Source: Rhododendron vialii (Eukaryota; Streptophyta; Magnoliopsida; Ericales; Ericaceae). Taken from it: a stretch of DNA of 64,000 nucleotides. Both the position numbers and the translations under genes were made by a program. The stretch's first letter is position 1, and every line of letters begins with the position of its first letter. The stretch spans positions 6,678,501-6,742,500 of the forward strand of contig NC_080564.1 of the NCBI RefSeq assembly GCF_030253575.1, given 5' to 3'. This document shows, piece after piece, positions 1 through 64,000 of this stretch. The notes below the pieces were generated by a model. That model was not told the DNA's origin, made no database searches, and worked only from the letters and a program-made list of their open reading frames with translations.

Positions 1-362
1 AATTTGAGATCCCATTCCCTCATAGAAGTGGGAATTTGTACCTAATCCAATATATGGTTACTTGGGAAGCCGAGGAGGAAACAGAGGAGCATGTGAATTG
101 GATTAGAAGACTTTACGAATATATGACACCTTTTGTTTCAAAGAATCCAAGATCCGCCTATCTTAATTACAGAGATCTTGACTTGGGGATTAATAGGAAT
201 GAGAATGAAAGCTATGGACAAGCAAGTGTTTGGGGACTAAAGTATTTCAATAGTAATTTCAAGAGGCTGGCACAAATCAAGGCCGAAGTTGATCCAAGTG
301 ACTTCTTTTGGTATGAGCAGAGTATACCATTGTTTCTATCATTAGAGAAAATGGAAAAGTAG
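1..362 (+). CDS. Berberine bridge enzyme-like FAD oxidase, C-terminal part
   Basis: The frame is open from the left edge (codons from base 3) to TAG at 360-362, giving about 119 residues of a protein that begins outside the window. The first residues read IPFPHRSGNLYLIQY and are followed by VTW, then a YMTPFVSKNPRSAYLNYRDLDLG block and the tail DPSDFFWYEQSIP. These are the conserved C-terminal BBE blocks of secreted plant FAD-linked oxidases (BBE-like/reticuline oxidase-like). Family members oxidise alcohols, oligosaccharides or alkaloids using a bicovalently bound FAD; the FAD-binding half is outside the window, so the substrate cannot be inferred. The C-terminus looks intact and ends at the usual place. 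Many BBE-like genes have no intron, which fits the uninterrupted frame. Confidence 0.93.
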   Translation, partial: FEIPFPHRSGNLYLIQYMVTWEAEEETEEHVNWIRRLYEYMTPFVSKNPRSAYLNYRDLDLGINRNENESYGQASVWGLKYFNSNFKRLAQIKAEVDPSDFFWYEQSIPLFLSLEKMEK

Positions 363-2339
363 AATTGGTTGGATCCGTCCCGGCACGGCCCATTATAAAT
401 GCAATAAAGATTTGAAGATTTAAGCATTCACTCTTCTTTTCTTTGCTTTTTTTTTTTCCATTATAGATATGACTTTTCACATCTTTCTTTCCTGGCGATC
501 AGCTTTCTTGATTGTCAGCTCACTAAATATAATAATTGTATTGGAAAAATATAAAATATGATGAAACTCGTATTTAGAAAATAAAGCATACTCTTGTTCA
601 ACAGATTGGGGAGGCACACTCAATTAGCCCACGTATTTTTCTTTGGTCAAGTTTGCACAAACAGACAAACAATAAGATAGGCAATCCATATACGATCGAT
701 AGTTCTGTCGGAGTAACAGTGAGGTATAACTATTGCTGCACATCCCACAATATCGTATATCCAATGTGAGATTGGTTGTCTAAGATATACCTCGTAGCGC
801 CCATCTATCATTCGAAATCAATTTCCGAAAAGTTCAATTTCTAATTCGCTATTCAATCACATGTCCAAGTTGACTAATCAGATGGGCACAGAGGTTGCGC
901 ATTTACACACAGAATGAAGGAAAATTGTGCATGAGAAAATTGGGCTTCATCACTGGGAACCCAAAATTCTATAAATCGTTGTTTGGCTGGCTATATGTCT
1001 TCTCCAAGAAAATAAAACAACTGAAGTCGCTGAACCCACAAACAAAGCAACGCATATAGCCATTAGAGGCTGGATAAGCCACCGAAGGATGTTAGAAGAC
1101 TGCTCAAACCTTGAAGCAGTGCTGTGAGGATTGCTTAGGGGATTTAAGATGATTAAGGACCAAGAGATTCTAGTGGTGCAAATAATCAATGAAGGAACTT
1201 CGCCCCTGGTTTTAAGGGTGAGGTTTGGGGTTCGAGTTGATGGAGATGCAAAATTACACGAAGCCTTTAACATTTGACAACATAAGGTTCCAATTCTGTA
1301 AGTATGCATTGCAGTCTTTGCAGAGATATGGTAGGGGTTCAAGTTGAACGATGTTTGTGTCTTTGAATTGATTAAGAGCATTGAACCTCGTCTGAATGTC
1401 GTAATATTTCGAAAGTACCGTAATGCTATGGCTCCCTAGGGATAAGAAGCAGATTTTTGCTGATCCAAATTGTAAAATGCAGAAGCTGGTCCGGACTCCA
1501 ACGCTGCGTCCTATGCATTTTGTCAAATTGGGTTGTGTTTACCGGTGTGTTGAGTTGGACTTCCGCATATATAGTGGGGCTCTTTCTGGGATCCTCATCT
1601 TTCGCGTTTATATTGTCGGCTATTGAACCAAACCGCGTAAATCATGTGTACTTTTTGGGGATTGCTTCCGTCATAGCAAGATAGTACGGACTGTGCGATG
1701 AAAGTTGATGATTTTACAACTTGTACTTCTGGTATTTTAAGCATAGTGAGCACATTGATCAAAGCTACTTTTGCTTCTATGAATCATAAGACTCTATGTT
1801 CAAATGAAATTTCAAATCTGCTAGTAGCATTTTCTGTAGCCAAACGCTGTAGTTTCTCTTTCGTGTAATTCATGTGCCTAGTGCCAACAGTGTTTTGCCC
1901 CGGTAGTTAGCCCTGCCTACTTGAACAGTTATGTCACATCTTACTTTCATGTTCTTGGCAGAGGATTCTCGGAAAAGTTACAGGCGAATATGGGAAGAAT
2001 CTAGGGGACCTCATATTTCTCGAGGTTCCAATGGTGTTGTCTGGCAAGTCGAATTGAAAATTTCCAATGACAGACATTCGTGATGCAAGAGTACTACTAC
2101 TCCATGCAGCAGGTACATTTTTCGAGTGCTTCGAGATTATATATCCATTATGCCGCAAGACTAAAGAATTTGTTTTAGCGCCGTTCTCCATTTTCAACGA
2201 CTACTAGTTCTGCTCTGCAGTGGAAGAATATATTGGAGGGGAGGGGTGTCCTATAGCCATACAAACCAGCAAATCTCAAATTCCTGTCAAAAAGAATCAG
2301 CAACAACCAATAAGAACTCTAGATCAACCCTCGAAAGAG
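363..2339. other. Gene-free stretch downstream of the BBE-like gene
   Basis: No recognisable gene. Short open frames on both strands between 950 and 2200 resemble no family I know and lack splice structure or conserved motifs. A hydrophobic frame around 1457-1684 (+) could be a relic of a membrane protein, but nothing ties it to one. Confidence 0.4.
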
Positions 2340-2411
2340 CCCAGAATCTTAAACATTTTTCCCAGAATCTTAAACATTTCTCCTAGCAGGGATGCGTTCC
2401 TGCTAGGAGAA
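2340..2411. repeat. 21-bp tandem duplication abutting a perfect hairpin
   Basis: A 21-bp unit (cccagaatcttaaacattt plus two bases) occurs at 2340-2360 and again from 2361. It runs directly into a perfect inverted repeat with a 13-bp stem (2378-2390 with 2399-2411) and an 8-base loop (gatgcgtt). No T run follows, so a Pol III terminator role is unlikely. Confidence 0.75.
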
Positions 2412-3032
2412 TAGGTAGCAGAATATTCTTTTGATCGAATAAACGGCTAGAACTTGTTTGTGGTTATTATTGCCGATACTGATACAGAAAGCAGAAGAAT
2501 GGATTGGCAACTGGATTGACCAACGTACGTTGATGTTTATATGTTCGCGTTTCGGTCAAAAGATTGGTTTGGCAACTGCATTTGAGCTTTGTGGTGAATC
2601 TTCATGAAATGCTGTTTTTGCAGCATATGTTAACGTTTGGTTTTGTCGTTGCGTTTCAAAGTCTACTCTTTTCTCTATGAATCATAACATTTTGATAAAA
2701 TGCTTGCATCTTTCTCGTTTTAAATCGGATCAAGACCTATTTTATATAAATAACTAGGGTTTTAAAAGTAGTATTACAGTAAAAGATTGTTGAATCCTAG
2801 TATAAAAGTATTTAGGTTTCGTTCATAAAAAATGGATAAAAAGCTTACCACTATAAGAACCGTTGGAGCCACTAAAACTAAAACACATCCTAAGTTTCAT
2901 TGGGTGCTCAAATTTTCTTTTTCTTAACTATTTCTTCATCATTGCTTAAGTGTTTAACAAAGTACATAGTGCATCCACACTTCATCAAAGCGTACAGAAA
3001 ATCGTTTCATCATCGAAATTCATTCAAAGCAA

Positions 3033-3549
3033 GGCTTAAATATTTACATAGCCAAATTTGGTTGTTTTAAACTATTGACACAGTAATATGTTGAGAATGT
3101 TTTCAATCGAGAATACCCAAAAGGCCAAGATTGAGAATATTCTACCGCCACTACATTACAACTACGACTTCCATTGCCACCACAACGCGTTGAAAACATT
3201 CTCTAATCGGTAATGTAAGAATTTCATGTTCATAGGTTGAAGATTCATCACTACTTCAAAGCCACCACCTCTACTTGAAAGAATCGCCAATCTTATGGGA
3301 TTGTCATGGTTTTGGTGTAAAGTTTATCAGAACTAAGAAAATTCTCAGTAATTTACGATTTCTTTTATTGAAAAAATTATCATTCGGTTTTGTGGCAATT
3401 GTGGTGGTGGCCGTGGTGCATGGAGGTGGTTGAAACATATGGAATATTTCAATCCTTTTGGGTTTTTCTCGTTTGGAAACATTCTCAATTTTTTGTTGTG
3501 TCGGTGATTGAAAACACCCAAATTTGGCTACGTAAATATTTTTGCAACA
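3033..3549. repeat. Imperfect fold-back element, arms about 170 bp
   Basis: The left arm (about 3033-3190) reads aatatttacatagccaaat, then gagaatgttttcaatcgag and acccaaaag. The reverse complement of the right arm (about 3370-3549) gives the same order: aatatttacgtagccaaat, gagaatgtttccaaacgag, acccaaaag. Both arms then run into a CCACCAC-rich stretch. The centre is about 180 bp. The ends are fuzzy and I see no target duplication. This is probably an old non-autonomous DNA transposon. Small open frames across it are by-products. Confidence 0.6.
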
Positions 3550-3817
3550 ACAAATGAGGCAATTGTTCATTAGGTTTTATCGACCAGTCTCTATAGAAAG
3601 CTTCGTTAATAGTGGAACAACAATGGCAGTTAATCGTCAACATTTTGCTTACACATCTCCGACATATAACCGTCTTATCAATTGCTCGTTGCTGTAACAT
3701 TTATTGTGATATTTGTTTTAGCTATATTGCCAACACGTTCATAAATATGCATATGTTTGTTAAGTAATGAACATGTCCAACGGTTATTTATCATTATGAC
3801 TGCTACAAGTTCCTTCT

Positions 3818-4130
3818 CTTTTTTTTTTTGAAGAGTAAGATCATCCTAGTTATATTAAAAACGAAAAATAATACAACTACAACAAAGGACACTATCGGTC
3901 AAGAAATACAAGAAACAACAAACTAAAAACAAAATAAAAAGCCGCATGGAACCAAACGCCGGACCCGTACCTGGACCCATCAATCATACTCATACTCATG
4001 AAGGTGGGTGCAGAGGCCAAGAAAAGAGGCAAGGTTTGGGAAGAAGAGCAACTCTCGAGATGACATGCCGCACCAACTTGAGCTCGTGCCGCCGCAGACG
4101 CCGCCTCCTCCTTTTGTTTACAAAGCTTAC
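3818..4130 (-). mobile_element. LINE 3'-end fragment with poly(A)
   Basis: Read on the minus strand, the segment ends in TTTTTAATATAACTAGGATG, then ATCTTACTCTTC and a poly(A) run (poly-T at 3820-3831 on the plus strand). This is the usual look of plant L1 3' ends. The 5' limit near 4130 is a guess, and no coding domain remains. Confidence 0.5.
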
Positions 4131-4151
4131 AATTTGTGTGGACCCGTTAGA

Positions 4152-4335
4152 AGCTACCTCCTCTGTCCCTAAATATATATTCGGCCCGCATATCTAGACC
4201 TTTAAAAGATGCATTTTTGTGTAAAAAAAATCAAATTTTTTTGACCAATTAATAGATATCAATGAGTACTTTTAAGTTGTGAAAAACATTAGTAAAATTT
4301 TTAAACGAAAACAATGCATCTTTTTAATGGCATTG
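4152..4335. mobile_element. Stowaway-like MITE fragment
   Basis: It begins with a CTCCTCTGTCCCTAAATA end. The interior (aatagatatcaatgagtact and following bases, up to aacaatgcat) matches the interior of the intact element at 47305-47517. The right end is degraded, and TA target sites cannot be assigned. Confidence 0.55.
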
Positions 4336-4622
4336 TTTGGAGATAGAAAAAGAAAAGAGAAAGTGTTGGGGGTGAGAGGAGGGAGATGATTTCAATCCGA
4401 GCCATCTAAAAGTGAATTGAACGGCCCAAGTATGCCAAGCGGATACCACGTGGGATATACCCACCCGACACCGAAAAATTTCTCATTTCTATAAGTAGCT
4501 TGAACACGTGCAAGTTTTGGTTGTGCGCAAACCTTTTTGTAATCTTCTTCTCTACGGCGGGTTCGGTTGAACCAAGAACTTTTTAGCGTTATAGTCCTAT
4601 GTTTTCTACTCTTCGTCATGAA

Positions 4623-4703
4623 GTCAAGATGGCCGAGTTGGTCTAAGGCGCCAGTTTCAGGTACTGGTCCGAAAGGGCATGGGTTCGAATCCCATTCTTG
4701 ACA
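4623..4703 (+). tRNA. trnL-CAG: tRNA-Leu (anticodon CAG)
   Basis: The acceptor stem GTCAAGA (4623-4629) pairs perfectly with TCTTGAC (4696-4702), followed by discriminator A at 4703. The D arm carries the A box (TGGCCGAGTTGG). The anticodon stem CCAGT/ACTGG encloses TTCAGGT, giving anticodon CAG, which decodes CUG leucine codons. A variable arm typical of class II tRNAs follows, then the B box GGTTCGAATCC (4682-4692). The length (81 nt without CCA) fits tRNA-Leu. There is no intron. A Pol III terminator lies 5 bases downstream. Confidence 0.96.
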
Positions 4704-4708
4704 CAATA

Positions 4709-4713
4709 TTTTT
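4709..4713 (+). terminator. Pol III T5 terminator of tRNA-Leu
   Basis: A TTTTT run begins 6 bases after the discriminator base, the normal termination signal for a tRNA gene. A second TTTT follows as back-up. Confidence 0.8.
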
Positions 4714-4781
4714 CTTTTAGCTTATTCCAATAATTGTTATGTCTTCGCTTTCCCGAATATAGGTAGGGTACATATTAGGGG

Positions 4782-5146
4782 TGTTACAAAACTCGATGGA
4801 CCGAAAAAACAGACCGATCGGTTCGGTTTAAACTCGATGGACCGAAAAAACAGATCGATCTGTTCAGTTTTCGGGTTGGGGTGATGGCAGAATTTTTTCA
4901 GACCAGACTGAACCGAACCGAACCAAAATCGGTTCGGTCTTAGTTTCCTGGAATTTTCACCGAACCGATCAAGTATATTTTTATATATATGTTACATATA
5001 TATACTTTAAATTAAATAGATATTTTATATTTCTGGCAGACCGAAATCCCCAACCAGACCGATCCCATCCCAAACCGAACCGAACTCAACTCCAATCGGA
5101 ATTAGTCATAAAAATTTAAAAATTTCACCCCGAACAGAAATCACCC
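4782..5146. repeat. GGTTCGGTT-rich hAT-like MITE
   Basis: The left end reads ggggtgttacaaaactcg and the right end, reverse-complemented, ggggtgatttctgttcgg. The interior is filled with alternating CGGTTCGGT/ACCGAACCG motifs. A 44-bp unit (aactcgatggaccgaaaaaa and onward) is duplicated in tandem near 4790-4877. This pattern is common in plant hAT-type non-autonomous elements. I found no clean 8-bp target duplication, so family and borders are tentative. Confidence 0.5.
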
Positions 5147-5198
5147 CATATGCGTTATTGATGGAACCATTCTGTTTTCCTTTCAGCGTCCGGACAAA

Positions 5199-5298
5199 TT
5201 TTACCCACATCTGACATCTCGACTAATTTTGAAAAGCCAATCTCACGGTTTTACCCACATCTGACATCTCGACTAATTTTGGAAAGCCAATCTCACGG
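5199..5298. repeat. 50-bp tandem duplication
   Basis: Two nearly identical 50-bp units begin at 5199 and 5249 (ttttacccacatctgacatc at each start) and differ at about one base, so the duplication is recent. Confidence 0.9.
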
Positions 5299-5974
5299 TC
5301 TCACCACTCACTTGCGAAAATAGAACACCATTATCCTCTTGATCAACCGTTTGGTCTCTTATCACCATGTTCAAGTCAATTTCCAGAAGAGAAATGATAG
5401 ATGATTACTCAAATTGCCCTTGAAAATTCAATCCCGCAGGCAGTATGATTGTATATCTGGAAATTGTGTTACTAACCTACTATGAAAGCCAAACAAATGA
5501 TGAGGTTACTATAAGCCAAATTCTACACCCCGAAATCAAAAGTCCCAGATCTAAATATTTTCATCTAAAGAATATCAACATGCAATCAAGAATATCCCAT
5601 CTTCTGGGATCTTTCAAGGGGGGAGAACTGATCAAACCCAGTTTTCAGCACCGGTTAGTCCCAACTCAAGCGAATGAACACGAGATCAAAAACTAAATCA
5701 ACTCAAGAAAATCCACTAATAAAACAAAATGGAACTGCAAGATACCAGAAGAATGCATTGTCAAAAAGATGAGGATTACAGAAAACAAAACATCAAGAGA
5801 TCGATTTGTCGACAAACTTAAGAGTCTCCCAACAAGTCTTGAATAAACTTAAAGTACATGCCACCCTTTCAGAATTTTGGGGCACCTAAACAAAAACTTT
5901 TCCACGTCTCTTCATCATTGTCGTTATCGCATTTGAAACTTCTTCTAAGCATTATCTATACCCTGAAAAAGTTA

Positions 5975-8890
<2,916 letters not shown>

Positions 8891-8968
8891 CTTTCTGTGC
8901 TTGCAGCTCTCTCTCTCTCTCTCTCAGATGAGGCGGCAGCAAAAGGGTTAGTTAGGAGCGAGAGGCGG

Positions 8969-8978
8969 TATATATATG
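8969..8978 (-). promoter_or_regulatory. TATA box of RPL34
   Basis: TATATATA read on the minus strand, about 80 bases upstream of the RPL34 start codon, with a CT-rich leader between. The distance suits a short 5' UTR. Confidence 0.6.
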
Positions 8979-9133
8979 GTCTTACAGTGTGTAATGCCCT
9001 AGATCTAACGGCCGCTGTGGAACCCGTCAACGGATGAGATTAATGATTTGTTTTTTTTTTGGATATACGATTAAGGCGTAATTACATCTTGCCCCTTGAA
9101 CTATCACATTTTTCAAATTATTATATCGGTTTT

Positions 9134-9304
9134 GCTAACCTCCGCCCACTAGGCGAAGGATAATATACACATACTTTCAAACAAGTTCGGATATCAATGC
9201 ATATTTCACGGATATTAATACACTTTCACAAATATCAATATACATTTCTCGGATATCAATGCACCTTTTTATCTATTATCCTACCCATTTGGGCGGATTT
9301 TAGC
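9134..9304. mobile_element. MITE with internal ~29-bp repeats
   Basis: The terminal inverted repeats are about 30 bp: gctaacctccgcccac at the left and ...gggcggattttagc at the right, each followed inward by a shared (ag)gataat block. Inside, a unit based on ggatatcaatgcatatttc recurs about four times. No target duplication can be assigned. Confidence 0.6.
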
Positions 9305-9980
9305 ATATTCCTTATTATATTCTTTAAGAATACAAAGTCCTTTACTGGATTACCTTAAACTACCATAATGATTTTGATGATGCAAGGGTATAGAGAGGTG
9401 TTAATCCCTTGTAGCAGTAACCCGAATTCGAGCAAGTGTGTCCAATTCCACCAAACCGACTTGAAGGGAAATTGTTTCTCGCAAGCAATCACAACCCTTA
9501 CACACACCTTGGAGTACTTTGTCCTGGATAACCATACAAAACCCAAGTAGGCAGGTCAAGATCCTACGAGGTACCTACTACCCACTACTCGAAGTACCCT
9601 CCCAAAATTAAAGAAATATGTGTCTATTAGGTTCGTTTTGGGGGATAAAATCGAGGGAAGTTGATGGATATGGGTGAGTAGAAGAACGCAAGTCAAACAA
9701 AAAGTCTTGTCTTTAATCTTGCTAGATATGCTTATTATTCTAGTCATTCTACTCATATTTTGGGAGAGAAAAAACCATTTGAAGACTATTTTGGGCTCTT
9801 GGATGACTATTTTATATACGGCTTGATACTACTAAAGGCCAAAGTTGGGAAGTTTGGATAGTTTCAGGGAGTGAGGTGTTAAGTTTTAAATTTTAGTAGA
9901 AAATTTGAAAAGATATGATAATTTAGGGGAATAAGATGTTACTAAGCCTTTGTAAATGGAAAAAGATGGCAGTGTTTATA

Positions 9981-10334
9981 AAGTTTGTTGAAAGGGCCTC
10001 CTAAATTTGTTCAAATTCGTGGAAGATCCTAAACTATTTAAAGTTTGTTAGAAAGGCCTCCTAAATTTGTTCAAATTTGCGAAAGATCCTCAACTTGTTT
10101 AAATATGCAGAACAGCTCCCTCGGTTGGTGGGCTTCAAAGTGGACTCAACTAGTTTATAAGCTCAATGAAGAAACTATTTACAATTTGAAGATCGTTACA
10201 CTTACATTCTTAAATTTGTGACTAAGACCTCAATGAGTGATTAAAAAGATTAAAACTTGGTAGGTAGAATAAAAGTGTCAGTTTTAGCTAGTAAGGGTTG
10301 AAACGAAGTTTTAGCTAGTAAGGGTTGAAACGAA
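9981..10334. repeat. Cluster of short tandem duplications
   Basis: A 60-bp unit (aagtttgttgaaagggcctc and onward) is repeated at 9981 and 10041. A 27-bp unit (gttttagctagtaagggttg and onward) is repeated exactly at 10281 and 10308. A further ggtagctataattgggct block is duplicated near 10356-10425. No gene is seen between 9305 and 11560. Confidence 0.8.
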
Positions 10335-10434
10335 GTTCTTTGCATTAGAGTATAAGGTAGCTATAATTGGGCTAACACTCCAATTATTTATACAAGGTAG
10401 CTATAATTGGGCTATAACACTCCAATTTTCATTA

Positions 10435-11560
10435 GAGTACAAAGTAGCAGAGGCTATAGTTAGAGTTTACACTCTCGTGATTTTACCGCTAATGAGTGCC
10501 TGAACAACAACTCTCAAATCTTTTGCTTTTGGAGTGGTGCCGAACAATGCTGCTTTTGGTGCAGGAGATGCCCGCCATAGGGCTTCCTATCCAAAAGAAA
10601 TTCCCAAACTCGTTTTTCAGTAAAACACCAAAAGTTGTTTCATGATCTTAAATATAACAGTACTATATTCGTGTAAGAAAATAAAAACGACCGACATTTT
10701 TGAACTCTTGATTATCAGTCAAATTTGGTAAATATTCTGTGGTCCAATACTCAATTAATCTATTGAGAAGAAAAGTCTGTCAAAGTGGACCATACACTGA
10801 ATGTTTTGCATGATTCAAGACAGAAGGCCAAGTACCCTGTTCGACAGGAACGTTTGGCATCAATCAACACCCAGTTTTTTCTCAAACTAAGTAAGCAAGC
10901 ATTTCCAAATTAATCTTCATGATTAATTACTTGGATCAGTGAGTGAGACCCTTTTCGGTGATTTGTTACGTCAATTCCATTATTCAAATTAAAGAGAGAG
11001 GGGGGAAATGGAGTAATTTGGAAGCCTAAGATCCTTTAAATTACATAGGTCCCAAAGCAATCTTTTGCCTAAGACATGGGGTTCGGTTGGTGAGAAGCAC
11101 TGTGGGGGCTTTCACTCTCCTCCTCATAAACACAATCACACTTTTCTTTAATTAGGTCCCTACAACCCTCAAATCTATCTATTACCATCCCTAAGTTAGT
11201 ACTTAATTATGCGCGGTGAAAGAATGATATTTTTCACCAATTTATTTTACTATTTTTTTTTTATAACGCGGTGTGCTTAGTGCTTATGTATACCTCGAAT
11301 ATTCTCGGAGCCTAAAGATAACGTCAACTCGCACAGCGTATTCACATGACAAAAGCAATGCATAGAAGTACCCATCGACTATTAGATGTTACACCACTCT
11401 ATAGAAAGTAGAGAGATATGGTAATTAATTTTGAAATAGTAGTAAACATCATACCTCCTAGAAATTCTTGCAGTTAATGATTATCGGAATGTAGTAGGTA
11501 GCTCCATAGAACATAATCAAGCGCCCTTGAAATCCAAAACATAGGATCCATATTTTGGCC
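10435..11560. other. Gene-free AT-rich stretch
   Basis: Nothing recognisable: no long open frame, no tRNA and no terminal repeats that I can pair. Confidence 0.4.
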
Positions 11561-11564
11561 TGGG

Positions 11565-11808
11565 GGCTGCAAATGAACCGAGTAGCTCGAAAGCTTGGCT
11601 CGGCTTGTTAACACTCAGTTTTCGGCTCGTTAACCTTTAGCTCGGCTCGTCTACGAGCTCGAACCCGAGTTTTCGGTTCTTTTAAAGAGGCTCGTTTAAT
11701 AAATGACTAAGCTCAGCTCGTCTGCTCGATCACGAGTTTTTCGCTTGGTAAGTAAATGAGCCGAGCTCGAGCTCGACAAAACTCGGTTCGGATCGTTTGC
11801 ATCCCTAG
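11565..11808. repeat. CGAGCTCGA-rich MITE-like element
   Basis: The left end ctgcaaatgaaccgag and the reverse complement of the right end, atgcaaacgatccgaaccgag, are inverted copies. The interior alternates GGCTCG, GAGCTCG and TTCGGCTCG motifs. Similar to hAT-type elements with repetitive subterminal boxes. No matching target duplication was found. Confidence 0.5.
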
Positions 11809-12338
11809 CTAAATTCGGCCTTTCGTAGATGGAATTGAGATCTCAATTTTAGTGGTTGGTTGGGTAGGAGTCACGCCAACAAATCTTTGCATAAGAGGGA
11901 AAAATATTGATTATATCTTTCCCACCGATTAGGAAAAAATATCAGAACATTTGATAGAATAGATAAACAGACTGAAAACCTTCAACAGTTTACAAAAAAT
12001 TGACGAAAATGTATAGACCGTTGATATGGTCTTTAGTTTGACTATATACATATTTGCAAACACATATATATGAGGTACCATTTCCATGTGCACCGATACC
12101 CCCTATCATTCAAGGGCTTGTTTGTTCGGGAGATTTGAGGATGGTATGTATCGGAGATATAATGCCGCAAACCCTAGAAGTTCGACGTTTACTAGTGCTT
12201 CAGTACGGACGCGATCGAGTACATATTTCCACACATCCTATATCTCAGGATGTGATCAAATCCTATGGGGTGAGATTACATATATATTTCCTCCGTTCTC
12301 ATTTGCTCAATTGATTACTAATTTGGCTCATGAATATA

Positions 12339-13069
12339 CAGGGATGGAGCCAGGGAGAGATCAGTAGGGGCGGTCGCCCCTGCAAGAAGAAAAAAAGAAA
12401 CATTATTATTATATGTAAAAAATAATAATTCATATGAAAGTATATAGGCTCGCTCCTGTATAGAATTTTGAAAAAAAAAATATAATAGTAACATTTGAAA
12501 TACAATGATACCAACATTAATTACTAAATGCTAAGAGTTAAAATATAACAAAACATAAAACTAGAGGGTTAATATTATGAATATTCAAGTAATAAACTTC
12601 CACCTTAGATGGGTTTAGTGTTTTACAGTTTTTTTTCCCTAAAATCTCAATGTCACACCACCCCCTCTCGGCACAAACATCTCCAATTGTTAAGACTTCA
12701 AAGGCAATTTCAAGAAAATAGCAACGGAGGAGAAGAGATTTTGAAAACCCTAATTAAGTAATTTTAGTGAAATCTAAGTTGTAAGTATGTCTTTCCCCAA
12801 TTGTTGTTCTAAACTTCTAATTCTTTGTTTTTTGACTGGTAAAATCAAGTAACATGGAAGCCCATGTACTGAATTCGTTCAATTGTGGTGAATGAAAAAA
12901 AAAAAAAATAAGACACATACATCAAAATCGATCACATTAGTTAAACCAATTTTATGCATTTATGTTATTTTGAGTTTTAATGTATTTACATTATTATGCA
13001 TGTGTATTTATATTTTTTTCTCGCATACATGGTCACTCCTGCGTAATGAAATTTCTGGCTCCGTCCCTG
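12339..13069. mobile_element. Non-autonomous hAT element, 731 bp
   Basis: The terminal inverted repeats are CAGGGATGGAGCCAG (left) and, reverse-complemented, CAGGGACGGAGCCAG (right). A perfect 8-bp target duplication TGAATATA lies at 12331-12338 and 13070-13077. The 8-bp duplication and CAGGG ends are diagnostic of hAT. The interior is AT-rich with no transposase; the open frame at 12892-13254 resembles no protein. This is one of seven related insertions in the window. Confidence 0.93.
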
Positions 13070-13184
13070 TGAATATAGTAAAGTTAAATACCTACTATGA
13101 CCCTACATGCTTAGCAATAAATGCAAGTAGCAATGGCAGGCCTAGGTGTTTTTTTTTTATTTTTGGTACCTCGGAAATTTCATA

Positions 13185-13420
13185 CTCCCTCCGTCCCAAT
13201 TTAGTTGTCACTTTTTGGAGTTCGTGCCACTTTTCAATTGATTATATCTTGTAATTTATAATGTTTTAGGTGATTTTGAAAACATTGTATTATAGAACAA
13301 ATCGAGATCTATCAAACAAGATCCATATTGGATATAAAATTCATTACCAATTTAAAGATATAATTAGTTTTTTAATCCAGTTAGAATAGAACTGGGACAA
13401 GTAAATTGGGACGGAGGGAG
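13185..13420. mobile_element. Stowaway (Tc1/mariner-type) MITE
   Basis: The termini are CTCCCTCCGTCCCAATTTAG and the reverse complement CTCCCTCCGTCCCAATTTAC, flanked by TA on both sides. At 236 bp it is a complete element by size and ends. Its interior (gatccatattggatataaa and nearby) matches, in the opposite orientation, the copies at about 46263-46448 and 47092 onward. Confidence 0.92.
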
Positions 13421-13953
13421 TACAACTAAACGAGAAAAGTCCACAACATAGCGTAGCAAATACTAATAAAACGATAATACAGACCTAGGAAGGCCACAAA
13501 TACTTAATCTAGTGGCTGCCTAAGGTTAAGTCTGTCCCTAATTATGAAGAGGAAAAGAAAAAAAAAAGCCTTCATGTAAACAAGCAAGAACTATTCTAAA
13601 AATCTTCGTGTAAAAATATCGAAACAAAATAGAGTGGTGATCAAACCGTCATCTGAAAGACCAAATCTATCTGATTAAATTAATTTTATATTTTTCCTTA
13701 TTAACTCAATTCCTCTATGAAGGGAAAACAAAACGTAGTTGCATGATGAAATTAATCCCTCTATGAATCCATATCTCTAGATAAATCAATAATCAAATTA
13801 AGTCTCTAGTAATTATTTTGCGTGGATATATGACTCTGATCAATGCATGAAAAGAAAGGTGAGGAAGAGCAGATTGATTGATTAACTACTCAATCAATCA
13901 CCCTCTTTAATGAGCATTTTGATAAGATTAGCTTTTGTTAATTTAAAGTTGCA

Positions 13954-14118
13954 CTCTTTTTTTTTTTTTTGGTCATACAGTATTAGGGGTTACCGACTTA
14001 CCAAGTTAGTAGTTGCAACGGGAGTCGAGCTCCTACTTGATGAAGACTCAAACTTAAGACCTCTCCCTTAAGACGGAAAGTAATGAACCAACCCCACTAG
14101 CTAGGTGGTGTTCCTTGT
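13954..14118 (-). mobile_element. SINE, minus strand
   Basis: Read on the minus strand it has a tRNA-like head (GTGGGGTTGGTTCATTAC and onward), a B-box-like GTTTGAGTCTTC region and a poly(A) tail (poly-T at 13958-13970). Flanks tttaaagttgca (13942-13953) and tttaaagtagca (14119-14130) form a 12-bp target duplication with one mismatch. Confidence 0.7.
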
Positions 14119-14139
14119 TTTAAAGTAGCAGTTAGAAAC

Positions 14140-14507
14140 AATGGCGGAGCCAATATCTTGACTCGGGAGGGCCGGCTTAAAAGTTTTTTTTTATCAGAAC
14201 ATATATTTATTATATCATAAGGTTTTTCCTTTTCGATTCACTATATTTGTACATTAAAATGATTCTTTAGGCTAATTAAACTGTCACGTGTTTATTTTTT
14301 TATTTATGAAAGAAATTAAGATATGAAAATGTAAAATAACTGGTTTTTAAATCAAATCGAACCAAAATTAAAATTATAAGTAGCTATACACGAATAATTA
14401 TCTGTAATATTCAAAATCAGGTATGTACAAAATAAAAATTTTTAAACTTGGACGCTCGGGTAGCTGGGGCCGGGGCCCCCTGAGCCCCAACATAGCTTCG
14501 CCCCAGC
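14140..14507. mobile_element. Non-autonomous hAT element, 368 bp
   Basis: The left end is aatggcggagcca and the right end cttcgccccagc, degraded inverted repeats of the CAGGG-CGGAGCCA type. The perfect 8-bp duplication TTAGAAAC at 14132-14139 and 14508-14515 fixes the borders. A GGGGCCCC-rich subterminal block near the right end is shared with the copies at 21240 and 22032. Confidence 0.85.
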
Positions 14508-14565
14508 TTAGAAACCTAAGTTTTTGAGCTTGTCCCTAAACTAATCACCAACTGATCAAATGTGA

Positions 14566-14767
14566 ACCCCAAGGGGTTTGGTCAAGTGGTTGTGAGAAAG
14601 CAATAAATGCTCCTCCGTGATGTCACAGGTACCATTCCCACAGAGACCAAACATTCCAAACCTTGGGACTACTGGGGGGCCGGTTATGCCCGATCGTTAC
14701 CTTCATTGTCCCGAAATTAGTCGAGATGTGCGCAAGCTAGCGCGGATATCCGGTCATAAAAAAAAAC
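14566..14767 (+). mobile_element. Au-type SINE with intact target duplication
   Basis: The head ccccaaggggtttggtcaag, the middle block ggccggttatgcccgatcg and the 3' block attagtcgagatgtgcgcaa followed by a short A tail are the hallmark order of plant Au SINEs. It is flanked by a perfect 12-bp target duplication gatcaaatgtga (14554-14565 and 14768-14779). The intact duplication suggests a fairly young insertion. Confidence 0.9.
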
Positions 14768-14779
14768 GATCAAATGTGA

Positions 14780-16640
14780 TGCCATTTTGCTATGGCTCCT
14801 TAAATCTTTGTAACTGATAAAAAAAAAAATTCGCTGTAAAAAGAAAAAACAAGATGATCAGGATCAATTGGCATGATAGCTGTGTTGATGCAGAGATTAC
14901 ACAAATTATACAAAAGCTTTTGTAGATAATGTTTTGCTTCGAAAAGAAAACTGGCAGCTAGCCTAGAGTACTTGTTTGAATTAGATATGCTGATCTTGAT
15001 CGTGCATTATTTTCCATTTTTGTGAAAACGATCACCCAATTACTTGTGGATGTGGAAAATAATAGAGATTTGAGTTGCTTGTGATGGAAACCCATCAATT
15101 CAAGAAAGTGACAAAACATTAATATGGGTGTTAACTGTAAATGATCATTTGATATAAAAAACAAAAACAAAAAACACCTGTAAATGATCATGGGTCTCAC
15201 CTCTTGTGAATGTTGTGTTCACTTTTCTTTTTTTTTTTGCCATCCGTTCAACTTAATCTATTCTATTTTAGGGGACTTGGGAAAGGAATGAGTGCTTACG
15301 GGAGTATAAGAGAAAATTAGCAAGGATTGTGCAATAGTTGTCCGGGAGTAGCTACCTCAATGCACGAGTACTCCTCCCGTTGTGTTAATTACTACAAGGT
15401 TTTTTTATGTATAATGATAATGGAAACCTTTTTCTGGTAATAAAAAAAAGTATCAATCTTGTTGCGATCATCTCTTCGGATCATTGATGCATTTTTCCTA
15501 GTCTCCGTTTAATAGTTGTAATCTCCACTGAGGTTAATAAAATTCTTTTTCATTCGTTATTACAAAAAGAATTGTGCAATAAGCTAATATATATATATAT
15601 ATATATATGAATATATAGGCATATGTGTACATGCATGTGACAAACTTTGCATTACAAGAAAGGTAAACCATTTCAAGATGTAGATTTTTTTTTTCTTGTA
15701 TATAATCATGATTTATATCTCATCTCAGCGATATGAATTGGAAAAGTATATGAATGTAAACCAAAGTTTGAAAACGTTTATACAAGATGAAAAAGATAGC
15801 GTAAAAATTTTAACCAAATAAAATAAAAATATAGAAAAAAAAAACCAATAAAACCATGTCAATAAGTTTGGAAAAAAAAATGGACGAAAGGGCCCTAAGT
15901 TATCAAGCTCATGATTTTTAGGTCAAGCCAGACAAATGCTATTGGCATCAATTCAGTACACCCCACAACCGGCCTTTTAAGAATCTGTCTTGGGGCCCAC
16001 GGAGAAATTGATTTTGATGAAGCCAGCTTTTAAGTGAGTCTAAAACAACACCAATCACTATTATTGTGGGCCACAATGAAAAAGCTGTCTTTTTATATTA
16101 GGGTTCTACGTTTTACATATGAAAGATATTATTATTCCATGCAATTAGTTGTTGGGAGGTTGGACAATCACTTCATAGCCCTCCTTCTAGCTAGGGTTTG
16201 GGAGAGGAAGGATCTAATGACATGATTAATTATGAGTATAAGAATGATAAAGTTAATTAACTTTCAAACCTCGCTGTAAAACGATGAGATTGGATTCCTA
16301 TGGATTATTCAAAAACTGCGAGTTATAAAAACAAAAACAAAAAACGAAACATACATGATGCATGTAAGCTTTTTAGAGGGAGATGGTGTAACATTTAACA
16401 TAGTATTAGAGGATCGAGGCCATTGATCTTGTTACAAATGGTCATTCAATACGGAAAATGTTACAATACATATATAGTCTATATATTTCTAGTTACTCAC
16501 CTTAAGTTCATAGCATAAAAATATTTGGATTTTCTTGATGTTTGAATAGGAATCCATAACATTTGTGCAACACAATTGATTATATCAAGACAATAACTCA
16601 CAATTGTAGTACTATGAAGGGATGATATAATGATTTTTTG
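14780..16640. other. Gene-free stretch with a LINE-like tail and (AT)n
   Basis: No gene. About 15460-15565 (+) ends in gttaataaaattctttttca and TTATTACAAAAA, like a plant LINE 3' end. An (AT)n run lies at 15585-15608. The open frame at 16034-16225 resembles no family. Confidence 0.4.
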
Positions 16641-16642
16641 TG

Positions 16643-16855
16643 CATACTAGCATCATATATATCTGTGCAATGCACTGAACAATTTGTATATAAGCGGATG
16701 ATTTGAAATCATGAAAATCAACTTTTTATGAATCTATGGGGAAAAAAAAAAAAAGCATGTAAATTTAGATTCATAAAAAAAAATTATAATTTTACATCAT
16801 CCGCTTTTATATAATTTGTCCCGTGCATGCATCGCACAGGTATGATGCTAGTATG
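16643..16855. mobile_element. Fold-back MITE (CATACTAGCATCATA ends)
   Basis: Left arm catactagcatcata, then gtgcaatgca and ataagcggatgat. The reverse complement of the right arm reads catactagcatcata, gtgcgatgca and aaaagcggatgat. The arms are about 80 bp around an A-rich centre. Family uncertain. Confidence 0.7.
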
Positions 16856-17833
16856 GCAATACCCAAATGGCAAATGTGTGAGGTGTATTAATTGTGGATT
16901 TTCAATTCTAGGTACAGTATAGTTGTATATATACATTTTCATTCACAAGAAATTTGGAAAGTGTCTCCAATCCTCAAAAAGACTGGACTGGCCATCTAAT
17001 CGGGCCACACATGCTTATGCCCCTCTAATTCTATTATCCAAACATGGAATAAGCTACGAAAGAATCGATCTGGAATCCAAGTAGCTGATCTGATGCATTC
17101 AAGTCCTTTTCATCGGAATGTTCACACATATATAACACAATGAATGCTTATAAATACCTTCTCTATTTCCTGATAATTTGATATTAATGTCCAACATTTT
17201 TCGTTCGGGAGCTGCAATATTGTGAGAATAGATTCTCTCCCAATGCGTTTTGAAAACTACACGTTAGAGGTACAATCTAAGAATCAGCCGTGGAGAAGCT
17301 TTTTCATGCGCATTTTGAATTATCTTCTCAAATTCATAATTTATTTTGAGCATTATCTTCAAAATACTCATTCATAGTCTATTTTGGAGCACTATCCTCC
17401 CAAACATTATACCATATTCATAATTTGTTATGATCATGATCCAAAATTAGTAACTCAATACAAAATAATTAGGCTACCAAAGGGGGCCTTTAGAATGGAA
17501 CCAGACATTCTATAGCGGGTAGAAAGTCCCTTATGGTCAAGCCCAAAGGAGTTGCTACGCTGGTTGCCCCCTCCCACCCTTTTTTAATGATCAAAAAAAA
17601 AAGGGGGGCTTTTAGAATGGAATTGTGCACAACACATAATGCAATATATCCGCGGCCAAACACGTCCATAGTGACAAAGGATCATAAAGAAAAAGGGACA
17701 AAACACTAATAAAACCAATTGATAATGGCAGTTTAATTGCAATTTGGTCCTTACACCATACATTACTCGGGGCTAACAGCCAAACGTGGCCTTAACTTAA
17801 TCTGAAAAAGCCATTACGAACAAGTTTACTGTC

Positions 17834-17840
17834 TATAAAT
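17834..17840 (+). promoter_or_regulatory. TATA box of the mini zinc finger gene
   Basis: TATAAAT about 105-110 bases upstream of the first in-frame ATG at 17944. The CT microsatellite would then sit in the 5' UTR. Confidence 0.6.
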
Positions 17841-17885
17841 ATGTCCTCTAGGGTTAGGGTTACCCACAAAGCAAGTATATTAGCC

Positions 17886-17886
<1 letters not shown>

Positions 17887-17939
<53 letters not shown>
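17887..17939. repeat. (CT)n microsatellite, 5' UTR
   Basis: About 26 CT units ending 4 bases before the first ATG of the mini zinc finger frame. CT runs are common in plant 5' UTRs; this one should be length-variable. Confidence 0.95.
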
Positions 17940-17941
<2 letters not shown>

Positions 17942-17943
17942 TG

Positions 17944-18216
17944 ATGCCAACATCCAGGTTGGATAAATCGTCAGGAGAAGAAGAAATGAGGAAGCATGAA
18001 GCGGTAGTGAGGTCTACTACTTCATCTTTAACAGTCAGGACTATTGTGAGATATGGAGAGTGCCAGAAGAATCACGCCGCAAGCATCGGTGGCTATGCTG
18101 TCGATGGATGCCGGGAATTCATGGCTTCAAGTGGGGAGGAGGGCTCCACAGCTGCCCTCACTTGTGCCGCCTGCGGCTGCCACCGCAACTTCCACCGGAG
18201 GATAGTTGAAGACTAA
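17944..18216 (+). CDS. Mini zinc finger (MIF) protein, ZF-HD class
   Basis: A single-exon frame of 90 codons ending TAA at 18214. From residue 37 it reads [20 protein letters not shown], then GCREFMAS and [15 protein letters not shown], the complete zinc-finger dimerisation domain of ZF-HD proteins with its conserved Cys and His. No homeodomain follows, which defines the MIF group. Known MIFs act in the nucleus by pairing with ZHD homeodomain proteins and blocking their DNA binding, affecting hormone response and meristem fate. The first ATG (17944) has a weak context. An in-frame ATG at 17986 starts [10 protein letters not shown], resembling the usual MIF N-terminus, and may be the real start (76 residues). 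The tail after HRR is only IVED, shorter than in several known MIFs. Confidence 0.9.
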
Positions 18217-18219
18217 GGT

Positions 18220-18301
18220 GGTATATTCGTGAATTTTCATCTATAAAGAAGAAAGAAAACTCGATGGTATAATCGTGAATTTTCATCTATAAAGAAGAAA
18301 G

Positions 18302-18368
<67 letters not shown>
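18220..18368. repeat. 46-bp tandem duplication plus second (CT)n run
   Basis: Two copies of a 46-bp unit (core gtgaattttcatctataaag) begin at 18220 and 18266, just after the stop codon. The second runs into about 31 CT units (18306-18368). The gene is therefore bracketed by two long CT microsatellites. Confidence 0.9.
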
Positions 18369-18371
<3 letters not shown>

Positions 18372-21239
18372 CATATGAGATGGTTGAAGTAAGTTTGATG
18401 GTTGAAGGACATGACCAAAAAGTCTACATGGTAAGTATCTATATATATAGAGTCTCAAAAAACAAGAAATTAAGCGTGTATGTAATCTTCTTGAAATTAA
18501 AAGAGTTATTGTAATTTTCTTTATTTTTCTTCTTTTTCCATGAATTAATTAATTGGTGGTACTTGATTAAGAGTTCCTATTGAGAAAGTTACGAACTAAG
18601 ACGAAAAAAAAAGATGGATCTCATGTATGTGAATTTTTATTTTGATTTTGATTGTTTTCATCTTCCCCTATTTTTTTCCAATAATTTCCCTTTGAATTCC
18701 TCTATGAAGTAAAAATATCTCAATTATTTCTTTCAATTGATGCAAAAATGGCGAAACTATGGACAAAAGTGTTTTATTTTCCATTCAAAAAGATAACACA
18801 ATTTTCAGAAAATAACAAATAATATAAGACTGGGGAAGTACCAAAAAGGACTTCATGAAACAAATTTATTTTTACTCTTCGTAAGTTCAGGTGGGAAAAT
18901 TTGACTCTTATTGGGATTCAGTCTGCCTAGCCTTTCTTTTCTCACCAAATGCAGCGTTGGCAAGTCATTAAATTAGATTGCTTTTCAGGCTGTTCCATTA
19001 ACTCGAACCATGCAAAAACCTCCGGACACATCTTCCGATACATAAATTGGGCTGGAAGCCTAGATCAGTGTAGCTCCATCTTGAAAGCTCTCATCATGGT
19101 GTAATTAACTTTTTCAAGGCTCTTGGGCCCATATAAGCCTAATCATGTTTGTGGTTATGGTGTATTATTTTCTTTAACAATGTCCTTAAAAGGTAATTTG
19201 CCAAACTTGAACTGACACGTACCCACTCCTACAATTTTGTTGGCTTCCTTTCTTTTACTAATTGGTTCCATGAAGGGACTTTTAATTGTAAAACCAAGCA
19301 ATTAAAGGAATTGAGAAGATTATTTGGAATCATAATTTGGAATCTTAATTAAGAAGTTTTGGAAATTTGGTTCTTGATTGTAATACCAACAACGTGATTT
19401 GAACCATAATGGGAAGACTTCTGAATTTAAAGCGTGTAATCTACTTATGGGATAAGATGGGCTCCATAGAATCAATGGTCATGAACTCCTTTTCATAATT
19501 AGCTGTCTGGGTCAGCTTACGAGCATCTCGACTAATTCTGGGGACCACAAACTGGACACCGTGTGCTAGTGGAGGCTCCACTTGAAGTCAGAGCAAATGT
19601 TCCGATTTGATCAACCCTAAAAGAGTTGATAGCACCCGAGAGGTTTCAAACCTAATGCCTTAAGTTTAAAAACTGATACTTTAAGACGAAACAAATCCTA
19701 GGTCTCAAGTCTTAACCACTAGGCCAACCCCTTGGACTAATGGTTATGAACTTCCATAAACCCTTTGTTATTAATCTTAGAGTGTGTAAACGTAAATACT
19801 ATTCAAATTCACATCTGGATGATAAATCTGACCCACTAATCTTTATTAGTATGACTTTTTTGTATTTTGGAGATGTTTTGCTGTTCTAACCTGATAACAA
19901 ACTGTACTAAAATTAATTCGAAGGGATTAGTGTGATGGGAGCATGGTAGTAGTAAGAAAGCACTTACTCCCAAAAGCTCACATGTTTGCCCCTCCCAGCA
20001 GCCAGCAAAAAACTCCTAGGGCTACTGAACGTTTTCAGAAATTCGAAATTAGGCGAGGCCTGATTAAGTTGGCCCCGACACCTGATTATAATAAAAGGAC
20101 AAAACCAAAACATAGCGTCTCCCCTCCTTGATAGTCGTATATGATCGTATAATCCTATTCGTGTCTCCTTCCAAATGAAAATCTCTCTCAACATAAATTG
20201 AGATCCAAAGGAAATTCATCATTTGACTGACCTCCTCTATATACTGTTATGGCTGTTCATCACAGCTAGCATATATGCTTTACATATATATAGCATGTGA
20301 GAGCTAGCGGTGCTGCAAGAAGAAGAGTCGAAGTTAGGTTTTTATTGAGAGTATGGAGTGATCGATGAGTGACCAAACATTCAGGTATGTGTTAATTTCG
20401 AATTGGGTATGTGTCGATTCTGGGATACCACTTCCATGCTAAGGTGACAGCATGCTTTTTGGTACTGATCGACTCTGCATTATTAATCTTGGGATTGACC
20501 ACACAAACAATTAATTAATGTCTTCATTTTAGTACTAGTAGTAGTAGTAAATTTCTCCAGAATGATTTGATTAATTAATGGGTTTGTTAATTATATATAG
20601 AGTAAGTTGGACTTAGGGCCCCGTTTGAGATATCTTAATTAAACCCTAGCTATAATTGGCCTTTTGCTTTTCGAAGAATGAAAAATGTGACTGGAAAAGA
20701 CCTTAATTATACTAGTATCTGCTTATAGTAAATTAATTTAAATAAGCCGGCCGGCCACTTGTTTTTAATTAAGAGCTAATTCCACTAATACCATGTTTGT
20801 TGGTAGAAAAAATATACTAATACTATACTACCATGACTGGAATATATACCAAGTGGTTTTTCACTTTTTCTGCTTCTTTAATTGTCCCATGCATCACTTC
20901 TTCTTTTTTAGGAGGAATTAAGTTCAAATGCTTAAGCTCCGGCCCTTCAAATCCTTAACCCACTACCACTAAATTTCTTACAAGAAAAAGTGACTCTATG
21001 TGAAGCAACTTTTCCAAAATAATTTCATTTTTTTATGGGCAAAAAATAAAACATTTCCGTTTTCCACAAATATACATCAACTGGTTTTGATTCAATCAAG
21101 GTGCAGTTCAAGCTAGAAAGGGTTTGTTTTCACTTGGACCTTCTTCTTTTTTTGTCATACGGTATACATCAGCGGAATTTAGCGGATTGTTAGTATGTTA
21201 GTCAACGGGGGGTTCACTTGGTTTATCTATGGCTCAAAC
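18369..21239. other. Gene-free stretch
   Basis: No supported gene. The frame at 19943-20131 (+) matches no family. A TATA-like CTATATAC near 20236 followed by cattcaggtatgtg near 20380 could be the start of a non-coding transcript, but nothing confirms it. I looked for conserved microRNA sequences and recognised none. Confidence 0.35.
19600..19736 (-). mobile_element. 5' part of an Au-type SINE
   Basis: On the minus strand it reads CCAAGGGGTTGGCCTAGTGG, then GTTAAGACTTGAGACC and GTTTGAAACCTCTCGGGTGC, the head and B-box region of an Au SINE. The 3' half (ATTAGTCGAGGTGCGC block and tail) is missing. Confidence 0.65.
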
Positions 21240-21698
21240 CGGTGGCGGAGTCAGGATCTCCACTCGGGAGGGGCCGAACTAAGAGGAGAATTTTTTTTTT
21301 GACAAAAATGAAATTATAAAGATTGATTAAGTATATTAAAATAGAGTTTAAAATTTAATTAAGTATGCTAAAATAAGGGTTTAACCATCAAAATCATAAG
21401 ATGTGATTATTTGTTTTTTTTTTTCCAAAAAGAAAATTTTGAAATGACTATGGGAGTGTTAGTCCACTTCACATGTGGCAAATTGAGTAACAGCCTAGTG
21501 AACATACTATGCTCCTTACACTATGTGAGAGTTCAAATCCCACCAACTTCATCCCCTTTCTCATAAATTAGTGGTAGTAGAATAAGATTTATGTTAAATA
21601 AATAAAAACTTCACATCCAAAACTCAAAAATAATTAATTAATTAATAACCAACCGGGGGGGCCTTGGCCACCCCAGCCCCTTAATGGCTCCACCATTG
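21240..21698. mobile_element. Non-autonomous hAT element, 459 bp
   Basis: Left end CGGTGGCGGAGTCA; right end reverse-complemented CAATGGTGGAGCCA. Perfect 8-bp duplication GCTCAAAC at 21232-21239 and 21699-21706. The interior near 21440-21560 contains a SINE-like segment with a gagttcaaatccc B box, apparently a later insertion. Confidence 0.9.
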
Positions 21699-22031
21699 GC
21701 TCAAACGTTCCAAGTCTAATACTATCCAAACCCTTGTTCCCTGAGCATATATATAGATAGATTCAAATCATAAATTCTAACCCATGTCATTATATCATTT
21801 TATGATACCTGCTTTAGTCAAGGGTTCTTGCTCAGATGTTACATTATGTTATTATGCATGTATAATTTTGGGTCCACATGCTACCTATTATGTCATGTGC
21901 ATATACTGGGCGTGCATTTTTAATCTCGCTTGTGCATATTAGTCTTGTCCGCGCGTAGAATGGGTTGAAAGCCAGTGCTAAACACACATGAGGGGAATAT
22001 TATTGAGAGGTGTTTTGTCAATCGATAGGAT

Positions 22032-22436
22032 CAGGGACGGAATCAGGATTTGATGAACGCGGGGGTCGAACTTTGAACAAGAAAATTTCAAGGTTCGAAA
22101 ATCTAATAGTTTGTTTGGTTTAGATTTTGAGGGAAGTTTTTTGGGTAATAAATGGAGAGAGATAAAAAAAAATAAAAATAAAAAGTGAAATGAGATTAAT
22201 AATTAAAGAAAAACTTATGGCAGACCGTGTGTAGAGCAAGAATTGGATTTGAGACTCAAAACGAACACATTCTTAAAGCATTTAAATGCATAAATAACAG
22301 TCAATACAAAATACAATATCTAGGTGTTTTTAACAAATAAAAAAACTAATACTGATATTTAAATTTGAAAGAAAAAAAACCCCGAAACTACGTGGGGGCC
22401 TTGGCCCCCATAAGCCCATACACAGTTCCATCATTA
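22032..22436. mobile_element. Non-autonomous hAT element, 405 bp
   Basis: Left end CAGGGACGGAATCAGG; the degraded right end reverse-complements to TAATGATGGAACTG. Perfect 8-bp duplication GATAGGAT at 22024-22031 and 22437-22444. A GGGGGCCTTGGCCCCC block near the right end resembles the copies at 14140 and 21240. Confidence 0.88.
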
Positions 22437-22444
22437 GATAGGAT

Positions 22445-23145
22445 GGGATAGGAAAAAGGGTGCTGCAATGCAATTTGCACCGATAAAACTCGAACCCAGA
22501 CATTTTACTTTATAAAAAAGTGTCACGATCGCTAGACCAATCCCTTGCTGAATTAGGGCCGAAATTGGTGAAAGAGCGCTTCGTTGTTGAATCCCAAATG
22601 TGAGCATTCCAAAAGAGGAGAACGGCCCAAAGGGCCACAATATGACTCATACGATAATGGCCCAGTTAAGATAGCCCAACAACGACAGCCCAAGCATCTA
22701 TCATCCCTTCCACCTTCTCTCCATTCCATTCCATACCTTTAAGGGCCCGTTCCACTAAAAATTCCATTTAAGACGGCCCAAATTGGTATATCTGCTAGAT
22801 TTTCCTTGCTGTGTTCGTCGAAATGAACCAATAATACATAAAAGTTTCATGCAAAACTAACAGACGCGAAAGCAATTTGAATAAAAACAAAAAAAAAAAT
22901 CAGTAGTCCACTCCTTTTTAATTAGTGGAAACACCTCCGGAGGGCACCATAGAGTATGGAAATTGTAATTTACCAGAAAAGTTGTGGCAAAATTATGCTC
23001 CTATTAAGATTATTGGGCGAAAATGGAAAACAGAGAGAGAGAGAGAGAGAGGGAGAGGGGAAGAAAAGACGTGGGTGGGCCCACGGGCACATTGTGAAGC
23101 ACTGTGTTTTGAAAGGAGAGAGATGGAGCCCAGCGAGAAATTTTT
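22445..23145. other. Gene-free stretch
   Basis: No gene. A (GA)n run lies at about 23033-23050. Overlapping frames here match nothing. Confidence 0.35.
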
Positions 23146-23584
23146 ATGTATTCCGGAGATACCAACTCTCTTGGTATTTTTTTTTGGTTCGTTTCTCATC
23201 TTTTGGTCATATTTTGATCATATATGATCGGTTTCGTTCATTTTGTCGAGTTCAACAAAACTTTTAATGATACCAAAAATCGTGTTCATCAGACTTTATT
23301 TGATACATAATCGGCACACGTGAAATGAAAAAAAAAAAAAAAAAAACCAAAATTGGGTTCTAATTTAGTGTGTTTTTGGATCCAATTTTAGTTTTCTTCA
23401 ATTTTCACTTGTGTTGATTATGTACCTATTAAAGTTCAATGAACACCATTTTCTGTATGATTATGATTCTCACCGAACTCTATAAAATGAACATAACCGA
23501 TCATTCAAACATAATCGAAAAATGGCTAAAAAATACGAAATGAACCGAAAGAGATACCAACTCCTTGGTATCCCCGATATACAT
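23146..23584. mobile_element. Long-TIR fold-back element (MULE-like)
   Basis: The arms are about 200 bp. Left arm: atgtattccggagataccaa, then ggtttcgttcattttgt and aatcgtgttcat. The reverse complement of the right arm gives atgtatatcggggataccaa, ggttatgttcatttta and aatggtgttcat. The flanks gaaattttt and aaaagtttt may be a decayed 9-bp duplication. No coding capacity. Confidence 0.7.
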
Positions 23585-23689
23585 AAAAGTTTTCTGGAGT
23601 CACGTGCTCCCCAGAAGCAACTCACATGCAGAGGCTCTCCCCGGGGCCCTACCGTTTTACCCTTTAATAATTTTTCTTCAATAATTTTT

Positions 23690-23870
23690 GAGAGATGCTA
23701 CAATCACATTTAAATTTACACATCCAAATATATACTCTCTCACAAAATACAAGGGTCACACACACATTGCAGGGTCCCACACACACTACACATAGTGTGT
23801 GGAACCCTTGTGTTTTGTGAAAGAATGTGTATTTAGATTTGTGATTTTGGGTGTGGTTGTAGAATTTTTG
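23690..23870. mobile_element. MULE-like MITE with 9-bp target duplication
   Basis: The inverted repeats are about 75 bp (tacaatcacatttaaattta and tacaaccacacccaaaatca when read inward). A perfect 9-bp duplication ataattttt lies at 23681-23689 and 23871-23879, the length typical of Mutator-like elements. Confidence 0.8.
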
Positions 23871-24168
23871 ATAATTTTTCTTCCTGTTTTTTCGAGGGTG
23901 GGGTCCAGTATCCAATAACTCATGTAACGAACGCACGTTCCCTCCTCTTTAATGCACCTAACTAACCAAATAATTACTAACTACCCTTTCCCTTTCCTTT
24001 TCTTTTTCTTTTTTTTTTTTTTATGTCCTTTCTTTCTTTTTTTATGTCCTTTCTTTTCTTTCTTTTCGGTTTTCATCATTTTATTGAAAATAGTCAAAAT
24101 ACACCACACATCCCTTCCTGGTCTCCACTAATTGTTGTCCTTTTCACGAATTCAACTGCCTAAAATAA

Positions 24169-24170
<2 letters not shown>

Positions 24171-24203
<33 letters not shown>
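24171..24203. repeat. (AG)n microsatellite
   Basis: About 16 AG units, roughly 650 bases upstream of the GASA gene. Nothing else recognised between 23880 and 24849 except a tRNA-like stretch (GCTCAGTTGG, minus strand, near 24450) that may be a SINE head. Confidence 0.9.
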
Positions 24204-24205
<2 letters not shown>

Positions 24206-24849
24206 CTAATAACTTTTCCACCTCTCCCTGATAGCATTATTCACGTGCATGAGCGCAAGCGAGAGTGAGAACGCGATCGCAAAAAAGATCCCAAACTAAT
24301 AAAATTAGCAAGTGTTGACGGTTGAAAGCAGGTGTGTGGAGCGGAGATTGAGAGCATGAACGAATGATCCTGTTTACTGAAAATTTACGTGACCTAGGCC
24401 CTACCAAAACTCGAATTCAAAATTTCACAGCGCCTGAATACTCACGACCAACTGAGCTAGAAACCCTGGTCACTCTAATAGTTAAGTATCATTAGTGTTC
24501 GAACTGTTATAGTAATTGCTCGATGGAGTTAAATATAAGATTTAGCACTCGTAACAAGAGAGCAAAATGTTGTGCATGTTGTTGTGTTTGTAGCACTCCT
24601 CGGTTACATAAATGCTGAAGTTATATAATGCAATAGGCACAAAACTACTAGTACATAAAATAGCTTGTCCGAATATCTATTTTACGTATAAAAAAAAAAA
24701 CTTTCCTAATAATTCTCGGTAGCCCCACAAGAGCAAGGGTTTGTTTTCTTCTCTTCTATTTATTGGCCACACCACAACTAACAAACCTCTGTACCTAAAG
24801 CCCCTCCCATCTTTTTCCCTTTGTCTATTGGTTACTTCGGCCCTTCTCC

Positions 24850-25097
24850 ATGGCTAAGTTTGTTGCTTTCATTCTGTTGGCCCTGCTTGCCATTTCCATG
24901 GTTCAGACCACCGTAAGATCACCTCCCCCTCACTTCCATTACGACAGCATTTTGTACACATTTACAAATGCATAAACACACACACAACATAGTAATGGTT
25001 TAATGTGTATGCCCAAACAAGGTCTCACCCTTTTCTTCTTGTTGCCTGTCTTGTTTAACAGGTTTTGGCATCGCATGGCCATGGTGGGCATCACAAA

Positions 25098-25155
<58 letters not shown>

Positions 25156-26313
25156 CACATTGTAAATGCTTGGAAGGGAAAATGCTCACACTGTTCTCTC
25201 TCTCTCTCCACATTGTAAATGCTTGAAAGGGAAAATGCTCACACTGTTTGTTTTCTATGTGATTTGCAGAAACCTTATGGTCCTGGTAGTCTGAAGAGTT
25301 CCCGTAAGTATTCACTTTGTATTCTCATTTTCTTGGGGGGTTTTCTTGGAGGGCAGCTCACCCCGTGCACTTATCCACAATGCTGGACTGGATCTGAATT
25401 TGTTTATTGTGTGCATCTTGTATTGAACAACTTTCTTGAAAGCAATAAACTTGATCCAAAATCAATAGATACATAAGTGAATTGACAACTTAATATGATT
25501 TCTATACGTTCGTCTGCGTTCAAAGCCATGTAAAATTGCATAAGTTCACATGCATCGAACGGTTCGGAACGCAAATTGAGTGCACTTGTTCAAACTAAAT
25601 GGCTTTGTAAATCTACATGAATAAAGACAAAAAAATAGAGTGCACTTGAACAAAAAATGAGTGCGAAAATCAATTTCCTAAATTAATTTCTTCAACATGC
25701 ATTGTTCATTGCGGGAAGTATGTAAAGAACAGGTTTAGAGAGTTTTGGAAGGATTTGGTGGATAGCAAAAAGTCCACAAATGAAGTTCTAAAACACATAC
25801 TTAGAATATATTTGCGTGAGTTGTTCGATGCACATAAAATTTATGTGCAACGAACGCCTCCCAACACAAATATGTTCGAAGTTAGCATTGCTCGGGCTAC
25901 ATGAGGGTGGAGCTTCCCGATTGGATACACATGGGAGATTTTTCTTGTATACCTTTTATACCCTCGCTCTGCACATGGGAGATTTTTGGGCGCAGCCCGT
26001 GAAACAAAAAAAGTGAGACAGTGGTCAAAAAGCTGAAATGGACATTTATAATATGGATGTTGGTCAAAAAGTACAATGATCAACTTTGATTCTAATGTTG
26101 GCTTTTGATCTGTGTTTGGTTAAATGACTAGAATGCCCATCGCAATGCTCAAGGAGGTGCGGCCAGACCCAGTACCACAAGCCCTGCATGTTTTTCTGCC
26201 AGAAATGCTGCACCAAATGCCTGTGTGTGCCCCCAGGGTATTATGGGAACAAAGCTGTGTGCCCTTGCTACAACAACTGGAAGACCAAGGAAGGTGGCCC
26301 CAAGTGCCCTTAG
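24850..26313 (+). CDS. GASA/Snakin gibberellin-regulated cysteine-rich peptide
   Basis: Four exons: 24850-24912, 25062-25097, 25270-25303 and 26132-26313. All junctions are GT-AG and the phases join to 104 residues. Exon 1 is a signal peptide (MAKFVAFILLALLAISMVQ). Exon 2 encodes a short His/Gly-rich spacer (ASHGHGGHHK), exon 3 KPYGPGSLKSS, and exon 4 the GASA domain. That domain has 12 cysteines, from CPSQCSRRC through CQKCCTKCLCVPPGYYGNK to CYNNWKTKEGGPKCP, the invariant family pattern. Members are secreted, disulfide-rich peptides in hormone-regulated growth or antimicrobial defence. The length and intron pattern fit GASA4/Snakin-2-like genes. Intron 2 opens directly with a long CT microsatellite. 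No damage is visible. Confidence 0.95.
25101..25260. repeat. (CT)n and ~53-bp duplication in GASA intron 2
   Basis: About 26 CT units (25101-25153) begin three bases after the exon 2 donor GT (25098-25099). They are followed by two copies of a unit starting ccacattgtaaatgctt (25155 and 25208), separated by a shorter CT run. The second copy ends just before the exon 3 acceptor. Confidence 0.92.
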
Positions 26314-27808
26314 AAAATCCACATTCAAATCCTTATTTACAATAGTAGCTAGATATTTATAATTACAACTAGCTACTTGATATTGAGTCATTGAGTAGTG
26401 ACTCCATATATTTATTGTGTTTTTGGTGTTGTTTCCTTTGGAGCCATGACTATTAAGTATTAATTACTGATGTAACCAGTCACACCATCCTGTTGTTTAA
26501 AGAATGGGAGGGGCTAATCTATGACTGGATCTTTATGTATCCGAATCGAGACGCTCTTGATAAGTCGTGTTCGTCTTCTTCCGAATCGAGATGATCTTGA
26601 GAGCCCATCAAACTTCAGATCATATTGGCTAATATAATTAGACATATTTGACCTATAAAGATCTTTAGCAATAGCTTAAGAGCCCAACGTTTTTAAGTGA
26701 CAGTTGGACCAATTGAAGGCCTTAATAATCTTTAAATCTAGCCTGAACTGATCTATATATGTTATCATGCAAATGGCACCCAACAACAGATTCAAGACTC
26801 TTTCACAACTCAGCCACAAAATAAGACTGATCTGCAATGCTAAATGAAAGTTGATGACTAATGGATACTAATTCATGAGAGAAAGCGCAAGGAAGAGGAA
26901 ATAAAATTGTATGAACATTGCTTACAGCAACTGAATAATCATCTTTTAAGCAATGGCATCATTTCCATCGTAGGTCGTTTGACACAATAATTAGGAAGTG
27001 TAGTACAGTAGAGTATAACTAAGGGGAAAGATAGATCAAAGATAATTTCATATATGGTAGCTCGAAAGGATCTAACGAAACATGATATCCTAGCTCAATA
27101 GATGACCAAATTCATGTAACCGACTTCAATTGATTGGGACTTAAAGCTGCATTTAGTTTTGGTTTGGTTTCCCTACAAGGTAAGAGAAGAGAAGGACCAT
27201 GTTCATTTGGGGATTTTGGATTTGTGATTCTCTCTCTGCGCACGGTTTCCTATAAATTTTCTCTCAATTATTATTCTCATTTCTCTATCTATCTATTTCC
27301 ACTCATTACCCAAAATCAAAATTCAAAAATTAAAAAACGAACATGGTGCATAAGGAACCAGCAGCAACAACAACAAAGGAGTGGTTAGCAATTAAATTCT
27401 AACTAAAAGAAGGTACTGGTGAATCACACGGTCGGCTGGGGTTATGCCTACAGGGAGGGCTACCAACCTCAACAAGTAGCCCATCATAGTTGCTTCCCAC
27501 AAGAAGAGGGTATGCTGTTATTGCCACCAATTTTTGCAGCCCCAATCCAAATGCAAATGCATTTGCTTTTGTGACCTAATAGTTACAGCTCCCAGTAGCC
27601 CAAGAGGCCGAGACCAACTCGAGGCCCAAAGATTGAAATAGGAATCAGTCACCTCTCCAAACCAAAATTTATGCCTCTACCATACTCTTCTAAGTAAGTT
27701 ATAATCACCTCACCAACTGCCTTTTAAAACTTTTCTACGTTCACTCATCTCACCAGATGGGTTTCATTCATCTTCGATGGTACATTATTTTATTTCTATA
27801 TATTTCTA
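26314..27808. other. Gene-free stretch with a possible RTE-type LINE tail
   Basis: No gene. Around 27047-27150 the sequence caaattcatgtaaccgactt then caattgattgggacttaaag resembles the 3' end of plant RTE LINEs (GTAGCCGACCCC...TTGGGA...). This is from memory and moderately uncertain. The rest holds nothing recognisable. Confidence 0.35.
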
Positions 27809-28007
27809 CCCAAGGGGTTGGCCTGGTAGTCAAGGCCTAGGACTTAGAGATTTGCTCCCCCTTAAGGTCTCAAATTCGAAACCTCCCAGGTGCCAATATT
27901 CCCTATGGAGCTTTGCTCTGACTTTAATTGGGCGGTGGGATTGAGCCATCGGGATTAGTCAAGGTGCACGTAAGCAAACTCAGACACTGAAGTTATAAGA
28001 AAAAAAA
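27809..28007 (+). mobile_element. Au-type SINE
   Basis: Head cccaaggggttggcctggta, B-box region ctcaaattcgaaacctccca, 3' block gggattagtcaaggtgcacg and an A-rich tail: the full Au SINE order. It is more diverged from my memory of the family than the copy at 14566. No clear target duplication. It ends about 70 bases beyond the stop codon of the convergent PPR gene. Confidence 0.85.
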
Positions 28008-28079
28008 TGATGCATTATTGTTTTTAGAAGATACGCATTTGATCATTTATAATAGATGATGGAGGCAGCATAAGAACAA

Positions 28080-29639
28080 CTAGAATGATTGTTCATAGTC
28101 AACCATCTTGGAATGCAAATTCAGTCCATTTAGTAAAGCCAAGAGGTGGATACCCTCACAAGCTTCATGCGAATCATCCCCAGAAAAGAATCTATGGATG
28201 GAGCCACCTACCTGAACACAGCTCACCCCAGTCATCTTCTTCAACCCTCTGTCTCTCATACCTCTTCTCACGCGTTCTGCATTCTCCCACATCCCAACAT
28301 CAGCGTACTTGTTCGCGATCATCACAAAGTTCCCACCGCTTCTTGGCTCCAGTTCAAACAAACTCTTTCCGACCTTCTCCCCCACACCACTGTAGTCGTT
28401 AATGTCGTGGATCTTGCACGCGCTTAGTAACGTCCTCCACACGACTGCATCTGGTTTAACAGGCATCTTCGCAATGAAGGTATAAGCTTCTCTAAGAAGG
28501 CCAGCGCGACCAAAGCAATCCACCATAGCACCGTAATGTGCCATCACAGGTTTAATTCCGTGCAAATCTTGCATTTCATGGAAGAATCGACGTCCATCCT
28601 CCACAAGTCCAACATGACTACAAGCACATAAGACCCCTAAATATGTCACATAGTTAGGCTTAATTGCACCTCCATTCATCTTTTCGAAAAGCGCAAGGGC
28701 TTCCATGGCACACCCATGTTGTGCGAACCCCAAAATCATAGCACTCCACGTCCATACACTCCGTTCATCCATCCTATCAAAAACCCGGCCAGCACAATAT
28801 ACGTCACCACACTTCGCGTACATATCGAGAAGGGAAGTGCCCAATTTACAATTCACAATAAGCCCTTTTTCAATCACCTGAGAATGAACCCATTTGCCCA
28901 AGCTCAAGTTCCCTAACCCCACACAAGCCGAAAGCAAACCCACCATTGTGACTTCATCCGTCTCAAACCCACAATCTCTCATCCTCACAAAAAGCTCCAT
29001 CGAATCTTTAATTCTATCGTTCTCAATGCAAGCAGAAACAATGGAATTCCAAGAAACAATGGTTCTCATCGTCATTTCATCAAACACCCGGCGTGCATAG
29101 TTAATCTTCCCACAAGACCCGTAAAACAGAACCAAAGTGTTCTGAACATAAATAACCGAATCCTCACCACGCTTTAAAGCATCCGTGTGGATCTGTCTCC
29201 CTACTTTAATTGCGCCAATCGCCGCACACGCTTTGAATAGGAATGGGTAAGTTAGCCTATTGGGTCTAATGCCCCGACCTCGCATCGAAAGGAAAACCCA
29301 CAAGGCTTGTTTTGGGGTGTTTCTTACGGAATAGCCTCTGATCAGATTGTTCCATGAAGAGAGCATTGAGTTATTGGATTTTCGGATAACGAGACGGACG
29401 TAGCTCAAGCTTCCGTTGGGATGTAAGGCGCAGAAGTGGGTAATGGATTTTGAAATGAGTGGGTCTGATTGGAGCCCTGAGATTTGGATTTGAGCGTGGA
29501 TTTGATAGAGTTGTTTCATGGAAGTGCATTTCTTGAGTAGAGAAAGGCATTTTAGCCTTTTGGAGACCAAATTCGTATTACAGTCGGAGATTTTTGGCGG
29601 TTGAATGCGGGTAGCCGTTAATTTGGTCAGTGGAACCAT
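28080..29639 (-). CDS. Pentatricopeptide repeat protein, PLS class, E/E+ type
   Basis: An intronless 519-residue frame, the usual structure for plant PPR genes. Repeats include SWNNLIRGYSVRNTPKQALW, SWNSIVSACIENDRIKDSME and TWSAMILGFAQHGCAMEALA, alternating with long (L) motifs such as TYPFLFKACAAIGAIKVGRQ. The C-terminal E motif (VVWRTLLSACKIHDI) and E+ region (GVSCVQVGGSIHRFFSGDDS) are present; a DYW deaminase domain is not. E/E+ proteins bind organellar transcripts and usually guide C-to-U editing with a DYW partner. It resembles Arabidopsis At2g36730, from memory. The N-terminus is basic with several Ser/Thr, compatible with a transit peptide; plastid versus mitochondrion cannot be told. 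No frame damage. Confidence 0.94.
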   Translation of the reverse strand: MVPLTKLTATRIQPPKISDCNTNLVSKRLKCLSLLKKCTSMKQLYQIHAQIQISGLQSDPLISKSITHFCALHPNGSLSYVRLVIRKSNNSMLSSWNNLIRGYSVRNTPKQALWVFLSMRGRGIRPNRLTYPFLFKACAAIGAIKVGRQIHTDALKRGEDSVIYVQNTLVLFYGSCGKINYARRVFDEMTMRTIVSWNSIVSACIENDRIKDSMELFVRMRDCGFETDEVTMVGLLSACVGLGNLSLGKWVHSQVIEKGLIVNCKLGTSLLDMYAKCGDVYCAGRVFDRMDERSVWTWSAMILGFAQHGCAMEALALFEKMNGGAIKPNYVTYLGVLCACSHVGLVEDGRRFFHEMQDLHGIKPVMAHYGAMVDCFGRAGLLREAYTFIAKMPVKPDAVVWRTLLSACKIHDINDYSGVGEKVGKSLFELEPRSGGNFVMIANKYADVGMWENAERVRRGMRDRGLKKMTGVSCVQVGGSIHRFFSGDDSHEACEGIHLLALLNGLNLHSKMVDYEQSF

Positions 29640-29743
29640 GCCATGGGCTTTCAGGGATGGGAGTTTCTCAAACGCCTACTAGTCTAGTAGTAATTGATTT
29701 CTTTTATCCCCTTTCCGATCTATTCTTTCTTCCCTCGCTTTCA

Positions 29744-29952
29744 GATCTCGTTTGATAACAATGAAAGATGAATGAGATTCATAAGAAGATGAGATTTTAA
29801 AATTGGTAATATGAAGACATTGATAATGAATATACTTATTTAGGATGAGATTAGGATTAGATTGATAACAGTCTCAAAACAGAGAATTAATAGTCCAAAT
29901 GAACTATTAGTCCAGTCTCATGGGCGAATCAAGTTATCAAATGGGGCCTCAG
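29744..29952. mobile_element. MITE just upstream of the PPR gene
   Basis: The left end gatctcgtttgataacaat and the reverse complement of the right end, gaggccccatttgataactt, are inverted copies. The interior is AT-rich (gaatgagattcataagaaga). It lies about 100 bp upstream of the PPR start codon, so it may fall in the promoter or leader. Confidence 0.55.
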
Positions 29953-30829
29953 TCTCCTAACGGCCAAATTCTCTCCTCTCTTTCCATTGTGAGATGGTTG
30001 AGACTCTCTCTTATTATTTTCGGGCTTCAGAGATCTCGATTTGGAGTTCAAGATCTGGGTACTGGCTCTTGAAGCAAGTCGATTTGGGCGACGGTTTCCT
30101 GAGCTTTCCAATGACAACGGTAAAGATGTTAGATAGCAAATTCAGTGATGATACCGCGACACGAGCAAGATCCAGTAAAAATCCCCCATCTATCCACCTC
30201 CACGAGCGGAGTACTAGATTAGACATAAGAGCCGCTTTGTCCGCTTGACCGAAAAAAAAATAAGAGCCGCTTTGTGTATTTATTTATTTTTTTCTTATAT
30301 TGTCGGACCGATAACGTCCTTTTCAGTTTTCATGTTCGCTCTTGTACTCGTTTTATTTAATATATGATATGCCTCACTTTCCATTAAAAAACCTAAGAAT
30401 TTTTTGATCCAAAAACCTTCTAATTTATTCTGTCCTAGGTGGAATTTGAACCCTGGATGAAGGGCTTATTATGTGCCCGACAAACTGAATTAGAAGGCAA
30501 CTTCGATTGGTTCAACTAAGATGACGGTAATTTTTCACATTTTGTTCTTTTTATTTTACTATTATTTATACCTACATTAAGGCTTTTTTCTCTCTTTGAG
30601 GAATTTTCTCAACCCTTTATTGGGGGATAGTCAGTTTAATTAGGGCTTTTCTCCTATGGTTTGAACTTGGCTTTTCTTATAGAATCTTTATTACCCATCT
30701 TTATGACGGGCCCTATATTTGAACTTGTTTTTTTCGGTCTGTTTTGTATTATGTGCCATTTGAACCTATAATGTATATGTCCTAGTATCTAGGTGATTGA
30801 TGGTTTTGGTGCATTCTTCTATGTTAATG

Positions 30830-31368
30830 ATGAAATTGTTCAATGCCTTTGAACTATGAGTGGTACCGGACATACCTTCAAAATAGGAAAATTAAAACCA
30901 GTGATTAAACGAAACTGCTTAGTACATTTGGCTAAAGGTATAAATAAAGTTAAGGGATATATTGGGAATGCCTTGAATTTGTCGCGAGAGCAGCAGCAAA
31001 AACCAAAATCGGAACATTTTGGTTTTTTGTTTCGAACCAGAGTCACGGTGATCTAAACCAACGGGACAGTTTTGTGTGCATTTTGTTACTTTGTTCCTGT
31101 TTTGTTGAACCCTATTATAAATAGGGGTTTGGGGAGACTTCTAGGGTTTCATCCTTTGCTTCTCTTCCCATATCGTGGCCTCTCTAGAATTACTGATCAT
31201 AGCCGGCTCTTTGTATCTATTCCCCACGTTTGATAGTAAATTCTCTCTCTCATTGCCCTTGGATGTACCCATCTTGAAAAATCACGTATAAGTTGTGTCT
31301 CGTGTACTTGCTTGTTTTGTTTTCTTTTCTTGCTCTTAACTTGCACTCATAACATTCGTTACAACAGA
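30830..31368 (+). mobile_element. Possible solo LTR (Copia-like), borders uncertain
   Basis: A TATA-like centre (ctattataaataggggttt) is followed by cttctagggtttcatcc, then cttggatgtacccatcttg and gtgtctcgtgtacttgctt, and the segment ends near ttcgttacaaca. This resembles the R/U5 part of plant Copia LTRs. No primer-binding site or internal domain follows and no target duplication was found, so it is at best a solo LTR fossil of unknown age. Confidence 0.35.
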
Positions 31369-32641
31369 ATAAACAAAAACAGAGTAATTAAAGGGATCGT
31401 CTCTTCTATTGATTTTCTTGAACATGAATGTGAGTCTGTGACCTTTAAACATAGTAAATGAAGGAAGGCTAGCACACGGGAGGAAGTCCAACACCAACGA
31501 AGTCTAATCCCTGACTAATAAATGTTTTTTTTTCTCCAACTCTCGATTGTCAGATGACTATCATTGCAGTATTAATCCCTAGAGTTATGGGTAACGGGTT
31601 ATCTGATCATCATGGGTTTTTTTGGCACGGATGATTTGCTTTTCTTACCGGGTTATAGATATCGTGGGCCCATTCAAATTCAACGATTATTGGTTGGGTG
31701 ATATGATATTTCCTCAATAAGTTCACGTTGGGAAATTTTCTGATCTCATCCGCAGACGGAAGTATACAAAAAGGAAAATATCACACTACAAAAAAAAAAC
31801 TTTTAAGAATATACGTGATTCGATCCCAATACCTACTCCCCAGGAGGGAGAAAGAGAACAATTTACACTATAACAATGAAGATTACAACGGTGAGATGCA
31901 AATATCAAAGACCCACACTTGATATTTTCCTCACACCCCTCTGCTTCATTGTAAGATCTTCACATTTATTACTGCCAAATGCCAATACACAACACACCAA
32001 CCATTTTCCTTTTCTTCCAATGCATTAACATCACATGGGCAAAGATAAACATGTCTTTTCTTCATAGCAGAGGACTGACTGGATCACGAGGCTCTGTTTT
32101 TTTTTTTCTTAACAGCAACTGGATCACGAGAGTCGAGACTGAAGTCACTGAACCAGTCATATGAGTCCAGGTTGGTTTTTGAAAATTTCCAATAATAAAA
32201 TAAAATAAAGAATCGGGATCCTCTCCAATCCTCGGTTGGGACTAGTCCGTCCAAATATTAGTTGCTCATTTTGATAATTAATAAAACAAAATCGCTAGTA
32301 ATTCCTTAGTGACAAGAGACTAATCTTACTAGTAAGATATCATCAATAAATTCATACCATTAATTTGCTCGAATAGACAGTCGAAATAGAAGGTCCGGAT
32401 CCTAGAATAAAGCATCGTTGTAGGAAATGAAAATTATGTAACGAATATCCTTGCTTCCCAAATTGGGATTTTCTTTTTTACAAATGCAATTTTCTTTGAG
32501 TGGTTCTTAGATTAGAGGGATGTGAAAATCATTTTCCGTAAATCGGAGAGAAGGTCCTTCAACTACATATACCACTGAACTAGTGCTTTGTCATATATAA
32601 TATGCCCCATAACTCACAAGGAGATAATAAAGAAAGAAACC
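31369..32641. other. Gene-free stretch upstream of the RNase T2 gene
   Basis: No gene recognised. Short AT-rich frames only. Confidence 0.4.
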
Positions 32642-35406
32642 ATGAAATCTATGTCCACAGTCTCCATTTTGACCATCTTTGCACTATCCCTTTCACCACT
32701 TCCATGTTTTGCAGGAGATTTCCTTTACCTTGTCCTACAGGTATGTGATTTTTATGAGTCTTTAGAATATTACTATCTAGATTGCCTTTCCTTTACCTTG
32801 TCCTGCACAGACCATACGCGGGCAGTCATAGTTGGCATAGAACCAGTCTACTGGCACAGCAAATCTGTGCACAGATTGGGCACAGCAAATCTGTGCACAG
32901 ATTTTTATGTGGAGCCCACTACAGGTCCCACACAAGTGATTCGAGCCGTTCATTATGTTGAAAACATTTTTTCAAGGGCCTCCGCGAAAAAATCAGCTCA
33001 ATCCGATACCTATAAGTGCTTGATTTAATCGTCTAACTTTTCATTCAAGTTTTTAGAAAATATCAGTTCAATCCGATACCTATAAGTGCTTGATTTAATC
33101 GTCTAATTTTTCATTCAAGTTTTTAGAAAATGAAAAGTTAGACGATTAGATCAAGTACTTATAGGTATTGGATTGAGCTAATTTTTTGCGGTGACCCTAA
33201 AAAAATGTTTTAAACATAATAAACGGCTCAGATCACTTGTGTGGGACCCTTAGTGGGCCCCACGTAGAAATCTGTGCACAGATTTGCTGTGCTAGTAGAC
33301 TTTCTGGTTGGCATAAGCCCGCCGCCCTAAAGGGGTCTCCAGCGTGCAAGGACTCTCTTGCACCACCTCATATCTCTGCCGGATGAACATTAACTTTCCT
33401 AGTTCTACGGGAACTTCTAATCCCTAGGATTAGGATTTAGGATGCACAGTGCCGACTCTGATGTGTGAGTTGCCCAAGCAAAACCTTAAACTTGGTTACC
33501 CACTCACTAAAGTAACAAAAAAATATAAAGACATACAAGTCAAAAAAAAAAAAAATCAAGGTTCCATTGTGTGTTTAGCTTGAATTACAAGGGTGTTCAA
33601 GATTGCGTTTCGAATGACTGTGCAATTCAGTCCCTTGTTTTGGTACATATCACGTAAATTTTTATTTTTATTTTTATAAGTCAAATTTGATTACAAGAAA
33701 TTAAACAGGTCTATCCTTCATAAGGAGGATTTTGAGCCCAGACGGAATACAACCTGGATTAAAACTAGAAGCTCTATCTATACAATTTGTTGCTAACAAG
33801 TGAGCCACACTGTTTTGCTCCCTAGAAACCCAAACAAAAACCCAGGTCCTTTGAGAAGCCCAGATCTTGATGTCCTCCACAACTGCTATCTCCCACGGGC
33901 ACTGCTCCACCTTTTTGTTAAGACAGTCAATCACAATTCGATAATCTGATTCAAAAACTGCTTTATCAATTCCCAAATCAATTGCCATCCCACAGGCAAT
34001 ACGCAAAGCCCAGGCTTCCGTCACCAATGCTGAAGAAGCCACAATTCTGCCTGCTCTATAGTATTGCATCACTCCACCACTATCTCTCGCTAAACAACCA
34101 AAGGCAGCCAAGTTGCGGGAAGAGGAAAACGCTCCATCATAGTTGAATTTAACAAACGGGGGGGGGGGGTTTGTGCGGCATTCCTTCAATCTTTTACTAA
34201 GCCTTTTAGGGTTGCAGTGGCCGGGGTCGTACTGTAGCACAAAGCATGGCTGTTGCTTCCCGAAGAATGGAAAACCTGCAAATGATTTCACCATTGCTGG
34301 ACTGTGGCCCTGCTACTTGAATGCCACTATCCCTCAGTTCTGCAATTCTCATAGCCAGCTCAACTTAGCCAAGGTACTTTAAATTTTTTATCACCATCTT
34401 AATTTGGATGTACTAGAATTAAAATCTATGCCGTGATAACATAGGAATAGCTAATCAACTTGTCAGAAATCAAAATAAGACCCTCTCATTGCCAATTTTT
34501 CAGGATTAATTGAGCGACGATGGTACAATGTTGATCATTTTAGTATTTTTTTTGCCACCCGCACTGGCGCCTTCAAATTCTGTCCTGTACGTTTATGGTG
34601 GAGTTTGTAATGCGAAATTGACATATGTTGTTAGAATATCTAAGGTAGATTCGTACAAGATACTCATGCGCGCACGCATCGCACAGAACACACGGAGTTT
34701 GGCCTTAAGCCGCCTTACAAGATTTGTGTCTACATTTATACGATGTACACAGTACCTGAGAATTGAACCATCGGTCTAACGGCGTCTCCATTGGAGATAA
34801 TGCATGGTAAATATTATCTCTAGTCCTTATCCCCAGCTAGCTACAATATTAATCATCATTGTTGGAATGTAAAATTTTATGAGGCAGGCCTCAAACCTAA
34901 CCAAAAGCCTGCAAGTAAATTGGGTCTCGCTTGCCTGCCCAAGCAGTGATGGATTGAGTCTGTGGGCCCGTGAATGGCAGCAGCATGGGACATGCTCAGG
35001 CCTCAACCAACTTGACTACTTTGAGGCAGCTCTCAGACTTAAGAAGCAAGTCAACCTCCTTAAAACACTCAACAATGCAGGTAATTAATTAAGCTGACTG
35101 ATTATTACTCTTGTTAGTATCTTGTTAGCTTTTCACAAGACCCACAACCCTTTTTTTTTTCCTTTCTCCATAGGAATCCAACCAAATGGGAGGTTTTACA
35201 AGACAGGCGCAGTGGTGGAGGAGACCATACGAAAGGCAGTCGGGTATATGCCAGGGTTATGGTGCAATGAGGACAAATCGGGGAACCGTCAGCTCTATCA
35301 AGTAGTCATGTGTGGCGACTTTGCTGGAAACAGGATCATAGACTGTCCAGGGATCCCAACGGGGAAGGGGGAGTGCGCTGCGTCTATCAAGTTTCCTCCA
35401 TTCTAA
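32642..35406 (+). CDS. Ribonuclease T2 family protein lacking the first catalytic His
   Basis: Four exons: 32642-32740, 34218-34373, 34888-35080 and 35174-35406, with GT-AG introns and consistent phases, giving 226 residues (normal S-like RNase size). A signal peptide (MKSMSTVSILTIFALSLSPL) is followed by FLYLVLQWPGSYC. The first active-site block, normally FTIHGLWP, is FTIAGLWP, so the catalytic His is Ala60. The second block is EWQQHGTC and keeps Glu114 and His118, although the usual Lys is Gln. The family Cys positions and the C-terminal region (LYQVVMCGDF to FPPF) look intact. T2 enzymes need both His residues to cleave RNA, so this protein is probably secreted but inactive as an RNase. 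Inactive T2 relatives are known as storage or defence proteins. Intron 1 (1.5 kb) carries a MULE-like MITE and an antisense LINE fragment. Confidence 0.9.
32840..33306. mobile_element. MULE-like MITE in RNase T2 intron 1
   Basis: 467 bp flanked by a perfect 9-bp duplication gttggcata (32831-32839 and 33307-33315). The inverted ends share gtctactggcacagcaaatc / gtctactagcacagcaaatc. Inside, a gcacagcaaatctgtgcaca unit is doubled at the left end. A segment starting tcaatccgatacctataagt occurs twice in direct order and once inverted. No coding capacity. The host intron's splice sites are untouched. Confidence 0.88.
33657..34190 (-). mobile_element. LINE fragment with RNase H domain, antisense in RNase T2 intron 1
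   Basis: On the minus strand an open frame encodes an RNase H domain: FVKFNYDGAFSSSRNLAAFG, then ARDSGGVMQYYRAG, TEAWALRIACGMAIDLGI, ESDYRIVIDCLN and WVSREQNSVAHLLA. The acidic residues of YDGAF, TEAWAL and ESDY, and the late SREQN/AH motif, are kept. Plant L1-type LINEs carry this RVT_3-type RNase H downstream of reverse transcriptase. The 3' end is a (TAAAAA)n tail (33657-33676). Reverse transcriptase is absent, so this is a 5'-truncated copy. The frame runs on to 34294 only because the antisense of RNase T2 exon 2 happens to be open. Still open, so possibly a fairly recent insertion. Confidence 0.82.
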
Positions 35407-36572
35407 AGACTGTAGTAGTAGCAAATAACACCACCGGAAAAGTAACGGGCTAGACTTATGGCAATTTATGCTATGTTCTTGTTTCAATTAATAGTTACTA
35501 GCTAGTTTGATGCTTGTAAATCGGCTTTTTGTTTGGAAGAAATCACAGAAAGGAAAAAATCAAGAGTCTTTGAGATATAGTGGTGAAGGATAAGAATCAG
35601 TGATGTAGAACTATTGTCCACGTTAATATATAGTCGTTATTCCCTTGGCCTATGTCTTCCAGTTTCCCTCCTACTGGCTGCTTGCCTTGGGTGAGGCGGT
35701 AGTTGGTATGGCTGATGGCTCTCTGTTCTCTTCTAGGATTCTCCGTGAGTCTAGAATTCAAATGATCATGCCTAGAGGAGGGCTGCTGCATCTAGTTGTC
35801 CCTTCCTCCGCCCTTTTTGGCTAACAAACATTTATTGTCGTTCCCTTTGACGCGGCTTGCAGGGATACCATTTCGACAGCCCTTTCATTGAAATTTTGTT
35901 CAGTTCTGTAACTTTGTGTACTTATCTGCAATTCATTAGACTCTCAAAGGTCCCAAATATTGATGTCAAAAATTAGTGCTTTCCTTAATGGTATAAAAAG
36001 TGTCAAACATGCCATAAGCTTAAATGAAAGCATCAAACACGTCTTTATTATCCAACTTGGACTCTTCCAGATATAGATCAATAAACAGTATTGATCATCG
36101 AAATAGGTTCAGTAATAGACTTACATATGCCGCGACCAGACCATAATAGGACCACAGATCCACAATATCTACTCTATATATCAGAGAATGAGAATAGGTA
36201 CCATGAGACGGAAAGGGAACCCATATGCCTTAAGGGGATATAGTGTTTACTGACTATAATTCTAGCCAAGAAAAGGGAGGACGGTCCCCATCAAACACAT
36301 AAGAAATACCCCATATGGAAGTGAAACAAAGCCATTTTATTAATCTTACACACCACCACGCACATGAACAAAAAAGTATAGACACCTGTAGAGTCTCGTT
36401 TACAACCGAGAAAGTGGGAAAGAAAATTCAGCACAGTCGCAGAAACAATCCCATAACAACATCATCAGCAAACAACCAGTACATATCAAGGAAATGAAAA
36501 CTCTTTCTTTTTTCTTTTTTCTTTTTTACTGCCAAGTTAAAATGATCTCATGTTGTAGTATCCTCCTGGTGA
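35407..36572. other. Gene-free stretch between convergent genes
   Basis: 3' flank of the RNase T2 gene and, from the other side, of the PSY-like gene. No further gene, tRNA or paired repeat recognised. Confidence 0.4.
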
Positions 36573-37275
36573 CTAAGGAACATCAGGAGTTTGATCTGAA
36601 GGAGAGATGTAATATCCGGATTCATTAGTGTTTGCCTCGGGGCCAGTATAGTCAATCAACAGTACCCTTGAGAATCCAGCATTTTCCTGAGAAACAAACA
36701 GACATCCCTCAAAATTCCTCCTATACCAGAGCAATGCTGGAAACACAATTTTAAAACACGACTTCGGACACAACTACATCCGGAGCCATTCAATACATGT
36801 GGGCCTACATGCATCGAACAGGTGGGACGCACTTGTGTCCGGAAAGCGTGTTCCTAGACTTTTTGCTTATACCAGAAAATGAAAATTGAGAACAGCAGAG
36901 TCCCCCTCGTTCCCAAAAGTTTGTATGAGTTTTCTCCCTAACCCTAGAAATCAGAGGAACAAATTTAGGACCCAGAAATTAACAAGAAAAAAAGACAAAA
37001 GAGAAACACAATTAGAAGAAGAGCAATGCTACAAACGCACCTTTAAAATTCACCGGACACAACCGTGATTCGGAACCGTTAGATGCACGTGAATTCCCAT
37101 ACGTCCGACGGTCCCAGACACAATTGTGTCCGGAATTATGTTTTAAAGGGTGTGTTCCTAGAAGTTTTTATGATTAGCTTCATTAGAAAGGAAACTTGAC
37201 ACCATTACCATCAGAGAAGGAAAGAAGAAGAAGAGCTGAAATGAGGAGAACTGGAAGAGAAGAAGACCGACCCAT
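36573..37275 (-). CDS. Small secreted peptide precursor, PSY-like (tentative)
   Basis: Three exons on the minus strand, inferred from splice signals: 37209-37275, 36873-36943 and 36573-36686. The lengths 67+71+114 join in phase to 83 residues. Exon 1 is a signal peptide (MGRSSSLPVLLISALLLLSF). Exon 2 gives GLGRKLIQTFGNEGDSAVLN. Exon 3 gives ENAGFSRVLL then IDYTGPEANTNESGYYISP. The segment DYTGPEAN matches DYGDPSAN of the sulfated growth peptide PSY1 at D, Y, P, A and N in register; the acidic residue before Tyr suits tyrosyl sulfation. PSY peptides are secreted signals promoting cell expansion. The HDP that follows in PSY1 is missing, so the assignment is uncertain. The middle exon is the least sure part. 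A minus-strand TATATAC lies about 65 bases upstream of the start. Confidence 0.6.
36731..36867. mobile_element. MITE with 9-bp target duplication, PSY-like intron 2
   Basis: 137 bp flanked by tataccaga at 36722-36730 and 36868-36876. Ends gcaatgctggaaacac and, reverse-complemented, agcaaaaagtctaggaacac; the interior has paired cggacacaa and ttgtgtccg motifs. Probably Mutator-like. The target duplication spans the 5' splice site of intron 2 (see findings). Confidence 0.75.
37020..37182. mobile_element. Sister MITE in PSY-like intron 1
   Basis: Same family as the copy at 36731: agcaatgctacaaacgcacc and cggacacaa at the left, ttgtgtccggaatt and gtgtgttcctagaagttttt at the right. The flanks attagaaga/attagaaag look like an imperfect 9-bp duplication, so the borders are approximate. 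Confidence 0.65.
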
Positions 37276-37574
37276 GATTTGTTGGGCAATTATTGGAAAA
37301 GGGTCGTTCTCAGATTTCTGACTCTCTGCTTAGATTATGGAGTATATAAGGGGCGATGCGGAACGAAAGAGATGAAAGAAACCTTGAAAAACCACTGGTC
37401 GGCAGTTTTCGAGAAAGCTTTTATTAGCGTCGCATGCAATGGACTTTTGATTTATTATAGTATAAAACAGTTTGGTCAAACTAGAAATATTCATAGAAAA
37501 ACTAGTACTAATCTTCTTGGATCCAACAAAATTGGGAAAAGTCATTTTGCAGACATACTCTGAATGAGAGTCCA

Positions 37575-37866
37575 TCTATGGTACACACACAGAAAATTTT
37601 GTACCCAAAAGTCACTTTAGTGATAAGTATTCCAACTCAACGTGAAATACTTACAACTCAATGTATGATCATTTCTTATGAAATACTAACCACTTAGTGT
37701 GAAATTATTTCATATGAAGTGGTAAGTATTTTACATGAGTGATAAATATTATACATCTGGAATACTTACTACTCAATGTGAAATACTTACAACTCAATGT
37801 AGAGTACTTACTACTAAAGTGACTTTTTAGGTATCATACACCAAAAAGTGATTTGTATACCATAGA
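37575..37866. mobile_element. MITE with TATGGTACAC-type ends and internal repeats
   Basis: The left arm tatggtacac...caaaagtcactttagt pairs with the right arm actaaagtgactttttagg...gtataccata. Between them, aatacttacaactcaatgt-type units recur several times. It lies about 300 bp upstream of the PSY-like gene. Confidence 0.6.
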
Positions 37867-37934
37867 AAAATTCTCTGAATGTAAGGCTACGAACATCTTG
37901 AATGGCCTCATAACTGGGACTCAGAAACCCTGTA

Positions 37935-38102
37935 GTGCAGGGGTGCACTATAGGGGCCGCAATGGAAATCACAGCCGTACAAAGAGTGTTTTCAACGATC
38001 TAAATTTAAAATAAACTCTTCGCGCGAAGAGTTTATTTTTAAATCTTGACTGTTGAAAGCACGTTTGGATGATTGTGATGTGCTCTACAGGGTGCCCTGC
38101 AA
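37935..38102. mobile_element. Fold-back element with a 32-bp perfect palindrome at its centre
   Basis: Arms from tgcaggggtgcactatag (left) and, reverse-complemented, ttgcagggcaccctgtagag (right) meet at a perfect 32-bp palindrome (38008-38039) built on aactcttcgcgcgaagagtt. Almost the whole element can fold into one hairpin. Confidence 0.7.
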
Positions 38103-39369
38103 GGATCCTGGGTCCCCTTAACTATGTGCTAAAAATGTGTACTGCCGGTGAGTTAGGACTAACTTTTTGTAATTTTTTTCATGCATTTGTTTTTATAACT
38201 AGATGTCCGGGCCATCTTAACGACCAAGCATAACTCTCAGTGACCCCAAGATTTAAAATGTTTGGCCTCATTGGGTATGAAACCAGGTCCCCTTAACTGT
38301 ATTAGCTGATGTTGGGTTCACTTAATTATGATTTAACTAACAAAATTAAAACATGCATTGGAGCTCCTAAATAAGATAATGTTGACTAACTCAGATGACA
38401 AATAAGGTGAGACCCAACAATGCATGTGGTAATGCATCCATTGGATATGTCCCAAGGTAGGTTTGGGCTGGGTGAAGGAGGCTACGTAAAAAGTGGTTGG
38501 AGTTATGGTTGGCGGTAGAGTTGGGGAGGGGTTGGAATAGGGAGAAATTTTCTATTTTTGAATTTTGGAGTTTTGTTGTTAGAGGCCATTTGATTAAGTA
38601 GAAGAGAAATTAAAAAAAATTCCCAACAATGTAGGTTGAACTAGGATGTGTGTGTAATATTCAGACATACCTACACATTTTAGTAGACTTCAGTGACGAA
38701 AATAATATTTGAGAATGCCAATAGTCAAAAGGAACCTTTTCATTGATCCTAGAAGCATATACATGGTTGTCCTCGAAATGATAAACTAATGTAAAGCTAC
38801 AAGGGAACTCAATTATTGCTAAAGTCCACTTTCACTTGCTTTATTCAGGCCTCTGGATTAGCTTTTGGAGATTATAGTTTTTCACTCCCAAATGCAAAGA
38901 ACCAAAAGCCAATTAGCATGCGAATTGGATGGTGGTTCACCATCTTCTTAGTCACAGCTCTCAGGAAACAGATCACCTTAGTTCTCTTCTTTCAGACCGG
39001 CATACTTGTTGCAATATTGAAAGCTCCTTCAATGAGACTCATCTACCGGAAAGCGAATCAATTCACCAACCTCCTTCAGTAATAAGTTTTAACTGAAAAC
39101 ACGGCTTCGTTTGTTAGCTACGTTCGAGTTTTTACCTCCTTGTATTGCTCGTGAGTTATGTATTGATGCTACTACCCCACATTTGTGAACTCGGATACTT
39201 GGTTAGTAATGTAATCATTTTAATCAAAAAAGCCAATTAGCATCCTTCCTTTTATGACAATGGACAAGCCTGCCCAGTGCCCACCGGCCACCCAGCCCTT
39301 CTTTCTTTACTTGGCCCACATAGGTAGCCCATGGTTAAATTCATGAATTTTACCTCTTTTCCTTTGTGA
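38103..39369. other. Gene-free stretch
   Basis: No gene identified. The frame at 38816-39082 (+) starts near ttattcaggcctctgg, which looks like an exon boundary, but the peptide matches no family I recognise. The end near 39180-39230 (gtaatcattttaatcaaaaa) resembles a LINE tail. Confidence 0.35.
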
Positions 39370-39735
39370 CTCTTTTTTAAACGGTGAAAAAAGATTTTAT
39401 TAATCTTTGAATGTGAATATAAAGACCAAAAGAAGCAAGGATAAAGACAACAAGTATCCATCCGAGACCCAAGCCCTTGATTGGCAAAATGCCAACCAAA
39501 AGACACCCCAAGGGACAAAGCCCAGTATCTAAGAGGCCTTAATGCCCAAATAAAACAATGAACGTAAATAGGATGCAGCCCAAACACCAAAGAAGGCTTA
39601 AAAGCCCAAGTACAAGGAAAAAAGCACAATATTTAAAGCTCAAAACACACCCAAACCCTAAACAAATTAGGGAGGGAGTGTGACGATCTGGAATCCGGAC
39701 ATCATAGCCGCCATCGCAAAACACCAAAAGACTGC
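39370..39735 (-). mobile_element. LINE 3'-end fragment
   Basis: On the minus strand it runs through GGCATTTTGCCAATCAAGG and GGTCTTTATATTCACATTC to AATAAAATC and an A-rich end (ttttttaaacgg on the plus strand). This is the layout of plant L1 3' regions. No domain is readable; the 5' limit is approximate. Confidence 0.45.
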
Positions 39736-40166
39736 CGTGAACCTGCCGTGTGACTTAAAACTCCTAATTTTCTAAAATTTATTTGTGTACATGCACTTAC
39801 TCTAATTGTGGAAATCACCTCATCTGATGGGTGTTGCCTCCTAATTTAGATACTTTTGCTTTAAGAGAAAGAAGCAACTCTATGATAAAGTGAAGAAGTT
39901 GACTCCCCAATTCCCACATCCCTATGGTTTGGTTGTTTTTTCCATAAACTTTTCGTGCATTTTTAATTCAAATGTATTGTGGCCCATGTGACTAATCCTG
40001 AAGCAGAGTGCACGTGTGGGCCATAATCTTTAATGCGAACGCATTGGGATCCCAGAGACAGGAAATCCAATGGGAGCAAACAGTGTCTTGATTCATAATT
40101 ATTAGCTAATAAATGCAGTAATTAGACAAAAATCTCCTCTACTGTGTTTACTAAACTTATCACGAA

Positions 40167-40266
40167 CTCAGGAAATCTGTAGTATGTGATTCGAGTTGTC
40201 CATATCTTGTAGAATACTCGGGGAATCTGTAGTGTGCGATTCGAATTGTCCATATATTGTAGAATA
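40167..40266. repeat. 50-bp tandem duplication
   Basis: Two 50-bp units begin at 40167 and 40217 (shared core attgtccatat and ttgtagaata) and differ at several bases, so this is older than the 5199-5298 pair. Confidence 0.85.
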
Positions 40267-40423
40267 CTTTTTGAAATTTAAGAACAATGATTGTAGAGAT
40301 GGACGTTTTGAATCGCGCACCTATAATGTAGTGCCCAGGTCCACTTATCACTATCATGGTTTAGTTAATTATGGTACAAATATATAAGATACTGGTTTCT
40401 TAAATATAAAAATGGCCCCAACG

Positions 40424-40456
<33 letters not shown>
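40424..40456. repeat. Poly(C) run of 33 bases
   Basis: An uninterrupted C33 homopolymer, rare in plant DNA. Its exact length may be a sequencing or assembly estimate. Confidence 0.9.
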
Positions 40457-40458
<2 letters not shown>

Positions 40459-40659
40459 CTTCTAAAAGCAGATGTTGCTGGCATGCCACCATTAGTGGTA
40501 ACAGAAGGGATTATCACTAATAATTGCCACACTACTTTCACTAGAACATGCTCAGAAGAGAAAGAGAAGAAAAAAGGAAAGGGAAAAGAAAAACCAGAAC
40601 GAATGGAAAAGGAACAAAAAAAAACCTTTATGACCAGCTTTCCAACTTTTGGCACTATT

Positions 40660-41090
40660 TGTTCGGATTCTATGGTACTGAAAAAGAAGGTGGCTTCCTC
40701 TTTTGTGGTGAGAATTCAAGCATATCTGCAAAGAAGGGCCTACAAGAAGCTTCTTTGCCTTGCAAACTTGTAACTGACCCCAACTCATTTAACCCACCAC
40801 ATAAATAGCCAAAAGGGTCAAGAAGTAATGAGTCTTTCACCGGTTTGGTGGCATCTTTGGTTGGATCTTCCTTATAAATAGGGTCAAGAAGTTCTGGTCC
40901 TGGAGGAATAATATCAACCATTTGACGTCTATTACAATAGCTTTGAAAAGACAAATTACCTATCTTTTCTTTCATCTCAGGGGAAATATGATCATGAGTC
41001 CTGTCTTTTCTTTCATCTCAGGGGAAATACGATCAAGAGGGACTAATGTTGCCCGAACAATTGGACAATGGAAAATACTCAATCCGTCTA
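40660..41090 (-). pseudogene. Unidentified coding-like relic
   Basis: The minus strand reads IFHCPIVRATLVPLDRISPE near 41085-41010, continuing after a duplicated patch as MKEKIGNLSF, MVDIIPPGPELLDPIYKEDP and TKDATKPVKDSLLLDP. The composition looks like real protein, but I cannot name the family. A roughly 37-bp unit (tcttttctttcatctcaggg and onward) is tandemly duplicated at about 40964-41035 and shifts the frame. It could be a fragment of a host gene or a transposon gene. Confidence 0.3.
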
Positions 41091-41773
41091 TCCCCTTAGA
41101 TTCATAGTATCATCACTATTGGCAAAGCCAAGGAAAACAGTTGAAATTTCACAACAATGGTGTCTGCTCCAATTCATGGGTTCTATTCATAGCGCATAGA
41201 TATCTACATCATATTGAAAGGTAAACACACAAGGCACCAACATGGAACTAAATTCCAAATTTATTTCATTACATATGGGATTTGTTACAAAAACTCACTC
41301 CTTGTTATCCCTGTTTCTTATACAACTATACAATACATATGGACTAAAATCACAATACATAAAGTGAAAGCACCAGACTCTACTTCCAGTCGTAAAGAGT
41401 AGGAATCAGCCACCACTTACAGCTAATCTAGAATCTCCATCTTCACCTTCTGATGTCTTCTGAATTGCACTGTAATTCTGGGAGTAGATTCCGACAAATG
41501 AGGCTGGTGAATCAACGTGGCCTCATTGTGTACAAAGTAACAATAATTTTCCAAGCACTAGCAGAGATCCGCTCTTCAATTGTCAGCACAGGAGTAATTC
41601 TACGGTCACAGAAATCGGCGTCAGAAAAATGCACGAGACAATTAAAGAAGTCGCCTTAGGGGGACCAACTTCTGAATTTGATTTTCATCCTCCTTTCAGT
41701 GGCCGGTTTATGTGAATGTAGAATTACTCACCTAGACTAGGAAAGTTAAAACAAGTTTTCATAAGCTACCCAC

Positions 41774-44700
41774 CTATGAGCTCTCATGGAAGTTGAGTGA
41801 CCGAGACAAAGCTGCAGGATTTGCTTGTAACACCGAAGAAGTTTCTGGCATGTGATTCTTCTCATCACGCTTCGATTGGAAGGCCTTAAACATACTTCCC
41901 TTACTGATTGAATCACCTTTGTCATTTTTAATTCCCAATGTTTGCCATATAGAACTCTTTGCTGCTTCACCTGGATCATCGATTCTCAACGTTTTTGGAA
42001 TCCAAAGGCACGGCTCATTATTATCCTCTTTCTCTGACTCCTCTTGGCCAGAGCTGGGTTTTGTAATCATAATCTCATCCCTAGAATGCTTCCCTAAAGT
42101 TGGTGAATTAGGACCAGAAGGAGGACCTGATTGGATGGGCGGAGAAGTAAGGGGAGCTACCCAAGGGACATTCCAAGTGCCCGGAAGGGTACAACCCCAG
42201 TAAGGCGGTGGGTAGAACGGCATAGGAAACCCTGGCGGAAAAAAAGCAGGTGGCGTCCATTGAGCTGAATTCCAAGGGTACGGCCATGGAGCCCCAGGGA
42301 AGTAAGGTATCTGAGGAGGGAAGCTATGACAATTCTGCATTCTTGGATCTTGTGGCACATTTGTACCCATTTCTTCCTTTGAATTTACAGCAATGACTGA
42401 AGATTGGCTCAAGTGCTCATCCCTTTTCTCTCCAGCTCCATAAGGAACTGAAATTCTAAGTTCTTCTGGGTTACAAAATCCATTTTGAGAGTGATTTTGG
42501 ATCGTTTTGTTCGCGACGTTCAAGACTGAAGCCATTGATTCGCAGAGGGGTGTATCAGAGCCAAAAGTGAGGACACTGCCATTGGGGTTTAGATTCGGAT
42601 GGTGGATCCCATTTGGAAGAGCTTCTGGTATGGCTATTTGACGGTAGTGAGAGCCTGAGTTCTTGTTCTTCCGGCGACCGGCACCCACGGGAACGCTCCT
42701 CATGGTCCCACCAGCTGTCCAGTATCTCTGGCAGTTTTTACAGAAGTGTCGCGGCTGGTTCACGTTGTAGTTGTTGAAGTAACAGAATTTGGTGTCCATG
42801 CTATTACAGCGGGGACATGGAAGTATCTTGTCTGGTTTCTTTAGGGTCTTCTCTTGTGAATTACTAGTCTCATTTTGATCTTCTTCAGTCCTTGATGTTG
42901 AGGCTTCATTATCAACGGGTGGTGTTTTTGGGTTGTCATTTACCCCTGCACTTGAATTTGGATCTGCTATTTCCTCTGAAGTAATAGGCTGGGCTCCATC
43001 CTCCTGTTTAGCATCACTCAGTTTGATACCAGACGGGGCCTGGATTGATCAAAAGTTCCAGTGAGAACACATAACAAGTACCAGAACAAATTTCACTGTT
43101 CACAATTAGAACCAGGTTGAACAGTTGCAAAAACTGATTTGGTCATTGCTATCTTCTCCTGACATATATGTTAAAAGCAAATCTCTACTCATCACCGCAG
43201 GTCTTCTTTATGACAGCTCTTCTGGTAAGTGAGATGTATGAATACAAGCTAAACAATCCTTTGCATGGTTGGCAGGAACGCGTTTGAAAACAAATTAATA
43301 CCAAACAATCTAAAGGATTAGTTCAACTGGATGTGGTAATCCAGGATTTCTTTATCTTGTTTACAACTTAAACAATCAAAGAGAGCTTAAAGCCTAAAGG
43401 GAGAGGATGAAGAAGCGTCAAATATTTCTGAGAATATACGGGGTGAAGTATACATCAAGAGAATCTCCATATGACTTATAAGTGATAGCCATTAGCAACC
43501 CATTTACGGGTTCTAGAAAATTCATCTAATAAGACATTTTAAGTCAAACGAACAACTTATAGCCTCAACTTCGTTGATGCACGATCTATGCAGCAACTGA
43601 TTATTAAAACAGGTCTCATCCAAAACAAAGAGAGCAAAAAGTTTAACTGCCACCTAACTTTTGCTCAAGATCAATACCTCCAGCAAATTCATAGATACAA
43701 AATGGAACTCTCTAAACCATCAGTACAGATTAACCTCAGCCATCAGTACAAAATTCCCCTAAAATATATAAAACAAGCAAATTCATGCGTATAGGCAAAC
43801 TTCCAGACATCCACAATGATCCAAGGGCCTATTAGATTGGTTGGATTTTGAAACGCACTCAAATTACAAAAATATGTGGAGAGCAAGTTTGACTCCAACT
43901 ATTGATGAACTACTTACACATCCATTGGGCAACCAACCACAAGGACGTACTAGTAATTCTCAACCGATTACCTCTGTAGATCCTCTCATTAGTACAACCA
44001 ATCAAATATAGCTCAACAAAAATAAAACTAGTGAAAGTGACCTAAAACCCATAAACTTGAATTTTCTGAAAAAATGAATGAACATGCTTGTTTTGAATCC
44101 TAACCTCAAGTTGGTCGAGTGGGAGCATGGCAGCATGTAAGTCCCAAGCGCATAGGTTCGACTCCCAACCCCGATAAAAAAAACCATTACTTCGTCGTTA
44201 ACTTCAGGTTTCAGAGATTAGTCGTTGTAGGTGTAAGTTAGCCTCGACGACCAGTTATAAAAGAATATGCTAGGTTTGAATCCTGAAGCAGAATTACAAT
44301 ATCCCAGACTAAGGTGTTGTTTCTCTTAAATTTTTCTGCTTTTTGGGCATTCTTTCCTTGTTCAAAAAAATTCGTGATCATTAGTGCGCCAAAATTTTGT
44401 AGATAATTTGTCCCGACGAGAAGAATCGGAAAAGTAAAAATAAATTTACTTTTACACCCTCGTTTTGGGCTTTATCTTGAAAATTAGAAATAAAATTACT
44501 TTTACGCCCTCGTTTTGGATGAAAGTCATAATTTTGTACTTTATGCGATTTTTTTTTTGAATGAATACAAAACTCTAAGGGGGTGTTGCTAATGCAAAAA
44601 GTATTTTTGGTTGTCCCAAAACTGTAGCGCATAAAACCTTTATACCATGTGCAACTGTACAAAGTTTTTATGCACTAGAATTTTGAAAAAACAAAGACAA

Positions 44701-45162
44701 AAATAATTTTAGCATTATCATTTCTCAACTCAAAAAGTTAAGAGAAACATACTTTAAAGAGTAAAGAGCTACTCCGTAGTAATTCCAAGCATAATTAAGC
44801 GCAAACCACATCCAAAAACGCTAATTATACACTCACTGGATTCCACAACCAAGGTACCACGCCGTCAAGAAAATCGTCAAAACAAAGTAGAATCATAATA
44901 AGAATAATACTAATTCAGTAAAATCCAATCACACCTTATCAGGTTCCTGATCTTCTCCGAGTCTATTCGAGTTGTTGCCATCCTCGGTCGAATAAACCCG
45001 ATCTTGAACGGGACTTTCGTTGGCAGGAATATCAGGACGAACCGGCGTAGGAGAAGCGGGTCCGAAGGAGGTTGGAGCTGCGGCCGGAGGCGGCAGAATC
45101 TCGATGACCGGAATCGTCTTTCCAAAGAGCTTAATCGCTGGGTCTCCTTTGGGTTCCGACAT
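41774..45162 (-). CDS. Cycling Dof factor (CDF) transcription factor
   Basis: Two exons: 44935-45162 and 41774-43039, joined in phase to 497 residues; CDF genes typically have this one-intron form. The N-terminus carries [12 protein letters not shown], the conserved motif linked to TOPLESS binding. The Dof finger is [20 protein letters not shown] to [20 protein letters not shown], with C151, C154, C176 and C179 in the C-x2-C-x21-C-x2-C spacing. C-terminal blocks [28 protein letters not shown] and [18 protein letters not shown] match the regions bound by GIGANTEA/FKF1 in Arabidopsis CDFs. Such factors repress CONSTANS/FT and are degraded by FKF1 in the afternoon, controlling flowering time and stress responses. 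The 1.9-kb intron holds a SINE-like insert. The 5' leader is GA/G-rich. All domains look intact. Confidence 0.96.
44100..44188 (+). mobile_element. SINE-like insert in the CDF intron
   Basis: A tRNA-like head (cctcaagttggtcgagtggg) and a B box (ggttcgactccc) are followed by an A run. Too short and imperfect to be a functional tRNA. Antisense to the CDF gene. Confidence 0.45.
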
Positions 45163-45198
45163 TTCTACACCGTCACGGGGAGAGAGGATATTGTAGAG

Positions 45199-45256
45199 AG
45201 AGAGAGAGAGAGAGGGAGAGAGAAGGGGGGGGCGGGGGGCGAGAGAGAGAGAGAGA
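45199..45256. repeat. GA/G-rich run in the CDF leader
   Basis: (GA)n segments flank a ggggggg-c-gggggg block, 37-94 bases upstream of the CDF start codon. On the transcript strand this is a C- and CT-rich leader. Confidence 0.85.
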
Positions 45257-45686
45257 GCTGGGGGCGCCACGTCATTCGGCAAATGCAACTCCAGCCACGA
45301 GTTGAGTTGTCTTTGTAGCCTTGGAAAATTATGTTCCGCTTTTCCTCTTTCTCTGCTTTTTGGCCTTTTTGATTCTCCACAAAACAAAAGAGGAAACAAT
45401 ACTCGAAAGACTAAAAAAAAGCTACCAATATCACTTTAAAAACAAAGGGCTTTTTAACTTCATTTTCTTCTTCGTTTTGTGTATTTTAACTTCATTTTCT
45501 TATTGACGAGAAAAGTTTGAAACGTACAAAATTATTATCGAGATTAAAAAAAAGTTCACACTAAGTGCATGTTTGAGCGCTTCATTTTCAACTTCTCACT
45601 CTCATTTTTAACTTTTTGGTGTTTGGCTAGTGTGGGCAAAATGACTTTTCGATTTTTGGGTTTAGAGAAGAGAAGTAAGGACTAGG

Positions 45687-47291
45687 GGGAGATCGGGAGA
45701 GGAGCTTTTTGACTTTTTATTTTCTATTTTTTTTAATTTTGTTAACAAAAAGAAATACAGAACACATTCTACACATATTTCTCAAACATTAATCAAGTTA
45801 CAAAATACATTCTGCATATATCATTCAAACCCTCTACCAGATTTAAAATACATTCTGAACATAATTCAAAAAGTCAAAGAATCAAAAAGTTGAGAATCAA
45901 ATAGTTGTTTTATTTATCTAAAGTGCAGTCTTATTTGAATTATTTCAACATCGGTCCATACTTTATACTTTTTCAATTCATCCTGTTAAGACGAACGATT
46001 AATCCCAAAAATTAAATAAAAAATATTAAAATAAGTTCCAGACTTATAAGTTAAAAAGAACGCACCCTAAATATTGACATCCCCCAAGGTTTTCTGTAAG
46101 TACATATTCTCCCTCCAGGTTTGAAAAAATGATTTTTAACCACTTGATGTTTGGTTATGCATTTTAATTACACTCAATCGTTTGAAATGCTTACACTGGA
46201 TTGTATTAGACCCACTCCGGAATCCCACACAAATAATCAAAGTCATTTAATTTATTTAAATGCTCCATCCGTCCTAATTTAATAGTTCATTGTTATATTC
46301 TAACCAAATAAAAAAACTATTTATATCTTTAAATTGGTAATGAATTTTATATCCAATATGAATTTTGTTTGATAGTTTTATAATACAATGTTTTAAAATC
46401 ACATAAAATATTATAAATTATAAGATATAGAATCAATTGAAAAGTGATACAAACTCCCCGGTCTTCAGGGGGAGACCGAGAGAGGAGCTTTTTGACTTCT
46501 CATTTTCCACTTTTTTTTTATTTTGTTAACAAAAAGAAATACAGAACACATTCTATATATATCTCTCAAACATTAATCAAGTTGCAAAATACATTATGCA
46601 CATATCATTCAAACCCTCTACCAAATTCAAAATACATTCTGACCATAATTCAAAAAATCAAAAAGTTGAGAATAAAAAGTCAAAAAGTTGACTCTCAAAC
46701 ACCCCCTAAAAACAAAAAAAAAGTATCAAATAGTTATTTTATTTATCCAAAGTGCCGTCTTATTTGAATTATTTCAACATCAGGCCATACTTTATACTTT
46801 TTCAATTCATCCCGTTAAGACAAACAATTAATCCCAAAAATTAAATAAAAAATATTAAAATAAGTTCCAGACTTATAAGTTAAAAAGAACGCACCCTAAA
46901 TATTGACATCCCCCAAGGTTTTCTGTAAGTACATATTCTCCCTCCAGGTTTGAAAAAATGATTTTTAACCGCTTGATGTTTGGTTATGCATTTCAATTAC
47001 ACTCAATCGTTCGAAATGCTTACACTGGATTGTGTTAGACCTACTCCGGAATTCCACACAAATAATCAAAGTCATTTAATTTGTTTAAATGCTCCATCCG
47101 TCCCAATTTAATAGTCCATCGTTCTATTCTAACCAGATTAAAAAAAAACTATTTATATTTTTAAATTGGTAATGAATTTTATATCCAATATGAATTTTGT
47201 TTGATAGTTTTATAATACAATGTTTTAAAATCACATAAAATATTATAAATTATAAGATATATAATCAATTGAAAAGTGATCACACAAACTC
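45687..47291. repeat. ~0.8-kb tandem duplication carrying MITE pieces
   Basis: Copy 1 (about 45687-46450) and copy 2 (about 46468-47291) align throughout, from gggagaggagctttttgac to gatgtttggttatgcattt and the Stowaway segment ending tcaattgaaaagtgat. The offset is 783 bp at the left and 832 bp at the right. Most of the difference is about 50 bp present only in copy 2 (gttgactctcaaacacccc and neighbours), the right end of a MITE whose left end (gtgcatgtttgagcgcttc) is at about 45560. There are many point differences, so the duplication is not very recent. Confidence 0.9.
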
Positions 47292-47542
47292 CCAAAAAAG
47301 ACTACTCTTTTCATCCCATAATATTTGTCCGGTCCGCAAAACGAGAATGTAAAAATAATAAAAATTTTGCAAGAAAAATTCAAATTTTTTTTAACAGTTC
47401 ATTAGATATTGATGAGTACTTGGAATTTATGAAAAAAAGTTAGAATTTTTTATTAAAAGAAATGCATTAAATTTTGAGTCCTCGTTTTGCGGACGGACAA
47501 ATATTTTGAGACAAAAGTAGTTTTAAATTGGGACAGTGGGAG
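47092..47542. mobile_element. Stowaway MITE interrupted by a second Stowaway
   Basis: The left end ctccatccgtcccaattta and right end taaattgggacagtgggag belong to the family seen intact at 13185-13420, here in inverse orientation. A different element sits inside at 47305-47517. Copy 1 of the tandem duplication holds only the left part (about 46263-46448). Confidence 0.82.
47305..47517. mobile_element. Inner Stowaway-like MITE, 213 bp
   Basis: Ends ctcttttcatcccataatat and, reverse-complemented, cttttgtctcaaaatatttg, continuing to gtccg on both sides; flanked by TA at 47303-47304 and 47518-47519. Removing it rejoins the outer element. The copy at 4152-4335 is a relative. Confidence 0.82.
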
Positions 47543-47963
47543 TATTTTTTAAGGGCACTAGGTGGGAGGCCTCATGCTAAAGCTATATTTGGCTGGAAAA
47601 AAAATTAAAAATTAATTCCTATACTTGTTACTCTCAAATTATCAGTAACTCAAAACTAGTTTTTTTTTTTTTTTTAGGAAACGAAAACAACAAATATATG
47701 ATCAATTAATTTTGAAAATGTCGACATGTATTAGGCACCACATATGTAACTTGAACTCAGGTTATCAAAGCCTTCTATCCAACCCCGATCTCAACCCTAT
47801 CTAAATTTGGATTCTACTAGAACTTTTGCCTAACTTGAATGCTAGTATCTGATCTAAAATGTATTTGAATGCTAGTATCTGATCTGATGTGAAGCTTCAT
47901 ATTTACCAATAAACTGAAATATATGTACCCAATCAACTGTATTTGGTTCATTAATAATACGGG

Positions 47964-48490
47964 CAGGGACAGATCTAGAAATATACCCTAGTAGAGGCAC
48001 ATGTTAATCATAATGGGGAAGTTCATTTTTTTAGTCAGCCATAGTAAGATCATACAAAATTAAAGCATGCATTACTAATTACAAAAATTTAACGCATACT
48101 TTAATTTAAATTAGGTAAAAATGAGCACAAAATCTCAGACAAAATTTTTAAAGTATGTTTTAAATGAACATCAACAAATTTTAGAATAATCGAGCTAGTT
48201 TTGTTAATGCCTTTATTTTAAAATATTTCTCATAAAGGGTTAAAAATAAAGAGAATCAAGAAAGAATAGCTCCAAATAAACAAAAAACTCGTAAAGTAAC
48301 AAGTATAAATACACCATACGACGAAATTCAGGCATAAAACTAATTTTATATGTGTATTTTCAGGATATATACAATTGTGTATGCTTGTATATCAGCACAC
48401 TTTCATAATTATGCTAATTTATACATAAATTTTTTTAAGAACATTTTAATTTTGAGTGGGGGCACGTGCCCCCGTGTAGATCCGTCCCTA
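47964..48490. mobile_element. Non-autonomous hAT element, 527 bp
   Basis: The left end CAGGGACAGATCTAGAAAT and right end, reverse-complemented, TAGGGACGGATCTACACGG are inverted repeats. Flanks aatacggg and aatatagg match at 6 of 8 bases, a decayed 8-bp duplication. No transposase frame. Confidence 0.8.
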
Positions 48491-48765
48491 AATATAGGTG
48501 AATCCCTTTTCAAAACCATATTCGTTTTGAGATTTTGATTTTGGAATTTTGAGTAATGAGTGCAGAGTGCGGCATTCCTATTACATTTCCACAACTTTTG
48601 CTGGAGTCAATCCAATGGTACAATAACTATAAAATGGTGGACTCTAGGTCAACCATTAGTAACTTGTACTGATAGTTCTGTTGAAAAATATACTATGAGC
48701 CTAGGTTCCTTTGAAAGACTGTAATATTGACAAACAGGAACTAAGCATGAATTCAATTGGGGATG

Positions 48766-48958
48766 GTGCTGTGCAGCGGTATGCTCAGTACCCTTCTGCG
48801 CACCTCCGAGCCGTCGGATCGTGTATCTGATGGTTCGACTTTCATTTCGACAATGAACGACTCTCGATTGTTGGTTGCCGAGATGAGATCCGAGCCGTCG
48901 GATACATGATCCAATGGCTCAGAGATGCGCAGCACGGTGTTGTGCACCTCATTGCACA
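48766..48958. mobile_element. Fold-back MITE
   Basis: The left arm gcgcacctccgagccgtcgg, then atcgtgtatctgatggttcg, is matched by the reverse complement of the right arm: gcgcatctctgagccattgg, then atcatgtatccgacggctcg. Outer parts (gtgctgtgcagc) pair less well. No target duplication identified. Confidence 0.65.
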
Positions 48959-49057
48959 AAACCAACCCGAAGTCCACATGAATTATAGGTTGAAAATATG
49001 CCACCACCAGCTCCAGTGGTCCACGTTACTCTCAGGTCTTCATATGCCACCGCCAAG

Positions 49058-49230
49058 CAAGGATGGGATCAAGGGGGTCTAGAGGCGGCGATCGCCACGA
49101 CAAGAATTTTAGAAAATGCAATTATTATATGTAAAAAAAAATATGCCCAACTTATATAGTTTCGCCACCATTAGATTTTTTTTAGTATATATTTCGCCAC
49201 TGTTAGGATAAAATCTTGGTTCCGTTCTTG
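49058..49230. mobile_element. Short non-autonomous hAT element, 173 bp
   Basis: Ends CAAGGATGGGATCAAG and, reverse-complemented, CAAGAACGGAACCAAG. Flanks ccgccaag and ctgccaag match at 7 of 8 bases. It is the smallest copy of the hAT group in the window. Confidence 0.78.
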
Positions 49231-49238
49231 CTGCCAAG

Positions 49239-50499
49239 TCCAGGAGTTTCTTCAAGATCTTTATCTCTCAACAAAGGCAGGCCAAAGGGCGGATGAGCCC
49301 GAACAATTGCCTACCCAGTTTTTGAATATTTTATGGAGTTATAGTTGTTTTTCCATAAAACGCTAAAAACGATTTATGTTTGTGAACAAACTGACATTAT
49401 GCAAAAATTTCAATGCCCAACCATCTAAGATTTTATTTAAACACATTATCAATAGCTGACTACCCAAAAAAATCATTGAAATTATCAAAATTACAGTTGC
49501 TTTGCCTTTTATTTTAACATGGATGCCCTAGGCCGTCCTACTAGCACTTTTTAGCCTCACTCAAAAATATCACCCAACTCTAATGGCTATGAAATACTCC
49601 TACACAAAATGGCCGCAATCGATCTTAAATCGCCTACTACTCCCTTGCATTCAACTGGGTTCAAACCTCATTAAAACCAACTAATAATACTAATTTTTGC
49701 CATGAAAAATATATTTGTGTCTGACAAATCATTCCGAATAGAGAATATCTTTTTTAACGGAGCTTCCGTGAATAGTTATTTACAGAGGTGAATCGTGCGT
49801 ATCCATTTCGGCCCCAAAAAAGTTTTATTTAAATCCAAAATGTTCAGACTCCAAAGTCAAAATGGACAGCCGAGATTGTACGATTCCGTAAAAAATTGGA
49901 ATTATGGCCCCTCCCCGAATAAGTCAAGTCTCTTCCTAATATTTGATGAACTAAATTTGGCGGGCCACGGCAGGTTCAGCCCATTTATGGCCCCATTCGG
50001 AAACCATACATACCCTACCGAAAATAATGTCCTTATCATTGAAGTCCATACCACCGTGTCATTTCCGTTCAGCCCATAAAATACTCTATCACAAGTTCAC
50101 AACTAGCTAGAAGAAAATCTTGCTTGGCGTGTATGACTCTCTCTTAATGGATGACTTGTGATTCTTGTCCTCTCTCTCTCTCTCCTCTGTTGCCGGCCAA
50201 GAAAAACCGAGCTCTCACACCAACTTTTCTATACATTAACCTACGGTCTCCTCTGCTCCAAATTCCATCCGTTCTCAATCTTTGATTTCAATCTCTCCAT
50301 GTAGAAATTCAGAAACTTCCTTTTGCCAACCGACAAGCTCCGGTATTCAGGTGCACTCAAACTCCTCATCTTTTTTAGCGGATTTTTTAAGCTGGGTCGA
50401 TCTCAATTTTGACTGTAGTTGCTTTATCTTGATCTGTACGGGTTTATTCGGTGGATTTTCGAGAGAGATCAGTTTTTTTAATTTCTGGGTTCCATCCAA
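49239..50499. other. Gene-free stretch and 5' region of the next gene
   Basis: No gene identified in 49239-50100. From about 50160 the sequence becomes CT-rich (tctctctctctcctc), like a plant 5' UTR leading to the start at 50500. Confidence 0.4.
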
Positions 50500-51201
50500 A
50501 TGGTCTGTTTTCGTAGTTCAATTTCGGTTGATAAACGGCTAGTCATGTCTAAGTTCGTGAATTCAACCGAACTAAGTTCCAGATATAGGAGCAATAGAAA
50601 GGGACCCAATTCTCCAAATCACTTGAGTATTCCAGATTGCCAACAATCTCGATCGGCCGCCGTCGATGTGGTAATATGTGTTGCAGTCATTGGTGCTTTG
50701 GGGTTTTTACTATCTCCTTATGTAACCCCTTTAGCTGTCAGTATAATCAAGATTGGTACAGAAGGGGTTTATGCAGTGGAAGAAGGGGTTTATGTGATTG
50801 GGGAGGAGATTTTACAGGCTCCAATGGTTTATGGGTTTTTAGGACTCGGCATTTTATGTGCAGTGATTGCTGTATTGGCAATTATTGAGTGTACAATTAG
50901 GAAATGCGGAAAGCCTGGGTGTCGCGGGCTGCGAAAGGGGGCTGAGTTCGATATCCAACTTGAGACGGAGGAGTGTGTGAAGAATTCGAGTGTTTGTTTG
51001 ACAAAAGATGGTGTGAAGAAAGGGTTATTTGAATTGCCCAGAGATCACCATAGGGAATTGGAAGCTGAGCTTAAGAAGATGGCACCACCTAATGGAAGAG
51101 CTGTTCTTGATTTTAAAGCAAGGTGCGGGTGTTCTGTTGGCAGAATGGAGGTTCTGGGACCAAAGAAGCCTCGAAAGGTTAAGAAGTATTGTGTGTCTTA
51201 A
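50500..51201 (+). CDS. Two-pass membrane protein of the 'L34e superfamily' (At5g19025-like)
   Basis: A single-exon frame of 233 residues. The N-terminus MVCFRSSISV resembles the start of Arabidopsis At5g19025 (from memory), so I prefer this ATG over the one at 50545. Two hydrophobic segments, about residues 54-78 (AAVDVVICVAVIGALGFLLS) and 109-130 (VYGFLGLGILCAVIAVLAII), flank a short acidic loop. A cysteine-bearing region follows (IRKCGKPGCRGL), then a basic tail (CGCSVGRMEVLGPKKPRKVK). Databases place relatives in a 'ribosomal protein L34e superfamily', but the membrane segments argue against a ribosomal role. Molecular function unknown. Intact. Confidence 0.88.
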   Translation: MVCFRSSISVDKRLVMSKFVNSTELSSRYRSNRKGPNSPNHLSIPDCQQSRSAAVDVVICVAVIGALGFLLSPYVTPLAVSIIKIGTEGVYAVEEGVYVIGEEILQAPMVYGFLGLGILCAVIAVLAIIECTIRKCGKPGCRGLRKGAEFDIQLETEECVKNSSVCLTKDGVKKGLFELPRDHHRELEAELKKMAPPNGRAVLDFKARCGCSVGRMEVLGPKKPRKVKKYCVS

Positions 51202-54200
51202 TTTTATAGGAAGATCTTTCGGCATACGTTTTAGTGTATTGTGTTTAAATAAGCTCATGGCAATAAGCTGCAAGGATACTTGTAGAGTTGGCTATAGTAA
51301 GTATAAAAATCCTTCATTTTGTTAGCAACACATTTTCATGGTATTTGCTTCTTCCTGTTCCAGATGCTGATTAGTACTATGAAAATTATTCATGTAATAG
51401 CAATGCTACAGTTACGTAACTTTCGGGATATCAAAAATCTCATCTGGGTTAAAACAGGTTCCAAACTTCTTTCCTGTGTGTTGCGTGTTTTGTTGTTTTG
51501 TTCTTGCGCTTTTTGGTTGTTTATCCTGGCGGTAACTCGAAGTGGAAGACATACCGGTAATTCTTGAACTGAGCTTGGTCGTTGAAATGTGAAATTGTGG
51601 AGCCCTGCCCAATACGCTTTTCTATATTTCTATAGATGATTCAACACCCAAGTCTCCCACTTTCATAGTTACTGATTATAATCTCGTAGAATTGGAGGAA
51701 CATATTGATTCCTTTAATTGATTGGAAGTGTGATATTCTTATTTGGTGCCTAACCGAAGATTTAACTCTGAAAAGAAAACAGAAGAATAGTAGGTGATTT
51801 GTATATGTGTTCCTTGGGATATTATCCACTCATTATAGGGACACGGAGAACCTGATTGCATACGCCTGTTGTTTCCTCTACTGGTCTGAAATTGATTTTA
51901 TGCTGTGTCGGTTTTACTGCTTTCTGTTCTATGCTCTTTCATGGAGATCCTCTATATTATGCGTCTTTTTAGTTCCCTTGTAGTTTACGAATTTAGATCT
52001 GCTCAAGTTTTTGAACGTTGGATCTGATGAGTGATGATAAATCACAGTGCTGAACTTGTAATCAATGGGGATTACCTGGTTCTCTGTGCTGAACTTCTAG
52101 GATGCGTGTGAGCTCAGTACCGACTGTTGTTCTCCTTGCTGCGCATCTGTGGTTTTATCTTGCCATCTCTCAATTATGATCTTATCATTGCCAATATCAG
52201 AGGAATTAGTTTCAGGGCAGTGAGGGCACAATCTAAAATTGCAACCATTTTTATCAATGTGATTTTAAACTTTCCACATGATAATGTTGACTGATATAGT
52301 GTAATTGTTTGTTAGTACTACCCGGTCTAAGTTCCTTGATTGTTGCGCAAGATTTCACAAGACCATGCATGTGTCTGAAAATGTTTTAATAGATCACTGC
52401 CCGTGTGTTACTTTCTGAAGGGTAAGAAGTAGGAACAAATGAAGAATACTGTGTATTGAGATCTGTTTGGATTGCGGATTAAAAAAAAAACTGTTTGGAT
52501 TCTGCATAATAGAGGATAGTGGCATGCATGAACTTTCCAGGAATTTTCTTCTCATTGAGCAAGGTTTTGTTTTTGGGAGTTCTTGAATGACCTGTACCCT
52601 TCATTCCTTCATCCATATGGTGCTGTATAACCTGGTAGGAGTATATAATTTTTTCGATCATGGCATCATGCTTCATATTGAAATGCGGGGAAATTTCTAA
52701 AGTATGTGGGAACAACACCCTTGAAAATTGCGTAAACAGAATTTGGATTGAGTTTTCTATTTGTATATGCATGTAGAATAATGGACTCTATATCAATCCT
52801 GGTGTATCTTCATTTTAGGACTTCTACCATGACTCTGATTTGAGGTTTCTGTCACTAGGGTTTGCCGGGGGCATGTCCCACTTGGTTAGCACTTAGCTTC
52901 TCATTTTTTGGTTGTCATCTTTCAATTCTGCACCAAATGGGACTGAGTAATTTGATTGCCATACATCATCATGTGGGTAAACATCTTTCCGGCCCACTCT
53001 CCCAGCAAACGAAAAATTGTGCAAAATGACTAACACGGTGTCCCAAACTATGGTGAAATAGTTGGCGCAGTCGGTCCTGATTCTAAAGCATTATTCAATG
53101 TTCAAAAGGTTCAAACACTGTTATGCAGGTGCAGAGGTAAGTAATAGGCAGGATCAATACTAAACAAGCAAAGAAGAAGAAGAAGACGACCTGATCGCTA
53201 AAACAAACAGCAACAGCCGAGCAAGTTTCTCAAGATTGCGCCGTGCAGTTGGCACCGGCCATTATGGGGCTTTTGTAGTGAAGAACAAACTCTTCATTGC
53301 TTAGGCATCGTCGAGAAGGTCATATATTTGAAACACATTTTTTTTTACTAAGACCCACGTTCCACATGTTACGTGTACAATGTGCAATTTGGGTCCTGAA
53401 AACTCTCGTTTTTGGCAAAGGCGTGAATACGTTAAGCGCGGGCGTGCCAAGACTTGTAGCACCTAACTTTTGATGAAGATTCCCGTGAATCCTGACTTCT
53501 AACGTAAGAGCGATTACGTGTGACCCAAAGATTAAAGATCACAATGAGGTTCGTGGTTTGCCACACGGTTGTGGACTTCAAATTTCCTTGTCGTATAGGA
53601 AATGGAACGTAAAAACGTGAACTTTATTACTCCGGGATAATAAAGTTGTACAAGAAAAGTAAAAATCTAAACTACTTGATGAAGTGAGTTTGAATGGGGT
53701 TTGAGCACAAAGTACTTGATAATCTACTTTGCTGAAAGCAAGAAAGTGTTTGTACGCGTTAAGCTTTGATTGGTGTTGGATCCGTTTTTCATCTTGTAAA
53801 CTTGTATTTATAAGCACAGCAGTAAGCTGATCCAAGCCTGAATCTGAATTCTGCTTCGCTCCACAAGCTGACATGTGTCCCATGATGCTCCATTTTTCAT
53901 GCACATTTGACAGTTTTCTGGCAGTTAAGGGTTGATGGGTGACATTGCAGTAACTTCCCACTACTCCATCTTTTCATGCATTTGACACATGACCAATTGG
54001 TCAATTGGCCTTTGAATTTCAAAATATCAACTGCTTCTAGATTGTAACCGCTCCCCTAAAACCATGGACCTCATCAGGTGGACCAAATCAATGCTTCCTC
54101 CATGGGTCAAACCATGGGTTTCGCCTCTTGGGCTAAACCTGTACCTTTTTTCTTCATGGGCCCAACCGTGGGCTGCCTTCCTGGGCCAAACCGTGACCGT

Positions 54201-54718
54201 GGGTTGCGTGTTTCTTGGGCCCAAATGGTAAATTCCCGTGGCCCAATACTTATTCTATGCTCAATTACCCAGCCTCGGCCCAAATTAATTAAGGAATTAA
54301 TAAAAAGTCCAATCACGGCTAACCCGATTCGCAGTGCCAGAAACGGGTATAAAAAAGTCTACACCCATCAAACACATGAGTTATAAAAACCTAAACCTAA
54401 ATTTGGGTCCACACCCAAGATTTGGTGCACGTTTTATCTTTTTACTAGGATCACACATGAGTTATAAAAAAAAAAAAAATCTTTAAGAAACATACGATAA
54501 AATTGGAATGATACAGAAAAAATCACGCTTACAAATCTCAAAACTGTAAACTAATTTGCAACCCTATACAATTTGAACTAAAAACCTAAACCAAAAACTA
54601 TAAACTATCGACTGTCAATACTCAAGCTCCCGTATCACTTAAGTATCACTGTGTTCGGACCAGTTTAGACTTCAACTAATTTCTGAGAATCCAATTCCAC
54701 TTCCACCCGAGCGTCCGA
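51202..54718. other. Gene-free stretch
   Basis: 51.2-53.0 kb is unique-looking AT-rich sequence, starting with the 3' UTR of the preceding gene, without a recognisable coding region. The minus-strand frame at 53578-53961 (127 codons) matches no family. At about 54080-54240 a loosely repeated unit (catgggcccaaccgtgggct, tgggccaaaccgtgaccgtg) forms a short degenerate minisatellite. Confidence 0.4.
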
Positions 54719-55225
54719 TCAAGCTTCCATTACGTGACCACCCGAAGAATTTCCAGAACCGTTGTCCAAGTTCCTATCCGAATCTCTCCAACCACCTCCG
54801 ACGAAAAGACTAACCCAAATCTCATCTCCTCCTTCGCTCCGATCACCTCCTTTCCTATTCCCCTCACCCTCCTCCTCCACGGGCATCTTATACCTACAAA
54901 CCGGGCACGACCCATGGATCCCCAACCACTTCCCGACACAACCCGAATGGTACCTATGCTTGCACGGCATCTCCTTCACCTCTTCCCCAACCCCACACTC
55001 CCCCAGACAAATCGCGCACTCGAACCCCGACTCCGTTACCTTCACCGTCTGCATGGCCTCGATCGACGCCTTCGACGCCGGCAGCGGGCCGCCTTTGATC
55101 GGCTGGTCGGGAATTATCGGACCCTCGATTAGGAACACAGATTCTGTTGTCGGGTTTCGGACAAAGGCGGAGAACCCCAGGATTATAGAGAGTGGTGGGG
55201 CAGGGGTTTCTTCCGACGACGGCAT
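54719..55225 (-). CDS. RING-H2 E3 ubiquitin ligase (MPSR1-like)
   Basis: A single-exon frame of 168 residues from the ATG at 55225 (MPSSEETPAP) to the stop at 54719. The RING-H2 finger has C70, C73, C88, H90, H93, C96, C107 and C110 (FECAICLGECGVGEEVKEMP, then CKHRYHSGC, KWLGIHGSCPVCRYKMP). The block LPASKASIEAMQTVKV before it and GIHGSCPVCRYKMP within it are typical of the At1g26800/MPSR1 group, cytosolic E3 ligases linked to misfolded-protein removal and drought responses. The frame stays open upstream to an ATG at 55396 (225 residues), but that stretch includes CT-rich leader-like sequence and the 55225 ATG has a purine at -3, so I take the shorter form. The acidic/Gly-rich tail is poorly conserved. 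Confidence 0.9.
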   Translation of the reverse strand: MPSSEETPAPPLSIILGFSAFVRNPTTESVFLIEGPIIPDQPIKGGPLPASKASIEAMQTVKVTESGFECAICLGECGVGEEVKEMPCKHRYHSGCVGKWLGIHGSCPVCRYKMPVEEEGEGNRKGGDRSEGGDEIWVSLFVGGGWRDSDRNLDNGSGNSSGGHVMEA

Positions 55226-56384
55226 CCTTGGCTGTTTATGGACTGGGTTTTTGAGAGAGAGAGAGATTTTGGGGAATGGTAGTGGGGATTGGAGTGATGA
55301 ACGGAAAGACGGGGGCCGATCGAGATGGGAAGATAAAGGGAGGAGAATGTTACAGAAGAATCCAGAAGGTTGCTGTTTTGTCTTGTTTTGGGTCATGGAA
55401 GGATCTAGAAGGTGTTGAGTTGGACAAATGAAGTGGGATTTTCAAATCTGGTAGGTAGTCTATGTTTCTGGTTCCTCAAAATACTGTACTATCTGGTAGG
55501 TAGTGTGGATCTTCGAGTAGGGTTAGGACTGTGAGTGTGAATCTTACACGCAATGTAACCCGAGTGTGTGATCGAGAGTGCGAGTGCAGATTTGAAAACA
55601 ATTTTGAGAGACATAATTTTAGAATTACTCTATGTTCGCAAGAGGGAGAATAATCGGAAACGGCAACGGAAAGCCCTATTGAGGAATTATGTAATCTAGT
55701 CTTAATGTAGCGTGAATGTTTTGATAGAGTAATACTGATTGAAGATATATTAATTCAAGGACTAATTCCATTCCAGAAATCGATATAATTACTTATTTTT
55801 AATAAGGTAATTTCAAATTCGAAAATCATGTATTTATAAAAATAATTTTTCTACCATTATGAATCTTATTTGATAAATCTCATTGAGATCATTTAAACGG
55901 TGCAAAAAAAAAATGAAATTTTATTTTCTATTTACATTATTTTTAGTTTGAAAATGTGAAATAAACTGCTTATTTTTTAAGAAGGTTTCTGGAACGGGGC
56001 CTAAGGATTTATTTGGAACCTACGGAAAAGAAAGGAAAGGGAAAAAAAAAATGCCTTATTTGGTTTAGAAAGAAAAGTAAGATAAAAATAAGAAAGCTGA
56101 ATTTTATGCACAATACATTTTCTCACACTTTTCTCCTTGACCACTTTCTTTTATTTTTCTTTCTTATTCACAAGTTCCAAACGGACCCTAAGCCTTTAAT
56201 ATATCTTGTAAAACATCGTCAACGTAACACTTATTCGAGAAGTATTGAAGGGGGTTGTGTTTGAGGTTGTAAAATTTCATTGATGCACTTTGAACTCGTG
56301 AGGATAAACAGTTTGCGTGATTTTTAATGGTTTGTATAGCATTTGTTTGAATTTTAACTGAGAGCACAAGTTAATGAGAGCTAA
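55226..56384. other. Intergenic stretch with one MITE
   Basis: No gene. At about 55998-56190, inverted ends (ctaaggatttatttggaacc and, reverse-complemented, cttagggtccgtttggaact) mark a MITE with an A- and T-rich interior. The rest is 5' flank of the RING gene and AT-rich DNA. Confidence 0.5.
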
Positions 56385-56448
56385 GAGCATCTCCGGTCCT
56401 TACCCTTTTTCTTTCTTAAATTTGGGTCAAATTTTGAGGAAAAACTCA

Positions 56449-59160
56449 TGTAACGCCCCGATTTTTCGGACACGTTAATTAAATCATTTCTAATTGATTT
56501 AATAATCCATAAAACTGATTTAAGAAATAAATTTTTTTTTAAACAGAGTTTAGCAGCGAAAATCTCAAATACCGAATTCGAAACAACTTAACTGTCTTAC
56601 AACCCAATGAAATAAAAACAGAGTTTGACAAATGTGATAACACTTTTGAAAATTCAAATAACAATACTTTAAATTAACAGAGCTTTTAAGGGTAGGGCAT
56701 CCAAGGCTCGACAAACTCCCCTTCCTCAGCTGGGAGGTCCTCATCCTGATACTGATCATCTTGAAGATGATTCTGCTCTTCGGTCTCTTGATTACCTGAC
56801 ATAAAACGCCAGCCCAACGGCACCATAATGAGTTTTGAAACTCAGTAGATAATCCCAACCCTACTAACCCCTTATTCTGCAGTTAGCAGTTCGACGATAT
56901 AAAAATTGACAACATACAGAAAGTACAGAATAATAGCACATCATACTTTTTCTTTACTATCCATCAACTTACATGATATCTAAGGATTCTCTTCACGAGA
57001 TCCTTTTCCTCCCACATCCACTAACTACAACAGTCTCATGGGTCCACCCTTCCTCTTGCTTGTCCTGTACCAGGATCCTAGGTGAGTTCACCTAAATTAT
57101 ATATCTAGCATGTTCTCACTTAAGACCATAACATGAGGATCGAGTCATCCCATGACGCATCATACATTAGGGTTGGACATCACCTACCATTAACTATAAC
57201 CGTCTCATGGGACCTATTCCCTCTTGAACAAAAGAAGTGAATTTTCCCATGACGCATTATACATTAGCGTCACAACATCTCTCAATACAGGGCCCCATTG
57301 GTTACCCATTTCAACACAGGGCCCCATTGGTTACTCTTGCCATAGCCATGGCTCAAATCACAATCCACAATCTCACACCTTAACACTTTATCAGTTTCCA
57401 TTTACTTAACATCGTCTACATGAGTCACTACTCGTACCACCCAGTGAACCTAAGTCCGGCTAGCATGTCCAATCATATATTTCCAACAACAACTGAATCC
57501 AACATGATACATTTCAATGAGAACACAAGCAAAGCAATTTATAAGTGCATAAACATGTAGATGTTAGGATTGGCCCGAGGCCTTTCGAATTATTTAAAAT
57601 TCATGACTAGCTTCCAGTTACGTTTCATTAACTCCGCTGACCTTAGTTAGGTAACTTAGTAGTTTATTAAATTCTTAGCGTTCAACGTATATTATTAAGA
57701 TAAAATAATAATAATAATAATAAATAATAATTATTGTAGGCATCAGTTTGTAAGTTTCTTATGTAACCCTTAACATTTTAATTATCCCAGGCCTTTATCA
57801 GTACTTTACTTAACGAGATTTTAACTATACAGTTTACCTATATATTGTTACCAATTGCTCCACTAATTTAATTAGTTCATTGGTTCGTTCAAAGGAGAAC
57901 TTGTGTTAGTTTAAGTTCTTAGAGTTATTTTATTTGTTCTTCGTAACTACTACTTTTCTAGTACCAAAGATCAAACCTAATGTTTTTACTATCGATCCAT
58001 TAGGGTAATTTGCCACTGTAATTATTTTACAAAAAAAATAAAAATAATAATACTATTTCCGTAACTTATTTTGTACCTTGTTTTATCATAAAAATACAAC
58101 CTATTTGGTATCATTCCAAAAAAATCTTTATTTTACCACAGTAAAGTTTAGTGAATGGTTACTTACACGTATCAAAACTTACATTAAGCAAGATCAATTA
58201 ATATACAATTATTCTAAACAGTATCATGTCACAACAGTGAAAGAGAATAAATCAAGTCAAAACATAGTGTAGGGTCAAATCCGAAAACTAAAGACCTACA
58301 AGGGTCCAAGTGTAATACTGATCTAGCATGTTAAAAACATTTCATTCATGCAACAGTGACTTTCAAAAGAAAATAGAGTCGTAACTGGTTTCTCAGTTTC
58401 GGTCTGTGATTTCGATTCCTACTATTAAACTCGTTTAAATCACCATACATGGACTAAATATACTTAGGGGAAAAATAGGAGAGCGATTATCCTACCTCGA
58501 ATTCGGCCGAAAAAAACGATTAATGGGTTCGGTCAATTTTTATCGATTTGAGAAGATGACGGAATCGGAGGACTTCGGGGCTGCCTCGGAATGAATGGAA
58601 GGTGGGCTGTGGATGCTTGGTGATGTCGTGGTTGATTGGAAACCTGAATTTGATATATGGAGTAGTGTTATGTAGAAACCCTTTTTTCTCTCTCTATCTT
58701 AAAACTCCATGAATGAGAACTCAAGTTCTCTCCCTTTCTCTTTTTTTCTTTCTCTGAACTGAGTAGGAAAATGGAAATGAGTAACTTTGTTTTTTTTATT
58801 TTGATTTTCGGAATATATGGGTGTGTATAATGGAAGAGAATGAGATAGTGGGGGGTAGAGTGTTGTAGACTTGTAGTGGGTTCAAAAAAGGGAGAAGTGG
58901 GGAGGTTAAAATCTGCACATGGGGTGAGGGTAGCCATATTCTCCGCTGGGATGGGGGAAAAGAGTAGTTGGTTAGGAGTTTTTCTTTTTTTTAGAAAGGT
59001 AAATAGAATTATGAATGTATGTACAGTAAGTGTAAATTATCATGTACTAACATAATCATAAGTTTTAACTAATTAATTTAATTAATCATTGAATTTGAAT
59101 TTAACATTTCAATTTTTTTTATATACTACTTATTTATTTATTTAAATTAGGATTGTTACA
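56449..59160. mobile_element. Solo LTR, 2.7 kb (probably Ty3/Gypsy)
   Basis: It begins TGTAACGCCCCG and ends GATTGTTACA, so the termini are the TG...CA inverted pair TGTAAC/GTTACA. A perfect 5-bp target duplication ACTCA lies at 56444-56448 and 59161-59165. No internal retroelement domain, primer site or second LTR is present, so it is the scar left after recombination between two LTRs. Its size and TGTAACGCCCC-type end suggest Gypsy. Age cannot be set from a single LTR. It contains a (TAA)n run near 57706-57722. Confidence 0.8.
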
Positions 59161-59480
59161 ACTCATTTTGGGTAGAAGCATCTCCGGTAAAACCCTATTT
59201 TGTCCTAAATTTATCATTTTTTAAATACACAGTGGCATTCATGTAAATAAGACAAGAGAGAATCCTAATATTAGCAGCTCCGGCGAAGCTCCGAACGTCT
59301 CACGTGCAAGTTGGAAGAGATGAGGTGGAAGTCGTTGGGGCCGTTTTTCGATGAGTCGCAGCAGGGGGAGATGTCAGCACCATTGAGCTTGAGAGCGTCA
59401 TGGAGTGAATCGAAAGAGCTCGGGTGGGACTAGGTTTTGAGACATAAACATACAATGAGGTGTGGGTATGAATCTGTATC

Positions 59481-59483
<3 letters not shown>

Positions 59484-59540
<57 letters not shown>
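59484..59540. repeat. (GA)n microsatellite
   Basis: About 28 GA units within the right part of the MITE region. Confidence 0.95.
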
Positions 59541-59543
<3 letters not shown>

Positions 59544-59698
59544 GGGTATGAGTTCGATTTGTCTCTAATTTGGGGAAGAAAATGGGTAAAACCCAAAAAT
59601 GGGAAGAGTTTGGGTTATGATTGGAGATGAGTTTTTGATGATTTTATCCAAATTTTGAGTTTAGGTCTTAAAATGGAACAAGGCTGGAGATGCTATAA

Positions 59699-60240
59699 GA
59701 GAATCCACAATGTAATAATCAAAATTAAAAAATTGTTAAAGTTAGCAATGTATGCTCAAAAACTTGTTCACATTGTAATAATCAAACTTAGCAATTTCTT
59801 AGCAACTCATCAAATTTGGGCATTTGAATAATCAAAACTAGCAACTTTTTGCCAATAACCAAATTTATTAGATCCCACGTCTTCTCAATCAAGTACAACT
59901 ATCATGGGGAAGTGATATTCACTCTCCATAAAGCTTTTATTGGTAGGTAAAACCCACTCTCCACTTTGACAAGTGGTTATGCATTTAACAATATTGATCA
60001 CTTTATGAATTTTAATAAATGCTCTCTACTTTCATTTATTTTACTAGAATGTCATTCAATGTAGACCATTAGATTGAGAAGAAAAAAACTAACCGTTAGA
60101 TTAGAATTTTTGCCAACTCATTTTGAGTATGGGGAAAAAATATATAATGTGAGACTTGACATTACTTAATTTAACAACTTTTAAATGAATAATCAAAATC
60201 TGATGTGACAAGCTTTGATTATTACATTGGAGAAGCTCTA
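59699..60240. mobile_element. PIF/Harbinger-type MITE, 542 bp
   Basis: Ends gagaatccacaatgtaataa and, reverse-complemented, gagcttctccaatgtaataa, each followed by tcaaa. TAA flanks both sides (59696-59698 and 60241-60243). The interior repeats aatgtaataatcaaa-like segments. No transposase. Confidence 0.8.
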
Positions 60241-60379
60241 AGCAGTTGATTGATAGAAAAACTCTTTTATGAGTTGTACATAAATCTATGACGGAGAGCT
60301 CATAAATAAAAACAAAAAATCTTGATAAATTAAATTTTGGTTGTGATCTAGTGATGAACAGAAATAAAAGTCAAGCTCA

Positions 60380-60600
60380 AATTTTTTTTTTGGCATAAAC
60401 AGTAAGCATGCATTAAAATTAATAATAACACAAAGTCTGGGTGCATGTCACACCCCAAACAAGCTTTGTATAAAAATACATTACCTTGTATTTCCTCCAT
60501 CCAGGTCTCTAAAGTTAGTTCACCACAAAAAACGATACGTAATTTTTCATCAAAAAAATCGACATCCAACTGACAAATCCATTTTTTTAAAATAAAAGAC
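60380..60600 (-). mobile_element. LINE-like 3' fragment
   Basis: On the minus strand the sequence ends TGCATGCTTACTGTTTATGCC followed by a poly(A) run (poly-T at 60382-60391). An 86-codon frame overlaps it (GNVFLYKACLGCDMHPDF) but shows no domain I can name. Confidence 0.4.
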
Positions 60601-60899
60601 AAAAACACAATCCAAATGGATTATTAAGCCGTTTTATTGCGTTTCGAAAATTGTAAAACAATTTCACTAATAAGAGACATAGAAAACCGGCAAGGTTAGA
60701 CAGTGAACCGGTCCATCCGGTCCGGCCCTCTCACCTTCCTGGAGATTGATCTTGCATACGACACGACATAGTACCCACACATTCACATACATCGTACCCA
60801 CACGGAAAATGCAAAGAAAGATCCAAAGAGTTGTGGGTATTCATGTATTTTGAGATTTGAACTAATAAACCCATAAGGTCGCAAGAAACTCCGATTCAC

Positions 60900-63800
60900 A
60901 TGGCCATGAATCCGCTCTGCTCAAATCAAGTCGATATCTTCGAGATTTACCGCCGCTACTGTGGTACGAATTCCGGGTTGTCATTGATTTAGTTAAACTT
61001 TTTCTTGATCAATTGTAGTTTTTTTTTTTTTTTTTTGTAATCGAGGGTTTTTATTTGGTTTCTGGGTTTGGATTAAGATGCAGCTTCTCGGCTTATCTTT
61101 GGTAAATCTTGATTTTGATTTGAATTATATGAACAATGGTGGAGATGATTTTCTCATGGTGCCCCTATTGTGTTATCTTTATCAATGGAAGATGGTGTTT
61201 TATGTACTACTAGTAGTTTTTTTTTAGGGTTGCTGCCGTCGAAGATTTAAAATTTATGAAGTTTTGGGGGGGGGGGGGGGCTGGGGATGGTTTTAGCTTT
61301 TTGAATGAGATGGCACAGGTTGGAAATGTGCTAGAGACACATCTATTCTGAGTCATCGTCACACATGATGGTGGCGCCCGCATCGCTTTTTAATGGGTCA
61401 CACCATTGTTTACGAGAGAGGATGTAGGAATGGATGCAAAGTTGGATGGGTGCCTAGCATTTTCCAAAAGACTAATATGGGCAAGTCATCTGGTACAGTT
61501 TTGCATTGAGATAAAGAAAGGCTAGGGACAGTGCTAGTAAGTAGGATTTATTGAATTTTAGTAAAGCGGGCTAATATGATTTAAGAAGAATGACCTTGAA
61601 GAAGGCCGGTTGTGCTTATACCTTAAAGCATTTTGTGCTTTTTGATCGGTAATAAAATGAGCACTCTGAAATAGAGGGGATTGGAGGGAAACGATTACTG
61701 TTAGATTGAAGATGGTCATGAAACTACAGCACAAATGAAGAAGCTTGACTAAGCGACATGTGCTTTTTTGTCCTGCACTCTTGTATTTTGTGCGAGGGTG
61801 GGGTTGAAAATTTTTAACTTTCTTCATTCAGGACTTGTATTCTTTGGCTTTCTAAGAATTCAGAATTTTATGCACAGTCATCTGATGAGTGCTGTGATAC
61901 GTACGTCTAGCTGTTTAGGCAAAAAAGTTAAGTTCTTGAAAGAAAAATTCTCAGAATGCTGCATTTGCATGGGTTTATGAAGTAGGAACACTTCCTATTC
62001 TTGTTCGTAGTCTGTGAGTAGCAGTGTGTTTTTTCATTTATTTGACTTATGAGCCGTTTTCGCAGAAATAACAGCTGGCACTTGCACATTAGGGGAAGAA
62101 GGATACAGACCAGATGATGATTCACAAAAGGCCAAATTATCAAGGCAGGCATTGTATCAACTCTTAAAATTAGTGGAGTCAAGACTGCATACGAGGTATG
62201 TTTTGCAACCGATGATAGTACAGATCCTGATGAAGCTCGAAATTTAGAGTTGGACAGGTTGTGTAGGATCTGACCAGATTAAGTTCCGTGTAAGCTTTGA
62301 GTGCTTGCAGCAGGCACCTGGCTATATTTTTAGTTCTGATACTTCAAGGGTTAGACTACTGAATTTTGGAGTCTCTTTTCAGCAATAAGAGAGAAAAGGA
62401 TGGATAAGGGGTGGTTGGGGCAAATCTTTAAAGTTTTGGGAGAGTTTTTGACTATTTTGCGTTAATGTTAGCTTTTGCAAGAGCTTTCAGGGCTTGAGAA
62501 TCCAAAGAAAAGTTTAAGACAAGCTAGGCTTAGAGCTTGATGTTTGCTTGTTTGGGAAGAATTGGTTCTTCTAAAAGATGCGACAGCGGGGAAGGATAGG
62601 TACAAATAGAAGGAAGGTATTCTTGTTAGCTTCTATAAGTTTTCTGTGGTTAATTTGGAATTTGGTGAGAGAAGAGGACCTTCCAAGGAGTTGACTAACT
62701 ATTACAAAAGTTGAAGATTCGTTTCTGGTCTATTCTATATGACTGAGAATCAGGGTCAATATCTCCTAGTTTGGATCAAATTTTTGATTTTGTTGATTCC
62801 ATTCATAGTTGATATCGTCGTTGTTTTCTTTTACCTTTTGAGCTATATTTGGCCTAGCCCGTTGCGTCGGGCTTTTTGTATGTACTGGCAGAATCTGTCT
62901 CTTCTCTTGTACACGGGTTGTTGCATCCTCTTTAGGGATGGTCGTCTCGGCCGATCCGTTTGTATCCGATCCGTTATCCGTTCCGAACGGATTGGATTTT
63001 TCGGAGATCGGGGCGGATTCGGATTTATTTTTCAAAAAAAATCGGAGATCGGATCGGATTCAGAGGTAAGTCTGTCCCTGCCCCGATTCGATCTCCATCC
63101 CCGATTTGCCCCGATTTGTCCCCGAATATCCGAAAATCTATTTTTTTGGATAAAAATCCGCCTCCGATCTGTCCCTGAATACTATTTTTGATAAAAAATC
63201 TGGTTTTTTTTTTCAAATTCAGATATCCAAATCTCCGATCGGATCTCTGTTCTCTGTTCGGGGTAGGGATGGAGGACCGAAAATATATCCAATCGGGGAT
63301 CAGGGCAGATTCGGAGGTCGGGCGAAAGGTTCGGATATGTCAATATCCACCTCCGATCCGCCCCGTTGCCATCCCTAATCCTCTTAGATTATCTTCGATA
63401 GTTGCAGCTGTTTATTTTTAAAGAAGATAACAGTGAAACTCAAAAAAAATTTAATGTGAGGGAGTTCCATAGGTTTTTAAGTTGAAGTCTTTTGCCTACC
63501 ACAAGTGCACACAGCAAATGAAAAAGGGTTAAGTTAAAGTGGGTCCGGCTGGATTTAAAAATCAAACCAGGGAAGTCCATTTCCATTAGGCTGGATCCAA
63601 GTTGACGTCTTGCTAGGGTTGCTCATGCCGTTTTAGTTATAGTTGTATTTTTCATTTAAACAACCTTGTCTTGTGATTTTCTGGCCACAACTTCAAATTT
63701 TCTTGAAGTGAAACACACCTGTTGCTGCTCTTTTTGCTAAATGATTCATAAAGTTTTAGATATCAACCTGTTTCATGGAAGGAATGTTATTTTTGCAGGA

Positions 63801-64000
63801 TGTCGATTTGTGATGAAATTTCCAAGCTCATGTCAAGGCTCGACTTGATGGTGAGATACTGTATCTTCGTTAAATATGCACCGGCGGGCTTTTTTCTTTT
63901 GCTTTGTTTGCTTCCTTCGGCAAGAAAGCACAGCCCCTTCCCTCTCCGCGCACCAACTAGCTTAATAATTTGGATTTTAAATGAGCATTGCCGGTCTCAG
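60900..64000 (+). CDS. AAR3/DCN1-like protein, 5' part (runs off the window)
   Basis: Three exons can be read: 60900-60963, 62066-62195 and 63799-63850, with GT-AG junctions and matching phases, giving 82 residues before the right edge. They read MAMNPLCSNQVDIFEIYRRY, then EITAGTCTLGEEGYRPDDDS, LSRQALYQLLKLVESRLHTR and MSICDEISKLMSRLDLM. The blocks FEIYRRYC, ALxQLLKLVESR and DEIxxLMSRLDL match Arabidopsis AAR3 (ANTI-AUXIN RESISTANT 3) and related DCN1-like proteins, from memory. DCN1 proteins bind cullins through a C-terminal domain (outside the window) and promote NEDD8 attachment; AAR3 affects auxin response. ATG at 60900 and in-frame ATG at 60906 are both possible. Intron 2 carries a hAT MITE. 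Confidence 0.88.
62933..63377. mobile_element. Non-autonomous hAT element in the AAR3-like intron 2
   Basis: Ends TAGGGATGGTCGTCTCGG and, reverse-complemented, TAGGGATGGCAACGGGGCGG, with a perfect 8-bp duplication ATCCTCTT at 62925-62932 and 63378-63385. The interior is packed with GATCGGATCGG/CCGATCCG-type boxes, as in hAT elements with subterminal repeats. The frame at 62739-63191 is only the repeat being open. Confidence 0.92.

Follow-up and report, generated by a model that had tools for sequence, protein, structure and literature searches.

A putative class I S-like ribonuclease T2 of Rhododendron vialii with replaced catalytic residues and a conserved cysteine frame

Introduction

A survey of 711 plant T2 sequences recorded 91 that were inactive or without an essential conserved histidine (PMC5598434). 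Class I accounted for 67 of these, in nine clades, class II for 3 and class III for 21 (PMC5598434). The criterion is worded in two ways in that survey, with the CAS II histidine named in its methods and one or both histidines in its discussion (PMC5598434). The inactive class I proteins described there fall, among others, in a Caryophyllales clade and in a grass clade that holds the 'monocot inactive cluster', to which rice OsRNS4 and OsRNS5 belong; for the Caryophyllales group the survey states that virtually nothing is known of expression or function (PMC5598434). Nine acidic-to-basic shifts were also reported in class I, seven of them with loss of an active histidine, and a functional shift was suggested (PMC5598434).

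Roles have been reported for several T2 proteins of this kind or related to it. OsRNS4, from the inactive cluster, is described as expressed in the leaf blade and as rising under phosphate starvation, and it has been tied to the responses to salt and ABA (PMC7793952). CalsepRRP of Calystegia sepium is thought to serve protein storage (PMC5520845, PMC5598434), and proteins annotated as the ginseng ribonuclease-like storage protein (GMP) top the root-transcript table for American ginseng (PMC3751939 Table 3). For human RNASET2, tumour suppression was reported regardless of catalytic activity (PMC3248199).

The enzymes used for comparison are RNase NW and RNase NGR3 of Nicotiana glutinosa, the latter called NT in PMC9762611, and RNase LE of tomato (PDB 1iyb, 1vcz/1vd1 and 1dix). 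The catalytic residues listed for RNase LE are His39, Trp42, His92, Glu93, Lys96 and His97 (PMC9762611).

Gene structure

The T2 gene was located at 32642-35406 on the forward strand of the window, which is the whole 64-kb stretch of DNA analysed. Its four exons join to 681 nt with a single open frame, encoding 226 aa. Exon 1 (32642..32740) begins with MKSMSTVSILTIFALSLSPLPCFAG, which resembles a signal peptide as judged by eye, followed by the first residues of the T2 domain. Exon 2 (34218..34373) carries the CAS I block FTIAGLWPC, which starts at residue 57, exon 3 (34888..35080) carries the CAS II block WAREWQQHGTC, and exon 4 (35174..35406) encodes the C-terminal part and the stop codon. 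Two N-glycosylation sequons, N68 and N88, are present in the protein.

All three introns are of the GT-AG type and the frame is intact across them, in agreement with the claim of the sequence-only reading that the splice sites were kept. They lie at 32741..34217 (1477 nt, phase 0), 34374..34887 (514 nt, phase 0) and 35081..35173 (93 nt, phase 1), with the phases derived from exon lengths, and were compared with class I by number only. Three is the commonest intron number in class I, against eight in class II, and the class I pattern I-D has three introns at positions 2, 5 and 9 with conserved phases (PMC5598434). The acceptor of intron 2, ATGTAAAATTTTATGAGGCAG, looks weak by eye, with no clear pyrimidine tract and a second AG 4 bases upstream.

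A TATA-like element (TATATAA, 32594..32600, forward strand) is a candidate core promoter 48 nt before the ATG; it came from a pattern scan of the 242 nt 5' of the ATG and is a match to consensus only.

Intron 1 and other features of the window

Intron 1 contains transposable-element sequence. A MITE-like element with inverted repeats was observed at 32840-33306 (32831-33315 with its duplications), flanked by perfect 9-bp target duplications, GTTGGCATA. Target duplications of 9 bp are typical of Mutator-like elements. An antisense ORF at 33701-34312, mostly within intron 1 and overlapping exon 2 with its first codons, was matched by Pfam RVT_3 (E 4e-19) and is probably a retroelement-derived fragment. 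An A/T-rich stretch was seen by eye near 33660, on the 3' side of this ORF, and a second copy of the ORF was not found within the 64-kb window. In addition, a stretch from the 3' end of exon 1 (32719-32739) recurs at 95% identity in the 21 nt at 32787-32807, 68 nt further downstream in intron 1.

Two copies of GNATATNC, which we take to be the consensus of a phosphate-starvation element, lie in the 1 kb preceding the T2 gene, at 31807 and 32443. In the whole window 23 such sites were counted, against a shuffle mean of 14, a count reached by 1 of 100 shuffles. Because the window as a whole holds 23 sites where 14 are expected, the upstream pair was given little weight.

Pfam matches identified ORFs for a ZF-HD dimerisation region (17884-18213), a PPR protein with E motif (28083-29675), a Dof zinc finger (41777-43048) and a RING finger (54722-55441), and a tRNA-Leu(CAG) lies at 4623-4704. 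From the ZF-HD, E-motif PPR and Dof matches together with the class I T2 gene, the host was taken to be a land plant. The 239-aa product of the ORF at 50482-51198 looks hydrophobic in places by eye; Pfam gave nothing for it at E 0.001, and it is possibly a single-exon gene of unassigned family. An F-box model was matched by none of the eight long ORFs scanned, in a 64-kb window for which 25 unspliced ORFs of at least 110 aa were listed.

Family assignment

The protein belongs to the T2 family by a whole-domain match above the curated cut-off (Pfam Ribonuclease_T2, PF00445, E 5.8e-47, 160.7 bits against a cut-off of 26, profile positions 2-188 of 188). At E 0.001 no NCBIfam family was found for it. 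RNase NW was matched in PDB with E 5.6e-67, and with such values the Pfam and PDB matches to T2 proteins are far beyond chance.

The best three of the 16 PDB sequences listed were RNase NW (229 bits), NGR3 (220.5 bits) and LE (209.6 bits), and the next among those listed was RNase MC, with 80.9 bits; a second ranking used a profile to which NW, NGR3 and LE had themselves contributed, and it leans toward those three. Identity of the mature protein in the alignment was 51.0% to NW, 49.2% to NGR3 and 50.0% to LE. By its closest sequences among solved structures, the protein would be a plant class I S-like RNase. Descent from CalsepRRP (class II) was rejected, with E 2.2e-17 for 1jy5 against 5.6e-67 for RNase NW, and so was descent from S-RNases (class III), with 63.2 bits for 1iqq and 60.7 bits for 1ioo against 229 for NW.

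A tblastn search of the 64-kb window for a second T2 copy gave the gene's own exons and otherwise weak matches, with E 2.2 or more. T2 relatives were confirmed for none of 89 pattern stretches in the prokaryotic genome_contigs and none of 61 in viral_contigs, and the plasmids collection gave one weak bacterial match (32% over 58% of the query); these collections cover prokaryotes, viruses and plasmids, and misses there are uninformative about plants.

Catalytic and RNA-contact residues

The conserved FTIHGLWP block had been read as FTIAGLWP, two base changes from a histidine, and this substitution is present in the sequence. Ala60 (GCT, 34296..34298, forward strand) stands where NW, NGR3 and LE have the first catalytic histidine (His39 of RNase LE), and at least two base changes separate it from a His codon. 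EWQQHGTC is likewise present, with Gln117 (34981-34983) in place of the block-II lysine and Cys65 (34311-34313) in place of the Asn after LWP, as had been described. The second histidine was correctly said to be kept, as His118 (34984-34986), but the other block-II histidine, which lies in WSHEW of NW, NGR3 and LE, is Arg113 here (CGT, 34969-34971); this had been overlooked, and the loss was understated.

In comparison with RNase LE, three of the six catalytic residues differ (Ala60 stands for His39, Arg113 for His92 and Gln117 for Lys96) and three are kept (Trp42, Glu93 as Glu114 and His97 as His118), whereas NW, NGR3 and LE have all six of those listed. Judged by its CAS I and CAS II residues, the protein would not qualify as an active T2 enzyme and probably cannot cut RNA. 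With half of the catalytic residues gone, the earlier suggestion of a probably secreted non-enzymatic protein is supported.

The base sites were altered as well. Three of the five listed B1 positions are changed (Asn44 to Cys65, Tyr50 to Ile71 and Tyr175 to Val194), with Trp in NGR3 at the Tyr50 site, and the B2 position Phe89 is Leu110. The protein still has the equivalents of RNase LE Tyr17 and Gln12. A set of 16 catalytic and base-contact positions was compared, being the union of the residues shown for LE, NW and NT and omitting a few contacts named for single nucleotide complexes (PMC9762611); 8 are identical to LE, 1 to NGR3 only, and 7 are unlike all three enzymes. The seven changed RNA-handling codons require a minimum of 12 base changes, at least two each in five of them. 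RNA binding through the old site, which had been proposed as one possible new role, is weakened because the base-site residues were also replaced.

Cysteines, conservation and charge

All ten cysteines common to NW, NGR3 and LE are conserved, so the kept pattern that had been reported stands, with the addition of Cys65 beyond the pattern. Since Cys65 raises the total in the presumed mature protein to 11, one cysteine is probably unpaired.

Among 114 positions invariant in NW, NGR3 and LE, 79 are kept and 35 are changed, the changes being scattered along the protein. The cysteines were kept in 10 of 10 cases, and the RNA-handling positions that are invariant in the three enzymes in 8 of 14 (Fisher P 0.024); this comparison was picked after the alignment was seen. 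Losses were not enriched at RNA-handling positions, with 8 of 14 kept there against 71 of 100 at the other invariant positions (Fisher P 0.36). From this value and the retention of the cysteines, the contrast is therefore chiefly between the disulphide frame and everything else.

The mature protein is basic, with a computed pI of 8.75 against 4.93 for NW, 5.12 for NGR3 and 4.54 for LE, and a net charge of +6 against -8, -10 and -11, respectively. When RNase NW was made to drift at random to 51% identity, the mean charge was +2.3 (sd 5.5), and +6 or more was reached in 429 of 1500 runs, for which reason the basic pI was rejected as evidence of selection. The charge fits the published pattern and by itself shows no selection, because drift may produce such a value; the simulation also means that a shift to basic pI after the loss of catalysis need not mean a new function. 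Catalytic histidine loss and basic pI together would place the protein in the inactive class I group, a placement to be taken with caution on two counts: drift can yield a charge of this size, and the criterion in the survey's methods is the CAS II histidine (PMC5598434), which this protein retains as His118.

Decay or constraint after the loss of catalysis

A neutral model was run with a rate taken from the six catalytic codons (at least 4 base changes over 18 nt), and a run was scored as intact when it had no stop, ten intact cysteines, and untouched start and splice dinucleotides. The probability of this outcome was 0.0010 with rate uncertainty and 0.0188 at the lower rate bound, under a model which omits indels, an omission favouring neutrality, and which assumes that every change came after loss of function. 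At the point-estimate rate, 0 of 6000 runs stayed intact. An intact frame with ten cysteines was improbable at the rate from the six catalytic codons or from all 16. The change at the His92 site may have come before the loss, because the Nicotiana S-RNase 1IOO has Tyr at that site (PMC9762611 table). The result favours constraint after the loss of catalysis and does not prove it.

The best explanation would probably be that the product of this gene is a secreted T2 protein of the class I S-like type which has lost catalysis and was retained for a non-enzymatic purpose as a folded, basic protein with its disulphide bonds; our confidence in this is somewhat above even. The intact frame and GT-AG introns are accompanied here by T2 homology, catalytic and base-contact replacements, ten cysteines and a basic computed pI. 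Under this explanation the gene would be transcribed and translated, its product secreted, and the locus maintained by selection. By analogy with OsRNS4 and CalsepRRP, its role might be guessed to be stress-responsive or of the storage type, in an extracellular or vacuolar location.

The gene could instead be a young pseudogene, a recently silenced or decaying paralogue in which catalysis is no longer under constraint but the frame is still unbroken, which we consider unlikely, though it deserves serious weight. The protein-wide spread of the 35 changes among 114 positions fixed in the three enzymes would suit such decay, as would the weak look of the intron 2 acceptor and the presence of the MITE-like element and the antisense RVT_3 ORF in intron 1, and an intact frame is expected after little drift, with a probability of no stop of 0.649 after 10 substitutions. 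Against decay, the replaced RNA-handling codons need at least 12 base changes, five of seven needing at least two; at rates taken from six or 16 codons, an intact frame with ten cysteines is improbable; and the element insertions are intronic, leaving the exon sequence unbroken. Of the two outcomes offered earlier, a new role is moderately supported over very recent loss, as the simple neutral model is disfavoured.

A more specific proposal, that the old active site was rebuilt, is improbable in our view. Ala60, Cys65, Ile71, Leu110, Arg113 and Gln117 would then line a pocket, in what was the RNA cleft, that offers an unpaired thiol and an arginine. The product would be basic and secreted and would act by binding or by forming dimers, perhaps as a ligand trap or a disulphide-linked scaffold, and not as a passive storage protein.

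Weak RNase activity with altered chemistry might be retained through His118 and Glu114, and the presence of residues equivalent to His97, Glu93, Trp42, Tyr17 and Gln12 of RNase LE would allow for it. We regard this as highly improbable, with those equivalent to His39, His92, Lys96, Asn44 and Tyr175 replaced, and with plant T2 proteins lacking an essential histidine inferred to be inactive in the published survey (PMC5598434). That the Ala codon came from a sequencing or assembly error or a wrong exon choice can hardly be true. Although the sequence was seen in one copy only, codon 60 has two adjacent changes, a different exon carries those at Arg113 and Gln117, and the frame and the RNase NW alignment are continuous through both blocks.

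Comparison with known inactive T2 proteins

The preferred reading, a retained non-enzymatic class I protein, has close parallels among plants. Novelty is not supported, since plants have yielded many records of such proteins (PMC5598434, PMC5520845). Class I assignment, loss of a conserved histidine and a shift to basic pI would be shared by this protein and the inactive class I proteins described in those reports and for OsRNS4 (PMC5598434, PMC5520845, PMC7793952).

In rice AK109411 an alanine, Ala67, lies to judge by its number at the same CAS I site as Ala60 here; this protein also has Ser125 for the second histidine and Ala121 for the glutamate, both of which are kept in the present protein (PMC5520845). 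CalsepRRP (1jy5) has lost one essential histidine, which is Lys70 and by number lies in CAS I (PMC5520845), but it is placed in class II (PMC5598434) and is far more distant from the present protein than RNase NW. GMP is another plant T2 relative without RNase activity; it differs from the present protein in being of class III and in having its catalytic histidine intact (PMC5598434).

Loss of catalytic residues in plant T2 proteins is thus of an already known kind, and the gene described here is another apparent case. It would represent a plant secreted RNase gene that has outlived its catalytic residues, with an extra cysteine at an old base-binding position.
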